Source: Cercospora beticola | Taxonomy: Eukaryota > Ascomycota > Dothideomycetes > Mycosphaerellales > Mycosphaerellaceae | Assembly (NCBI RefSeq): GCF_033473495.1 | Contig: NC_088938.1 | Span: forward strand, 1,922,001 to 1,986,000 | Direction: 5' to 3' | DNA: 64,000 nucleotides | Shown here: positions 1 through 64,000 of the stretch, piece after piece | Layout: the number at the start of each line of letters is the position of its first letter | How positions within the stretch are numbered: position 1 is the stretch's first letter | Translations under genes and position numbers: made by a program | The notes under the pieces: model-generated | Databases searched by the model: none | The model's input: only the letters and a program-made list of their open reading frames with translations | What the model was told of the DNA's origin: nothing

Positions 1-2072
1 GTGCAGCAGAAGCTCGAAATGCTTGATGCAAGAGGAGATGTGTGTGAGATCTACGAGATCCGAGATCTGACGCACCAACGTCATGTCGCCTAGGGACAAT
101 AGACACGGGTTGTCTATACCGCTGAAGCTCGATATCTATACTTTCTCCGCACAGCATTCCAAAGCGGTCTCATCACAAGCCACGACGCCTCACGCTGGGA
201 CCATCGAAGCCTTCCCGAGGAGAAGTTCTTCCAAAGCGAGCTCACGATCTGCGTGCTGCAGCTTCGTCGAGATGGAAAGAACCGTGACGAGGCTCCAAAA
301 CACCAAAACTGAAGTAACGATCAGCAACGCCAAGCGCAGCTCGTGGCCGTTAGTCCCGTGTAGATCTTACAAGCTTCAAAATTTTGATTTCTAGATCCAT
401 CATTTTATCCATACTGCATAGCCTGTATTCTACAGGTCGCTTGAACAGTGGCCAGTGCGGGAACAGATCTGGGCCTGCGAATCCTGCTAGAAGAACCTGG
501 ATCTCACACTTCACGCCGCCAAGCTTCAGTGAAGCGAGCCTGAGAAAGAAACGCCAGTCAACTTCCCCCGGGTTTTTTTCCCCAAGATCGCCATACATAA
601 GGTTAAGCCGCAAAGTGTGGCTGGAAGTTGAACATCGGCTACACCAGTCGAAAGCTTCAAACTAAGGGCCCGTTCGGTGCGCCGTTGTTCAAGGGCATTA
701 TCGTTATTCAGAATGTGTCTTGGCGCATTAATTCAAAGTTCTGCGTGGCATTCCTGTCGCGTTCGGTCGACGCTTCGTGATTCAAGATGGAAATTCAATC
801 CAAAACCCAGTAGAGTTCGGTATGCAGAACCTAGCTTATCCAGCCAATCCGTAGATGTTCCGGCCTACGCCACTCGATATTCCTCGATTCTGCGTGTGCA
901 TTCTGCATGTTGGTCCCGACCAACATGTCGCCGCGCTCGAGCACGTTAGCACGTGAATTCTCGTTTTTCGAGGGATTCTTGAAGAGGCACTTTTTTGAAT
1001 TTTGGTGCACCGAACGCACCCCGATATCCAATTCATTATCGTGGCTTACGCTAACGGAAACCTAGAGGCTCGATAACGGCCGTGCATCGCTGCATTGAAT
1101 AATCTGATTATCCGCGCACCGAACGCGCTCTAAATGTGCTAGTCAGTAGTGTGGTTGTTCGCCAATAATGCAAGGCATCGTTAGCCGAAGTGAATTGCTC
1201 GTATATCGTACTTGGCACATGGAAGTCAAATAGAAGTCCAGCAGTGGAGCGAGCATCGGCCTTATTGTGAGGCTGATCGAAATACAGAAGTGACGCACGT
1301 GTACCGGGCCCGATTCGCAGATCTTGCAGGTACACAGGACAGGCACGATGAACGATTCGATGGACGAACGGGCTGAGCCATCTTCCAAGCTTCCAGTTCC
1401 CAACCTGGCGGTTCACCCGCGATCGAGATGCTCGCGTGCGGCTCATGCAGCAGCTCTCGTGGCCCTTCGGCATGAGATCTTTGGTAATGTGTTCGTAGGG
1501 ACAGCTGGCAGGAGGCTGCGTGATCTACGCATCTTGGCTATAACACTGGTCAGATATGTGTGCTATCTTGAGCACAATTCATGCAGGACGGCTGCCACGT
1601 TGGCAACAACGCCGCCTAAGGCTGACCGCTACGTCGGACCTGGACGCGGCAGAGATCGCGGAACAGCTGGAAGTGGCGCCTTGTCGTAGGTCAGAAGCAT
1701 TGCATGCATTTTCAGTGCTCGCACGGTCTATCATGCTTCATGTGAGCTCAATGACCAGTGGTGTCCGACAGCTGACTGTAGCTTCTTTGTCCCGCAGTCT
1801 CGTATCTGGGTCGGGAAAGTTGTGTCCAATGCTGTGCTAAACTCCAACAATTCTCATATCATCAGTTGACAACGGTGGCTCATTGTAGGCCCGGGGAAAC
1901 TGTAGGCCCGGGAATGCTGCTGTTGATTTTGAAGCCGTGGATCAGAGAACAGAGGTGAAGCCGTAAACGCCAAGCATTTTGCGGAGCGGCAGCGGACCCC
2001 CGAGATCCTCATTGGGAGAGAGCATCTACTGTGATCGAACTTCGTGAACCACCATCCCACTTCACCACCACC
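1..2072. other. Gene-poor left edge
   Basis: No convincing protein gene is visible. The open frames are short, overlap on both strands and resemble no family I recognise. The stretch contains the MITE-like element at 666-1130. It also has a small direct repeat, TGTAGGCCCGGG, at 1884-1895 and 1901-1912. The last part before 2073 is the 5' flank of the uL29m gene. Confidence 0.5.
666..1130. mobile_element. MITE-like element, PIF/Harbinger-type ends
   Basis: The left end at 666-683 reads GGGCCCGTTCGGTGCGCC. The reverse complement of the right end at 1113-1130 reads GAGCGCGTTCGGTGCGCG. The two agree at 15 of 18 positions, including a perfect 12-base core CGTTCGGTGCGC. Both ends are flanked by TAA (663-665 and 1131-1133), the TWA-type target duplication known for PIF/Harbinger elements. 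The element is about 465 bp and carries no transposase frame, so it would be non-autonomous. A further copy of the terminal motif lies inside at 1004-1020, which could mark a nested or rearranged end. The family assignment is inference from the ends only. Confidence 0.55.
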
Positions 2073-2958
2073 ATGCATTGCACCTGCAAAACGCTGCTCA
2101 GCAGCGTCTTCGCCGCGCCGCTCGCCCGCTCTACGACCTCGATACCCCCGACTTTCCTCGCGCCAGCTCTCGCTCTCAATCAAACGACCTCCTTCTCCAC
2201 CAGCACTCGCCAGCACGCGCGTAAAGATGGCAACCCCGCTCGAGGAGTTTCCGCTCTCCGCCGCACCGGTCTCAAGAAACAACGACTCTCCATCACCGCT
2301 GCCGAACTGCCTAAACCCGTTCTCGACCCATCGCGAAGATCCCAAGTCGAAGTCGATGAGGATCATGGACTCTGGGAATTCTTCCCATCTGATAGGAAGT
2401 CAATGGCAACACCGGAAGAGCTGGTCCAGCATGGCCGCTCTTGGGACATGAGAGAGTTGAGACATAAAGATTGGGATGATCTGCATCGGTTATGGTGGGT
2501 TTGTATCAAGGAGAAGAATCGGTTGTTGACGTATAAGCTGGAGAGGGAGAGAGTGAAGAATTTGTTTGGACAGTATGAGTCTGATCAGAGGGAGGATGAG
2601 GTGAGTACTTCACTCGCGCAAAGGGATCAATTTGTGGTTAGGGAAATGATATGCTGATACGGTGGAACAGATCAAGAAGACGATGAAGCGTATCAAGCAA
2701 GTTCTGACAGAGCGTTGGTATACATGGGAGAATGCTCGACAGGACGCGATGCAGGATGAGGAGATCAATATGTATGCTGATCTGGATGCTGGAGAGCCGG
2801 CTTATTTGCCAAAGGAAGAGGTGAGTGAGGTTGCTGTCGGGAGTGGCATGAAACAAGCTAACTGGAACCAGGCGCAGGGTGAAGGTATATCAGACGCTCT
2901 TTCACAAGCTACTCTTCCACCGCCAGGCGAAGCTTCGAGGCCTGAAGTACGAGCTTGA
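2073..2958 (+). CDS. mrpl4: Mitochondrial ribosomal protein uL29m (MRPL4/MRP-L47)
   Basis: This is a large-subunit mitoribosomal protein acting in the matrix. Proposed exons are 2073-2600, 2671-2820 and 2872-2958 (254 aa). The N-terminus is rich in Ser, Thr, Arg and Ala with few acidic residues, as expected for a mitochondrial presequence. The MRP-L47 core follows: LWEFFPSDRK, then GRSWDMRELRHKDWDDLHRL, then the basic segment LLTYKLERERVKNLF. Exon 2 continues with RWYTWENARQDAM and the EPAYLPKEE tail typical of fungal members. Intron 1 is 70 nt (GTGAGT..ACAG). Intron 2 is 51 nt, a multiple of three, with no stop in frame, so retention would still give a continuous protein. The exact C-terminus is therefore less certain. 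An in-frame non-ATG extension upstream was ignored in favour of the first ATG. Confidence 0.9.
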
Positions 2959-3229
2959 TAATCTGTACAATGTTCGTGTAGCCATAATGTACAAATTCCG
3001 CCAGAGCGACTTTCTCACAGAACAACCCTTGGCCTCTTTGATGAGACCGACGAGGAGGGCAACCCATTTTGAGGCACCCATGACCATAAAGTGTACAGCG
3101 CGCTCTTCAGCGCCTTTAAAAGCAAACAAGCAATCCCGGGGTATCACCCTCTATCATATCGAACGCCATCGCTAAGCAGCAAGCAAAATTTCCCCCTTCA
3201 TATCGAACCATGCATGATCAAAATCGTAG

Positions 3230-5980
3230 TCAGTTCAGAACAGACATGAGCATCTCATCATCGTCCTCCAGAGAACGAGTCACCTGCTCCCGTCGAGCAA
3301 AGGCTGCCTTGACTTCTGAAAGCAGGGCTTCTGGGTTGGTCACGTCCTTGTCCCCGCCAGCGCTCACGAGCAATTGGTGCAAACTGGCCGTGAGTGACAG
3401 CACACGTGAAGAAGCCGCATCGAGACCTTTGGCCATTGGTATGGCTGGCTCGTTGTAGCTGAGCAAGGAAGTAGTCACATTCGTCCTTCCAGTCATATTC
3501 ATGATGGCCTGTGGGGAGGTCCTGTAGTCCAAAGTGAGGTCGTGCGTTCCTTTTCTGGCAGGCGTCCGCTCAAGTGGCAGTCTCGACGACTTGGTGCGCC
3601 CCAGCTTGTTCGAGCTCTTTCTTCTCGGCAGGACACTTTTGTCTGTATTGGGACGATACTCTTGGTCGCTGACATTCTCACTCGTGACGACAGGTGCATT
3701 GACGTCCAATTCCTCCAAAGCTCTTCTCTCGCGAGTCCTTCTTCGCTTTGGTGCACGCTGATCAGCCTGCTTGCGCGGAGTGGCCTCCTCTTCTGCAAGG
3801 CCGATCACTTCACTCGCGGGAACGAAGCCTAGCTGCCGCTTGTGTCCGTTACTGGTGTGCTGCGCCTCGGTCAAGTCAAGTGTTTCGGGTTCAGGAGAGG
3901 CATGGACGCGAGCATCGTCGCTCCGTCCATAATTCCGGCGCTCGATCATAGATGAAATCGCATCGCTTGCATTTCTACCAACAAAGTCTCGAATGTCGCG
4001 ATTGCGCTGTGGCGGAGTCAATGCTCGAGGCTCGTCGATCAGGTCGCCCAATTCTCCCCGTGCCACAAGACCATCGTGATTGTGTTGCGTGTGATTTTGT
4101 CCTCGTCTTTGCTGGAACCGTGGCTGCTGCAGATGATCAAACCACACGTTCTCTCGAGTTTGACCTGTCGTTGGGAGCTGGAAAGGCTTGTTCACTCGAT
4201 TCTGTGCCGGTGGCTTTCGGGCACTGCGTCGGGGTCTTGAAACAGAATCTGCAATGCCTTCAAGTGGCGTACCGGCTGGTGGCTCGAATGACGGGCCGTA
4301 GTTGTATTCGACGGGGTGGTGAACATCGGGCGAGGGCAGCGGAGAATATACCTGTGGCGGTGGAAGTGCGGATGAGCCGATCAGTCTACCGTCTCGAGCT
4401 AGTCGTATATCTGGAACGTGAGCTGAGGGATGGAAGCCCTCATTTGGCGATGGCGACGAAGGTCGCGGAGTTGGCAGTGTGCTCATGTTAACACCGCAAC
4501 GCTGTTTCGTTGGCGAACTTGACGTCGTTAACAAGCCAGCATTGTCTGAATCTTCTTGCCCGCGCAATGGCTGAACGTCCTGCATCGGCGAAGACCGTCG
4601 GAGGGAAGCATTGAGCTTAGCTGCAATCCAAGGATTCGAAACTGTCACGTCGTTCTTGGAGCGCCGCATCTCTGCTAAATCGTCCTCTATGTGACTCGTG
4701 GGTGGACGCTGATCAAGCAACTCCAGATCTTCCTCGTCACACCCATACATGGTGGATCGGTACGCTCTTGGTGGTAATTCGTCATCGGGGGCGTGTTCGC
4801 CTCCATGAGCAGGTATTGAATCCGCTCTCATAAGTGCTGGAGTTGCCGAAGGATGTCCAGCAGCATTTGCAAGTTCCTGCTGCTGTTGCTCCCCACGCAT
4901 GTCTGGAACGCCTGGACGTGCTGGTACCTGCTCCTGGTCAGGATCTGCTGCGGAGAACAGTTTGCGGGCGATCTCGAGAATTAAGCTAGAGTCTTCGAAT
5001 AAGAGATCGTCTTTCGCAGGCTCCAGGTTAGCGTCGTAGCTACCGCGGGGACAGGTCAGTTCAAGGTAGAGAAATGGGTCCTTGATATCTGCAGAATCCG
5101 GGGCTGCTTTTTTCAAGGCGTCACGAAATATCTTAACGATCTGCTTGAAGACTCCTCTGCTAGTAGAGACTGGTCGAGCATCAACCGAAATATATGCTCC
5201 AATGCCGATGATTTTGCTTGCCTCTGCATCGGCACGCGGGAGAAAAGCCTGTAAAGTAAATCCGCCGTCCTCGAGTATCGACCACATACACTGCGAAGCG
5301 CAGGCTGCACCGACGACTTTGAATGCTGCATCTTCGGCGTTGCCACCAGGTTTCGGAGCATAGATCCAGTCGCCCTTATTGTTCTTGGCTTTCAGCACCT
5401 TCAGAGCAAGTCGGACTCGAGGTCTTGCGAAGGCGTATGCTTGAAGCGTGCGCTTGATCTTCTTCAAGCAGTTCTCGGTATTTTTGAGCACAACTTGTCG
5501 ACGAACAGGATTGGCCTTGATGAAGTCGGTGATACGGACAGTGGTGCCAACAGGTAAAGACGCTTTCTCTTGAGCAACAACTTCGCCTTTCTGGCTGATC
5601 TTAAGAGCTGCGGCAACTTGCTCCCCTTCAATCTTGGTACTTATCGTTAGCGAGCCGCTCAGCTGCGCAGCACTCGCAAGTGCTTCGCCTCGAAAGCCGA
5701 GCGAGGAGCCGCCAATGTCTTTGAGATCATCGTCGTGCGTTATTTTCGACGTGCAGTAACGGCGTGCAACAAGTGCCCGGTCTTCAGGTACAATGCCATG
5801 GCCGTTGTCGCGGACCTGAATCACATCAATGGTGTTGCTGTGAATCTCTACAGCGATCGAAGTTGCATTAGCATCGTATGCATTATCGAGTAGTTCCTTG
5901 ACCACGGCGGCGGGATCGGTCAAGACCTGCGATGCGCCCAGCGCTCGCACAGTAGCTTGTGGTAGTGCTTGGATACCCAT
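3230..5980 (-). CDS. mlh2: MutL-family mismatch repair protein, Mlh2-like
   Basis: This is a GHKL ATPase of the MutL family. In yeast Mlh2 pairs with Mlh1 and acts as an accessory factor in mismatch repair and meiotic gene conversion. It is a single 916-aa exon. The N-terminal ATPase motifs are clear: ELLDNAYDANAT near residue 30, DNGHGI near 59, GFRGEAL near 96 and GTTVRI near 145. The transducer domain follows to about residue 340. From about residue 350 the protein is low-complexity and probably disordered, with several basic KRRR clusters. The DQHA(x)2E(x)4E metal site of Pms1 and Mlh3 is absent, which is why I prefer Mlh2 (the human PMS1 counterpart). It is longer than yeast Mlh2, mainly through the linker. 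It is divergent from the DsbA-like gene, which starts 268 bp away. Confidence 0.85.
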   Translation of the reverse strand: MGIQALPQATVRALGASQVLTDPAAVVKELLDNAYDANATSIAVEIHSNTIDVIQVRDNGHGIVPEDRALVARRYCTSKITHDDDLKDIGGSSLGFRGEALASAAQLSGSLTISTKIEGEQVAAALKISQKGEVVAQEKASLPVGTTVRITDFIKANPVRRQVVLKNTENCLKKIKRTLQAYAFARPRVRLALKVLKAKNNKGDWIYAPKPGGNAEDAAFKVVGAACASQCMWSILEDGGFTLQAFLPRADAEASKIIGIGAYISVDARPVSTSRGVFKQIVKIFRDALKKAAPDSADIKDPFLYLELTCPRGSYDANLEPAKDDLLFEDSSLILEIARKLFSAADPDQEQVPARPGVPDMRGEQQQQELANAAGHPSATPALMRADSIPAHGGEHAPDDELPPRAYRSTMYGCDEEDLELLDQRPPTSHIEDDLAEMRRSKNDVTVSNPWIAAKLNASLRRSSPMQDVQPLRGQEDSDNAGLLTTSSSPTKQRCGVNMSTLPTPRPSSPSPNEGFHPSAHVPDIRLARDGRLIGSSALPPPQVYSPLPSPDVHHPVEYNYGPSFEPPAGTPLEGIADSVSRPRRSARKPPAQNRVNKPFQLPTTGQTRENVWFDHLQQPRFQQRRGQNHTQHNHDGLVARGELGDLIDEPRALTPPQRNRDIRDFVGRNASDAISSMIERRNYGRSDDARVHASPEPETLDLTEAQHTSNGHKRQLGFVPASEVIGLAEEEATPRKQADQRAPKRRRTRERRALEELDVNAPVVTSENVSDQEYRPNTDKSVLPRRKSSNKLGRTKSSRLPLERTPARKGTHDLTLDYRTSPQAIMNMTGRTNVTTSLLSYNEPAIPMAKGLDAASSRVLSLTASLHQLLVSAGGDKDVTNPEALLSEVKAAFARREQVTRSLEDDDEMLMSVLN

Positions 5981-6248
5981 GGTGGCATGACCGATGCTCT
6001 ATCCGCGCTGAGAGGTACAGCCCATTTGCATTCTCATAGCTTCTAAGAAGAAATATGTGGAAGTGTTTGAGATGAGGTTGATGAAGTAGGACGCGTCGTG
6101 GCACGCGTCGGATGAGATCTGACTTCGGCTCCCGAGTCGGGCAGATGTCATCATCGCAGCTTCCCATTGCAACGACGTAGACCGCCAGCTCTTTCCTTCA
6201 ATTTCTCACAACACTTCATCCCATTCAACTGCAAACACTTCCAACACC

Positions 6249-7028
6249 ATGGCTCTCGCACCCAAGTTCGCCGGCCAGAAATTCGTGGCTAAAGCCTCAC
6301 CAGAAACCCTCCACACCCTGGAGCTCTGTAAGCCTCTCTTTCGCCTCACTCCACCCCACCATCATCAAACAAAAGTCGCCATGCTAACAAACCAACACAA
6401 AAAGACCTCGACTACGTCTGCCCCTTCAGCAAAAAACAATTCGACACAATCTACGACCAAGTCTTCCCCCTCATCAAACAAAAATACCCCGACAAAATCC
6501 AATTCATCTTCCGCCAACAAATCCAACCCTGGCACCCCTCCTCCACCCTCGTCCACGAAGCCGGCGTAGCAGTCCTCCAAACTGCCCCCAACAAATTCTG
6601 GGATTTCAGCAAAGCCCTCTTCGCCGCACAAACAGAATATTTCGATGCCAATGTCGTGAACGAGAAACGAAATGATACTTATAAACGCTTGGCGAAACTT
6701 GCGGGGACTGTAGGGATTGACGAAAAAGATATTTATAGTCGATTGGAGATTTCTGATAAGCCGGATAAGGATGGAGGGTTGAATGGAGGGAATCAGGTGA
6801 CGAATGATATTAAATTGTTGGTGAAGGCGAATCGGTTGCAGGGGATTCATGTTACGCCGACGGTTATGTTTAATGTGGGTCGATCGTCCTCTTTGCATCC
6901 CACTGAGATGTCCTAATGTTGTTGGTCACTGACTGATATTCGTGTGATAGGGATACCCAGAGAACGGCATCTCGTCGAGCTTCAGCAAGGATGACTGGGA
7001 GAAGTGGTTGGAGAAGAATATTGTGTGA
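6249..7028 (+). CDS. DsbA/thioredoxin-fold protein
   Basis: Proposed exons are 6249-6327, 6405-6874 and 6951-7028, giving 208 aa. Splicing joins the short first exon to LDYVCPFSKKQFD, which resembles the first strand and active-site turn of DsbA-like proteins. Here the motif is C-P-F-S, with only the first cysteine of a CxxC pair. Near the C-terminus GIHVTPTVMFNGYPENG supplies the conserved cis-proline (V-T-P-T) of the thioredoxin fold. Both introns have good GT-AG ends and keep frame. Oxidoreductase or GST-like activity is possible, but the substrate is unknown. No signal peptide is evident, so a cytosolic or mitochondrial location is likely. Confidence 0.8.
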
Positions 7029-7318
7029 GCGCATGCGAAGTGACTCTAAACTTGGACGTTCTCTAATGATGAAGTGTTGGTAATGAACACAAACTTCAAG
7101 CCCGGATCTAATACAGCGGGTTATGAAGATCTCAGAAGCTCAAGTCCGCCACATCTCAAACATGCTGGTAGAGCCACATCCGCTCATAAATGAATGAAAC
7201 GAAAGAACTGCTACTCGTGGCAGAACGGCTGACATATTGATATGTAGTCTTCGTCTCAGGTCTGCTGGACACTGTCACTACTGCCACAGAAGCTTGAATG
7301 ATCCAACCTGCAGAACGG
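7029..7318. other. Intergenic region, convergent 3' ends
   Basis: This is the space between the 3' ends of the DsbA-like gene and rsc4. No gene or clear element is seen. Confidence 0.5.
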
Positions 7319-9817
7319 CTATGATCTTGCCAGGTGGGCGAAGACTGTCACCTTCTCAATATCTAGCCCCTTGCCGTCGCCATTATCGCCGGCTTTCGCA
7401 GCGGCGACCTCGATCTCTATCCTGTTTACGCCGTGTGATAGGTTGCCATCATAAGAATGTGTGCGCTTGCCTGTCTCCTGGTGGTAGGTCGTGTCTCGTT
7501 GCGTGAGGCGCGTACCATTCATGGTGACAAATATTTTGTACGCTCGATTGATTGCCAGCTCGCGCGATATCGTCGGCTGGATCTGGAGAAAGAAATGCGA
7601 TGCGGGTAACGTGATCGTTGTACTCTGTTGCGATAGTGAAGGGTGCGGCGGTATCGAGATGCTGAAAGGCTTGGGTACCTTCAGGTGAGGATGGGTGTGT
7701 AATGTGACCAGCGGCAGCAGGGCCTCAGATGCGGAATACTGTCGCACGGCTGTAGGTGGCAGCAAGGAAGGTGCGGTATAAGAGTAGCTGTTGACGAGCG
7801 GTGCGGCTGGACCAGAGAATGGAGTTCCGCTTGTAGCGCGGACCATGGGAGGTGGCATCATGCAGTTGGTCGCAGGCTGCATCCCTGGCGCAACAGCATG
7901 AGGCGCAGGAGATTGACTGGGTATCTTCTCGTTCTTGACCATCTGCGCGGACGGACTGCCGCCTTGCCCAGAACTTTGAGGTCGGATTGGCCCAACTGAG
8001 GATTGTCTTCTAACTCCATTGACTCCTGGCATCGCTCGCGGGCCGTTCGGTGCATGAGAACCGTTCACGCCAGCCTGGACCATGTTTCGTTGTCGAGTGA
8101 GTGCATCATTGTCGACGGACATGCTAGGGCCTGGCGAAGGGCGGTTTTGTGACAGGTTGAGTGTGACACCCGATTTCGTCTGCGGTTGAGGACCACCCAG
8201 CTTGATCCGTGTACTCTGCGGTTCCTTGACCAGTTCTTTCGCCTCGGCCAACCTCGATTTGAAATGAGCCTGTGCATTGGTCAGTACTCGCGAAATCGCG
8301 CAAGAAGCGTTGTACCAACCTCGAGATCACCAGCCAGAGCATACATATCGCTGCCGTCTTCGTTGTAGTCTCGTGCGTTGCGCCAGATCCAGCTGACTTC
8401 CTGCTCGAAAGCATCCCACGTCTTGAAATCGGAAATACCAGTGGCTGCGTCTCGTCCGTGAACGCCCCGCACACGCTTCTGCACTCCCTTCAACGAAACT
8501 GGGTGCTTGATTACTCTGTAGTAATCTGTGAGACTTCGTGAGGGCAGGAAGACGAAGGGTGTGAAAATTTCGAGTCCCCTGTGAGGCGGTCAGTATGCAA
8601 TGATATCCCATCGTCGGTATGCAGCAAGCCTACTCTTCATCGGTATAGCGGATCATCTCAGCTACAATCATCTCCTGTGCTTCTTGGAATGTCTTCCCGG
8701 TGAAGTCCATGCTTTCGTCCTCGCCGCCAGCTGCAGTACTAGGCGCCACGGAGGATTTCCGATCTGAAGGCGCCTCCGAAGCTTTCTCTGCCACCTTCTC
8801 AGAAGCTCGCGGTCCAAGTGATATCTTGAGCTTGCTGCTGGAATCTCGAGTTGCGCGATCTTCTTTGATAGCTGCCGCGGGCTGGTGGGCTGATTTAGCT
8901 TGGGCACTGGGCGTTCCTTGCGCATGATGATTGCCGTTGGTCAATGTGATCTTGGTCAGGCCGGGAATGGGAGTGGCGACTGCTGAATAGCTCGGATCTT
9001 GGTAGGCTGGGTTGTTGACCTTCATATAGTTGTAGATGAGCTTGCGTACTCGCTCTGCATCTTCGTACACTTCGCTCTTCGGCTCGTTGTAGTCCTTCGC
9101 GTTCTGGATCATGCGCTTGAAGTCGCTCTCCAGCGCACTCACGGAAGGATAAGCATCATTGCGCAGCTTCTCTTCGATAATGTTGATCGATATGGGCAGC
9201 CGGATGACCTGGTAGTAGTCGGGCAGCTCATCCTTTGGGGGCAGCTCGATGAAGGCATCTGTAATGGGTCGTCCGCTGCAAGCGAGGTCAGTGTCTGGGT
9301 GTGGTCGGGCGCTGCTTCGCTGAATGCACGTACGTCTTATCGGTGGCATTGCTGAGCTGCGCGATCAGCTTGTTGCCCACGGCCTGCACGCTCCGGTCGA
9401 TGGGGGGTTTGGGGTTCGAGTTCTGTGTCGCGGCGCATCATGTCAGCGTGCATCGGGCAGGTGAGTGCAGACGGCATGGTGCTCGGGCGTGCTCCTCGTT
9501 GCGTGCGGCTGATGACGGAGGTGCTTTGGGTAGTGGGTAGCAAGATGCCGGCCATGCTCGACACTTCAACCCGTCGCGTAGTCTCGTCCTTGATCGACCC
9601 TCCACCTCAACTCAACCACGCACACCACAACCTGCACGCGCGCCCACTGCGCATCGCCGCCGCCCGCATTGCACGAGGAACCCGCCGAGCACATCCACCG
9701 AAGCGCAGGAGGAGGACAGATACATACCAGCAACTTGAGCTTCTTCGTCGCGCTCCCTTCGTTGGTTGTGGGAGTCGCGTGGAGGGCTTGCGCTTTGCGC
9801 TTCCTGCTGGACTCCAT
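7319..9817 (-). CDS. rsc4: RSC chromatin-remodelling subunit Rsc4, tandem bromodomains
   Basis: This is a subunit of the RSC nucleosome remodeller that binds acetylated histone H3 tails. Five exons were deduced on the minus strand: 9817-9728, 9422-9334, 9275-8634, 8578-8320 and 8269-7319 (676 aa). Exon 1 is a lysine-rich, nuclear-signal-like start (MESSRKRKAQ). Bromodomain 1 spans about residues 40-140: the ZA region holds DELPDYYQVIRLPI and the acetyl-lysine Asn lies in NAKDYNEPKSEVY. A Ser/Lys-rich linker follows. Bromodomain 2 holds LTDYYRVIKHPVSL and NARDYNEDGSDMY, so it keeps the Asn too. The C-terminal about 150 residues fit the conserved Rsc4 tail. Every junction preserves frame and rebuilds domain sequence, which supports the model. 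Rsc1 or Rsc2 is less likely because no BAH domain is seen. Confidence 0.88.
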
Positions 9818-11455
9818 CGCGCGTCGGTCCAAGCTGTGCAAGATGGGGGACGCGCAGCTCTACGGGATCCTGCACCGAGATCTGGAATCGGCGAGTCGGC
9901 CAGAGGGGTGAATAACATGCGCCGGATGGGACAACTGCCTCGCTCTTCGCGTTGCAATGCGCTTGGGTGATGCCCTGGGCTTGGCCCGATTTGGCCGACT
10001 GCGGGAGTATCCGTCGCTCCTCGGCACACTTTCCGTCAGCGCCAGCGCGAGGTCCGTCGGACAGCATGCAAGGCGTTGTTCATATGAAAGCTATCGAGAC
10101 TGCCACTGCAGGATCGACCGCATTCAAGACGCCATCTCGCACGCATTCTCAACAAATGCCATGTGATGATCGCTTGAGGGTCAAGCTCGCCAAGCCCAAC
10201 ATCTTCAACATCGGCAGCTGGCACGTGGCACGAATCAACCCTGCTTCGACATCTCCCTATGCCACTCGTGGTCTGTTGGCCTTTTGAGAACACGCATGTA
10301 GGTATGTAAACGGCTTGTATACGATCGCCCTATGTCGATTGGCCTCGGTCCCACCCGCTACACGGAGCTGGTGCGGCTAGCTAACCAACAACCTCGTTGC
10401 CGGCATGTCAAGCATCATATTTTCACCGATTTTCTGCACGGAGAAAGTCAATGTGCAATATTGTTGTTGTCAAGAGTGGCATGCCCAACGGGACACGAGA
10501 ATGCTACGGAGCCAGGTACGCGAAGTGTGCGGCACGACTCGTGCAACAGGGAGTGATATGCCGCCCATGAAGCTTGCATCTCCCACTGTTCGGGCCGCTA
10601 GTCAACGGACTTACGGCTTTGGATTACACATTACTGCTTCCGTCGCATGCTCTCGCCCTCTCACAGTCAAGCAGTGGCCGTTCGCGAGCAGCATCGTTTG
10701 GAGACTCTGTGGAGCATGACGGCGTCTATGCAGCTACATGACCTGAGCAATGGGGTTCGTCAAGACTAGACCGACTCGGCTGCCAATCGCATATGCTTTC
10801 CGAAGGTCTGGCCCACACGCTCCCGATAGCTCTCCCACAGTTATGCCGAAAGAGTTACATCCGGCATTGGGAATCCCATGCGCTTATCACTTCATGTATT
10901 GACACGTCGGCATGTGAGCACTTACCTCAACGATAAGGCCTCAACATACAGAAGATAATCTCACGCGTTCGATTGGTCTGTGGAATGTGTTTTCGGTATC
11001 AAAGTTGCGGGTAACACGTTGCCTAGCCTGGACGACCCCGGAGTACAGGCTAAAGAACAAGCCTGACCCTAGGAGAACCGCAAATATGGAAGTATAACAG
11101 CATGGCATCGCATATGACAACGATAAGGAATAGCTCCACGTTGGCATTGATATGCCTCTACTCGCCGCGCTGAGGTTGCGGGTGTGGCTCCCGTCCCACT
11201 CCACACACCCGAGTATTTTCGGCCCACTCTCTACAGGCTCCTGATCATACCTAGCTTCGTGCTTTAAGCACCGCGCGGGATCACTTGGGTTGTCTTTCAG
11301 CATCGAAATACACTCGATCCGAAGCTGACAAGCAAAGCCTTCTCGAGGAGCCAACCAAAGTCCAAAAGTCGACTGCCAGATCAATCGAGCGCCTCATCTG
11401 CAAGCTACCGTATTCGTTCTCGGACTATACAATTCAAACAACGCTTCCCCCATCA
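9818..11455. other. Gene-poor stretch
   Basis: About 1.6 kb with no supported gene. It includes the 5' flank of rsc4. A 147-codon frame on the minus strand (10941-11384) has no recognisable motif and no support, so it is not called. Confidence 0.45.
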
Positions 11456-11716
11456 ATGCCTTCCTGTGCACGCTGCGCGGGAGGTGGATCAGTGGCGAAG
11501 CCTTGTGCTCCCTGTGGTGCCACAGGGCACATAAGGCAGCGAATTCGATGCTATCAATGCAAATCGAAAGACGCGCCGACCGCGGCGGCTTGTACACTTT
11601 GTCGTGGACGTGGACAATTGACTATCCCAGTCAATTGCACTGTCTGCGCGGGTAGGGGAAGCATCTTGAAATTGGCTTGCGGCGACTGTGGTGGAAACGG
11701 GATGGCTAGAGCTTGA
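11456..11716 (+). CDS. Small cysteine-rich CxxCxGxG protein
   Basis: An 86-aa single-exon frame beginning MPSCARCAGGGS. It contains six CxxC pairs: CARC, CAPC, CYQC, CTLC, CTVC and CGDC. Four of these are followed by the G-x-G pattern of the DnaJ central zinc finger (CARCAGGG, CTLCRGRG, CTVCAGRG, CGDCGGNG). The pairs could bind two or three zinc ions. There is no J domain, no substrate-binding domain and no signal peptide, so it is a free-standing zinc-finger-like module. Plant and fungal proteins of this size exist that carry only the DnaJ-type finger. The start is the first ATG before the cysteine array. Function is unknown. Confidence 0.6.
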   Translation: MPSCARCAGGGSVAKPCAPCGATGHIRQRIRCYQCKSKDAPTAAACTLCRGRGQLTIPVNCTVCAGRGSILKLACGDCGGNGMARA

Positions 11717-12262
11717 TCGCAAAGATCAGTCGGTCAACGAGGAGGCTGAGGTGGGCGAATCTGGCAGGAAACAACATTGCTTGTCTCAGCTTCAGTCTGG
11801 TTACTGAAGAGTTTACGTTCAATGCGACTTCTAATGCACTACTAAGTTATCTGCGGTGCATACATGGCATGCATATACGAAATTGGCATATTGGCTTGCA
11901 CATTACTGATTTGAGGAGGAGCATTTCTGTTTGGTCCATCACGAAGCAAAGAGAATGAGACAATGCTATTTTTCGGGACAATAAGAAGTCGAGGGATTTC
12001 TATTGTTGATGGTGTATCACTCGACTGATCTTCGCAGAACAATAGAGGCTCAATAGTCTCGGAACGTGTTGCATCATGCCGATTCACTCTTTTCCGTGCC
12101 TGCCTGACTGCACCATTCACCCTCTTCAGCTTCAGCTTCTGACTCAATCGACCGAAACAACTCAGACGCGACTTCACAAGACACATACAAGACTCAAAGC
12201 TCCATACCAATCACAAACTCAACAAACACAGCCCAGTCGATAGAAGCTCGAACTTGCGCGCG
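11717..12262. other. Intergenic region
   Basis: About 550 bp between the CxxC protein and the J-domain-like gene. No gene is seen. The right part is presumably promoter and 5' UTR of the gene at 12263. Confidence 0.4.
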
Positions 12263-13075
12263 ATGGAAGCTCTCCGCGCAAGACTCGCTGAAGCTACAGA
12301 TCCAGTCAGCCAGGCGCGACTGCGACGTATCATCGCCCAGCAAGAGCGAAACGCGCGCAACAGACAAGCTTGGGATGAGGATCGCGACCTACCCGAAAGC
12401 CCAGGCCAGAAGAGGAAGCGAGACGATGGGAAAAAACGCCCAGCAGAACAAATCTTCGCAGATATCGAGCGCGACTTGCGAGAAGAGGAAGCGCGTCAAA
12501 AGCGCGAGGCAGAATTGCGAAGGTGCGCAGAGGCACGCCGCCAATCTGAAGCAGAAAAACGCCGAGTCGAAGCAGACAGGAGAGCCCAGTACAGAGAAAA
12601 GCTACGTCGCGAACGCGAGCAGCGGGAGCGCGAGCGACGAGAGCGAGAGCAGAGAAGCGAAACGACATACCCACCAACACCTCGAGTTCCACAATCCGCC
12701 GTTGCCATTTCACTTCATACCATCACGGACTGGCGCCAACACGTTGCTCTCGCTTTCGCCAATTATTCCGCCATGCAAACCTTTCCTGCTCCACCTGCTG
12801 CTCCCTGCGGTAAACCTGAATGCCATCTAACCCGCGAACTGCGCACATTGGAAGCCTGCAAATGCAATGTCCAAGCCTGTATTCGGAGAGCTGGGTTGGT
12901 CTCCAAAGCACAGCTGAAGTCTGAGCGATTGAAGTGGCATCCTGATCGATTTGCTGCTTGCCCGGAGGGTGTAAGAGAGCAGTTTGCCAAGATGGGCCGA
13001 GAGGTGTTTGTTGTCGTCGACGGAATGTTTCAGGGGGAGGAAGGAGGCAGATGTGCTGGGTTTGATGGGAAGTGA
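12263..13075 (+). CDS. Charged coiled-coil protein with degenerate J-domain-like tail
   Basis: A 270-aa single-exon protein. Residues about 1-145 are extremely rich in Arg, Glu and Lys (runs such as RREREQRERERREREQR) and predict a long helix or coiled coil, preceded by a basic KRKRDDGKKR nuclear-type signal. The C-terminal third has CxxxxCHLT and CKCNVQAC cysteine motifs. It then reads LKSERLKWHPDRFAACPE followed by a helix, resembling the HPD turn of J domains with the preceding helix II. It is not a full canonical J domain. Start is the ATG at 12263; the frame extends upstream only by non-ATG codons. Proteins of this shape occur in filamentous fungi without known function, so I call it hypothetical. 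Confidence 0.7.
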   Translation: MEALRARLAEATDPVSQARLRRIIAQQERNARNRQAWDEDRDLPESPGQKRKRDDGKKRPAEQIFADIERDLREEEARQKREAELRRCAEARRQSEAEKRRVEADRRAQYREKLRREREQRERERREREQRSETTYPPTPRVPQSAVAISLHTITDWRQHVALAFANYSAMQTFPAPPAAPCGKPECHLTRELRTLEACKCNVQACIRRAGLVSKAQLKSERLKWHPDRFAACPEGVREQFAKMGREVFVVVDGMFQGEEGGRCAGFDGK

Positions 13076-13704
13076 AGACTGGTCGTAGCGAGTTGCTCAA
13101 TTGCGTGCGGTGGTTCTGCTGGGTCGGAGGGATATGCGCCTGCTGGAGCTGCATCTGGTAAAAGGGGAGGGCAATCGTATAGATCTATAAACTTGGTAAA
13201 GGCCATTGGGGCATCGCTTTTTCTACTCCTAGAGACGGTCAGTATGACTGGCTCCATCTCATACAAGAAGTTTCAAGACATCACTCCTCGCTCTTGTGAT
13301 ATCGATGTCTGCCTCTCGTACTTTGTGTCGAACAGTCAAGCCAACCATGTGCCTGAAGTCGCAGGTGGCTCGAGTTTCATTTGGGGAGACTGTCAACATC
13401 TCATGCGGTATGACACTATCGGCATACGGATAGTGCGTCCTTTCTCTGGTACATCGTCATCTTCTGACGCCCCGAGCTGGAATGAACATAGCAAGCAATG
13501 ATATATCGTCTGTTCGAGATATTGCTTGTTGCGCATGTTTGTGATTTTACATGTCAAAGCATGCCTGCTGCTCTCTTTGCTTGATACAAATCAATTAGAT
13601 AGATATATACTGCTCTCTTCTCCTCTCCCGAAATTCCCATTGCATCCGCACACTCTCATCTCACGACACAAATTACAACACGGATCAATTATCAGAAGCC
13701 AACG
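13076..13704. other. Intergenic region
   Basis: About 630 bp with no supported gene. Pyrimidine-rich tracts just before 13705 fit the promoter or 5' UTR of the next gene. Confidence 0.4.
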
Positions 13705-14586
13705 ATGTCACCGGTGAGTCCCTTGTGAATTGCTAGTGAATTGAATCTTTTCCCATGGACTATTCACTCAAGCGGGGCTTCGTCATTGGCCTTGCTCCGC
13801 CCTTAAATACACTACTTGCTTCTCATCTTCTATAAACCAACCAGCAAGAAAACATTAGCTGATTTGGACCTCGACTCAGACCCAAACAATCCAGACAACA
13901 TCAGTACATTCCTAAACCATTTCACCAACACGATGCCAGCCCGCAACCGGGAACTCACCGTCCCGTACGAGAAGTACCCCTTGATGCGCCTCGCACTCCA
14001 CCAACTTCGCCTCCACTACCCAACGCTGAATAGCCCAGCCCGCCTCGATATATTCAACGCAATTTTTCACGACCAGCTCGAAGAGGAAGGGTTCGAGGAC
14101 GGGAAGGTGACAAGCCACGACAAGCTCGACAGCCAGTATCGCGAATCTAGGAAGGAAAAGAACAAGCAGAAGTGGTCCGGTATCATCAAGCATCAAGATG
14201 ACCTCGATGACGAAGATTTCAAGGTCTATCAGACAATGATGGCCTTGATCAAGGTCAAGGGGCGAGAGCTTGGCAAGGAGATGGTGTCAACTGGGAACGG
14301 ATCGTCCGATGAGGAGGATGAGGACGAAGACGACGACAGCGAAGAGGATCAGCCAATCTTCGAGTCATCGGTCCATATGAAGAACGGTCGGACTTACCCT
14401 GCTGGCGACATCGGACTGGCTCAGAAGTACAGTGGCGCCGGCAGCAGCGGTGACACGATGAGGTTGTACAAGACTTACGCTGGCGAGGAGGATTCGGGCG
14501 ACGATGGAGCTCCAGGACCGAGCAGGAAGGGAGTTGCGAAGAAGGCGAAGAAGGGAAAGAAGGCAAGTGGCAAGAAGGGCAACTGA
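13705..14586 (+). CDS. Hypothetical acidic/lysine-rich protein
   Basis: I do not recognise a family. The model uses a 9-nt first exon (13705-13713, MSP) spliced at GTGAGT to 13849-14586, giving 248 aa. An alternative without the intron starts at the internal ATG at 13933, which opens TMPARNREL. The middle (about residues 30-140) is well-behaved globular sequence with repeated aromatic and basic residues. It is followed by an acidic run DEEDEDEDDDSEED and a lysine-rich tail (KKAKKGKKASGKK). Acidic plus basic tails of this kind are common in nuclear or nucleolar proteins. The tiny first exon is the weakest part of the model. Confidence 0.6.
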
Positions 14587-15004
14587 AGACCTCCGATTGA
14601 TGGTATCGATTCTTTTGCTTTGCTTCGCTTCGTTTTTATTGCTTCTTGGAATTGGGCATGAGTTCTTAGGGACATTAGCTGGGCGTCTGAGGCAGAGAGC
14701 ATTGAGGTATCCACTAGTTTGATCAGCAGCAGACTTCCATCGTCGATGATGTGAAATGATTTCTTTCCTAACATCTCTCAAATTCGTCACCATTGCTCTA
14801 CATTCCATGGTGCAGTCGCTGTAGGACAGCTCTCGCGCAAGGAAACGAGAGTCTCTGCGATTTTGTCATTGAGGATGTAAGGAACGTAGCCGGACGACCG
14901 TGGTTCTTTAAAAGCTCGCAAATGAAAACTTTTTCTCCGTAGTGCGCTGGAAATGCTGATAACGCAAACACCACCGTCTGACACACAGCTTTGACCCTCA
15001 GCCA
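14587..15004. other. Intergenic region, convergent 3' ends
   Basis: About 420 bp between convergent genes. Nothing beyond probable 3' UTRs is seen. Confidence 0.4.
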
Positions 15005-16900
15005 CTATCGACCAGCACTTCCATCCCTCTTGAACATCCTAGCAAGCGGCTTCTCTTTACACAACGCCGGATTGAACGGCGCACAAATCGGTCCCTGAGG
15101 ACATCCCAAATCACTACAGTAAGCATTGCCCGGGCAAGGATTATCCTTCGAACACGGTCGCGGCGTCGGGTTCTCAGTGAAGCACTGTACAAACTGCTTA
15201 CTGTCGCTGAAGCTCGTGCAAATCCCCGGTGTACCTTGTCGGAAAGAATCAATTTGGCAGCCACAGTTATAGTCCCAAGGACACATTCCTCTTTCGTTGC
15301 AACCGATTCTGCGACATGTGCCTCTGATAGTTGAGACGTCGCAGAATTCCGTCCCACTGCAGCCTGGAGAGCACTTCTTCTTGCATTCGCCGTTGCGGAC
15401 GGCAGAGGCGTCGCAGTAGGAGCTCTCGGCACAGGAGCCGTTGCAGAGTTGTTTGCAAGTACCCTTGTCGCAGTATTTGCCATTCGCTTCGGTGCAATCG
15501 GCTTCGCAGACGTAGGCTTTGCAGGTTCCTTGTTCGGTTGATGTATCGCAGTATTCTTGTTCGCCGCAACCAGCAGCACATTTTGGCGAGCATTCTGCTT
15601 TCCCATGATCGCAGAATTCTGAAGAGCCGCACACGGGACTGCATATATCTGTACACGTGCCCAAAGGCGAAGTAATATCGCACTCTTGATCTTTTCCGCA
15701 CCCGGCAGAGCATTTGCGTGTGCAAGTTCCGGTGGGAGAGCTGGTGTCGCAATACTCAGAGTCGCGGCAGCCAGCAGGACACTTGGCTGCGCATTCGCCT
15801 TGCGGAGTGTCCAGATCGCAGTATTGCGTTGCAGTGCAGCCGTTCTTGCACTTAGGTTGACATGCTCCAGGTGCGGTAGTCTTGCCGCAATATTCTGTAG
15901 ATTCTGCGCATCCGCTTCCACAGTACGTCTTGCAAGTGCCCAGAGGTGTGGTTAGATCGCAGTACTCATTGTCGCCGCATCCGAGACCACATTTCGCTTT
16001 GCATTGGCCTTCAAGAATGCTCTTGTCACAGTACTGGCTGTCCGAACATCCGGACTTGCATTTGATTGTGCAAGTACCTGGCGCAGTCTTCTTGTCGCAA
16101 AACTCGTTGGCTTCGTCGCATCCTGTGCCGCAGTACGCTTTGCAAGTTCCCTCCGGAGTGCTTTCGTCGCAGAACTCGTTATCAGGGCATGAGCCACCGC
16201 ATTTAGGCTTGCAGAGCCCTGCAAGGACGGTCTTGTCGCAGTATTCTCCGGCCGTACAGCCAGCTTTACATTTAGCCGTACATGTGCCAGGCACGGCAGT
16301 CTTATCGCAGTATTCGTTCGCAGAGTCGCAGCCCTTCGCACAGTACTTCGTGCACGTCCCAGGAGCTTTTGCTTTGTCGCAGTATTCATCTCCTGTGCAA
16401 CCTGCTGCGCAAAAGTCCTTGCAGGCTCCACCTGCGACAGAGCCGTCACAGAACTTGCCAGCCGGGCAGCCTTGTGGGCATATTGTTATTGTTGTCGTAG
16501 CTTGCACGACGGAGACTCTCGTGCTTGCCGTAGTCGTTGCAGTAACAATCAATGTTGACGGAGTCGTAGCACCAGACTGGATGCATGCGCAAACGTTCTT
16601 TTGGACAGAATATTGTTTGAGCTTGAGAAGGGCGAAGTTTATGAGATCTGACACCTGGCGCTTCTCCTTCTTGGAGCCAGCGCCCGTGACTGTTGCAGTG
16701 GCTACAATTGTGGTCGAAGTCGCGACTGGTGTTATCACGACGGTCGTAGCGGTCACTGTCTTGACTTCGAGCGGATAGTTCTGCTTGCAATAGTCGAGAG
16801 CTGGTTTGTATTTGGACAGCTGTTGGAAACCTTGGCATAGGTTGTTCTGGGCTTGAGCCAGCAGGCCGGAGGCCAGGAAAACAATAAGGGTATTCCGCAT
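15005..16900 (-). CDS. Secreted protein with 17 cysteine-rich tandem repeats
   Basis: A 631-aa single-exon protein. It opens with a signal peptide (MRNTLIVFLASGLLAQAQ). Next come a short Cys-containing N-domain and a Thr/Val/Ala-rich segment (VKTVTATTVVITPVATSTT) likely to be O-glycosylated. From about residue 143 there are 17 tandem repeats of 21-25 residues with the pattern C-x3-C-x3-5-YCD-x4-6-G-x-C-x2-x-C, e.g. CPAGCRDSEYCDTSSPTGTC. They are followed by a distinct Cys-rich C-domain (GMCPWDYNCGCQ). Regular spacing of disulphide-capable cysteines and the secretion signal suggest an extracellular or cell-wall protein. No catalytic motif is seen and no GPI signal is obvious. The repeats create long shadow frames on the opposite strand. 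A TATAAG sequence lies about 55 nt upstream of the ATG. Confidence 0.8.
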   Translation of the reverse strand: MRNTLIVFLASGLLAQAQNNLCQGFQQLSKYKPALDYCKQNYPLEVKTVTATTVVITPVATSTTIVATATVTGAGSKKEKRQVSDLINFALLKLKQYSVQKNVCACIQSGATTPSTLIVTATTTASTRVSVVQATTTITICPQGCPAGKFCDGSVAGGACKDFCAAGCTGDEYCDKAKAPGTCTKYCAKGCDSANEYCDKTAVPGTCTAKCKAGCTAGEYCDKTVLAGLCKPKCGGSCPDNEFCDESTPEGTCKAYCGTGCDEANEFCDKKTAPGTCTIKCKSGCSDSQYCDKSILEGQCKAKCGLGCGDNEYCDLTTPLGTCKTYCGSGCAESTEYCGKTTAPGACQPKCKNGCTATQYCDLDTPQGECAAKCPAGCRDSEYCDTSSPTGTCTRKCSAGCGKDQECDITSPLGTCTDICSPVCGSSEFCDHGKAECSPKCAAGCGEQEYCDTSTEQGTCKAYVCEADCTEANGKYCDKGTCKQLCNGSCAESSYCDASAVRNGECKKKCSPGCSGTEFCDVSTIRGTCRRIGCNERGMCPWDYNCGCQIDSFRQGTPGICTSFSDSKQFVQCFTENPTPRPCSKDNPCPGNAYCSDLGCPQGPICAPFNPALCKEKPLARMFKRDGSAGR

Positions 16901-17872
16901 GGTGAAAGCTGATGAAAGTGACAGAACACGACATCTAAGCGTTGCACAGCGCCGTTCTTATACTCGTTGCAGCAGACATCTCGTGGCAGCAATGGAAATT
17001 GTCCCGCTGCACAACCTACACCAAGATGCTCTGGATGCACCTTCGATACAGGCTCGAGTGCCATGTGCTCGCCATGTGGCTTCCACGCCCGATGAGTCGC
17101 CTGATATTTTTCGGAGGCTCCGTGTCGAAGTCCCTGGGCTCAGTACGCCACATGCATCGCCAAGAGCATCGAGGACCTGTGTCCGTTCAGGATAACAGCC
17201 ACGCTTGGCAGCGCGGGTCTATGCTTCGAGATCTCTCCCTGCTAGTCCTCCTGCACGAAGCCAGTGGCTAACAGCTGTGCATAGGTCCGACTACTGGAAA
17301 AAGATGGTCTCTGTTTGTGGCTTGATGGGGAGACGTGTTGTAGTGTCAATTGGGCCCTGAGCTAGTCATTTTGGGCAAGAGGACAGGGCGCCAAGCCAAG
17401 CCATCGCTGCCCCGGCTCTACTTGCACGTTGACCGCTTCTGCTGTGTAGGTTGGTCCGCGGACTTGATTCTGCTCTTTTGACTTTGGGTCAGCTATACAG
17501 CTGAAATTATAGCTGCGGCTGTCTGGCCGACGTGGCACGTGGCTTGCTCCAGATGGCTTCCTCGTCCGGTGCATCAAGTGAAGCGTGCAATACAATGAGG
17601 GAATCTTGGGTAGAAGCTGAGATCACATTCAGTAGACCATGATCATCAGGAGTTGGCCAGTGAGCCGTGCTGTACGCGTAGTTGCTAGCCTCGAGGGCTG
17701 TGGTAGCGTGTGAAAATGCAGCCACGCTCGGTACACGTATGTCGGACTTGCCGCTGAAGGTACTGGCAGCTTGAGATGCGGAGTGGCACTACCAGCTACA
17801 CTCCTAGCCTTGGGTCCATGCCAGAAGATGGCTTCACATCAAACATCATCATATTCTTTACAGATCTATGGT
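16901..17872. other. Intergenic region with a coding-like patch
   Basis: About 970 bp. It holds the promoter of the Cys-rich gene on its left. On the minus strand, 17507 to about 17775 is open for about 89 codons and has protein-like composition (for example AHWPTPDDHGLLNVISAST). It lacks an ATG at a sensible place and opens just after a TAG that could be an acceptor. It could be an unrecognised exon or a relic, so I do not call a gene. Confidence 0.3.
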
Positions 17873-19531
17873 CTAACTCGTAGAACATGTCGTGGCCGCT
17901 CCATCCCCTCGTATACTCTTTCCAACAGCCTGTATTAGACTGATACCCATAACAATACATCCAAATGCAATGCAAACATACGCAGCATACACCTCCCATG
18001 TTTTGCGCTTCGTGAGCTTCACAAAGCACAAAGGCGGCAGGATATACGCCAAAGCGCAAGCACTCGTCGCTCCGACCAATTCGAAAACCACGCCCAAATC
18101 GCAGGTGAGAAGCGCCATAGCCATGGCTGTGAGAACGTGCGAAGTCGTAAAGATAAGGTGGCGATTCGGGTTGAACGGCTCCGACGGGAAGTAGTACTCT
18201 GTGATGACTTCGCGGCAGACAAAGCACTCGAGTGGCAGTGTTGTGAGCATGTTAAGGCCGAAGCACAATCGGGCGATATTGACCATGATATTGTCGTCCT
18301 GAAAGTTGTTCAGAACGTTGCCCTGCGTGTAGCTGCCGAACGTCAAATAGCCGGAAAGTGCCATGATCAGACAAGCAACCATGGAGATCGATGTGCTCCA
18401 ATGTGTAACTTTGGCGAATCGGTCCATGGTAGGAGTTCTCAGCGAGCCATATATGAGAAGACTGTTGTGGTGACAGACGAAAGCAAAGGAGATCACTCCG
18501 ATCGCTTGGAACACGCCTGCGTTGACGATGAGGCTGGATTTGATTGGGCCTTTCATATCGGCTGGTGCGAGTGGGCCTTGTGTGATGACGGTGAGCACGA
18601 TGATGCCCATGCTCACGAGCGCAAGCGACGATGCTTTGGCCAGCATTGCAATATCCCTGTATAGTGATAGAGGGTATGAGACACCGAGGGTGAAGAGAAC
18701 GATCACGGCTCGGCGGTCGGCCAGAAGTCCAACTACCGGTATGGTGTGCAGCGAAGGAAAGAAGGCGGAGAAGACCTTCGGTATTGTGTCTCCAATAATG
18801 ATACAGAAGGCGATCATGCCTCCGAACGCAAAAGCCCATTGGGCCACAGAGATGGCAATGAGGCCAGATTTGCCAAAACAGTGCTCCATCGTGGCTTGAA
18901 AAGAGTTGGCTCCGCTCAGCTTGGAATTCTTGACAATCAAGCGGATCGTCCAGTCGACCGTGATCGTCAGAAGGACCAAGAGCACAATGCCTGTCAAAAG
19001 ACCCGCTTGCTTGAACGCATATGGTTGTCCAATGATCCCCGCTCCAATGATGCTGTTCGCCATGTTCATAAAGGCACTCGCCATACCACTCTTCGGCCTA
19101 GCAGACTCTAGAAGGTCCTCATCGCTGTATTCGATGTCGTTGGCGAGGGAGACGCTGGGAGCCTCGATGCCAGTCAAGAGCGGTGCTCGATGTTGTCCTC
19201 CTGGCGCAGCATGTCCGTTCATGTAGTCCTCATCGTCCATCCACTCCGGCCCCGCCTCGCCAATCGTTTCAGGTTCGGCGACATCGAAGCGCACTCGATG
19301 TGGCGTTCGAGGCTCGCCGTTTGGGCGGATCTGTGCAAAGCTCGATTGTCGTCTCGGAGCAGGTGGTTTTGACTCTTGTTTCACGGGCGATGGTGGCTTC
19401 TCTTGGAGCGTGCGTCCTTCATCGCCCGAATCGTCCCTGGACAGTCGATTGTCCTGGAGAAGGCCGGCAGCCTCTTCGCCGCTGCCCTCCTTGCGCGCGG
19501 CATCTCGGTCGTGCGGAGTGTCCCTGGCCAT
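17873..19531 (-). CDS. Amino acid transporter, AVT/SLC38-like (AAAP family)
   Basis: A 552-aa multi-pass membrane protein. Residues 1-150 are hydrophilic and acidic, as in vacuolar Avt proteins. The transporter core starts with SGMASAFMNMANSIIGAGIIGQPYAFKQAG, the characteristic first helix of the amino acid/auxin permease family with the unwound G-A-G-I-I-G motif. About ten further hydrophobic helices follow to the C-terminus. It probably moves neutral amino acids across the vacuolar membrane; Avt5/6/7-type export is the closest fit, but substrate cannot be read from sequence. The start is the ATG at 19531, one codon after a GTG that also keeps frame. It is divergent from the resolvase gene at 20043. 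Confidence 0.85.
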   Translation of the reverse strand: MARDTPHDRDAARKEGSGEEAAGLLQDNRLSRDDSGDEGRTLQEKPPSPVKQESKPPAPRRQSSFAQIRPNGEPRTPHRVRFDVAEPETIGEAGPEWMDDEDYMNGHAAPGGQHRAPLLTGIEAPSVSLANDIEYSDEDLLESARPKSGMASAFMNMANSIIGAGIIGQPYAFKQAGLLTGIVLLVLLTITVDWTIRLIVKNSKLSGANSFQATMEHCFGKSGLIAISVAQWAFAFGGMIAFCIIIGDTIPKVFSAFFPSLHTIPVVGLLADRRAVIVLFTLGVSYPLSLYRDIAMLAKASSLALVSMGIIVLTVITQGPLAPADMKGPIKSSLIVNAGVFQAIGVISFAFVCHHNSLLIYGSLRTPTMDRFAKVTHWSTSISMVACLIMALSGYLTFGSYTQGNVLNNFQDDNIMVNIARLCFGLNMLTTLPLECFVCREVITEYYFPSEPFNPNRHLIFTTSHVLTAMAMALLTCDLGVVFELVGATSACALAYILPPLCFVKLTKRKTWEVYAAYVCIAFGCIVMGISLIQAVGKSIRGDGAATTCSTS

Positions 19532-20042
19532 CACAGATCGTCATGTTGCCCGTCAACTCAGCAGTGCATGGCGCTCGGTGGGAGAGAGGTGGTTGTTTCG
19601 TGAAAGGTGGTGTTTGAACGTCGGACATGCACCACGTAAGCTCCGGGCTAACTGAGGCTATTGACGACGGAACCGGCACATCCTGGACGCCAAGGAATGC
19701 GCTCACGACGACGACATGCCTGATAGACGACATCACCGCTTTGTCTTCCGCCGAGATTCACTTACTAACCTTACAATAAATTTCTTCCCTTCCCCTCCGG
19801 CGGGACGACATCGACTCAACGTCGTCTACGGCGTGCAGCAGCGTTCCAGATACTCGGCTTATTGGGGCCGCCGAAACGGCTAGCGTGTCGCGTGGTCTCC
19901 TAAACGCGTCTGCCCTTTCTCAATTCCAACATGCTGAGCTAAACACGTGAAGACGTGCCGCCAACGGACCTCGCACGATGGCGATAACTACGACTGACAA
20001 ATGATGCCTTCCAAGGATGACTCGATAGTCTGAGCAGCACTA
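19532..20042. other. Divergent promoter region
   Basis: About 510 bp shared between the transporter and the resolvase gene. No further gene is seen. Confidence 0.5.
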
Positions 20043-21035
20043 ATGGCTGCCACGCACAGCCTGAGCCACCTCAAGGCATTCCAACTCAAATATCTGGCCT
20101 TTCTGACTGGCTCGGCGAGCACAGGGACCAAAGCCGCTCTACAACATGCCCTCAGTCGGAGCCTCGAAGTTGGCGTCTCGAGGGCAAGCCGAAAAGTAGT
20201 CAGCGTAGACATGGGCATTCGGAATTTGGCATATTGCGTGGTTGATGCCAAGCAACCCCCGGAGACCGGGGATCCATCACGATTACTTACTGTCTCGACA
20301 TGGACACGCAGAGATCTGCTGAGTCCTGCAGCGCCGGAGATCAGTCCGCTGCAAGAACCCAATGATCAGATGAATCAGAAACAAGGCAGAACTGGCAGGC
20401 AAAAGATCGATACTGAAGCCTTCACTCCGCCACAACTGGCGAAGACAGCTCACAGTCTGGTCAAGACCCTGCTGTCCCACAAGCCAAACAACATTCTGAT
20501 TGAACGTCAGCGTTTTCGCTCAGGTGGTGCGGCTGCTATACAAGAATGGACTGTGCGCGTGAACATGCTCGAAAGCATGCTTTGGGCGTCGTTGGAGACT
20601 CTGAAGGCTTCCGATCTGTCTCTGGTCGGTTTCCCAGAAACACTTGCTATTGCACCAAAACGAGTTGCTGAGTTTTGGCTCTCCGGCCAGCGTCCGGTGT
20701 TGACATCTTCAAATTCGATTTTCGGATCTAACGCTTCGCTGCCTACCACGGAGCGGCTTGCTCGCACGAAAATTGAGAAGAAGGAAAAAGTAGCTCTGGC
20801 GCAGAAATGGGTGATGGGTGCTCTCAGTGAGAGTGGCGTGACTCTTTGCTTTGAAGGGCAAGCTGCCGAAGTAGCAGAAGCCTTCAGCGAGCAGAACAAG
20901 CGAGGCGCGAAGAAGATTGCTGGTGGAAAGCTCGACGATCTGGCAGATTGCCTCCTGCAGGCACTGGCATACCTGCAATGGGAAGAGAATAAGACCCTGC
21001 TTCGCGAGATGTTGAAGCTTAAAGACCCGTCGTGA
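20043..21035 (+). CDS. cce1: Mitochondrial Holliday junction resolvase Cce1/Ydc2
   Basis: This RuvC-fold endonuclease resolves four-way junctions of mitochondrial DNA. It is a single exon of 330 aa. An N-terminal SAP-like helix pair (residues about 5-45, LSHLKAFQLKYLAFLTG and TKAALQHAL) is typical of fungal Cce1/Ydc2. The catalytic core has the first Asp in VVSVDMGIRNLAYCVVD, the Glu in ILIERQRFRSGG and C-terminal acidic residues in KLDDLADCLLQALAYLQW. These four acidic positions are the expected metal ligands. Length fits the family. The SAP region overlaps the place of the mitochondrial targeting sequence, as in known members. Confidence 0.92.
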   Translation: MAATHSLSHLKAFQLKYLAFLTGSASTGTKAALQHALSRSLEVGVSRASRKVVSVDMGIRNLAYCVVDAKQPPETGDPSRLLTVSTWTRRDLLSPAAPEISPLQEPNDQMNQKQGRTGRQKIDTEAFTPPQLAKTAHSLVKTLLSHKPNNILIERQRFRSGGAAAIQEWTVRVNMLESMLWASLETLKASDLSLVGFPETLAIAPKRVAEFWLSGQRPVLTSSNSIFGSNASLPTTERLARTKIEKKEKVALAQKWVMGALSESGVTLCFEGQAAEVAEAFSEQNKRGAKKIAGGKLDDLADCLLQALAYLQWEENKTLLREMLKLKDPS

Positions 21036-21801
21036 AGACTTGAAAAGGACAGCGACAGAAACGATATCAAGCCACATTGGATTCTCTGCGGAGTGTTCGC
21101 GTTCGGCAACTGCACGTCAGCCTAAGTGTGAGTGTCATCGCATCATTTACAAGGCGCTCCACATGAGCCTCGCCAGAATTCCAGAGTGATGCGTTCTGTT
21201 AAGGCGTCAATGAGTCTAGTCATCAGACGACTGAAATGTGAAACTTAGCGCCAGATCCAGCTCGTGTCTCGCCTTTTCGGCATCAATCTCAAGGCTGGTA
21301 GGCCTCACTCAGCAAGAAATGCCTGTCAACATCGTCCTCTCCGGAACGCAAGACGAACAGCTGTCGCATGCTCGAAGGCACTTTGGCGATTTGCTCTCCG
21401 ACGAGAGTCTTCCAGAATGTCCTCGCACACTTTAGGTCGGCGACTGTCTCGATATGCAAATCGTACCTGGTGCTCACTGAGCTTTGGAGACAGCGTGGGC
21501 TAAAACGTCTCGGACATTCGTGGCGCAGAGTCACAATACTTGTTGTGAGACAGTCTCTTCTATCGCTCTGTTACTTTCTCATGCAGCGCAGCATTCGCCC
21601 TCGCGTTAGCTATAAGATGGCTCTTGCTACTTACTGGAGTCATCGATCAATAGACAACAAGTCCATCGGTTCCTGAACGCTGGCACAGCAAGTCCTCTTC
21701 AGGGGGTGCACAGATACAGAAGATCGCTCAAGCAAACCTCACAACTCTCAACGACCAGCTCACAGACGCCACAGTCCTCGACTTTTCGACCATTTTTCAA
21801 G
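21036..21801. other. Intergenic region
   Basis: About 770 bp with only short overlapping frames on both strands. No feature is supported. The right end is probably the 5' UTR of the gene at 21802. Confidence 0.4.
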
Positions 21802-22152
21802 ATGAATGCCCAGGAAACCGCCCACCACACCTTCAAAAAGCCTATCGTCCAAGACCCAATCGAGCGTCATGAGCAACTTCGAGGCCCATCGAAGCTAGAG
21901 CGTGAACTTGAAACCCGTCGTTTGACAGACTCCAAGCATGCTCCACGCTTCTCAATTGTTCAATCCGAGCACTACGAAGACTGGCTCCAGAATCCGCCGC
22001 ACCCAGCAGGCAGGCGCCGTTCCTACCACACACTTGCGAGCACGCCAGCTTACCAGAGAGGCAAAGTGCCGGTCAAGAACAGATTTGAGCCACTCCAGAC
22101 TGAGGGATCGAAGACGTGGGAACAGGAGGAAGAGTTTCGTTACAAGTTTTGA
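21802..22152 (+). CDS. Hypothetical short hydrophilic protein
   Basis: A 116-aa single-exon frame starting MNAQETAHHTFKKP. It is hydrophilic, rich in Glu, Arg, His and Pro, without cysteines, signal peptide or membrane segment. The segment QDPIERHEQLRGPSKLERELETRR is helix-like, and a Tyr/Arg/Pro-rich tail ends WEQEEEFRYKF. The ATG context (AAGATGA) is acceptable, and the open frame upstream lacks another ATG. I do not recognise the family. It is called from its composition and its position between clear genes. Confidence 0.5.
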   Translation: MNAQETAHHTFKKPIVQDPIERHEQLRGPSKLERELETRRLTDSKHAPRFSIVQSEHYEDWLQNPPHPAGRRRSYHTLASTPAYQRGKVPVKNRFEPLQTEGSKTWEQEEEFRYKF

Positions 22153-22744
22153 GTTGGTGGCTCCATAGAGCGCGATACAAGATCAGTTCGGTTGATACCT
22201 CATAAGCATGATGGATATAGGAGGCTCATCAGCGCAGAAGACTAATGATGCCAGTCTCGCTGCAGCACCTTTGCAAAAGGCCACTGAGGTTCCTGGACAT
22301 GGCATGTCTAAGGTGAAAGGGAAACAAGTCTGATCATTGCACAGCGAGATGGATTCTTGAGGGGTTTCAACGTTGTAACATACCACTTGGGAAATCATGT
22401 ACTTTATTCATCATTGTCAACGTCAACTATTCGATCGTGACTGCCCCATGCAATGTACGGTGTCAATCTTATCTTACCCTCCTACATATATCGGACTTGC
22501 CTCTTCAGCCGTCCCTCCCTGATGATGTAACACAAATCTTGGCGCGTGGCTTCGCGCCACTTTCGCGACACCGTCTTCACTTCACCTGGACACCAGGCGT
22601 CCCACCTTTTGTCCAGTCATAACCTGATCGAGTCATCGCGATTCTCGATACATGAAAGCCCGCGTCCCGCTCCATTTGCGAGCTCCTCTTCTCCAAACAA
22701 GATCAAGCACTTTCTCAAGACAATTTCTGACGCACACAAAAAGA
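22153..22744. other. Intergenic region with an inverted repeat
   Basis: About 590 bp. A perfect 7-bp inverted repeat, TGGCGCG (22540-22546) and CGCGCCA (22553-22559), lies about 190 bp upstream of the TatD start. The preceding TT makes TTGGCGCG, similar to E2F/MBF-type G1/S promoter elements. The regulatory meaning is inference. Confidence 0.35.
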
Positions 22745-23853
22745 ATGGCTTCATCAACGACAGATGGCCAAGCGGCCACAACGCCTAAGCCTACCATGAG
22801 ATTTGCAGATGTCTGTATCTCGTACCGATCCACTCACCAATTCAAGATCGAAACCCTAACACAAATTCCCAGTAACAGATCGGAATAAACCTCTCCGATC
22901 CCATCTTCCGTGGCATTTCTCATGGAAAACGCATCCACGAAGACGACCTCATCCACACTATCTCTCGCGCCCGAGATGCAGGTGTCCAAAAAATGATGAT
23001 CACAGGCTCCGATCTCAAAGAATCCCGCGGAGCAATCGAACTAGCAGAAGAATATCCTGGACTCTGTTTCGCCACAGTTGGCGTACACCCATGCTCAGCC
23101 AAATCTTTCGATTCGTATCCTACAGGCCCGGAAGCTATGCTGAAGGAATTGAAAGCCTTGGCGATCAAAAGCCGGGATCGAGGGACAGCAACGGCGTTTG
23201 GAGAAATTGGATTGGATTATGATCGGTTGTTTTTGAGTGATAAGGAAACGCAATTGAAGTATTTTGCTTGGCAGTTGGATTTGGCGACGGAGTTGGAGAT
23301 GCCTTTGTTTTTGCATTCGAGGGCTGCGGCGGAGGATTTTGAGAGGATGCTGAAGGAGAGGTTGGAGAAGTTGCCGAAGAGGGGTGTTGTGCATTCTTTT
23401 ACGGGGAGTGCGGAAGAGATGCGGAGATTGGTGGATTTGGGGTTTGATATTGGGATTAATGGGTGTAGTATGAAGACGGAGGAGAATTGTGCGGTTGTTA
23501 AAGAGGTGCCGTTGGAGAGGTTGCAGATTGAGACGGATGGGCCATGGTGTGAGATGAGGCCGAGTCATGCGAGTGCGAAGTATTTGAAGGGCGACGACGT
23601 GCCGAAGCTGCCGAAAGCGGTGAAGAAGGAGAAATGGGCGAAGGAATTCATGGTGAAAGGCAGAAATGAGCCTTGTGCGATGCCGCATGTGGCGTATGCT
23701 GTGGCGGGGATAAAAGGAGTCCCTGTGGAAGAAGTGGCCGAAGCGTGAGTGGAAAAGATGCATTTCATGATCGTGGGCTAACCAAGAAACAGGGCCTGGA
23801 CCAATTCTCTGCGCATGTTCGGGCTCAAAGATGCGCCTTCCGCTTCGCAGTAA
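22745..23853 (+). CDS. TatD-family metal-dependent deoxyribonuclease
   Basis: Proposed exons are 22745-22810, 22879-23744 and 23793-23853, giving 330 aa. TatD enzymes are TIM-barrel 3'-5' exonucleases acting in DNA repair and apoptotic DNA degradation. Splicing produces the family start MRFADIGINLSDPIFRG. Later motifs are VGVHPCSAK, FGEIGLDYDR (metal-bridging Glu), PLFLHSRAA, VHSFTGSAEE and the terminal Asp in ETDGPW. The first intron uses the donor GTCTGT, unusual but the only one that rebuilds the motif. The last intron (GTGAGT..ACAG) adds a short tail ending in a normal stop. The middle of the gene (about 23150-23570) uses more TTG, TTT and GGG codons than its surroundings. Confidence 0.9.
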
Positions 23854-24198
23854 CCTTCGGTCCCGCCGCCGTCTGAACGCAATTCTTCCAAGCCCACTAA
23901 AAGCATAAAGATAGATAATTCACAGCTCATAGCTGTTCCCACAAACGCTGTCCGATTTGAGTGCTGCAACCCTCTGCTCGCCTCGTGCCGCCCTCAGTCA
24001 AAGTCGCGGTCTCGTGAGAGAAGCACTACTCATGGTCGGATCCATCGTGAGACAGATTAGTTTTACCCGACTGATGGCTGTCGTCCCAATGGCGATGTCG
24101 CTTAGTATCAGAGCAGCCGATGTTCCGATTGACTGATTTCCTTGCGACCGTTCAACCAGTCATGATTCGCGCTTGCCTAGGCGCTCATTAGTGGCCAC
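23854..24198. other. Intergenic region, convergent 3' ends
   Basis: About 345 bp between convergent genes. Nothing further is recognised. Confidence 0.4.
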
Positions 24199-25517
24199 TC
24201 AAGAAGCGTCTAGATTGTGACCGAAACGGTGCTGAAACTCGCCATAGAAATCGTACTCCTCCTGCTCTGGCAGTTCAGTATCAGGCTGCCTCTCTGGCAC
24301 GAACAGAGGTTCCTCCTCAGCCCCCGCATGATTTTCAATATCTTCTTCGTCGTCGTCGATTGCGGTAAGGTCCTCCTGGATCTTCGACTTCTTTGCTAAT
24401 GGCTCCGGGAGTGGCTCCTCGTGGAAGTTCTCGTCATCGTCATCGATGCACATTACTGTGTTTAATTGTCTTGTAATGATCGGACCGCGGTTGATGGGAC
24501 CACCTTCTGCTTCCATGATCTCCTCTTTGACTTGCATCGTCTGTGCATTCTGCTCGCGTTCACGCTTTCGCGTCGCCAAAGCTGAAGCAATCAGTTCTTC
24601 ACGGGTCATATTGTGCAAATCGGCATCTGGATCCTCAGGTTCTGGGCTAGGCGTCCGAGGAATAACGTGTGCCTTTTTCAGTGCGTCTATCATGTTCTGT
24701 TAGCATGTGAAGGCCGCCACAATTCTTCGGCTCTCTTACCTCGCGAGCCGTAGCGGAACTCGTAGATCGCTACCGGACCCTTCTCAAGATTGAGATGATC
24801 AACTTCCGATAGAGCAGCTGCTCCTCGGTCTGGGATCGCTTCGCCGAACCCAATGCTGTGGCTGAGCGACTTGCCTTTGAGATCCACTTCGTCCAATCCG
24901 TGGATGCTCTTGTCTTGAAAGTCACTTGCTAGTGCAGGCGTAGCTAGACCTTGCTTGCGTACATGCCATACACAAGTCTTCACTTTGCCCAGTTGCTCGA
25001 GCTTCGCTTTCTCTGCATCAGTACGCATGCCCCGTGCGGCTGCCATAGCACCGTCGATCAGCTTGATGGGTCTGAAGCGGTACGGCAGCACGCTATCGGC
25101 TGTAATGTATTGGCCTTTTGAGATGCAAGTCTTGCCGTTGGCGTAGTGGCTTTGGATCATAGCCGGGTAGACGAGTAGAGAATCGACTTCATCGCCGTCG
25201 ACTGAGATGTGCATTGCGAGACCGTATTGATCACGTTCGGTAATTGGCCCGTCAAAGCCGGCATATGAGTCTGGCCGAAGGCCATGAAGGCCCGCGTGAA
25301 TCTGGAAAGGGACAGCGTCGTCGTCACTGCTAATGCCGGAGTCGGAAGGCGACCCATTGTTAGCCGATGCATCAGGGATCTCGATGTAGCGAACGACATG
25401 GTTGCGTTCCAGGTCCTCATGATCTGGTGTCGCATCTCGGTCTTCATGTTCGATGAGGGGAGTGCCGTTAGCGACGATTGTGACAGGCATCTCCGGAAAC
25501 GAAGGATGGATTGCCAT
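24199..25517 (-). CDS. DUF7918-like protein, copy A
   Basis: Exons are 25517-24740 and 24686-24199, joined in phase 1, giving 421 aa. The N-terminal half (about 1-260) has a beta-rich pattern: MPVTIVANGTPLIEHED, then RYIEIPDASA, then FQIHAGLHG, YGLAMHISVDG and PYRFRPIKL. A conserved KVKTCVWHVRK strand and IYEFRYGSRDALKKAHVIPRTP follow, the last rebuilt exactly by the intron. The C-terminal half is acidic and low complexity. The arrangement matches the adjacent gene at 25938-27382: both pass from VxxxY/FR through a splice junction into an ALxxxxVxPR/PK helix. I assign both to the fungal DUF7918-type family from memory of its pattern. Function is unknown. Confidence 0.7.
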
Positions 25518-25937
25518 GGCGATGACTTGGCGCTGGAGTTGCGCAAGTGGAAAGTCGAATCTGAGATGGAGTGGCTGTCTTGACGCGCAGAGGGTGTAGC
25601 AAGCTGTTATTCCTGTGTACAGACAAAGTCAATGTGTTAGTGGGCGTTGAGGCTGATGTTAGTGACGAAGTAGTCATGAGAAGTTGGTGTGATGGAAGAG
25701 CTTATGGAGACCGCAGCAGTTGGATGGGAGCAATCGTCAGTTCAAGTGAAGGTGAGGTTCAGTTGCCAAACGCTCCTTCCACAGCTTTCCAGCAGCAGCT
25801 GCGGCAGCACCAGTGAGGTGCGCCGAGCACCTTGATTCAGCGGGTGTGCGACATCGCTCTCGCGCATTCAGCGGCGTAGACACAACTGAACGTGAAGTGC
25901 ACCTGCAGCAGACTAATCGGCTTTAGGCTCGCAACCT
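25518..25937. other. Intergenic region between the paralogs
   Basis: About 420 bp between the start of copy A and the end of copy B. No gene is seen. Confidence 0.4.
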
Positions 25938-27382
25938 TCACTTCGGTGCATCGTCATCCTCAGAGTCGTCACTCTCGGAGTCATCACCACTCTCAACCTC
26001 ATCCCGACTTCGATCCTCACCCGCTGCCCGGGGCACAAAGACAACTTCTGAAACGGTTCTGCGACTATCCTGAGCTACCGCATCGCTTCGAAGACCTTGG
26101 CGCCGAACTTCTGCTCCTGCATGAGGCTGAATACCTTCCATCTCCTCCCCAACCTCCTCTTCCACCGGCTCCAGCCTGGCATCCTCCGGTGGAAGCAGTC
26201 GATCTTCCTTGGGCAGCACACCCAAGGCGTCGAGCATTTCTGCAGCTGCTGTTAGTCCAGGGCCAAGTGTGAGGAAGGAGAAAATGAGCTTACCCAGAGT
26301 GCGGTAGTGATAGACAAATGTCACGGCCTTGTTCTCATCTCCACCAGCAGCATCGACATCCCAGGTCGTGACTGGAGACACCAGCTGCGGCGCAGTGAAC
26401 CTACTGCAGGTTAGTTGTCTGAAATGAGCAGGTGTTACTGGAATATGTTCACCTCACAAGCAATCCCCCAGCCTTGTCCTTGATGGCCTTCTGCTTCGTG
26501 TCACTGATTTGCGAAGTCTGCGACGAGCGCTGTCCGAACAGGACCGGCTCTTTCTTATTAACATGACAGACGATGATTTTGATGGTACCCAGCTCTTCGA
26601 GATTATCGGTATCCGCACCAACAGTGGTACTTTCAGCGTTGGATGCAGCGGACGTAGTCGGTGGTGAGTTGTCAGAAGCCGTTGCACTTGGACTGGCAGC
26701 ATAGGCGTCCAAAATTTCACCAATCGTGCTCGAAGCATGCGAGAAAGTAGCGGAGTTCCCAGAAGATCTGGCAGAAGATGCCGTAGCCGTACTTGAATTC
26801 GTCGTCGTAGCTGATGATGATTTCGGAGGGGCGACGTCGACCCATGAATCGCCGGTAGTAGAGGCAGCAGACCGTCTGCTGATATCCCTGTAGGAGGGGA
26901 GGGGAGTCCTACTCGACATACCCGAGGTGCGAGTGCGAGACGACAGTGAGGCACTCTTGCGCTCAACTGTGAACTGTCAGCATCCCCAATCGCGGCCGAA
27001 CACAAAGCAGAAAATCCTCACCGACTTCAATTTGCTGCTCTCGCGAAGCAAACTGGTATCTCCGCAGCATGTTGCTGCTCACGTATTTCCCACGACTCCT
27101 AGCACTAGCTCCACTCTTTGCGCTCCAATCCGAAGCATCAATGAGAGCGCCATCGACATACTTGCCATCCACGTAGAACTGAACTGCCAAAGAAGAGCCG
27201 GCGAAGCAACTCTGCTGAGAAGCGAGAGCGTGGATTTCGAAGATCTGGTTAGGCATCGCCTCGATCATGTAGCTGATTGTGCGCTCGGGATCCTCGATGT
27301 CATCGTCACGATACTCTGGGAGAGCTTGGCCATTGATTTGGATGCTGATTGACACACCGGGGAGTTCGTCGATGACGGCCAT
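25938..27382 (-). CDS. DUF7918-like protein, copy B
   Basis: Four exons were deduced: 27382-27022, 26966-26453, 26400-26294 and 26239-25938, giving 427 aa with every junction in frame. The N-terminus MAVIDELPGVSISIQINGQ is followed by ISYMIEAMPNQIFEIHA, VQFYVDGKYVDGAL and MLRRYQFASREQQIEV. A Ser/Thr/Ala-rich insert comes next, then the strand LGTIKIIVCHVNKK, then VTFVYHYRTLEMLDALGVLPKE, where splicing joins the strand to the helix. The tail is acidic (DDSESDDSEDDDAPK). The order of motifs equals that of copy A, so the two are tandem paralogs, though divergent. Copy B has two more introns than copy A. No catalytic residues are evident. Confidence 0.75.
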
Positions 27383-27779
27383 GGCGTAGGAGGTCTCTGT
27401 CCAAGTTAGGATTGTGCTGCGGAATCATGCTGCGGTCTTCTGTATATGTAGGCAGACTTTCTGGTTATTTGCCAGTTCAATACTCACCCGAGACACGCCC
27501 AGAATGAAGCGGATGCTTGCAGAAATTGCTTCAGCAAACGATGCGCCCCGAAAAGTGCTCTTTGTTCAAGCAGACGCGGTGCCACCATCACGCAAACAAC
27601 GCTAGAGAGCAGCAGATGGCAGGTATGTCCTCGAAGCCGGCGAGACTGAATGATCACTCTTAGCATATCATTCCACAATATGTACATATGAACACGATGG
27701 GTAGTGGTGTCCTATTGTAGCATTCCCGCTCCTCAAAACGCCAGAACACGTATGCCGCTTCCGTCCACGCCTCTTTCCT
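27383..27779. other. Intergenic region
   Basis: About 400 bp between copy B and the NDUFS7 gene. No feature is recognised. Confidence 0.4.
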
Positions 27780-28613
27780 CTACTTCCTGTACCACATTCT
27801 CGTGATCTTGGTATGCCTCATCTTCTTCTGCAGTTGGAAAATGCCATACATCAGCGCCTCGCTCGTGGGTGGGCAGCCTGGCACATAAATATCCACTGGC
27901 ACAATTCGGTCACACCCCCTTGTCACTGAGTATGAGTAGTGATAGTATCCGCCTCCGTTCGCGCATGAGCCCATGGAGATGACCCATCGTGGGTCTGGCA
28001 TTTGATCGTAGACTTGTCGCAGCGCGGGAGCCATTTTGTTTGTGAGGGTGCCTGCCACAATCATGACATCGGATTGACGCGGAGAAGCACGGAAAATGAT
28101 ACCGAGGCGATCTTGGTCGTATCGTGGCGTAGAAAGGTGCATCATCTCGACGGCGCAGCAGGCGAGTCCGAAAGTCAATGGCCAGAGCGAGCCTTGACGC
28201 GCCCAGTTGGCGATGGAATCGAGGGTAGTGCTGTGTCCTCTGTCAGCTGTGTCCTCTGCCCCCATATTTCAGTCCTTTCTCATGCTTACAGTGCGTATTG
28301 CACGGCGCTCTTGTTCCCCTCTTGACTAGCCAAAGGCACCTCCTGGTCCATCTTCTTACTCAATGCCTTCATGCTCGGTGGCGGGCCTGGGTTGCCCTTG
28401 ACATTCCCTGAACCATATCCTCGAACAGGCGCGACCTCCTGTGCTGGCTTTTTCGTAGATTGCGATATCGAGGCGGCGGCGACTTTGAACGGCGTGACTG
28501 CGGTCATGGGCTTGGCTGGAGGAGCTGTCAGTAAATTTGCCCACACGGCCGGGCGGAGGCATTGAAAGCGTACCGCGCAGCGCCAATGCTGCCTGTCGCG
28601 ACGTCGCGAGCAT
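27780..28613 (-). CDS. NDUFS7: Complex I PSST subunit (NDUFS7, 20 kDa, NuoB homolog)
   Basis: This is the core subunit of mitochondrial complex I carrying iron-sulphur cluster N2, next to the quinone site. Exons are 28613-28574, 28524-28290 and 28230-27780, giving 241 aa. The first exon and the start of the second give an Arg/Ser/Ala presequence ([13 protein letters not shown]). The conserved core begins [21 protein letters not shown]. The N2 ligands are the tandem Cys in [10 protein letters not shown], the Cys in [17 protein letters not shown] and the Cys in [11 protein letters not shown]. Length and C-terminus match fungal members. Both introns fit GT-AG rules and keep frame. Confidence 0.97.
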
Positions 28614-28964
28614 TTTGACCGGTTCAAGAAGGAAATGGAGTGGAGTGAAGTGGAGAGGAAGACGACGGCCAGCAGAGGAATGAAGGGTGGTGTTGTGGCG
28701 ATGAGGTCGAGGTCGCACCTTCCCAGTCCAAGCGTCATCAAATGTGTGGCTGCTGATTGGATGTTGGCTCGGAGCAGAGGTCGGCCATACTTTCCTCCGA
28801 AATTCCCAAGTCACTCTCACGACAACACGATACTCATTCGTTCAGAAACACGCAGCCGAACAAGTTCACATCTAGCCTTCCAGAAGAAGATCAACCTGCA
28901 TACAGCGATCTACAGCTGAAAATTGCGATAGATCAGAAGCCAGCAAAAGCATAAGTATCGAAGC

Positions 28965-29566
28965 ATGGACCGCGCCCCATCCATTGCCGCCATTGGCATA
29001 ATCGGCCGGAGCAACAATCCCCTGCACATTGCTCTTTTCCCAGCAACCGGCTCAACGGACTCGCAATATGCCGCAGAGCGAGATCAGCTAGAATACCACA
29101 TGATGCTCAATTCTTGTCTGGACATTTTCGAAGCACGGATACCTTCTAAGACAGTCGGCCACGACTTCGGACTTCTCCACGCACTGGACGAGCGGATAGC
29201 TATGTATGGCTGGCTCCTGAACACAGGCATCAAGCTCGTGATTGTTGTAGACATGGAAGGACGGCAGGCGAGAAGTCCAGAGGAGGCGAAATTGGGGGTG
29301 TTGGGGCTGAAGAATAGTGATCTCACACCAGTAAGTCCATCGGGTGCGAGAGTCATCGATTTCGAGGTCTAACCTCATTTTACTAGGCCTTTCAAGCTCT
29401 GCAGACTGCTTATGTAAATTTGCTGCGGAATCCTTTCTATGTGCCTGACGACCACGATCCCAAGACAGCAAAGCAGAAAGGGAATATGCAGATCGAGAGT
29501 CCGCGCTTCATCAAAGAAGTCGACAGGATTGGTAAAGTTTGGTTCCCAGGAATGACTGCGATCTGA
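28965..29566 (+). CDS. tca17: TRAPP complex subunit, TRAPPC2L/Tca17-like
   Basis: This sedlin-fold (longin) protein of the TRAPP tethering complexes acts in Golgi and endosomal traffic. Exons are 28965-29330 and 29387-29566, giving 181 aa. The longin strands are visible in IAAIGIIGRSNNPLHIALF, followed by YHMMLNSCLDIFEAR. GLLHALDERIAMYGWLLNTGIKLVIVVD matches the TRAPPC2L family. Splicing joins LTPAFQALQTAYVNLLRNPFY, a classic sedlin C-terminal helix. The conserved end includes SPRFIKEVDRIGKVW. It is transcribed away from the NDUFS7 gene, 351 bp apart. Confidence 0.9.
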
Positions 29567-30936
29567 GTGCTGGGGAATCCCTCAACGCCTCTTTCACTGA
29601 TGAGTTGGCCCGAGGAGGTTGCGTACCGAAGGCCGACGGAAAAAGCAAGAGAGCTTTGAAAGTGGATGTTTTAAATTCTGCCTCTCACGGCACTGTCAGG
29701 GTTCAAGACTCATCTGGTGGAGACGATGAATCCATTTGCGCCGAAGCACAGTCCTGCCGGAATCCTGGAGGTGGAGTCTGTTCCAATTGACATCTTTCCC
29801 CGCCAGCGTATACTTACAACAATATCCCTAAGTGATGGTGCCTTGGAGAGCTCCGCAGCGCGCTGCCTGCCATGTTGGGCCTCGCGCAAGCGTGCAAGGG
29901 GTGTGGATTGAGCTTCTTCGAAGTCCGTAGAACTCCAGTCTCGGGCCCTTCACCCAGCCACTGATCTTGTCTTGGATACGCATTACTCCCGAACAAGTAT
30001 GAGATGTATTCCAACTTGGTTTCCGGCGTCATTGCGATTCGCTCTCGCACTTCCTTGACGATGTCTGCGACGCGAACACTTTGCTAGCAAAAGGGGTAGA
30101 TCGTCGTTCTTGATAGGCCCACGACGAACAGATAAAGTCGATCTGGACAAGGACTCTGGCTGTGGGCGGCTGAAAGATCAACCTCTACATGACAGTGTCG
30201 AGGACTTCGTTAACCGGCCAACGTTTCATCGCAGACTTGCGCAGTTTCAGTGGCGTGGGAGCGCTGGCTGGACCTTTGACTCTGTCATATCCCATCACTG
30301 GGATCTTGGCAGCTCGAGGAGGATGTCGTTGCAGGGCGCTCTCGGAATTTACACTCTTGTCCCTGAGATGGCTTCCTCCTGTGTCCGGATATCAGCACTG
30401 GACCAAAGTTAGCGCTCCAATGCCAGCGGTCAACATTTGATACCTGCCCGGATCTGCAGACTTCCACTCGAGCCTAGACCGAAAAGCTTTTGTTGCGACG
30501 TCAAGGACCCGCACTGGTTTGAGATCAGGGAAGACTCGATCGCCTGCTTTCAGTGTGTGCAGTGTCACCCACATAGAATTTATGAAGCACAAAGCATGGA
30601 CGACAACGATTGCGTAAGACTATACTCAAGCGAGATTTCAAGATCACCTCTCGAAGCTTGGTGAGATACCAGCGCTTGCTAACACAAAATAGGGATCCAG
30701 AATAATGGTTCGGGCTGGGTCCGTTGGTTGCTCATCGCCCCTCAATAAATAGTGTTGAACCTAAGGCAGACCTATTCACTTCACTCTTGGCAGACTCCAC
30801 TAGCGCCAACCACTGGAGCTCAAATTTGTTTCTTGTCCTCAGACGGTCTTGGCACCTCTGAATATCCGCGGAAAATCAGACACAGCTCAAAATATTTCAT
30901 TGCGCTTCCTCTTCGGTCAAGCAGCTCGGCTCAAAG
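29567..30936. other. Gene-poor stretch
   Basis: About 1.4 kb. One minus-strand patch at about 29814-30090 reads like protein (VRERIAMTPETKLEYISYLFG) but has no start or family and could be a relic. A CAATAAATAG sequence near 30740 may be part of the F-box gene promoter. No gene is called. Confidence 0.35.
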
Positions 30937-31884
30937 ATGTCTTCATCACTGTCTACCCCAGCAAGCGACGATCCGGTCGCCATACCCAAGCAGAAGGAGC
31001 CCGCGACCCCAAGCTCAGCCTCCCAGCGCACTTTAGGGGTCGTCGAACTGCTCGAGAGCATCCTTATGCACTTAGATCCTGTCCATATCATCGCCGCGGA
31101 AGAAGTCTGCCAGCATTGGCGCAGCGTTATCGCGGGCTCTTTGCTTCTTAAGAAGTGTGCATGCCTCATCGCAGACGACAGTCTTGCAAACCGTGCGCTC
31201 GAAGTTTACTGCGTTCGGTGTCAATGTCGCAAAGATTTTGTGACTCTGGATCCCAACTACAGAGGCCTCTATCCTCCGCATCCCCGTTATGGTCTGTCAT
31301 CCTTCAGGCAACCCCTGAAACTATCCGAACTCGCAGGAAATCGCAACAAGTCACTGCTGCAGACTGTTCCGACACACTGTCGTGTGTATCGTCACTCAGA
31401 GCTGGAAAATGTTACGGGGCTTTACGATGTTTGGATGGAACTCAATCTGGAACTCACAAAGGCTTGTCTGGACATGGACACGCACTCCAAGGCAAGCTAC
31501 CTCGATATGCTGATCTGTCAGCCTCTTCCGACTCGCGCAGAGCTTCGTATTTATGTCCGGTATTCGGCGGGAAATGGGCTCTTATGGCACTGCTCAGTCC
31601 GCAACGCTGACGGTATTCGACTGCGAGATGTGGTTTACGCTCTTCGCGAGAAATTGCAGATAATTAACACAACCGAAGCGGGCTATATCTATGGAATCGA
31701 CATCAAAATCAGGGGTGGAGGTCCCAATGGCGAGCACGACATCTTCTTTCCTTATGAGCATAGCCAAGAAGTTCTCCGCGCGAGACTGCTGGCGGCTGAG
31801 CAGGCTCAGAAGAACGAAGAGTCGAGTAAGGGAGGAGGTTGCAAGGCGAGCTCTGCGATTTGCTGTCGATATAGATTGATTTAG
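30937..31884 (+). CDS. F-box-like protein, copy 1
   Basis: A 315-aa single-exon protein. Residues about 25-75 form an F-box-like motif: TLGVVELLESILMHLDPVHIIAAEEVCQHWRSVIAGS, with the conserved L-L-E-x-I-L, the V-C-x-x-W and the following basic/hydrophobic residues. F-boxes bind Skp1 in SCF ubiquitin ligases. The rest has no LRR, WD or Kelch repeats. It ends in a conserved block, ADGIRLRDVVYALREKLQ, shared with the copy at 32835. This architecture (N-terminal F-box plus an uncharacterised about 200-aa domain) is expanded in many Dothideomycetes. The target is unknown. Confidence 0.78.
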   Translation: MSSSLSTPASDDPVAIPKQKEPATPSSASQRTLGVVELLESILMHLDPVHIIAAEEVCQHWRSVIAGSLLLKKCACLIADDSLANRALEVYCVRCQCRKDFVTLDPNYRGLYPPHPRYGLSSFRQPLKLSELAGNRNKSLLQTVPTHCRVYRHSELENVTGLYDVWMELNLELTKACLDMDTHSKASYLDMLICQPLPTRAELRIYVRYSAGNGLLWHCSVRNADGIRLRDVVYALREKLQIINTTEAGYIYGIDIKIRGGGPNGEHDIFFPYEHSQEVLRARLLAAEQAQKNEESSKGGGCKASSAICCRYRLI

Positions 31885-32834
31885 CAGCCGGTTTTTAGGC
31901 GAGAACCCGGGTCGTGCACGATCGAGGCTCAGAAGTTAGCGAGAGGCATAGTACCAGCGGTAGCGGAAGCGGGCTTATACGGCAGGGATTGGGAGATTTG
32001 AGGAAGCACGACGACGGCCCCGCCATTCTATTGCTCCTGTAGACGGTTGTGTTCTCACAGAAGCAGTGTGACGAAGCAGTATTCACGCGCATTGATGCTA
32101 CACGGTCTACAAGAGAGCATTGGTCATTCACCCGAGTCCGCTAGGGCCTCTGCCTAAGGCATCGAACACCGAGCGCTTGAGAGGACGCAGGGTTTGTCAT
32201 AGCTGAACTTTTCGAACAAAAGTAAGCTATTCGGCTAGCTTTTGAGAACCACATTCGTTCACCATAGGCAAAGTGCACACAAAGCTGACAATTCTTATCG
32301 AAAATTTGTAGGTTATTGGGAGCATGAATTGCAAGGACGCGAGAAGCGTGGATTTACATATGAACATGAATGTGGGAGCAATATGCCTAGGTCAGAATTG
32401 CACGACCAAGACCCCTTCGCAGACGAAACGGAAGTCATTGCTTGCTGATACGAGTTCTTTGTCTTTGCCCGCAGCAAGCTTGTTGCATGCATTTCATGAG
32501 AGCGGCACCCGGATATAGTAAATGATTCGAGCAACGATGCGCCGCACATGCTCTCTTCATTCATTCATTTATCAGTGAGACCCAATGACACTGACGGAGA
32601 TAAAAGTACAAAACCAGGACTCCGCATCTGTATACACCCCGTAACCTAATTTAAGTCAAGAGCTTGTACGGTGTTAACATAAGCATGCTCAAACTTAGCC
32701 TCGATTGACTCCCAGTGACTCACGGTGAACTCCTGTTCACTTCTTGGCAAAATCACTTAGCGTCCTTCGCCTGAGCTATATATGCACCAAGACAATCAAC
32801 CCAACACAAGATCTCATGGGTACCCTGAAGCAAC
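31885..32834. other. Intergenic region between F-box paralogs
   Basis: About 950 bp without a supported gene. A TATA-like sequence (CTATATATG) lies at 32776-32784, about 55 nt upstream of the second copy's ATG. Confidence 0.4.
32776..32784 (+). promoter_or_regulatory. TATA-like box before F-box copy 2
   Basis: CTATATATG sits about 55 nt upstream of the ATG at 32835, a plausible core promoter position. It suggests that the broken copy may still be transcribed. It is based on motif and distance only. Confidence 0.35.
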
Positions 32835-33773
32835 ATGAGCGATCATACTGCGCACGAGTCTGGTCGGCAACCTGGTCCGAACATCCCTCAATCTCACGCA
32901 GTCCCTTTCACTCCTTCCAACAGTGACTCGAACGCTCATGTTGCGCAACGCACAGTCGAGGCCTCGAAGTCAGCCAGTAACCGAACTTTTGCAGTTGTTA
33001 AACTACTCGAAAATGTGCTCCTACAGCTCGGGCCTTTCCAGATTCTTGGGGCACGAGCAGTCTGCCGGCAGTAGCGCGACGTCGTGGCATCCTCGCCGCT
33101 TCTTAAGCAGCGCGCGTTCCTCATCACCGACCCCCGGCTTCCAGGCATCTCTTTCGATGGGCGATGGAAATTACCCTGCTGCTTTATCAGCTGCTTCTTT
33201 GTCGGACCTCACCGTCACATGCGCAACACTTTCGCCCGCACCAGCTACAGCCGACCAACTTACGTACCCAACAACACGGACCCCTGGCTTGTTGGGATTT
33301 ACAACAAGTCTTTGCTGCGGTTCGAATCCGGACGATGCCGCGGTCACCGTCACCTCAAGCTCGATTCCGCTTACGCGCTATACGACGACTGGATGAGCCT
33401 CGATGTAGGTCTCGTCAAGAAGTGTCTGAGTCAGAAAGTGCGGCTGCAAGGAGGATTTCGCAACATGCTGCTATCTCAGCCTCCTCCAACTTCGGCTTCC
33501 ATATTGGTCGAATTCAAGTACCCGGCTGGCAATATGCAACGATGGTGGCATCATGTGCACCGCGTCGACGGTGTTCGCTTGCGAGATATCGTGGATGCAT
33601 TCCGTGAGAAGATGCAGAAGTGGCAGAAAACCAAGGCGCAGGACATCCATACGATTTCTCTCAGGGTCAAGAGCGGAGAGAGCACTATCTTCTTCCCCAC
33701 GGAGGACAGAAAGAGAATCCGTAACATGGACTCGATGCACGGTGAAGTTCGCGAGCGGGGAAGGCTTGTATAA
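32835..33773 (+). pseudogene. F-box-like protein, copy 2, with an internal stop
   Basis: The reading frame is the paralog of copy 1 over its whole length. It has RTFAVVKLLENVLLQLGPFQILGARAVCRQ, then a TAG codon at 33072-33074, then RDVVASSPLLKQRAFL in the same frame without any indel. In copy 1 the same place reads VCQHWRSVIAGSLLLKK, so the stop sits exactly at the conserved F-box Trp; TGG to TAG is one base. Downstream the frame is open for 230 codons and keeps VDGVRLRDIVDAFREKMQ. No intron that would skip the stop is evident. It is either a recent pseudogene, an allele-specific nonsense, or a gene expressed as a short N-terminal fragment or from a later start. Confidence 0.75.
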
Positions 33774-34227
33774 TACTGATGCAGAGTTTCAGTCACACGG
33801 AGAATTGGCTGCATGGTTGAGGCAAGTCGGAGCATCCGCAGTCGAACAGAGGCTCAGAACATGCATAATTAATACTCGGAGAGCAAGAAAGGCATAACTC
33901 GGGCGATGTATGGCTTGTGCTACAGGACTTGGGGGAATTGGGAAGGCAGAAGAACAGGCCTACATTGTTGCCACTTTCGGCGGATCAATCATGTGTCTCG
34001 CAGACATCGCTGTTGTATTTTTGGGAAAACAGCATTCGGGTCATATGCATACAGAGGTAAAAACAAGCGGGGAGCACTCAAACCAGTGCCTCCACTACTG
34101 CCAGATTGATTGTTATGAAGCTGCGTCAATGTTTATCTAATTTACAGAACGCCTGAAACCCTATGCTGTGTCGAGTGTTGTGCCTCCGAGGTCAAGATCA
34201 TGGCTAGATGCTCCCAATGTCTTCCGA
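33774..34227. other. Intergenic region
   Basis: About 450 bp between the F-box relic and the 3' end of the secreted Gly-rich gene. Nothing is recognised. Confidence 0.4.
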
Positions 34228-34998
34228 CTAGTAATTGCCAGGAGCAGAGAAGCCACCAGCACCAGCACCGGCACCAGCTCGCGCATTGCCTCCCATAAGT
34301 CCGTTAGCAAATCCCATGACACTGCCAGCAGCCTGGCCGACAGCGTCCTGAGCAACATCGAGAACAGCCGAAGGTGCATTGGCGACGTTACCCACAAATG
34401 GGAGACCTGCAATCTGAACATTGTTGCCGCTGTGACCTTGGCCTTGAGCGTGAGCGTCAGCATTAGCGAAGCCATTTGCACCGACACCGCCGTAGCCATC
34501 AGCGTTGGTCCAGGCATTGGCATCAGCATTGGCCCCAGCATTGGCGGAGCCGCCCTGGCGTTTCTGGAGAGGAAGCAGACCTCCGCCCAAGCCCTTCACC
34601 ATATCCAATGGATTGCCGAGACCCCCGATACCGCCACCATTGCCTCCGCTGAGTCCGACTCCGCCGATACCTCCGCCATTGCCTCCTCCAAGCCCACTGA
34701 GCGGGGAAGCGAGGTTTCCTATCAAAGGAAGACCAAGACCGCCGTTGCCGCTACCTTGCTGAGGATAAGGAGCTGGTGCCGGTGCGGCGTTCTGCGCCGG
34801 GTTGAAGTTCTGCGGCTGAGCAGCTGCATTCCATTGAGCATTCTGAGGCGTATAACCTTGAGGGTTGTTCTAAGTCTCAAAGTTAGCACAATCGATACAA
34901 TACGACGAAGACATGAACGAGCCTACCTGCGCGACAGGAGCGGCCACGACGCCGGCGGCGAGGCCAGAGAGAGCAAAAGCTGCAGTTCCGAACTTCAT
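34228..34998 (-). CDS. Secreted Gly/Ala/Asn-rich protein with a Kex2-type site
   Basis: Exons are 34998-34927 and 34869-34228, giving 237 aa. The first exon is a signal peptide with an AAP cleavage context (MKFGTAAFALSGLAAGVVAAP). The mature part starts with an Asn/Gln/Pro-rich stretch (NAAAQPQNFNPAQNAAPAPAP). Gly-rich repeats of the type GLGGGNGGGIGGVGL follow. There is then a dibasic KR in LLPLQKRQGG near residue 130, and an Ala/Asn/Gly-rich region (GGSANAGANADANAW). It has no cysteine and no enzyme motif. Dibasic cleavage by kexin would release a C-terminal peptide of about 105 residues. A cell-wall or secreted structural role is plausible, but the family is not recognised. The opposite strand has a long shadow frame caused by composition. 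Confidence 0.72.
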
Positions 34999-35673
34999 GA
35001 TGTCGATGTTTGCGTAAATGGTTGTTGAAAGAATGTAGTGCTTGAAATGAATATGTTGTTGGTAAAGACTGGACCTGCCAAAGGAATGCTGCTGTGGATG
35101 CTGATGCTGAGTGTTCTGTCGCTCTCCTGTAGGTGAGCAGCCAGTATTTGTATCAAAAGCGTGACTGAGCACATTGTGCTATTCATCATCAGTGGACGGA
35201 ACGAGCAGCTACCTTACAATCAAACTTCCCGCACTATTCAGCGTGCCGCAGTTGGTGATACATTGCCTTCAGGCAATAGCTATTCGGAAATTCTGCGGTA
35301 AGCAAACCAGTGAGGGAGGAGCATACCCGTCCTCGTGGTCAGTGGTGATGACCCTGTGTGACTGCAGCCGTCACGTTAAGATTCGGTTTCATGACTTACA
35401 CACGAAACTCAAAGCCAGTTTTGCCGTTTCCTACCATTCCGCATTCTGTTTCACGTGGTCAGCGAATCTGACAGCTGCATAAGCACCTCGCCAAGAAAGC
35501 GAATCTCTCTTGAAACTGTTCACGTCTGATGCGTTTGCAGTCTTCCTATGGGTAAATTGGTCACACTACGTGATTTCCTTCCGGAAGCGCTGCTGTGGAG
35601 TACCGGGCTACAGCACGAACAGCGTAGTCTTGCAGTATAGAACGCGTCTACGGCGTGCGATTCATTTTGATAA
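34999..35673. other. Intergenic region
   Basis: About 675 bp containing the promoter of the secreted protein gene and the 3' flank of the SDR gene. No gene is seen. Confidence 0.4.
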
Positions 35674-36687
35674 TTAGTAGCTGAACTTGAACCCTCCATT
35701 CGCACAAACGACGGAGCCTGTGCACCAAGCACTATCAGGAGTACAGAGCATCGCCACCACTGTGTAGACGTTAGCCAAGATACAACGCTGGGCATACCCA
35801 ACATGGACTTACCGCCTGCGATTTCGTAGTCGTAAGCCTAAGTAGGATACGTCAGCGTGAGAAGTCTCTAGAAAACTACCGTCACAACTTACCGGTCTAC
35901 CTCCAGCAAGTTCAGCATTGTCGACAAGATCCTTGCGATCGATGTCGGGCCGGATTGCTGCAAGAGGGGTATTGCGCGTCCAGCCGGCCATCTTTCCTTG
36001 GAATTCTGGTGTCGTTCCAGCGTACATATCGGTAGCGACTGGTCCAGGGTTCACGGCATTGACAGTTGCCCGCTCGCTTAGTTCTCTGGCCCAGGTTCTC
36101 GTCATGGCTTCCAGTGCTGCCTTTGTTCCCCCATACATTCCGTCTCCATTGAAGCCCAGACTGGAGCTTACGCTGCTCAAATTCACGATCCTTCCGCTGC
36201 GATCGTGAGGCAAGTATTGCACTGCTGCCTTGATAAGAAGAAGCGGTCCTCTAACATTGACGTGATATAAGCGGTCGAATTCTTCCGGTGTGCAGTCTTC
36301 GATATCCGTCTTGCTAGCTACACCTGCATTGTTGATGATGATATCGATTTGGAATTTTCCGCTCTTTGGGTGAGCGAAATTGTTTTTTGCGATATTGATG
36401 ACATGCGCTGGACCATTGACATTACCCATGTCTGCCTGAACAGGCAGAGTCTGAATGCCATGCTCCTCCTGAAGGCGCTTGGCAAGTTCTTCGGTCTTTG
36501 CAGCGCTATTATCAGAGGTGTAGTTCATGACAAGGCTGGCACCTTTGGCTGCCAGGTTCTCGCATATTGCCGCACCAATTCCTCGTGAAGCTCCGGTAAC
36601 AATGGCGATCTTGCCTTCAAGAACTCTCCAGCTGCCACCTTGGATGTTGGTGGTGGAGACACCTCTTGCAGTGCTTGGACGAGACAT
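35674..36687 (-). CDS. Short-chain dehydrogenase/reductase (classical SDR)
   Basis: Exons are 36687-35893, 35837-35813 (only 25 nt) and 35759-35674, giving 301 aa. It has a Rossmann fold with the cofactor motif TGASRGIG near residue 32, the NNAG motif in IDIIINNAGV, the catalytic Ser in NLSSVSSSLG and YxxxK in YGGTKAALEAM. The acidic/basic residues after beta-2 (NYTSDNSAAK) suggest NADP(H). The micro-exon and last exon add AYDYEIAGVVAMLCTPDSAWCTG and the end VVCANGGFKFSY, the usual C-terminus of fungal SDRs of this type. Substrate cannot be inferred. Confidence 0.88.
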
Positions 36688-36933
36688 TTTGAATAGTCGA
36701 CAATAAGTGCTAACTGGAAGTGTTTGGAAGGTGTGAGCAAGAGGTGTTTGTTGATATGACGAGTGGTGGGTCCTTCATTCGGAGCATTTCGCGCCGAATT
36801 CATGGCCTGAGGCATGAAAGAATTGAGCCACAGGTTCAGCTTGAAGCTGGAGAGTGTATAGATAAATGATCATTACTTAGCGCCAGAGCCAATGTGCAAG
36901 TCTGGAATAGCGCACCGCCACCAATGGAGAAAT

Positions 36934-39446
36934 TCAGCGCTGAGAGAAGGCTCTATCAGAGTACAGCGGGCCACGCGACGAATAAGGCGGGACTCCGCTC
37001 GACCTTGCGTGATAATGTGAAGAAGGCGGGCCTGCTCCCCGGACACCACGAATCTGTGACACTTGCGGATCCCAGCCTCGCTGGCTCATCGACGAAGGTG
37101 GCAATGTGACTCTGCCACCACGAGGTGTCTGCGAAGGGTGTGCTCTCACGCGGGAGGAGTACGGTGCTGGCACAAGCGGAGGAGCAGCTCGGTCTGGCCA
37201 CAAAGAGCTTGGCCTGTATTCCATGCCACGACGTGAAGCTCCAGGGGTATCTCGATAGGACGCAACTCCATTTCGATAGATCATTTCATCAGCAGGGATC
37301 GCATCGTAATGAGCCTCACTCAGAGTGCCTTTGGTCCTGGTCTCGCGTCTTCTGTCGTTCCCTCGTGGTGGCAGCATGAGACCGTGAGATGCAGATGTTT
37401 CACAATTCGTTGCTTGATCATGGTGAGCAGGCCGAGGCGCTCTTCGAGAAACGGAAGGCGGCTTCGAAGCAGATTTTGGCTCGTGTGAGTTGCCGCTTTT
37501 GAAGAAGGGGCTGAGCACCGAGGCGCCTGGCTGCGCTGCAATGTGCCGCCGCTGAGCCATATTCTGCTGAATGGGAGGCTGCATAGGAAGCTTGCGAAAG
37601 TTTGATCGTTGGCTACGTGCGGCCAGATTTAGTGGTGCTTGAGCTTGGGAAGGAGCTTGGGAAGGAGCTCGAGCAATGGGCTCAGAATACTCGCTGGGCG
37701 CGGCGTATGGCGAGCCCTCGTGTGCTGTGCTGAGCCTCTGCTCGGCGGCTGCCGAACTTCTATACGTGATACGCTCTGATGGCGCTGCGTAGTACTGTGC
37801 AGGGCCGCGCGGTGAGTAAGAGCTAGCTGCAGCTTGGCTCCTTGTTTGGGCCTGTGAATATGGCATCTGGGCGGGCTCCACAGCGTGTTCCCTGGGCCGC
37901 TCATAGAATGCATTGTAGGACGCTCTCGGCTGCACTCTGTCATTCAGATTCATGGCATGTAAATCAGGCAACGAGTGCAGTTGCTCTGGTCCCGTCGCAT
38001 GGTCATCGTAGTGGCTAGCACTGATTTCGTCGTACTCGTGCTGCGGAGGCAGCTGTTTTCGTTGACGTGCTCTTTCAGGTAGGTCTCGCACCCGAGGTCG
38101 AATCATGGCCAGGCTATGCTTCTTCGTTGCTTCAGGCTCCGATTGTTGAGATGCTCTGGGAGGTAGCAGCTGTGGAGGCGGCAATGGTGGAGGCGGCATC
38201 GTTTGGTGGTCATCCTGTGCGAGCTCCTGCTCTATCTGCTCGTCATCTGGATAAGCTTCGTAGTCTGCACGCTTGCGCTTTGACGATGAAGTGCGATGTT
38301 GCTCATCGACTGCTGGTGTTAGCAGATCTAAACCCTCGCCGCACTCCGGGGACATACCTAGTGTGGTGGAGGAATCAACCGGCCGTGCCGCAGCAGCTCG
38401 TGCATTTGGCGGAGCAGCAATGTCTTCGAGGCCATAGGTCTTCCTCTCAATATGGTAACCGAGCCTTGCCAGCTCCTGGCGCATCGTCTGAATATCGCTA
38501 CCTTTTGTGAGTTTTGCCGTGTGTGCGTGTGGAAGTAGACTCACCGAGCCATTTCTCCAACAGCACCCATGTAGTGTCGGATTTGATCTTTGCGGGCCTC
38601 CCAGCCTTGCAATTTTCTTTCCGCTTCTTGGCCGCGCTTCTGCAGGGCTTCGTAGTCGGCTTGCAACTTGCGATGGTGCTTTCGCTCTTTGTGCAAAGTG
38701 CTCTCCAAGGTGCGACGCTTGCGATCGGCAGACTTCCAGCGTTTTGTGACCTCCTGGGAATACGTTTTCATCCGACTATACTGGAACTGCAGCACAATCA
38801 GCGCTGCATACAGTCACCAACGGGCTTAACTCACGCGAAGAGCCTCCACGCCGGGGTCGTCCCCGTCCAGTGAGACTGGAGGGCATTTGACATAGTCACT
38901 CGGTATCGCAGGATCGAGTTTGTCTTCGGTCAAGCCGCGAATACCGTAAAGATTGCGAACTTCATGATTGTTGCTCGCTCGAACGCAGACTGGGCAGATG
39001 GCCTGTGGAGGTTGATCACTCGCATGGAACGGGACGCCTGCGCTGTCAGCTCCCCAATCCAATGGCGTTCGCATCGAGTGAGGCTTACCGCCGCCCTCCA
39101 GATGGCGCCCGCAGAAGACATGCACGCAGTTTGCGATCCAGAGCTTCGTGCCCATGCCATCGTCAGTGTCTGAGTGCGAATGCGGATTGTCGCCATTGGC
39201 AGGATACAGGTCGGAGACGGTCGCCTGACAGACACCGCAGCTGAAAATGATCTCTTCGAGGGGCGGGACCGGGCGTTCGCTCTCGTCGCTGCTGACGCGC
39301 GCCGGCGCTATTGGGTGTAGTAAGTACCGTGTAGCATGCAGCGTGTGGTATCTGGGAAGATGAGGATCAAAGTTGAAGTGTCGTGTGGACGCGTCTCGCG
39401 TGTCTTGAGTGAGGAAGTCGCGACTTCCGAGCCTACCTCCCGTCAC
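36934..39446 (-). CDS. RING/coiled-coil protein, Zip3/HEI10-like
   Basis: Proposed exons are 39446-38835, 38786-38545, 38497-38358 and 38309-36934, giving 789 aa. The N-terminal domain has the RING-type ligands C-G-V-C, CVHVFCGRHL and CPVC, with an insertion between them. A coiled coil follows (residues about 205-285: FQYSRMKTYSQEVTKRWKSA and ESTLHKERKHHRKLQADYEA). The remaining about 480 residues are disordered and rich in Pro, Ser, Gln and Arg. RING plus coiled coil plus a long tail is the layout of Zip3/HEI10/CCNB1IP1 meiotic crossover E3 ligases; that assignment is inference. The third intron (38310-38357) is 48 nt, with GTATGT, CTAAC and CAG signals and no frame shift. The start codon is uncertain, because an upstream intron or a downstream ATG is possible. 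Confidence 0.7.
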
Positions 39447-39540
39447 TCACCTCGAACACAAAAATAGGAGTTTGAACAATACATGGGAAAGGTATGTACG
39501 TCTACACTTCTGCTGCACCTCGAATACATTCCTGCGACAC

Positions 39541-40241
39541 CTATACGAAGGTTCTGCATGGGTAGCTGTTGCCACGTTAGCGTCTGGTCCGATGATCAAG
39601 GACTTTTCGCAGTACTTACTCTGGGCCGTATGTCTGCTCTTCCTCCTTGCGGAGAGAGTAGGCGCCGCTTGTATTGTGCGTTCCCAAATGCCTGCTTGTA
39701 GGGAGCGGTGGCAGTCCATCAGGCCCTAGCACATTTTGAAACACCTGCTTGTTCTTCTCGAAATATGTGCTCAATCCTTTCTCGCCTTCCTCCTTGACCT
39801 CCACCAATTGTGTCTTGCCCGCATCTCCAATCTTCAGCGTGTCCTTTGGCGCCGCAGCCGAGCCTACGCTCAACAGTCCCACCACGTCCGACTGTGTCAC
39901 AGTGGACAGCCTAGGGTATGACCTGCGCACATCGCGCTTCCAGTATGGGTTCTCGGCGAGGTCAGCGGCGGGCACCGTCACAGGGTCAATGTATTCCGTA
40001 GGATCGTTTCCGCCCGGGGGTGGGTTGCGAAAGTGCGGATTAAGAGGGACACCGCTCGATCGGCCGGGGTCGAGGGCGAAGAACTTGTGTATCCGTCCCC
40101 ATATGCCCTGGGGTTGGACGGTGTATTTCTGTTGGCCGGTCAGTGCTGGCGCCGTACTCTGGGAGGGCGTGCAGAGCGCACATTGAGCTGCGTTGCCTTC
40201 GCCGCCTTCGATATGGCGTTCTTGGGCACTGCGGTCGCCAT
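39541..40241 (-). CDS. Complex I 21.3 kDa accessory subunit (NUZM-type)
   Basis: This is a fungal accessory subunit of mitochondrial NADH:ubiquinone oxidoreductase. Exons are 40241-40182, 40128-39620 and 39565-39541 (a 25-nt final exon), giving 197 aa. Splicing joins MATAVPKNAISKAAKATQLN to KYTVQPQGIWGRIHKFFALD. The conserved core is GVPLNPHFRNPPPG, DPVTVPAADLAENPYWKRD and RRSYPRLSTVTQSDVVGLLS. The last exon supplies YPCRTFV, equivalent to the short Tyr-Pro-Cys-Arg ending of the family. The calculated length fits a protein of about 21 kDa. The longer frame upstream in the same phase is rejected in favour of this presequence-like start. The family name is from memory of Neurospora subunits. 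Confidence 0.85.
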
Positions 40242-40573
40242 TGCGGAGCAGTGGTTGCGAAGGGCGCGGAGATGTCGTCGACGGTGTTGCTGGCAGCGAG
40301 GTCACCGCAATGGCAAGCTGCGTGATTGGTGGTGGTCTGCGAGTCTGAGTCTGCGTCTGGGCTGCTGAGACAAGCCACGGCTGCACTTGCTGCCGACGGT
40401 CGCACTACAGACAACTCCACCTCGAAGCGAACCACGTTCTCTGCAGCCTTACGGGCCTTCTGATTATCCAGACTGCAATAGAGCTCCTTTGGCTCCTTGG
40501 GGCGGAAGTCTGAACATACACCACTGTCCATGTTCTTCCGCGCCGAAATCGACATGTTTTCGACCACGCGACG

Positions 40574-42352
40574 ATGCCAGCTGATGTGGCAGCCGGCAAG
40601 CCTTTCCGAAACGACGCCAGTCCACCTTCCCCGTGGCCTGCTGTCCCTCCGTCCTCCTTGAACCTCACTCGTTCTCCAACAACAGCGACTGCGGATCTGG
40701 ATGAATCCATCGAGCTAGGCGACATGCGCCACGACCACATCGACGCGGATGCGAACCAGCCGCTCATATCAGGCCCAGGAGATGCGCCGCACCTCATCAG
40801 TTCCCGCCAGCCAGTCAAGGTCACCCTCCGCAATGCAGGTCCGGTAATACGTTTCCTCACCCTGTCCGCCGGCATATCTGGACTTCTGTTTGGTTTCGAT
40901 ACGGGTGTCATCAGTTCTACACTGGTCTCAATCGGCACAGATCTCTCCAATCGGCCTTTGACGACAACCGACAAGAGTATTGTAACCGCCATCACCTCAC
41001 TCTTCGCACTGCTTTCAGCACCGAGCACGGGCTTCTTTGCAGATCGATATGGCAGAAAGTCCGTCATCCTGGTCCCAGCGATGTTGTTCGCACTCGGCGC
41101 TGTGATTCAGGCCCTGGCTACCTATGTCTGGATCATGGCCGCAGGAAGGGCACTTGTTGGTGCTGCCGTAGGCGTCGCATCTGGTGCGGTTCCTTTATAC
41201 ATCACCGAGCTGGCACCTGCCGAACTACGTGGACGGCTGGTTACTATACAATCGCTCTTCATTACTGGTGGCCAAGTCGTTGCATATTTGATCGGATGGG
41301 GATTCGCAGCATTTCCCCATGGCTGGCGGTACATGGTCGGCGTTGGCGCAGTGCCAGCTTTGCTGCAACTTGTTCTGCTATTCTGGATGCCGGAAACACC
41401 AAGATGGCTTTTGCAGACAGGCGAAGATCACCGAGCACGCCAAGTGCTGCAAGATGTATATGCTACATTGCCAGCATCAGACAGAGATATTGTCGTACAG
41501 CACGTACTGACGAGCATCCAAGCAGAAATTCAGGCAGAGGACAAAGCTATGCAGGGCTTTAGCACGAGCAGTAACGACAGCAACAGATTCCGCGATGCGA
41601 CAAATGAACTCATCATGGTACCTGCAAATCGTCGGGCCCTGATTATAGCTTGCATGCTCCAAGCTCTGCAGCAGCTCTGTGGATTCAACTCATTAATGTA
41701 CTTTAGCGCGACAATCTTCGCCATGGTCGGATTCACGTCTCCGATCGGCACTTCTTTATCGGTAGCATTGACCAACTTCATCTTCACAATCGTGGCCTTC
41801 GCTTTTATCGACAGCGTAGGACGGCGCAAAATTCTACTATGGACGATCCCCTTCATGGTCCTCGGTCTAGTGGCTTGCAGTTTCTCGTTCGAATTCATTC
41901 CCACGAATGATTCAGAAACAGCAGTCGCTGCGCAAACGGGAAGCGCATCCTGGTCGATCGTCCTCCTGTTCAGTCTGATCGGTTACGTTGCAGCATATGC
42001 TACCGGGCTGGGCGTTGTGCCTTGGCAACAATCGGAGCTGTTTCCTCTACGCGTGCGCTCTGTGGGGTCTGGTGCTAGCACTGCTGTCAACTGGAGCTCG
42101 AATTTCATCATCGGAATGACATTCCTGCCAATGATGAACTTCCTGGGAGCCAGTATCACTTTTGCGTCCTACGCTATGATCTGTGCTTTCGGCTGGGTTA
42201 TGATTTGGAAGATCTACCCCGAAACGGCTGGACTAGAGCTGGAAGGCATAAGCGAGCTCTTGCATGACGGCTGGGGAGTGGAAGATAGCATGAGAGGTTT
42301 TCGAGAACGAAGACGAGTTGCTCCTGGGCGTGAACGCGATGACCATTCGTAG
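40574..42352 (+). CDS. MFS sugar/inositol-type transporter
   Basis: A 592-aa single-exon plasma-membrane transporter of the major facilitator superfamily with 12 expected helices. The hydrophilic N-terminus (about 85 aa) is followed by LSAGISGLLFGFDTGVISSTL (helix 1). The loop 2-3 motif is FFADRYGRKSV, the sugar-transport signature is GRALVGAAVGVASGAVPLYI, then ELAPAELRGR. Helix 7 has QALQQLCGFNSLMYFS and the end has PETAGLELEGI. The DTGVIS and P-E-T-x-G patterns are closest to myo-inositol/proton symporters such as Itr1. The exact substrate is inference. It is divergent from the 21.3 kDa subunit gene, 332 bp apart. Confidence 0.9.
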   Translation: MPADVAAGKPFRNDASPPSPWPAVPPSSLNLTRSPTTATADLDESIELGDMRHDHIDADANQPLISGPGDAPHLISSRQPVKVTLRNAGPVIRFLTLSAGISGLLFGFDTGVISSTLVSIGTDLSNRPLTTTDKSIVTAITSLFALLSAPSTGFFADRYGRKSVILVPAMLFALGAVIQALATYVWIMAAGRALVGAAVGVASGAVPLYITELAPAELRGRLVTIQSLFITGGQVVAYLIGWGFAAFPHGWRYMVGVGAVPALLQLVLLFWMPETPRWLLQTGEDHRARQVLQDVYATLPASDRDIVVQHVLTSIQAEIQAEDKAMQGFSTSSNDSNRFRDATNELIMVPANRRALIIACMLQALQQLCGFNSLMYFSATIFAMVGFTSPIGTSLSVALTNFIFTIVAFAFIDSVGRRKILLWTIPFMVLGLVACSFSFEFIPTNDSETAVAAQTGSASWSIVLLFSLIGYVAAYATGLGVVPWQQSELFPLRVRSVGSGASTAVNWSSNFIIGMTFLPMMNFLGASITFASYAMICAFGWVMIWKIYPETAGLELEGISELLHDGWGVEDSMRGFRERRRVAPGRERDDHS

Positions 42353-42695
42353 ATATAAAATTGAACATGCCGAAACGGCCACGAATACCTCTGCGCGAAA
42401 ACGGACCTATCTTCAACACACGCGTCAACCTGAACCTCACGCTCTTCACGCAGCCAACTCACTCTTTGGCGACACATGTCATGGATAGCTTCCTCGTGCA
42501 TGAGCTGAGCACAAAGATAATGCTCAAGCTAGGATTTGCGACAACTGGCGAAGCGCGACTGCCCAATAGTCCAGAGCTTTGGTCAGCGAAAGTGTAGGGA
42601 TTCGGATCCTGCGCGCATGAGGCCCATTCACTTCTGATGGATACCATATACTGCAACGCGCCGCCTGCCACAGCCTAGCATTGCGCCTGGACACA

Positions 42696-43776
42696 ATGCT
42701 CTGGAAAATGGCCGCTTTGAATACTCTCATTGGCCTCATAGTTGCAGTTGGCTGTACCGTTCTATATTCCATCCTAGGCAACAAGAAGAGGCCAGGACTG
42801 CCTCCAGGTCCCAAAGGCCTACCTCTTCTGGGGAATCTCCGTGACTTGCCAAGGCCTGGAGAGCGTGAATATGAGGTCTGGACTAAACACAAGGAGCTCT
42901 ATGGCCCGATCAGCTCTTTGCACATCCTTGGGCAGACAATCATTGTTATCAATTCAGCAGATTTGGCTATGGAACTTCTTGAGAAACGGGCTACTGTGAG
43001 CTATACCCGCCCGTCCATGGTCTTCGCGGGCGAAATGTGCGGATGGAACAAGATCATGATGTTCCAAGCTCCTCGCAGACTTCGCGCCTACCGAAGACAT
43101 TTTCACAATGTAATTGGATCGCAGAGTTCTCTGGTCAAATTTATGCCGCTTTTGGAAACAGAGGTGAAAAGGTTTCTAGTGAGAGTGCTCGAGAACCCAA
43201 ATGATCTGTTGCAGCATGTCAGAACTGAAGCTGGTGCCGTTATTCTGAAGTTGACATATGGTTACGATATCGAGCCGCACAAGCAAGATCCTCTCATCAA
43301 GCTTGCTGAAGATGCCATGGATCAATTCTCTCACGCTGCTGCACCGGGAGCTTGGATCGTGGACTTGATACCTGCGTGTAAGATGCGGCATATCACACCA
43401 ACATATGACGCTGACAAGATTGTAGTCAAGTACGTACCAGACTGGATGCCTGGATCAGGCTTTAAGCGCACAGCTCGTCTATGGCAAAAGACGTTTCTCA
43501 AGCTAGGCAATGTGCCAATGCGATTTGCGCAGCGACAGATGAAGGCAGGGCATCGCGAACCTTCCTTTGTGTCCAGCGTATACGAGAAATCCGATGGGCG
43601 TATGACTGCCGAAGAAGAAGATATTGCCACCTGGTCTGCCGCATCGATGTATGCTGGCGGAGCTGATACCGTAATTGGAGCCAAATTCTGCCTATCTGGC
43701 GCCATCTGACGAAAGCACAATGTAGTCAGTCTCCTCCATGCAACTCTTCTTACCAGCAGCAGGTCCCCACTGCTAA
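42696..43776 (+). pseudogene. Truncated cytochrome P450 (C-terminal half missing)
   Basis: Exons read as 42696-43377, 43426-43670 and 43726-43776, giving 325 aa. The N-terminus has a membrane anchor and the proline hinge RPGLPPGPKGLPLLGN. The C-helix region is RRLRAYRRHFHNVIGS, and splicing out a 48-nt in-frame intron yields VDLIPAFKYVPDWMPG. The I-helix starts as YAGGADT and, after a second intron, continues SVSSMQLF before ending in an unrelated tail and stop. The E-x-x-R, PERF and heme-binding F-x-x-G-x-R-x-C regions are missing and no continuation is found downstream. It resembles the fungal group around O-methylsterigmatocystin oxidoreductase. Without heme ligation it cannot be a working P450. 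Confidence 0.8.
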
Positions 43777-43810
43777 CGAAGATATTCCTGGCGTCGCGAA
43801 CATCCCGCAA

Positions 43811-44140
43811 ATGAACGACGAAGGTGCCGACCAACCCCCGGCACTGCAGCATCTGGCGCACGCTTTGCAGCACGACTACGAGTGTCTATATGCAGCTGAC
43901 CCGCTGGATGATGACATGCACGCTCGGTTGCAGGCCGTGGCCGAGACGGTTCGGCGAGAGGACGAGCAGGCTTGGGATGACTCGTGGGCCGTCGGCGTTG
44001 AGAAGGACCGAAGGAGGTCGATGGCGAGGCTGATGGCAGTGGCGGAGGACGCTCGTGTAGCGCGTGAAGTCTCTGATGCGTTTGATTATCAGCGAACAAA
44101 GCGCGAAGGTGGACAGGGACGGGGAGCAAGGCGCTTGTGA
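43811..44140 (+). CDS. Hypothetical acidic helical protein
   Basis: A 109-aa frame starting MNDEGADQPPALQHLAHALQ. The composition (Asp, Glu, Arg, Ala, with regular hydrophobics) suggests a helical soluble protein, for example DDDMHARLQAVAETVRREDE. There is no signal peptide, Cys or known motif. The end (GGQGRGARRL) may be intronic read-through, since other phases stay open to about 44255 with Glu/Asp/Lys-rich sequence. The true 3' structure is unclear. It lies 34 bp after the stop of the truncated P450. Confidence 0.4.
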   Translation: MNDEGADQPPALQHLAHALQHDYECLYAADPLDDDMHARLQAVAETVRREDEQAWDDSWAVGVEKDRRRSMARLMAVAEDARVAREVSDAFDYQRTKREGGQGRGARRL

Positions 44141-45795
44141 AGAGGCAGAGCAGAACGAAGGTGGCAGGCGCAGGATGTCGAAAAAGGCAGACCAGGATGG
44201 TGTTGACGAGGCCGAGATTGGGGCAGGACAGGAGGTCGGAGATGACACAGAATAGTGAGGAGGGTCGAGGCTCGGGAGGAAAGAACAGCAAAGCTATGTA
44301 CACAGTCGCGGCTGCCGTAAGTGCTTTCTGGAAATGTCAGTGACGGCCAGGGAGACGGAGGTTGCGCTGTCAATACTTGTACAAAACTTCATCAATCTCA
44401 CACGACACACCTTCTCACCAGCTCCACCTCACTGCCTCCGCACCAGCTCACCACCCTCTTCTCTACGCCCTCGCCTCTCCAGCGAACGACATAATGAAAA
44501 AGATCATAAACAACAGCAACGCCAAACAGCAGACCACGTCCCAAGAACACCCGCAAAAGCAGGCTGATCCCTCCGTCCCCGCCGCTCAGTCAATAGTCCA
44601 CTCATCCCAACCCAACGACCAGCAATCATACCTCCGAAGAGACGGCTGGTGGAAGTGAAGGGACTATGGCCAGCTCCGAAGAAGACAGGTCGCGCGCACG
44701 TCCCACAACATTGGAGATTGGAAGGATCTGTTCGAGGTGGTTGGCTGCTGCTGTGTTGTTGTGTGTGTTGATTGTGGGGAGAGGAAGAAGAAAGGTGCGT
44801 GGAAGAATTTATGATGTGTGTGATGTGGGGCGGAAGTGGAAGCTTCTTGAGTCATGCGTGATTAGTCATTAGGCGCAGCGTGGGTGTGAAGTGAGTCATG
44901 TCAAGAGTAGATGAAGTGAGCGGTCGTTCAATATAGTCACCGCTTGTGTGAAAAAGAGAGAAGCATGAGCCAGTCGCAGTCGATTAATTGCGCAGCAGTC
45001 AATACAGTCATGAAAAGCGGCGGAAGTCAATATTTGACCTCCTTCAAGCAGCGAAGCGGTTTCGATCCCTAAGCCTGCTCTGTTGTGAGCCCTAACGAAT
45101 GTGAGATCCTGAAGAGAGCTTCAGGCTGAGATTTGTTCGAGACCACTCAGCTCCTGCCTTTTCTGAATCACTAGTTGAGCAATTGTGCAAACCTTCACGC
45201 GACAAGCGTTGATATCTGATTCGGGTTCACGAGCTCAATCTTTTTGTGTTGGAAGAAGTGTCAACGAGGGATTCTGGCCAGATAAAATGCAAGTCTCGTC
45301 CACTCTCTACTTTCCACATTAAAGGAGCTTGGGATTAATTGCTTTTGCCTTGGAGCATGTTCTGCAAAAGTTGTGCATCGGGAATCGTTGTCACTGTACC
45401 AGATTCTTTCAGCACATCTAGAACAATGAGCGATTCGACAGTAGTGTAAGTGAGCTGGAGCCACGTTATGCATTCGCCAAGTATCGCTCTTCGGCCTTGG
45501 GAAGTCTCCGTCGGCTTGCTAAGGCAATGATCGACATTGTGTGGACCGCCGATATTGTGACACGTTCACCATGGTCGTCCTTCGGAGTTAGGCCGAATGT
45601 CGTTGACTTATGCTCCTGCTGAATCCATCGACGGATTTAGTGCTTTGATGAGTGTGTCTGTTTGTTAGTAGGATTCGAGCTATGCACCTGCTTCCAGCCA
45701 AGTGGGCCATTGACTGACGTATTCGTGCTTCATATATATGGATCGGCCGCCTTTCTTCACTTAACCTGCGTTCTAGCAAGTGAAGCGGATTCAGA
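44141..45795. other. Gene-poor stretch
   Basis: About 1.65 kb. A small frame at 44494-44658 (MKKIINNSNAKQQTT) is Gln/Asn/Ser-rich and unsupported. From about 44900 to 45700 there is nothing gene-like on either strand. The last about 100 bp is promoter for the amidohydrolase (a TATATATGG-like sequence near 45734). Confidence 0.4.
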
Positions 45796-47288
45796 ATGGC
45801 GTCCAACTCGAAATTACTCCAGCACGGCACTGTTCTCAGTTTTGATGAGGGTAGCCAGTCAATCAAAGTGCTCAGAAAGGCATCGCTGCTGATCATCAAT
45901 GGGAACATCGACTCCATCTTCGAAGACGGTGCTCAGCACAATATACCAGATGATTGCGAGATCATTGATGTCGCAGGCAAAATCATCTCCCCAGGCTTCG
46001 TCAATACCCACTTTCACGCCTGGATGACGGCCTATCGCACAATGACGCCGGATATCACTTTGACGCACTACCTCGACTGGCTCGCTCCTGCTGGCGACAC
46101 TGCTCGCAAGGCGTTCTCTGCTGAAGGCGTGTACTGGAGTGCTCTCGAAGGATTTCTCGAAGGCCTCAATGGGGGCGTCACCACAGTTCTGGACCACGAC
46201 CACGCATGCTGGAATCCGGAGGTGATGAAGAATGGCTATCAAGCTGCAGTCGACAGTGGAGCCCGAGTTTGGTGGTGCTCTGAACCGCAGAAGAACATAG
46301 ATGGATTCGACGTGGGTCAGCAATGGGATACATTGCAGACTATCGCCGGAGGTGATGATAGGAGCGATGTGGTGGCGCTTGGCATGTCCTATCAAGGGCT
46401 TGCCGGAGCCAAAGAGGAGGAGTTCGAGGGTGTGAGGAAAATGGTCAAGTAAGTCGTCGCCAAAATAATGTCTCCAAGCAGCTATTGATCTTCAGCAGAG
46501 CAACGAACATGAAAGCCATCACGATTCATCACGTCGGCGGTCCTTGGCCAGCAATGCACAGCTCGCCAGAGTCGCTCGTGGAACAAAACTTACCAAGCCT
46601 CGAGATACCCATTATCTTGTCACACGCGGGATATCTGACTGACGCGGAGCGAAAGGTCCTGCGCGACCAGAACATGCATATTTCCATCACGCCAGAATCC
46701 GAGCTGCATTGTGGCCATGGACACCCGACTGCCCATCTCGTATCGGATCAAGCTTCCTTGGGCGTGGACATAGCTTTCACATTTTCTGGAGACATCCTCA
46801 CGCAAGCGCGTATCTGGCTGCAGAAAGTTCGTGATACCAGTTTCCAGAAGCACCTTCAAGAGACCGGACTGCTGCCACGTAGGACGCCGCTTTCAGCCGA
46901 ACAAGGCTTTCTTCTAGCGACTCGTCAAGGAGGCAAAGCGCTGTGGCGTGACGATATCGGTGTGCTAAAGGTCGGAGCCAAAGCTGATATTGTGGTGTTC
47001 GATGGAGGTTCACCCAATATGCTGGGCTGGATAGATCCGGTGGCTGCTGTCATGCTTCATGCCAACGTGGGCGATATTCAGCATGTCCTCGTTGATGGCC
47101 AGTTTAGGAAGAGGGACTTCAAACTTGTCGATGGCAAGCACAAATGGGAGGACGTCAAGAAGAACTTCCTCGAGGTGGCGGAGAGGGCGCAGCGCGTGGC
47201 TCTCGAGAATATGACCGAGATACCTGAGAAGCTGTGGGGATTCTTTCCCACTGGGGAGGTTGAGGCGCTATCGACGATGAAGACGTGA
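45796..47288 (+). CDS. Amidohydrolase-superfamily metal-dependent hydrolase
   Basis: Exons are 45796-46448 and 46496-47288, giving 481 aa. This is a TIM-barrel hydrolase with a composite N- and C-terminal beta sandwich. Metal-site elements are the H-x-H in SPGFVNTHFHAW near residue 75, the His in TIHHVGG, the His in IILSHAGY and the Asp in FTFSGDI. The C-terminal segment GVLKVGAKADIVVFDG is typical of the cytosine deaminase/chlorohydrolase branch. It probably acts on a C-N bond of a cyclic or aryl substrate, which is not predictable. The intron acceptor is a CAGCAG tandem, so two isoforms differing by one codon are possible; I used the first AG. Confidence 0.87.
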
Positions 47289-47974
47289 TGAAATACCCCA
47301 ATTCTTGGGGTGGACCGCCGATGGCCTCGTGTCGTGCTCATCTGTTGTTGCTTACCCAGTTCATGGCCTCTAGCCTCTGTGCGGTGAGTGGTGAGGACGC
47401 GGCGTACGTATTCTGCCAAGGGACGACAGCATCTCCAGCATGTCGGCGGTATTGTCTCAACGTGGCATGCCGCGGCGATAATGTCCAGATGACCTGTCGG
47501 CGCGCTGGGTGGTGGAGAAACGGTGATTATTAAGGGCTGCAAGGTTGAAGTTCGGCCCGGAGTGCAGGCCCGGCTGGCCGTCGCGACACTGCGCCTCCAC
47601 GACGACACCTGGCACGTCGTCTTCTCCAGCAGCTTCATCTGCGTACAAATGGCTATCGCTACGCCTTGGCAGCCCTCGTTCCGGTGTTGCGGTGCAGATG
47701 TAGTGTGCGCAGCCCTGCATGTCGCCTCCGCAAGCGCACCATTGACGACGTGATCCCAGGCCCGGAGGCCCATGGTCCGTTGGAAGCAACCGCACGCCAT
47801 CGTGGGGCTGTCGCATAGCTCGATACGGCGCCTGTGGACTTCACTCGGAGAGTTAGCCTGAACGCTTGGTGACCAGTATACTTATTGACTGTTGTCGCTG
47901 CTGACTAGATTCCCATCTACCAGCTTTCATTCTTTTCCCTCTTATCCTTCCTCGTCTCCTTCCGGCAAAGCACA
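47289..47974. other. Intergenic region
   Basis: About 690 bp, with only short overlapping frames and no supported gene. The right end is probably the GH3 promoter. Confidence 0.4.
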
Positions 47975-50529
47975 ATGGCAGCCAAATATAAAGATTTCGA
48001 TGTCCAGGACGTCTTATCGCAGCTGACCATCACCGAAAAGGTCTCATTGTTATCAGGAACTGACTTCTGGCATTTGGCCGGCGTTCCGCGGCTCGGGATA
48101 CCAGCTATCAGAACCTCAGATGGACCAAATGGTGTACGAGGCACAAAGTTCTTCAATGGAGTTCCAGCTGCTTGCCTGCCTTGCGGTATGATCAATTTCC
48201 TGCGAATATGAAGCAAAGCACGGGGCTGACATTTACAGGCACGGCCCTTGGAGCTACGTGGGACGTGGAGCTGCTCAAAAAGAGCGGCGAGCTGATGGGA
48301 CGCGAGGCGATCGCTAAGGGCGCTTCAGTCCTGCTCGGTCCTACTGTGAACATGCAACGATCACCTCTGGGCGGTCGAGGATTTGAATCGTATTCTGAGG
48401 ATCCGGTCCTTGCCGGAAACCTCGCTGCAGCATCCGTGGCCGGCATCCAATCAACAGGCGTTGCCGCGACTCTCAAGCACTTTGTCGCCAACGATCTGGA
48501 GGACAAGCGAATGTCCAGCAACAGCATAGTCTCAGAGCGAGCGCTTCGCGAGGTCTATCTTATGCCTTTCCAGATCGCACAGAGGGACGCACAACCATGG
48601 GCATACATGACTTCATACAACCTCGTTAACGGAACACACGCTAGCGAGAACCCTAAGCTTCTGCAGCAGATTTTGCGCAACGAATGGGGCTTTGATGGCC
48701 TTGTCATGTCAGACTGGTTTGGCGTTTACTCCACAACTGAGGCCATCAAGGCCGGCTTGGACTTGGAAATGCCAGGGCCCCCGTCTCTTCGAGGACCGCA
48801 AGTTGATCTGGCGTTGCGTTGCGGCAAGCTTTTAACTCATCACATCGATGCTAGAGTGACAGAAGTCCTCAAGCTGATCAAGAAGTTGCTGCCTTTGAAC
48901 ATCGAGGAAGGCGCAGAAGAATCCAGCATCGACACACCGGAAACCGCTGCCCTTCTCAGACACGTCGCGGCCAACAGCTTGGTCCTTACTAAGAATGAGG
49001 AGAACGTGCTGCCTTTCAAGAAGGAAAAGACAACTGCTGTCATCGGGCCGAATGCCGCATTTGCGGCCTTTTCTGGGGGTGGCTCTGCATCACTCCTGCC
49101 CTACTACGCAGTAACGCCACTCGATGGAGTCAAGTCTAAAGTGCCAGAAGCTCAGTACGCACTTGGCGCTTCAGCCTGGAAACGGCTACCACTCTTGTCT
49201 CGTGCTGCTAAGACCAAAGATGGTCGATCCGGACTAATCATGAAAGTCTACCTCGAGCCTCCGAGCGGGAAAGAGAGGCAAGCTATTGACGAGCTTCTCA
49301 TCAAGGACACCAATATCTTCCTGTTTGACTACAAGAACCCGCAACTAAATTCGCATCTGTTCTACTCCGACATCGACACGACCTTTACGCCTGAAGATAC
49401 AGCTGAGTATGAGTTCAGCTGCTCGGTGGCAGGAACCGCTCAGTTGTTTGTCAATGGCGAGCTCGTTATTGACAACAAGACCAAGCAAACACCAGGTGAC
49501 TCCTTTTTCGGCGTTGGTACACAGGAAGAGATTGGTACCATCAAACTCGAAGCGGGCAAAGCCTATGATGTGCACGTGGAATTCGGCTCAATGCCGACCC
49601 TCACATATAAGAAAGAGGGCGTTACTGCATTCGGTGCAGGCGGTATTCGCATAGGTGTGCACCGCAAGCTTGACCCGAAGGTCGAACTTCAACGCGCTGT
49701 CGATCTTGCAAAGAGCGTCGATCAAGTCGTGCTTGTCACAGGTCTCAACTCGGACTGGGAATCGGAAGGATACGATCGAGCGCACATGGACCTGCCACCT
49801 GGATCCGACGAACTTATCGAAGCCGTGCTCGCCGCAAACCCCAATACCGCTGTCGTTGTCCAATCGGGTACACCAGTGACGATGCCATGGGCCGATAAGG
49901 CGAAAGCATTGGTTCAAGCTTGGTACGGCGGCAACGAGATCGGTAATGCCGTGGCAGACGTGGTCTTTGGCGATGTGAACCCAAGCGGAAAGTTGAGCTT
50001 GAGCTTCCCGAAGCGCAACGAGGACAATCCGGCCTTCTTGAACTATGTCAGCGATCATAACAGAGTCTTCTACGGCGAGGACGTGTACGTTGGATACAAG
50101 TTCTACGAGAAGACAAAGAAGGAGGTCCTGTTCCCATTCGGTCATGGCTTGAGCTACACGACCTTCGAGCTCAGCAATCTGCAGGTCGCAGATTCAGACG
50201 AAATCACCGTGTCCGTGTCAGTCTCAAATACTGGCAAGATTGGTGGTGCTGAGGTTGTTCAAGTATATGTCTCGCCAGAAACGCCGAGCATCAACAGGCC
50301 AAAGAAGGAGTTGAAGGGTTTCACAAAGGTCTTCCTTGAGCCTGGCCAGACGAAGACAGCGGAGGTGAAGATCTCCAAGAAGTACGCTACTAGTTTCTAC
50401 CACGAAGGCAAAGATGCTTGGCTATCGGAGAAGGGCAAGTACACAGTACTGGTGGGCAATTCGAGCGCGAATACACCACTTTCTGGGCAGATCGAGGTTG
50501 CGAAGGATTTGGTATGGAAGGGATTATAG
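47975..50529 (+). CDS. GH3 beta-glucosidase with PA14 domain
   Basis: Exons are 47975-48185 and 48239-50529, giving 833 aa. It hydrolyses terminal beta-glucosides. The GH3 N-domain has [15 protein letters not shown], then [12 protein letters not shown] and [30 protein letters not shown] follows, and the nucleophile is Asp229 in [10 protein letters not shown]. The C-terminal alpha/beta sandwich includes [20 protein letters not shown]14 insert of about 150 residues (FLFDYKNPQ to GIRIGVHRK) interrupts it. The acid/base Glu is in [13 protein letters not shown] fibronectin-III-like end starts near [15 protein letters not shown]. There is no signal peptide, so this is the intracellular type of fungal GH3-PA14 enzyme. 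Confidence 0.95.
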
Positions 50530-50883
50530 AGGCTTGACATGACCATGCGTAATGATGAATGATACCATTGAGCTGGGCAAATCTCGATTGCTCTGATTCT
50601 CGGTTCAGCTGTCTCCAATCTATCGGCATTCACAATTCTCAAACTCTGGAGTCGAATGTTGTCTCTATTTTGGTAAGTGAAGAAAGTGGGTCTCAGACAC
50701 GTGATGTCATCGGTTCAAACTTGATCCGCCCGACGCGTCCCAAAACAATCTTTGGCCAGACAACCGGCCGATCATTCACTTGCGAGAGCACACTCTAGCG
50801 AATATAAGGACCACAGATTGCGCTCAAGTGTCCGCCGCTCACACAGATGACCACAATACGGAAGCTGCGCCAGCTCTGTGATC
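50530..50883. other. Intergenic region
   Basis: About 350 bp between GH3 and ima1. No feature beyond the expected 3' UTR and promoter is seen. Confidence 0.4.
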
Positions 50884-52743
50884 ATGCTCTTCTCCCGCAT
50901 ACGCTGCCACTTTTGTGGCTCGAAACAACCATATCCCAAAGATGTCGTCGAGTTCCAGTGCTCTGGCTGCGAGGCCGTCAACTACCTGGACGGCAAGGGT
51001 AACATCATCGACACACCACAACGAGCTGCATCACCCCCGCCGCAGACCATGCCTGACAACAGGCCCTTCTTGTCCTTCACGAAACCACTTCCCGATGCAC
51101 TCGAGCACCAGCAAAAGCAGGCCTTTTGCCGGACATGCACCCAGAATCAGCACCTGTACAACCGGATATTGGCGGAATATCTTCCCGAAGACCTCGAGGA
51201 GAACAGCAGAGAGTACAGGATGAAAATGCGAGCATTGCCCAAGTACAAGGCGGAGTTGGAACAAAAGTACCCGCAAGTGTGCAAGAAATGCGCAGCAGTT
51301 GCGCAGACTATGATCAATCGAGCGGATTATTATGCCATGTCACAGAACGCTGCAAAATTGGTGCAGGATACAAGAAGAAGAGGTGGTAAAGCTGCGACAA
51401 GGACACGGGACAGTACAGACAAGAAGATTATGCGAAACTTGCTACGAATGCTTGGGGTGCTACTGTTCCTTGGATATATGGCGCAGATTGCATTCCATGC
51501 TTATGGCATACTGCACACCCTCTTCGGAATCTCAACAGAAGAGACCGAGGTGAATGCTGTGCTCGCTCCACATCTCCGCGAATGTGTCCAGCAGACCTTT
51601 CGATTCACCTTTGACAACTCCTGCTATGGTGTCTTCAGCTCGCTTGTACCAAAGGCACTCGCGCTCAGTACTGTTTTGCTCTGGTTCAATCCGAGCCTGA
51701 AACTCTGGTATCATCACACAAAACGCATCGAGGCCATCGATGGCCAGCAAACGTACTTTTACATGCAGCTCATCATTCTACTGGTCAGGAGCTGGTCTTG
51801 GTACACGATGTCGTCTGGCTCATCAGCTACCAAGCTCGAAAGGGAACAAACAATTGCGATACATGGCTTCACAATTTTGTTCATGCTCGTCACGCAGGCA
51901 GTGGCGAACCGAAACATAAAAGCAGTACAATGGACCATGAAAGGCAAGATCATGCCGAAGCCGAGTGAAAGGGACATTCTTGGCGCAGTAGCAGGACCTG
52001 CGCATGAGCATCACACACCGAAACCATCATCGAAGGATCCGTGGAAGTATCTCAGGCGAGACGACACAACGCAACAATTTGACATCAACAGCCTGGCGCC
52101 CAAGGCGGAACAACCTGTGCTACGACCTACAACAAGGTATCTAGCCAGACAGCCTTCTCCGGAGTTTTCTGACTACGGCGACGGAGACTTTGACGCGATG
52201 GAAACGGATGACAGGCCAGTCATGCGTTCATCACAACGAATGTTAGACAGCAGGCCGAACCTTCAACCCCGACACACATACTCGAATCAAGCAAATGCCG
52301 CTCCACTGGCCTTTGGCGATGTTCGAAATCAACTTTCGGGCGTTTCATCACAGATGGACCAGGAAGCAGAGCGATTGAGAGAAGAGCAAGCGCAAAAACT
52401 TCATTACCAGCCACAGCAGCGACAGAGCCCCTTCTACGGTAGCCTACCACCAGCACCAATGAGCATGGAAAGGCGGCTGCGCAATCCAGTTTTCCGCCCG
52501 GCTGTACCGGAGCAAGTACCATTGAGTCAGCAGAAAGACTTCATGGCCCAAATGAGACGAGGCGTAAAACCAGTCACATTTCCGGAGAAAGGGACAAATT
52601 TTCAGCTCAAGCAGAGCAGCTGGGTGTTACCTGGTGATGTCAAGGAGACGGGGATAGAGGAAAGATTCAATACGTCCTTCAAACTGGACGACGAGCAGCC
52701 TGGTAATGGGAAGAAAGGTTTCTTTGGGAGTTTGTTTGGGTGA
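50884..52743 (+). CDS. ima1: Inner nuclear membrane protein Ima1 (Samp1/NET5 family)
   Basis: A 619-aa single-exon protein of the inner nuclear membrane that links chromatin and the nuclear envelope to the cytoskeleton in fission yeast. The N-terminal Ima1 domain has four CxxC pairs that can bind two zinc ions: CHFCGSKQ, CSGCEAVNYLDGKG, CRTCTQNQ and CKKCAAVAQ. Four or more hydrophobic segments follow (from LLRMLGVLLFLGYMAQIAF near residue 190 to about 345). The C-terminal 270 residues are hydrophilic and probably nucleoplasmic. Start is the ATG at 50884; GTG two codons earlier was not used. Confidence 0.9.
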   Translation: MLFSRIRCHFCGSKQPYPKDVVEFQCSGCEAVNYLDGKGNIIDTPQRAASPPPQTMPDNRPFLSFTKPLPDALEHQQKQAFCRTCTQNQHLYNRILAEYLPEDLEENSREYRMKMRALPKYKAELEQKYPQVCKKCAAVAQTMINRADYYAMSQNAAKLVQDTRRRGGKAATRTRDSTDKKIMRNLLRMLGVLLFLGYMAQIAFHAYGILHTLFGISTEETEVNAVLAPHLRECVQQTFRFTFDNSCYGVFSSLVPKALALSTVLLWFNPSLKLWYHHTKRIEAIDGQQTYFYMQLIILLVRSWSWYTMSSGSSATKLEREQTIAIHGFTILFMLVTQAVANRNIKAVQWTMKGKIMPKPSERDILGAVAGPAHEHHTPKPSSKDPWKYLRRDDTTQQFDINSLAPKAEQPVLRPTTRYLARQPSPEFSDYGDGDFDAMETDDRPVMRSSQRMLDSRPNLQPRHTYSNQANAAPLAFGDVRNQLSGVSSQMDQEAERLREEQAQKLHYQPQQRQSPFYGSLPPAPMSMERRLRNPVFRPAVPEQVPLSQQKDFMAQMRRGVKPVTFPEKGTNFQLKQSSWVLPGDVKETGIEERFNTSFKLDDEQPGNGKKGFFGSLFG

Positions 52744-54444
52744 TTCGACAGCGGCATTGCACAGAAGAGACTTTCTCGGCGGAATTTGTCCTGCTCATAT
52801 TTGGGGAGGGAGTTTTGGATTTCAGAACGATGGAACGAGAGATACCCGGTCTGCATGGCGGCGCTTTTTCATTGATTTGTAGCGTTTGTTGAGCATCTCG
52901 CATAGCGCTGTGTACTTTAGAGATATTGTGGGCAATGGCATGCAGGCACCGACCTGCTTTCTGATTCATCCGCTCTCCACGAGCTTGACTTGGCGCTTCT
53001 GGAATGGCGCAGATCTCGCAGCATAGAGTCGGGTTCGTCGCCCTGCAGGTCTGTGAAGTGCAGTGCTAGCGCTGACCCAGAGCACTCAACGAACGCCAGC
53101 GGTCTCGCCTAGAGGATCTTGGACTTCGAGTGACTGACGCAAGATCAGCTGCGCTATTGACTTGGCAGGTCAATGGGCAGCTAGTCGCTAACAGCTATAA
53201 GAACCCGTCAGCAGCAAAGCCTGCTTGGTAACTGGGCCTTTCTGGCACGTCGCTGACCTCACGTCGTATATCTCGGATCGAACAGAAGTCTCGGCGCGCA
53301 CGCGTCTTTGGGGACTTGCAAGATACATCTTCTTCTAGGCAAGCTATTCGGACCAAATCGCTAGCACGCATCTAGATGAAGCGTCGAACTTCATCATGAC
53401 AATCTTCATACGCTCTCACAACACACCTCTCATCTGAATCTTGTCTTGGACGACGCATCACCACATGACATCGACAAACGATAGACATGGCGAGAGGACG
53501 GGTAGACCTTGGTGATGATGTCTGCACTTGACGCGGATATTGGAGTTTCGCAGAGGCATTCGTTGGTTACCCACCAATCTTTGGAGGCTCTCCTAAGTTT
53601 TGCTCGGATAGTGACTGTTCCGTGGCGCCGACACGGATCACTGTCATACCCGGAAACGCGACCATGGGGTGGATTGACTGTCCATCCGAAATGACCGCAT
53701 ATTCTTCATGTGGCACTTGATGAGTGATCGATACGAACGCGATTGGGCCCTAAGACAAGTTGAGGAGTAGCACGAGCGGCCGCACTGTCGAAACCCTCGA
53801 ACCCTTGGCGCCGGACCTGGCCACCCAGATCTTTAGTGATCACGAAATCCATGCATGATGAATGAAGGTCATCGACATATTTGCACCTCCTGTGGTGAGC
53901 ACACAAACTCTCGTGAATGCTGCTAAGATGCCGACGCATGGTCAAGGCTCTAATTCAGCTCTATACTCGTCGATCGGCGGCGTGCCGCCAAGTAAGAAAT
54001 CGCCCAACTTGATACCCTACTAGTTTCATACCTCATTCGTCATCTACTCAACACGATGTGATTGGCGAACTCCTATCAATAGCATGCAATTGGTTCAGAT
54101 ATGTCGTTCGAAGATGCTGGAGCGGTACGTGTGTCCGTCAAAGCTTCGATGATGGATCCTGAGAACCGTAAAGACCGAAGATGGACGCTGCATCGTAAGT
54201 CTCTGGTAGTGCTGATTGACTGCTAGAACTATCTGGGTTCATAAACACGGCTGTGCAATGCTTCGCGGTTGTACGCATGCGTGTCGACTGCTCTGCCACA
54301 TGCTAGAGTACTACGAAGACCGGGATCTCGACTCTCCATTGATGAGGCAGACGTATAAAAGTTCGGTTCTGTGTCCGTGGCAAGCCTCCATCTGCTCATC
54401 AACAAGCCGTGCCTCAGCTTAAACTCGAAAGGTCGAACTGAACA
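52744..54444. other. Gene-poor stretch
   Basis: About 1.7 kb with short frames only on both strands. The only clear signal is a TATAAAA box near its right end. Confidence 0.4.
54354..54360 (+). promoter_or_regulatory. TATA box of the GT2 gene
   Basis: TATAAAA lies about 85 nt upstream of the ATG at 54445, a typical distance for a fungal TATA promoter with a short 5' UTR. Confidence 0.5.
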
Positions 54445-56000
54445 ATGGCTACAACTACAAGCTACGAAGTCTTCCGCGAGTTAGTGACATCTCGAGCGTT
54501 CCAAATATGCAGCTTCTTGCTGCTTGTGTTTCTCTGTGCTCGATGGATGCACTCGCGATTGCAACTCTTAAACACAATCGAAGGCGATGACAGAACAAAA
54601 CGCAGCGCCAAAATCATTGCCTCGAGCGCATATGTTCACAATATCGTGGTCGTGGGACTCGTCTACGGTTCGTCTTCAACGAGGGCTTCGATCTTTGCAA
54701 TCATTCATTAACTTCATTACAGCCGCCATAGAGAGTGACTTCATTGCGCCTCTGTTCGCATCTGAAAGTGAAGAACGAGTGTCCGCAACTACCTGGCAAG
54801 TTGCAATCGTGTCCACGATCTTGATCTTGGGCATAACTTCGACTTACCCTGTGCTGTTTGCTACCAATTTCTCGTATCTGAATAAGCCGAAGGAGCGAGA
54901 CTGGAACAAACTCTACATTCTTGTAGTGACTAAAGGAACCAATAAGAATACTGTGGAACGATCGAGAGCGATGCGCGATTTGGAAACGCTGGACGACCGA
55001 ATTCGCTTCGTTATCCTCACTGACGAGGGTTCCGGAGCGGACATCAAGCAAGAAGATGTTGGCGTCGCAATGATCCGCGTTCCTAAGTCATTCTCGCCGA
55101 CAAAGGCGAAGCATAAAGCCCGAGCACTGGAATACTTTCGACTCAGAATGGAGCTCGGCGACAACGACTGGGTCTTACATTTGGACGAGGAGACGATTGT
55201 AGACACGCATTGCGTCCTTTCATGCATCTCGTTCATTGAGCGTGCTACTGAATACGATTGGGGCCAAGGCATCATCACGTACAACACAGTCAATTACTGG
55301 AAGAATCCTTTCTTGACCTTCGCCGAGATCTGTCGTGTGAGAGATGACCTTGGACGTTTCCAGTTCATGCAAAGCACGCTTCATATGCCATTGTGGGGTG
55401 CTCATGGCTCATTCTTCCTGGCCAGTGGCAAGATCGAGAACGCAGTCACGTTCAACACCGAATGTATTACTGAGGACTTCTGGTTCGCCAACCGAGCATG
55501 GTGGGACCATGGCTACCGAGAAGGTCATATTCCAAGCGTAGCTCGAGAGCAGAGCAATTGGACAGTCATGGATCTACTGAAACAACGAAGGCGCTGGATT
55601 GCTGGTAATTGGAAAGTAGGCATCTTCGGTAAATGTGGCGTTGGTGAGTGAAATCTTTCTACATGCAAAAAATTTCTCCGCTGACACAGACGCAGTTGCG
55701 TGGTTCGTCTTAGGCTTCGAGCCTTTGCTTGCGACAGCTCTTCGGTTCTCTCTGGTTGCGATGCCTTACACTATTGCACTCATGATGAAAGTACACTTGC
55801 TGTTTAGCTTGTTCACTTATGCTTTCGCAACCTTCCTGTCCGACGTTGATGCTGGCGTGAGCCCCTGGATGATAGCACTACATGTCTTATTGTCGCCTGT
55901 GCTTGGATATGTAGCTCACGTACTGGGACTTATCGCGCTGATATACGCGGCTGTCCGGCCTGTAGGGCCGAATCAGTTCGAGATAGTGAAGAAAGGTTAG
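54445..56000 (+). CDS. Membrane glycosyltransferase, GT2-like (egghead/BRE-3-type)
   Basis: Exons are 54445-54667, 54723-55643 and 55696-56000, giving 482 aa. Two N-terminal membrane helices (FQICSFLLLVFLCARWM and WQVAIVSTILILGITS) lead into a GT-A domain. The donor-site Asp residues are in RFVILTDEGSGAD and WVLHLDEETIVD. The acceptor-site motif is ITEDFWFANRAW. The LKQRRRWIAGN segment is the Q-x-x-R-W motif of membrane GT2 enzymes. The third exon adds several hydrophobic helices. The layout recalls the egghead/BRE-3 group, which glycosylates lipids, but polysaccharide synthesis is also possible. The first donor (GTTCGT) is non-standard; it is the only one that keeps frame, and CATTAAC serves as branch site. 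Confidence 0.82.
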
Positions 56001-57702
56001 CACAATCTTCGGCCATGTAAAACGCAGAAAGTCGAACTCCGCAACCGTGCTTCGACACAGGAACAAGCATCGTGAGACTCACGCCCCGGTCGAGGTTGCT
56101 CAAAGTGGCAAGGGCGTTGGAAGGACAGCTCTGAGCGAGGCCAGGGGGAGCTCAATGTATCTCACTACCTATATCAGCAGTGCCTATTGGCTCTTCCAGT
56201 GAACACAGATGATCGGAATTCCATTTCCGACATGCTGCTGCCTCGAGCAATGTTCGGTGGAGGATTCTTGGAGGAACAAGGTGCAAGTGCACCATCGTCC
56301 ACTCGACGGTGCCTGTGCAACGCCTTCTCCTTCCCTTTCTTCGTACTGGGTCCCTTCCTTCTATCGCCTCGTACTGCACGCAGCTCTCCAACGCCCGCCA
56401 ACTCCACATTGGGCCAAGGCGCTGCAGACTTGCAACATGCCTCGCAGTAGAGCATGAATGATGCTATATCAGCTTGGGGTAGTCTTGTACATTACCTCTG
56501 GCTGCGCCCACTCATCTTTCTTCGAAGTGATCTGAGCTCGATGGCGCGAAGTTGGTCGTCACTGCATTGCCCTACAATGTAAGAGGGTGCTTCCGGGCGC
56601 TCGATCGCCTGTGTCCAACCAAGTATCGTCTTGACTTCCCAGCTTGTCCTATCGTACTTGAATCCTGCATCTGGTCGAGATATATACGAGATAGCACGCA
56701 GAGGTTGGCGAAAAGGGCGAATGAAACGTAGGGATGCGCCGCGGTCATCATGCTGGCCACTTCTTTTTACTCGTGCAGAAGAAAGGGCTCGATGGGGCTC
56801 AGAATGAGACACTTGTACGGTCGTGACGATTCTGTTCATACCACTCTTGCAAAGGTGGGCTGCAGATTGAGTTCAGGTGACAGGATGAGACGACCGCAGG
56901 ATAATCGAGAGGTTGAGCAAAACTGCGAGCAAGTGGGGGACCAGCAAGAGCGCGATCCAGGACCTTGACGAGGGCGCTGATGCGAAGCACTCCTTGTTTC
57001 TGACTGACATATGTTTCCATCAGCACGTTCTTTGGGTCGAAGGTGTTCGTAAGCATTGACAACTGGGAAGACAACCTAGGGTTGGCAGATACGCTCACCA
57101 TGCCAGTGAAATGGTTGCACCTCTCACACTACTCTCGTACTCTGCAACAAATGTACGGCTGGAGGCAGGAAAGATAGCCTAGGGTGGCGAGAGGTCAACG
57201 CGCATGACCGACAGCTTCGAGACCACCTATTGCGTAGTCCAACGAGGCAGTGCTTCGCCGCACTGAAGCCACTGATCGGAATCTAGACGACTGGGTCCGT
57301 ACACCCTCTCCCAGCTCTGTCGCGCCGAGCGACATCCCGAGTCGTCTCACACATTGTCCGATGAACAAGGTTTACGCATCTCCGATGTTGGGCACCATCG
57401 CAGGATCGGCATGCCTCGTGCTGCGAATGTCGATCTGGCCATATTGGTTGATGTTGAGACGCTCCCAAACACTTTGTTTTGTTCCACAGTGATGGTAACT
57501 GTTTGAGTGGTGAATGAGGATGCTCCTGGTCGGTCGTACATGCGTGGCGTCTTGCGCGTCTCTGGCTCAAACCTCTAGGCGCATGGCGCGGAGCTCGCGT
57601 AAAAGGTCTGCGGCGTATTCACGGTCGCTCAGGCAAGCACTGGGACGTTGCATTGCAAGTAGTGTGTTGTGACGCTTTCGTGTCCGCGATCTTGTTACTG
57701 CT

Positions 57703-57717
57703 CACGTGGCTCACGTG
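57703..57717. promoter_or_regulatory. Paired E-boxes (CACGTG) upstream of U2
   Basis: Two perfect CACGTG palindromes start at 57703 and 57712, nine bases apart, about 225 bp before the U2 start. CACGTG binds bHLH factors such as Cbf1 and Pho4. Close pairing suggests function, but this is motif evidence only. Confidence 0.45.
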
Positions 57718-57740
57718 ATGGTCGTTGATGCCAAGCATCG

Positions 57741-57761
57741 TGAAGTGAAGTTTTCACTTCA
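57741..57761. promoter_or_regulatory. 9-bp inverted repeat upstream of U2
   Basis: TGAAGTGAA and TTCACTTCA are separated by GTT. It is a perfect inverted repeat about 180 bp before U2, possibly a factor-binding palindrome. Confidence 0.35.
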
Positions 57762-57840
57762 ACATTCACCGCGCACAAAATTGTCAGAATTTCGCGCGCG
57801 CCCCAGGCAGCAATGAACGTCTCAGTGATCCTGAGCTCTC

Positions 57841-57845
57841 ATTGG
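57841..57845 (-). promoter_or_regulatory. Inverted CCAAT box upstream of U2
   Basis: ATTGG (CCAAT on the minus strand) lies about 100 bp before the U2 5' end, a usual place for a CCAAT-binding complex in fungal Pol II promoters. Confidence 0.35.
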
Positions 57846-57962
57846 TCAGATGTTTTGTTGATTCTGAGCGGGCCGCAGCCCTCGCCGGCACTACAAGAAG
57901 GGCTTTCTTCCCCTACCAAACCTCTTCTTCTTTTCCCCAGCTCTCTTTGCCTTTTGGCTTAG

Positions 57963-58017
57963 GTCAGTCACACTTCCACCTCTTCGATCCATTGCACAAC
58001 CGCTAACAGTTCAGAAG
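57963..58017 (+). other. Spliceosomal-type intron 1 in U2
   Basis: A 55-nt insert beginning GTCAGT and ending AGAAG, with branch-like GCTAAC at 58002-58007. Removal joins TTGGCTTAG to ATCAAGTG, the invariant U2 order. The nearer CAG at 58014 would leave three extra bases, so AAG is preferred. Confidence 0.88.
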
Positions 58018-58027
58018 ATCAAGTGTA

Positions 58028-58083
58028 GTGAGTTTGGCGCCACATCCCGAGTTCAATGACTGCTTGTTGACCACTGCTCCCAG
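58028..58083 (+). other. Spliceosomal-type intron 2 in U2
   Basis: A 56-nt insert with a consensus donor GTGAGT and acceptor CCCAG. Branch candidates are GTTGAC (58066-58071) and AATGAC (58055-58060). Removal joins ATCAAGTGTA to GTATCTGTTC, an exact match to the invariant segment, and rebuilds GUAGUA. Confidence 0.92.
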
Positions 58084-58232
58084 GTATCTGTTCTTTTCAG
58101 TTTAATCTCTGAAACGTCACTACGGTGACCTTCTAGATTATTCTTATTTTTTGAACCAGTCTCTGGGCCGCTGAGCTTGCTCATGTCCAGTGGCACCGTG
58201 TCGCTGGCCTTGCACTGCCGCCTGCTGACGCG

Positions 58233-58539
58233 AACACCTTTCATCAGTCTCTCGCAACTGCGGGCACCTGGAGAAGAGTGTGCGGCCTTCGAGGTATCGT
58301 TGATGCCGAGTGGTGGAATCTTCGACGCGCCATGGCAGGAAAACAGGAGTCGAGAACATGTGTCGGCCGGACCAGGCCAAATCTATTAAGTGCAAGCGCT
58401 CGCTGATCTATAATGCTGCCGCCCCGCAAACTCCTGACGGCAGCAGTTTCCGACAGAAGCGCCTCTATCCTGTTGTACAATGCTTTGAGCAGAGAGTGAT
58501 TTCTCCCAAACGACCATCTTACATGCGACTCGTATCCAA
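58233..58539. other. Intergenic region between U2 and FAM210-like
   Basis: About 300 bp of convergent 3' flanks. No gene is recognised. Confidence 0.4.
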
Positions 58540-59392
58540 TTACGCCGGTGTTGGCTTCGGCTTGCCAATTTGCCAGCCCCATTTTCGCAGTTGTTTGACG
58601 ACCTTTGGTGTTATGGCCAGGGTGATGGGGATTCGGAAGAAAATGAGCGACTTGTGCACGCCATATGCGAGCAGGAGTTGTGTACCAAGACCTACTATTA
58701 TCAGCCCATGTGGTAGTGCAAGACATGCTACTCGATGACCTACCTGGATTCTTACTCTTCGCTTGTTCAGCAACCTGGTCGCCGGCCTCACGCGCTGCAG
58801 CCGCAGCTTCTTCCGCAGCACTTGCCTCCTTTTCGAGTCGTCTGTCCTTCAAACTCGGCATGACCTTCTCGGCGATGTCCCAGAAGCCATCCATAATTTT
58901 GTGCTCTATCTCCGCTATCCGCTCCGTGCCAAACCACTTCACTGCTAGGAAGCAGAACGGGAAGTCGAGCACTGATAGGCCGAGATAGATGCCTGTCACT
59001 GTCCAACCGTACTTCCGCGACATCTCCTTCATCCGCTCCGACAGAGATCGGGGCTTTGCGCCATCTGCTGCCTGACTGCTGTAACCCCGACGCGTCCGTA
59101 CATTCGGCCTGGCTTTGCCTTGGACTGTCCGCCACAGTCTTTTCCCTAGCAACGCGTTTGCATTCCCGCTCGTCAATCCTCGCCTTTGAGGAGCTGTTGG
59201 GCTCGGAAGTTGTGGTAATCGTCTCGCGATTGTTTGCCTCATCGGCGCCCGCAGCGTGGCATCGTGGAATGCCGTCTGGCGGAAGAGCTGCAGTAGTCGC
59301 GGTGACTTGAGCATGACCGGTTGCGATCGACGTTGTCGTATGGAGATGATGGGCGATCGATGCTCGCGAAATATTCCTCGCAGCCTTGACAT
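58540..59392 (-). CDS. Mitochondrial FAM210/DUF1279-domain protein
   Basis: Exons are 59392-58744 and 58691-58540, giving 266 aa. The N-terminal about 115 residues are Arg-, Ser- and Gln-rich with almost no acid, a mitochondrial targeting pattern. The DUF1279 domain starts with LSERMKEMSRKYGWTVTGIYLGLSVLDFPFCFLAVKWFG. After an acidic Ala/Glu-rich helix interrupted by the intron it ends with GLGTQLLLAYGVHKSLIFFRIPITLAITPKVVKQLRKWGW. Two membrane segments are expected, in the inner membrane. Relatives include human FAM210A/B and yeast Nat2; the molecular role is poorly defined. An alternative start is the in-frame ATG at 59314. Confidence 0.87.
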
Positions 59393-61015
59393 CACATCAC
59401 AGCCCCGAACGTAGCTTTTGACGCTGCGGGCCGACCCTGTGCCAAGCCTGCTCTCTCGCTGATGAGCGCACAAGACGGGCTCAGGTCCTGCTCTTTCGCT
59501 CGTCGTACACCGAGATTTCAGGCAGTTTCACGGCACGACCACGTCTGCAGCAGATGGTTGCGTTTTGTTTCCGCGTGACAGTCTCACTTGTTGCTAAGAT
59601 GCACGCCGAGAAACCTACAGAGGTTCTACCGGACCCTCTCCGTCGCTTCCCAGCGTGAGGCTCGAGGCGGCGAATCTGGTTGCGACTGTGCCGCGCATCT
59701 CCAAAGTTAAATCCAGGAATATGACGGCGCTTTGATGCCCAAGTTTCTTCGTGTGTTGGGCTCGTGCATTGTCTCGAGGCAGAGAGGAGTTACGATTGGC
59801 ACTGTGTGCTGCGCGTAGCCGACTCCAATTTCACGGCAACCCGAGTCTCGAGCACTGGAGCCGGCGAGGCCGTGAGCAGGCTGCACAGCTGGCCCTTGGG
59901 AGACCCGCTGATGAATCGCCATCGTCGTAAGCGAAGGGACAGCGACAAGATCACACGCGCAAGGACCAATAGTCGCGGCGGATGCTGGCGAGGATGCTCA
60001 AGCTCCTCCGCAGGCGTTCGATCGAATGGTCTGGTTGTCGGCTAGCTTCCGATTCCTTCGCAGCCATGCGCCTGGTTTTGCTGTAACTACCGCATTCGAA
60101 GCTGTCGAGCACATATCGTACGCTACGGGGTCTGCTCGTCGACGCCAGGCGCAGCGGATAGGTAGTGATCTGCATGCCTGCTGAACGCGCCACAATGTAG
60201 TGCCACCAACCGAACCAGAAGCACAGCAGAGTGGAAAGGATTCTAAAGCCTGGGTATGGGGGTCACTAATTTCGGTTCCGAAGGCGTCACTTGGGGCTGC
60301 TGGAGATACATGTGGTTGTAATGAATGACTTCGCACGCCGTCAGCCGTGCAACATGGCTCATTCGCGGCGGGACGATTGTCGCTGCATCAGAATGCGGCT
60401 CTAATGGTGCTGATAAGAATGCCTGAGGGCCGCAGGTGATTGCGGCTGATATTGGCTAAAGTCAATATCTTACCCTTCGGGGCGGTCGCCCGCATAACGT
60501 GATGGCAGCCCTCGTCTGTCTCGAACTCTATATTAGCATCCCTCGGCATGTGGCTGAGGAGCATGCACGCAAACGGTTAACTTTGGGACGCGCACATCCT
60601 GGCAAGGATGTGGTGGGAAAGTGACTCCTGGCGACGTTCTTCCACTGCCTCTCCGCGCTGTCATTGAAACGCAGCGGGTGGAGCATTAGCTCAGTCGCAG
60701 CCGCCTTTACTTCGCATTTGCGTGAAGCTTATTTGGAGCCTTTTTCTAGGACACTGCGTGCCCGAAACGGCTTTCATCAGCCCGGCCTTGACGCGACAGG
60801 GTGCTGCTGCGAGCACATGTGAGGCTGCCGGCTCGCCAGCAGACGCAGCAGCAGACATAAAGGCCTCCAGCCCGGTGGCTCACCCAGGGTAAGCCCACCC
60901 CATTATTCTGTGCTACGACTTGACTTGATCTCTTTCCCTTGCTCCCCAATCGCTACGCCCTCGCACTCCACCTGTGCCCTCTGACATTCGCATTACGTGC
61001 CACCGACGAGCCGCC
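59393..61015. other. Gene-poor stretch
   Basis: About 1.6 kb. No supported gene and no recognised RNA. A TAGCTCAGTCG sequence near 60688 resembles a tRNA A box, but no matching B box follows. Confidence 0.4.
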
Positions 61016-61420
61016 ATGTATATACACCCAGGCCTCGCCGTCACCTTCGCCACCTACCCGAGTCCTCCCTCGCTGGCCGCTGATACGCCTCTGCAATACC
61101 CCGACGACGAGCTGTTCCTCATGGGCGCCAACACGAACGTCAATGTCGATGGCGTTGGCGTGCTCAACTACCAGAGGGCCATCGACATCGCTCGTAACTC
61201 GGAAGGCGAGCTGGACCCCATGGTGTCCGCATATCTGGAAGGAGCCCTCACAGACATCTGGAACCGCGTCACGCTCCAACCCGACGAATATGTCATGACC
61301 AAGGACGAGTTTGCCGTCTTCAACTTCTACCGCCGCCGCTTCGAGGAGAACGAAGTTGCGGAGCACGCTGTTGCACGATACTGGGCCAACACGTACGAAT
61401 GTCCTGCTGCTTCCACATAG
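61016..61420 (+). CDS. Hypothetical protein
   Basis: A 134-aa single-exon frame starting MYIHPGLAVTFATYPSPP, with a strong context (GCCGCCATG). The body is acidic and helical: NYQRAIDIARNSEGELDPMVSAYLEG, then LTDIWNRVTLQPDEYVMTKDEFAVFNFYRRRFEEN. One Cys lies near the end and there is no membrane segment. Codon pattern and start context support a real gene. I do not recognise the family. It ends 190 bp before the PNGase A gene on the same strand. Confidence 0.6.
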   Translation: MYIHPGLAVTFATYPSPPSLAADTPLQYPDDELFLMGANTNVNVDGVGVLNYQRAIDIARNSEGELDPMVSAYLEGALTDIWNRVTLQPDEYVMTKDEFAVFNFYRRRFEENEVAEHAVARYWANTYECPAAST

Positions 61421-61609
61421 GTCTTGTGAGTATGCCGACTTCCGAGCTTGGATATCGATTCGCTCTTGGCCTGCGATCAGTGGCCCACCTCTTGCCGTCC
61501 CAGTCAACACCACAATCACGCATAGCATCGATTCGGACGACACAGCTAACACCATTCCGTCAGCAGATTCTCCTGCATGCGCCTGCATCACCAATAGCTT
61601 CGTCGCACC

Positions 61610-63757
61610 ATGTCAGGTCAAGGGGCCGACCGCAACGATGAGAAGAACGCCGTGTCACGTCTGCTGGATCCGCCTGGATCGTTCATCTGCGGGGACAGGG
61701 TGGGTTCTTCACACATCACCTTGCCAGTACTGAGCCCCACCCGGCGGATTTTGCTCGGGATGATGGGAGGAGCTCTCGCACTTGCGTTGCTCGTCACCGT
61801 CTGGCCGGAGAAGCCCTTCGCTTGGGGGTCGCGGCCCGCGATAACAACACTCTCCAGAGTGAAGGTTCCCAGTGCTCACATTCATACACTATCCGATACA
61901 CTGTCCGAGGTCTTCGAAGTCTACCCTCCCGTTCTTGCCGTGACTCCGAAAGGTGATCTCGAGATCACTGATGGCTCTTCCAACGCAAGTGTTGCCGTCA
62001 TACCAAGCACAAAGCCGACATGCCAAAGCACATTAGTGCAACACTCATTCGCCAACTCATATGGACAACCATACGTTGGGGACTACTCGCCACCACCATG
62101 TGACTTCAACCGAGTCACCTTCAACCTGACTGTGCAGGCAGCAGGCAGGCAATACGACCGCCTTGGGTCGATCTCTTTCGGCGATATCGAGCTCTTTCGC
62201 ACCTCAACTGCAGAGCCTACGAAGAATGGCATTACCTGGACCTATCTCAAAGACATGACAAGCTTCTTGCCGCTTTTCCGAGCACAACAGAAAATTATAT
62301 TCGATCTTGGAAACCTAGTGAACGATATCTATACAAGCCCATTCAATGTGACCCTTACTGCAGCATTTTTCACAGTTCAAGACGGTCCTACACCGGCCGA
62401 TGTTATAATTCCTATCTCCAAACGACAAGGTGCTACAGGCCAGGCTAGCTTCTTTAAGTTTCCACAAGACAAAGCAATCAATGCAATCACCCTGCCACAA
62501 AATACTCGCAAAGCAGTTTTCACAATTGCTGCCACTGGCCAAGCACAGGAAGAGTTCTGGTGGGGCAACGTTCCACAGTCTGAGACCAACGTCTTCCCGG
62601 GCAACGATTCTCTGGCTGGCTTTTCTCCCTTCCGCGAGGTCCAACTGTACATTGATGATCTGTTGGCAGGCGTTGCGTGGCCCTTCCCTGTCATCTTCAC
62701 TGGGGGCGTAGTTCCAGGGCTCTGGCGGCCAGTTGTTGGCATTGATGCCTTCGACCTCAAGGAGGAAGAGATTGACATCACACCCTGGTTGGGCTTACTT
62801 TGCGACGGGAAGAGTCACACCTTTGAGCTTCGTGTCTCTGGATTCAATGATAGCTCGGATGGTACCGCATATGCCTCCAATACTACAGGTACTACTTGGT
62901 GGCTGAGTGGGAAAGTCTTTACATGGCTCGATCGTCCAGGCCATGTAACTACTAGCGGCCAACTGAAACGCCTTGCGCCGGACCCTTCCTTCAAAATTGC
63001 TTCGCAGGTCTATCATTCGTCGAACGGGTCGAATCTGACTCTTACGTACGAAGTCGAAGCGTCTCGGCACCTGTCAGTCTCCTCACAGATCCAACTCTCT
63101 GATGGCTCGGTGACAGTCGCTTGGACACAGCAGCTTCAATATTCTAACAGTGGCAACTACACATCGACTGGAGATCAGACGAATACTGCGCGCACCACTG
63201 GTCAATACAGGTCATCTGGTGGTTACTATCGCACATTTGAATACCCCATCTATTCTCACAGCACCCAGCAGTCGATCGATGGTAATCTCACGTTGACTGC
63301 GACAGTCAATCGCAGCAAGAACATGCAGACTATAGGCCGCCTGGCATTTCCCATAGGAATAGAGCCGTATGCAGCGGTGAACGCTTCTCAAGCAGAATTC
63401 ACGGCATTCCAGGGCGCTGCGTTGCGAACTTCTCAAAACGGCAGTGCTTACTACACTGCGAATCAGACCGAGCACACATCATATGGCTACGGTAATACAA
63501 CACAGCACATGAGCCTTTTCGGAGTCCGGTCCTCTGAAGATTCGGACAGTGATGGCATGCCGAAGATCACGCACACCAAGGAGCTTTTCCACCGCCAGGT
63601 TCTTGCCGTCAACGACAGCGTCGTTCAGGATGAGGAGAGTTTAATGGGCGTGAGCATCGGACACCGTCACGGGCATCGTCACCACACGGCAGGCGATGGC
63701 GAAGGGATGGCCCTATCAGGCACTCCGGGAAAGGGAGCATGGGTTCGTGGTTGGTGA
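61610..63757 (+). CDS. PNGase A-like glycoamidase (peptide N-glycanase, acidic type)
   Basis: A 715-aa single exon. It has a cytosolic N-terminus of about 45 residues, one membrane anchor (ILLGMMGGALALALLVTVW) and a lumenal or extracellular domain with many N-glycosylation sequons. Family features are the VFEVYPPVLAV start of the catalytic region, PPPCDFNRVTFNLTVQAAGRQYDRLGSISFGDIELFRTSTAEP, GITWTYLKDMTSFLPLF, FWWGNVP and VIFTGGVVPGLWRPVVGIDAFDL. PNGase A enzymes release N-glycans from glycopeptides. The anchor suggests a type II membrane form rather than a secreted one. A His-rich segment lies at the C-terminus (GHRHGHRHH). Confidence 0.9.
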   Translation: MSGQGADRNDEKNAVSRLLDPPGSFICGDRVGSSHITLPVLSPTRRILLGMMGGALALALLVTVWPEKPFAWGSRPAITTLSRVKVPSAHIHTLSDTLSEVFEVYPPVLAVTPKGDLEITDGSSNASVAVIPSTKPTCQSTLVQHSFANSYGQPYVGDYSPPPCDFNRVTFNLTVQAAGRQYDRLGSISFGDIELFRTSTAEPTKNGITWTYLKDMTSFLPLFRAQQKIIFDLGNLVNDIYTSPFNVTLTAAFFTVQDGPTPADVIIPISKRQGATGQASFFKFPQDKAINAITLPQNTRKAVFTIAATGQAQEEFWWGNVPQSETNVFPGNDSLAGFSPFREVQLYIDDLLAGVAWPFPVIFTGGVVPGLWRPVVGIDAFDLKEEEIDITPWLGLLCDGKSHTFELRVSGFNDSSDGTAYASNTTGTTWWLSGKVFTWLDRPGHVTTSGQLKRLAPDPSFKIASQVYHSSNGSNLTLTYEVEASRHLSVSSQIQLSDGSVTVAWTQQLQYSNSGNYTSTGDQTNTARTTGQYRSSGGYYRTFEYPIYSHSTQQSIDGNLTLTATVNRSKNMQTIGRLAFPIGIEPYAAVNASQAEFTAFQGAALRTSQNGSAYYTANQTEHTSYGYGNTTQHMSLFGVRSSEDSDSDGMPKITHTKELFHRQVLAVNDSVVQDEESLMGVSIGHRHGHRHHTAGDGEGMALSGTPGKGAWVRGW

Positions 63758-64000
63758 GAAGGATGCTGGTGGCTAACGTTAAGCGCGGTTGATATTCGGT
63801 TTGGGGATCAGCTGCGCGGCTGCACAGTGTATACTTTTAACCAGCGTATTCGAGAGGCAATCTCCTGGGGTGCCACGTATTGCTTCGCCTTGTGCTCAGC
63901 ACATACTTCATACGTAAGCTGAGAAAGAGAAACATAACAACTGCATGGCTCCGCAGCATCAGCAATCTGGGTGAAGATGTTGTCCCGGCCAGAATGCTTG
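63758..64000. other. Right edge
   Basis: 3' flank of the PNGase A gene. Nothing further is recognised in about 240 bp. Confidence 0.4.

Follow-up and report, generated by a model that had tools for sequence, protein, structure and literature searches.

The window analysed here, the whole 64-kb stretch of DNA at C4:1922001-1986000 in a genome of 36,074,111 bases (36.07 Mb) on 10 contigs, carries a U2 snRNA gene whose 5' domain is divided by two GT..AG inserts (Table 1). The reading that we prefer, at a probability of roughly 90%, is that this is a real U2 gene, that all four U2 genes found in the genome are split where the two GUA of the branch-site recognition element meet, three of them also in the part pairing with U6, and that the supply of U2 would need U2 that already exists. 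The GUAGUA of U2, split by intron 2 into GUA|GUA, pairs with the branch site of introns, and GAUCAAG with its neighbours, the part in which intron 1 lies, pairs with U6 in helix I.

Under this explanation, Pol II would transcribe a pre-U2 from an snRNA-type promoter, and spliceosomes already present would excise intron 2, and intron 1 where there is one, so that the two GUA are joined and a normal U2 5' domain results. The RNA would be capped, Sm-bound and trimmed near the 3' hairpin that it shares with other snRNA genes. New U2 would therefore need old U2, if no intronless copy exists.

Structure of the window gene and the case for introns

The sole Rfam match in the 64-kb window is to U2 (RF00004), at 58056-58239 (+), and even on unspliced DNA it scores 95.4 bits, where the gathering score is 46. 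Together with three paralogues, an empty site in one of them (L003) and the divergence of introns relative to exons, this bears out the sequence-only reading, which had proposed a U2 snRNA gene with two mRNA-type introns. The 3' part aligns well to the model, while the 5' model positions are forced onto the end of intron 2, where the match begins. The Sm site and stem-loops IIa, IIb, III and IV follow each other in the order that had been read, with one non-standard pair each in IIb, III and IV. When the spliced window U2 is folded freely to its minimum free energy, stem-loop I is kept and IIa is not; this fold is only moderately better than those of shuffled sequences (z -2.8), one in 200 of which equals it. 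The 5' end of U2 was placed at the start of conservation.

Two other features of the window were also noted. An ORF at 58244-59473 (-), with a FAM210A/B-like domain, has its stop codon about 10 nt past U2 exon 3, inside the 3' flanking element, and a PNGase-A-like protein is 78-80% identical to its Cercospora zeina and C. zeae-maydis counterparts and 61% to that of Septoria linicola. Taken by itself, this one protein suggests a Cercospora-like Dothideomycete.

Table 1. Features of the U2 gene in the window (window positions) and 3' elements of three U1 copies (contig positions)
Feature	Position	Strand	Description
Degenerate TATA-like box (ACTACAAGAA)	57890-57899	+	Other three U2 copies: CTATAAA or CATAAA plus upstream RCTAGC
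U2 snRNA gene	57939-58234	+	RF00004 match, 95.4 bits
U2 exon 1 (AGCTCTCTTTGCCTTTTGGCTTAG)	57939-57962	+	24 nt; 5' end and stem-loop I; identical in 4/4 copies
Intron 1	57963-58017	+	55 nt; GTCAGT..CTAAC..CAGAAG; in U2/U6 helix I region
Branch-like CTAAC, intron 1	58003-58007	+	
Tandem acceptor CAGAAG, intron 1	58012-58017	+	AAG required for exact U2
U2 exon 2 (ATCAAGTGTA)	58018-58027	+	10 nt; 3' end is first GUA of branch-site recognition element; identical in 4/4 copies
Intron 2	58028-58083	+	56 nt; GTGAGT..TTGAC..CCCAG; between GUA and GUA of branch-site recognition element
Branch-like TTGAC, intron 2	58067-58071	+	
U2 exon 3 (GTATCTG..)	58084-58234	+	151 nt; second GUA, stem-loops IIa, IIb, III, IV
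Sm site (ATTTTTTGA)	58146-58154	+	From RF00004 alignment
3' flanking element (TTTCATCA-hairpin-TGGAGAAGA)	58239-58277	+	Common to U1, U2, U3 and U4 genes of the genome
U1 L028, 3' element	G000:C9:1581886-1581925	-	
U1 L036, 3' element	C3:3753393-3753432	-	
U1 L042, 3' element	C5:3719428-3719471	-	

The near-invariant U2 5' domain GAUCAAGUGUAGUAUCUGUUC is non-contiguous in the DNA and is restored once both inserts, each with GT and AG ends, are removed. This was measured by comparing the 300 bases upstream of exon 3 with the contiguous 34-nt 5' sequence of L003, the copy without intron 1, with GT..AG segments of 40-120 nt taken out. Removing two such segments gave 34/34 matches and removing one gave at most 14, whereas 300 dinucleotide shuffles of this stretch, from which two segments could likewise be taken out, gave a maximum of 18 (mean 13.2). 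A chance origin of the split structure is rejected on these numbers.

A U2 profile built from L015, L017, L018 and L019, on eukaryotic-looking contaminant contigs, recognises the spliced sequences better than the genomic ones in all four copies, its best hit rising from 46-51 to 78-83 bits (L016 was left out of the profile because its 5' end is degenerate). Before splicing, L003 gives an additional, separate match to the 5' part of the profile, of 16.6 bits. The U2 pattern, scanned against a genome-contig collection, returned five stretches on four records, and no match in the viral contig collection. Since Rfam identifies U1, U2 or histone elements on those four records, they are taken to be eukaryotic contaminants. 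Predicted pairing with the U6 of this genome is stronger for the spliced 5' domain (-12.3 kcal/mol) than for an unspliced stretch of the same length (-8.6 kcal/mol). The window as a whole holds seven strict intron-like motifs of 48-56 nt, against a mean of 1.5 and a maximum of 6 in 20 shuffles, and 20 examples of a looser motif, against a mean of 10.8 and a maximum of 18.

Exons have been conserved between the copies while introns have diverged. Exons 1 and 2 are identical in all six copy pairs, exon 3 is 94.7-99.3% identical, and no pair has an indel over the 185 exon nucleotides, whereas intron 2 shows 3-15 gap columns and an identity of 60-69% (92% in L001/L002), and the 60 nt upstream of the gene one of 58-70%. 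The excess of substitutions in intron 2 over the exons is clear in three of the six pairs (p 3e-6, 2.3e-7 and 0.00057), weak in L001/L004 (0.025; L004 is the window copy) and absent in L002/L004 (0.085) and L001/L002 (0.68). Gene conversion could account for part of the sameness of the exons.

The four U2 loci and the supply of U2

A search of the genome with the U2 model found four loci on four contigs (95.4-99.2 bits), all above the cut-off and all misaligned over the 5' end; the search scored 46 of 447 first-look candidates, and the snRNA copy numbers given here are lower bounds. When 107 nt of exon 3 were used as the query of a DNA search, at E values up to 10, the same four loci alone were returned. 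All of them have intron 2, so that an intact, intronless U2, which the sequence-only reading had named as a sign that the locus is a pseudogene, was found neither among the best 46 of 447 candidates of the model search nor by the exon-3 search at E<=10. It is very improbable, then, that all four loci are interrupted pseudogenes and that an undetected normal U2 does the work. The share of candidates scored and possible gaps in the assembly would leave room for such a gene, but the exon-3 search reached no fifth locus, and the four, on four separate contigs, have kept their splice signals and have unbroken exons.

Intron 2 occupies the same site in all four copies (TGTA|GTATCTG), starts with GTGAGT or GTAAGT, ends in AG and has CTAAT, CTGAC or TTGAC as its branch-like motif. 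It measures 55-61 nt, and the seven U2 introns taken together 53-61 nt, with the branch A placed 11-16 nt before the end of every one. GT..AG ends are found in all four copies of intron 2 and in one of the three of intron 1. The copy without intron 1, L003 on contig C8, reads GGCTTAG-ATCAAG (GGCTTAGATCAAG), an exact empty site. In L001 and L002, intron 1 ends in CACG and not in AG, with the branch motif and its spacing intact, and exact removal would need a non-AG acceptor because there is no AG between the branch motif and exon 2. In the window copy, a CAG lies 3 nt upstream of the AAG, and its use would leave an extra AAG in U2; in a tandem CAG-AAG, the second acceptor is the weaker one. To judge from these sequences, an ideal intron-1 acceptor appears in none of the three copies.

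As only intron 2 needs to be removed from L003, and the intron-1 acceptors of the other copies are poor, L003 is the best candidate for the main source of U2. Its unspliced pre-U2 reads GTGTAGTAAGT, the intron starting with GTA, and GUAGUA is therefore present both before and after splicing; the unspliced RNA of the other three copies reads GUAGUG at the same place.

The window copy differs from the others in its promoter. RCTAGC, 61-72 nt upstream, and TATA, 46-47 nt upstream, are present in the other three U2 copies and both are missing here, so that its promoter looks the weakest of the four and the copy may be weakly expressed. It is quite possible, if short of probable, that the window copy is a decaying paralogue with real introns, which is little expressed or yields a U2 with an extra AAG, working U2 coming mainly from L003. 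Its tandem intron-1 acceptor and its seven exon differences to L003 would agree with decay, as would the missing motifs. However, neither motif is universal among the snRNA genes, since the U1 copy L042 is without RCTAGC and the U4 copy L012 without TATA; exons 1 and 2 are fully conserved though intron identity to the other copies is only 66-69%; and the copy has no exon indels, an intact 3' element and a canonical intron 2. That exons 1 and 2 have stayed unchanged speaks for a copy that was functional over most of its past. Decay of this one copy is compatible with the preferred explanation for the gene family, in which U2 would be spliced from interrupted genes.

Other spliceosomal RNAs, the 3' element and the origin of the introns

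Among the copies found, introns are present in three of four U1, four of four U2 (intron 1 in three), one of three U4 and, apparently, two of two U3 genes, and in neither the one U5 nor the one U6; the search scored only the best candidates, and snRNA genes that the 3'-element patterns do not cover may have escaped. The intronless U1 (L010) scores 47.1 bits, below the U1 cut-off of 69.5. The three further U1 copies (L028, L036 and L042) did not come up when the genome was searched with the Rfam U1 model and were uncovered through their 3' element; at 33.6-37.6 bits against that cut-off, they illustrate how easily annotation overlooks intron-split snRNA genes. Each has a 53-56-nt GTGAGT..CTAAC..CAG intron that splits ATACTT|ACCTTG after a first exon of 6 nt, a site inside the 5' end that pairs with 5' splice sites. 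The U1 exons of L028 and L042 are identical (131/131) and their introns 72% alike.

Two of the three U4 copies are intronless and read ATCCGAGTGCAAGGGC. In the third, L014 (G000:C5:2245026-2245170, +), ATCCGAGTG is followed by a 56-nt GTAAGT..TTTAG intron, which lies where U4 pairs with U6; this copy is diverged outside the intron (79-82%) and carries an extra small palindromic insert before the 3' stem. The intronless U1 and U4 paralogues give exact empty sites for the introns of these two RNAs. For U5, two genome patterns for an intron-split gene were searched, the first of which found only L011 and the second nothing. L011 (G000:C2:1032694-1032802, -; 49.6 bits), the only U5 match, shows neither the promoter motifs nor the 3' motifs found at the other snRNA genes. 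The two U3 genes appear to have one intron each, one of them starting with GC, and are without an empty site.

The 3' flanking element is perhaps a processing signal. Its pattern occurs at nine places in the genome, against none for the reversed pattern, and a looser pattern at 19, against six. Six of these 19 (L031, L033, L034, L043, L044 and L046) were set aside as chance occurrences, having no Rfam match at E<=0.1 and no snRNA-like surroundings. In the form TTTCATCA-hairpin-TGGAGAAG, the element is found in the window and at 12 further loci, and is useful for finding hidden snRNA genes. Nine of 13 example hairpins were folded, with z from -0.8 to -5.2, that of the window being modestly stable (z -1.89). 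One locus with the element, L040 (G000:C5:2048661-2048704, +), also has an Sm-like AATTTTTGG and a TATA-like box and is a candidate Sm-class RNA, for which Rfam gives no match at E<=0.1.

Intron 2 was most likely present before the four paralogues separated, since it lies at the same site and is 60-92% alike in all of them; for L001/L004 (68%), 300 shuffles gave a mean of 49% and a maximum of 58.5%. We consider it highly unlikely that mobile introner-like elements or self-splicing introns make up the inserts, instead of mRNA-type introns gained one by one. Introner-like elements are known in Dothideomycetes (PMC4457414). Of the 11 introns of U1, U2 and U4, the one searched was intron 2 of L001, and a genome search at E values up to 10, which skips very common words, returned no more than this intron itself and that of L002. 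Many near-identical genome copies, the mark of an introner, were not found for it, and the lack of a match outside U2 speaks against an introner burst. Self-splicing is countered by the length of 53-61 nt, far below the size of group I or group II introns, and by the Rfam scan at gathering scores, with U2 as its only finding in the window.

The introns occupy four distinct sites in the three RNAs, every one in the first 34 nt and in a pairing segment, for which a uniform model gives p ~0.002, a post hoc value based on rounded RNA lengths. Such clustering agrees with reverse splicing into RNAs that sit in splicing complexes. U1 and U4, however, leave the spliceosome before catalysis, and a general 5' preference, as in U3, would explain the clustering too. 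Tentatively, and with rather more doubt than belief, we consider that the lineage may have no uninterrupted U2 at all, its spliceosome being obligatorily self-made and inherited as working particles because each U2 template is divided within the nucleotides by which introns are recognised, and that the sites in U1, U2 and U4 would record introns spliced backwards into complex-held RNAs. Paralogues with and without introns at exact sites (U1 3/4, U4 1/3, U2 intron 1 3/4) make the entry of introns into spliceosomal RNAs, by reverse splicing or by DNA-level events, testable in a group of filamentous ascomycetes.

Comparison with known systems

If the introns are spliced, U2 genes would need working U2, a strict self-dependence of a core machine and possibly a built-in feedback on splicing capacity. 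The nearest likeness is the U2 gene of the basidiomycete yeast Rhodotorula hasegawae, reportedly described by Takahashi et al. in 1993, in which a single mRNA-type intron, about 60 bp long, directly follows the branch recognition sequence. Both systems thus have an mRNA-type intron by the branch-recognition region, but here it lies inside the recognition sequence, there is a second intron, the organism is an ascomycete and all four copies found are interrupted. The U1 and U5 of R. hasegawae also carry introns, and Canzler et al. are said to have described, in 2016, introns in the U6 of fission yeast and other fungi. In these cases, as here, spliceosomal introns sit in functional segments of the spliceosome's own RNAs, but the single U5 and U6 matches of the present genome are without introns, and U1 (3/4), U2 (4/4) and U4 (1/3) are the ones split. 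Bhattacharya et al. are said to have found, in 2000, spliceosomal introns in ascomycete rDNA, again mRNA-type introns in a non-coding RNA, but in rRNA and not in a spliceosomal RNA.

Fungal U3 snoRNA genes offer a further likeness. Normal spliceosomal introns are usual in them (PMC5832005), 133 of 138 lying in the 5' half, and the same article, of 2017, counts U3 and U6 alone among small structured RNAs as known to be frequently split. What U3 shares with the present genes is a small structured RNA with spliceosomal introns, most of them towards its 5' end, and both U3 genes here appear split; since U3 is not part of the spliceosome, its introns bring no self-dependence.

Among the matches listed in the open literature, as titles and the starts of abstracts, there is no report of introns in ascomycete U1, U2 or U4, which does not establish absence from print; the parts available of two articles (PMC3033335 and PMC6461891) have no bearing on such introns. 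The kind of structure described here is already known from mRNA-type introns in U6 and from the one in U2 of R. hasegawae, while the location inside GUAGUA, the interruption of all copies found and the genome-wide set that includes U1 and U4 are, as far as can be told, new.
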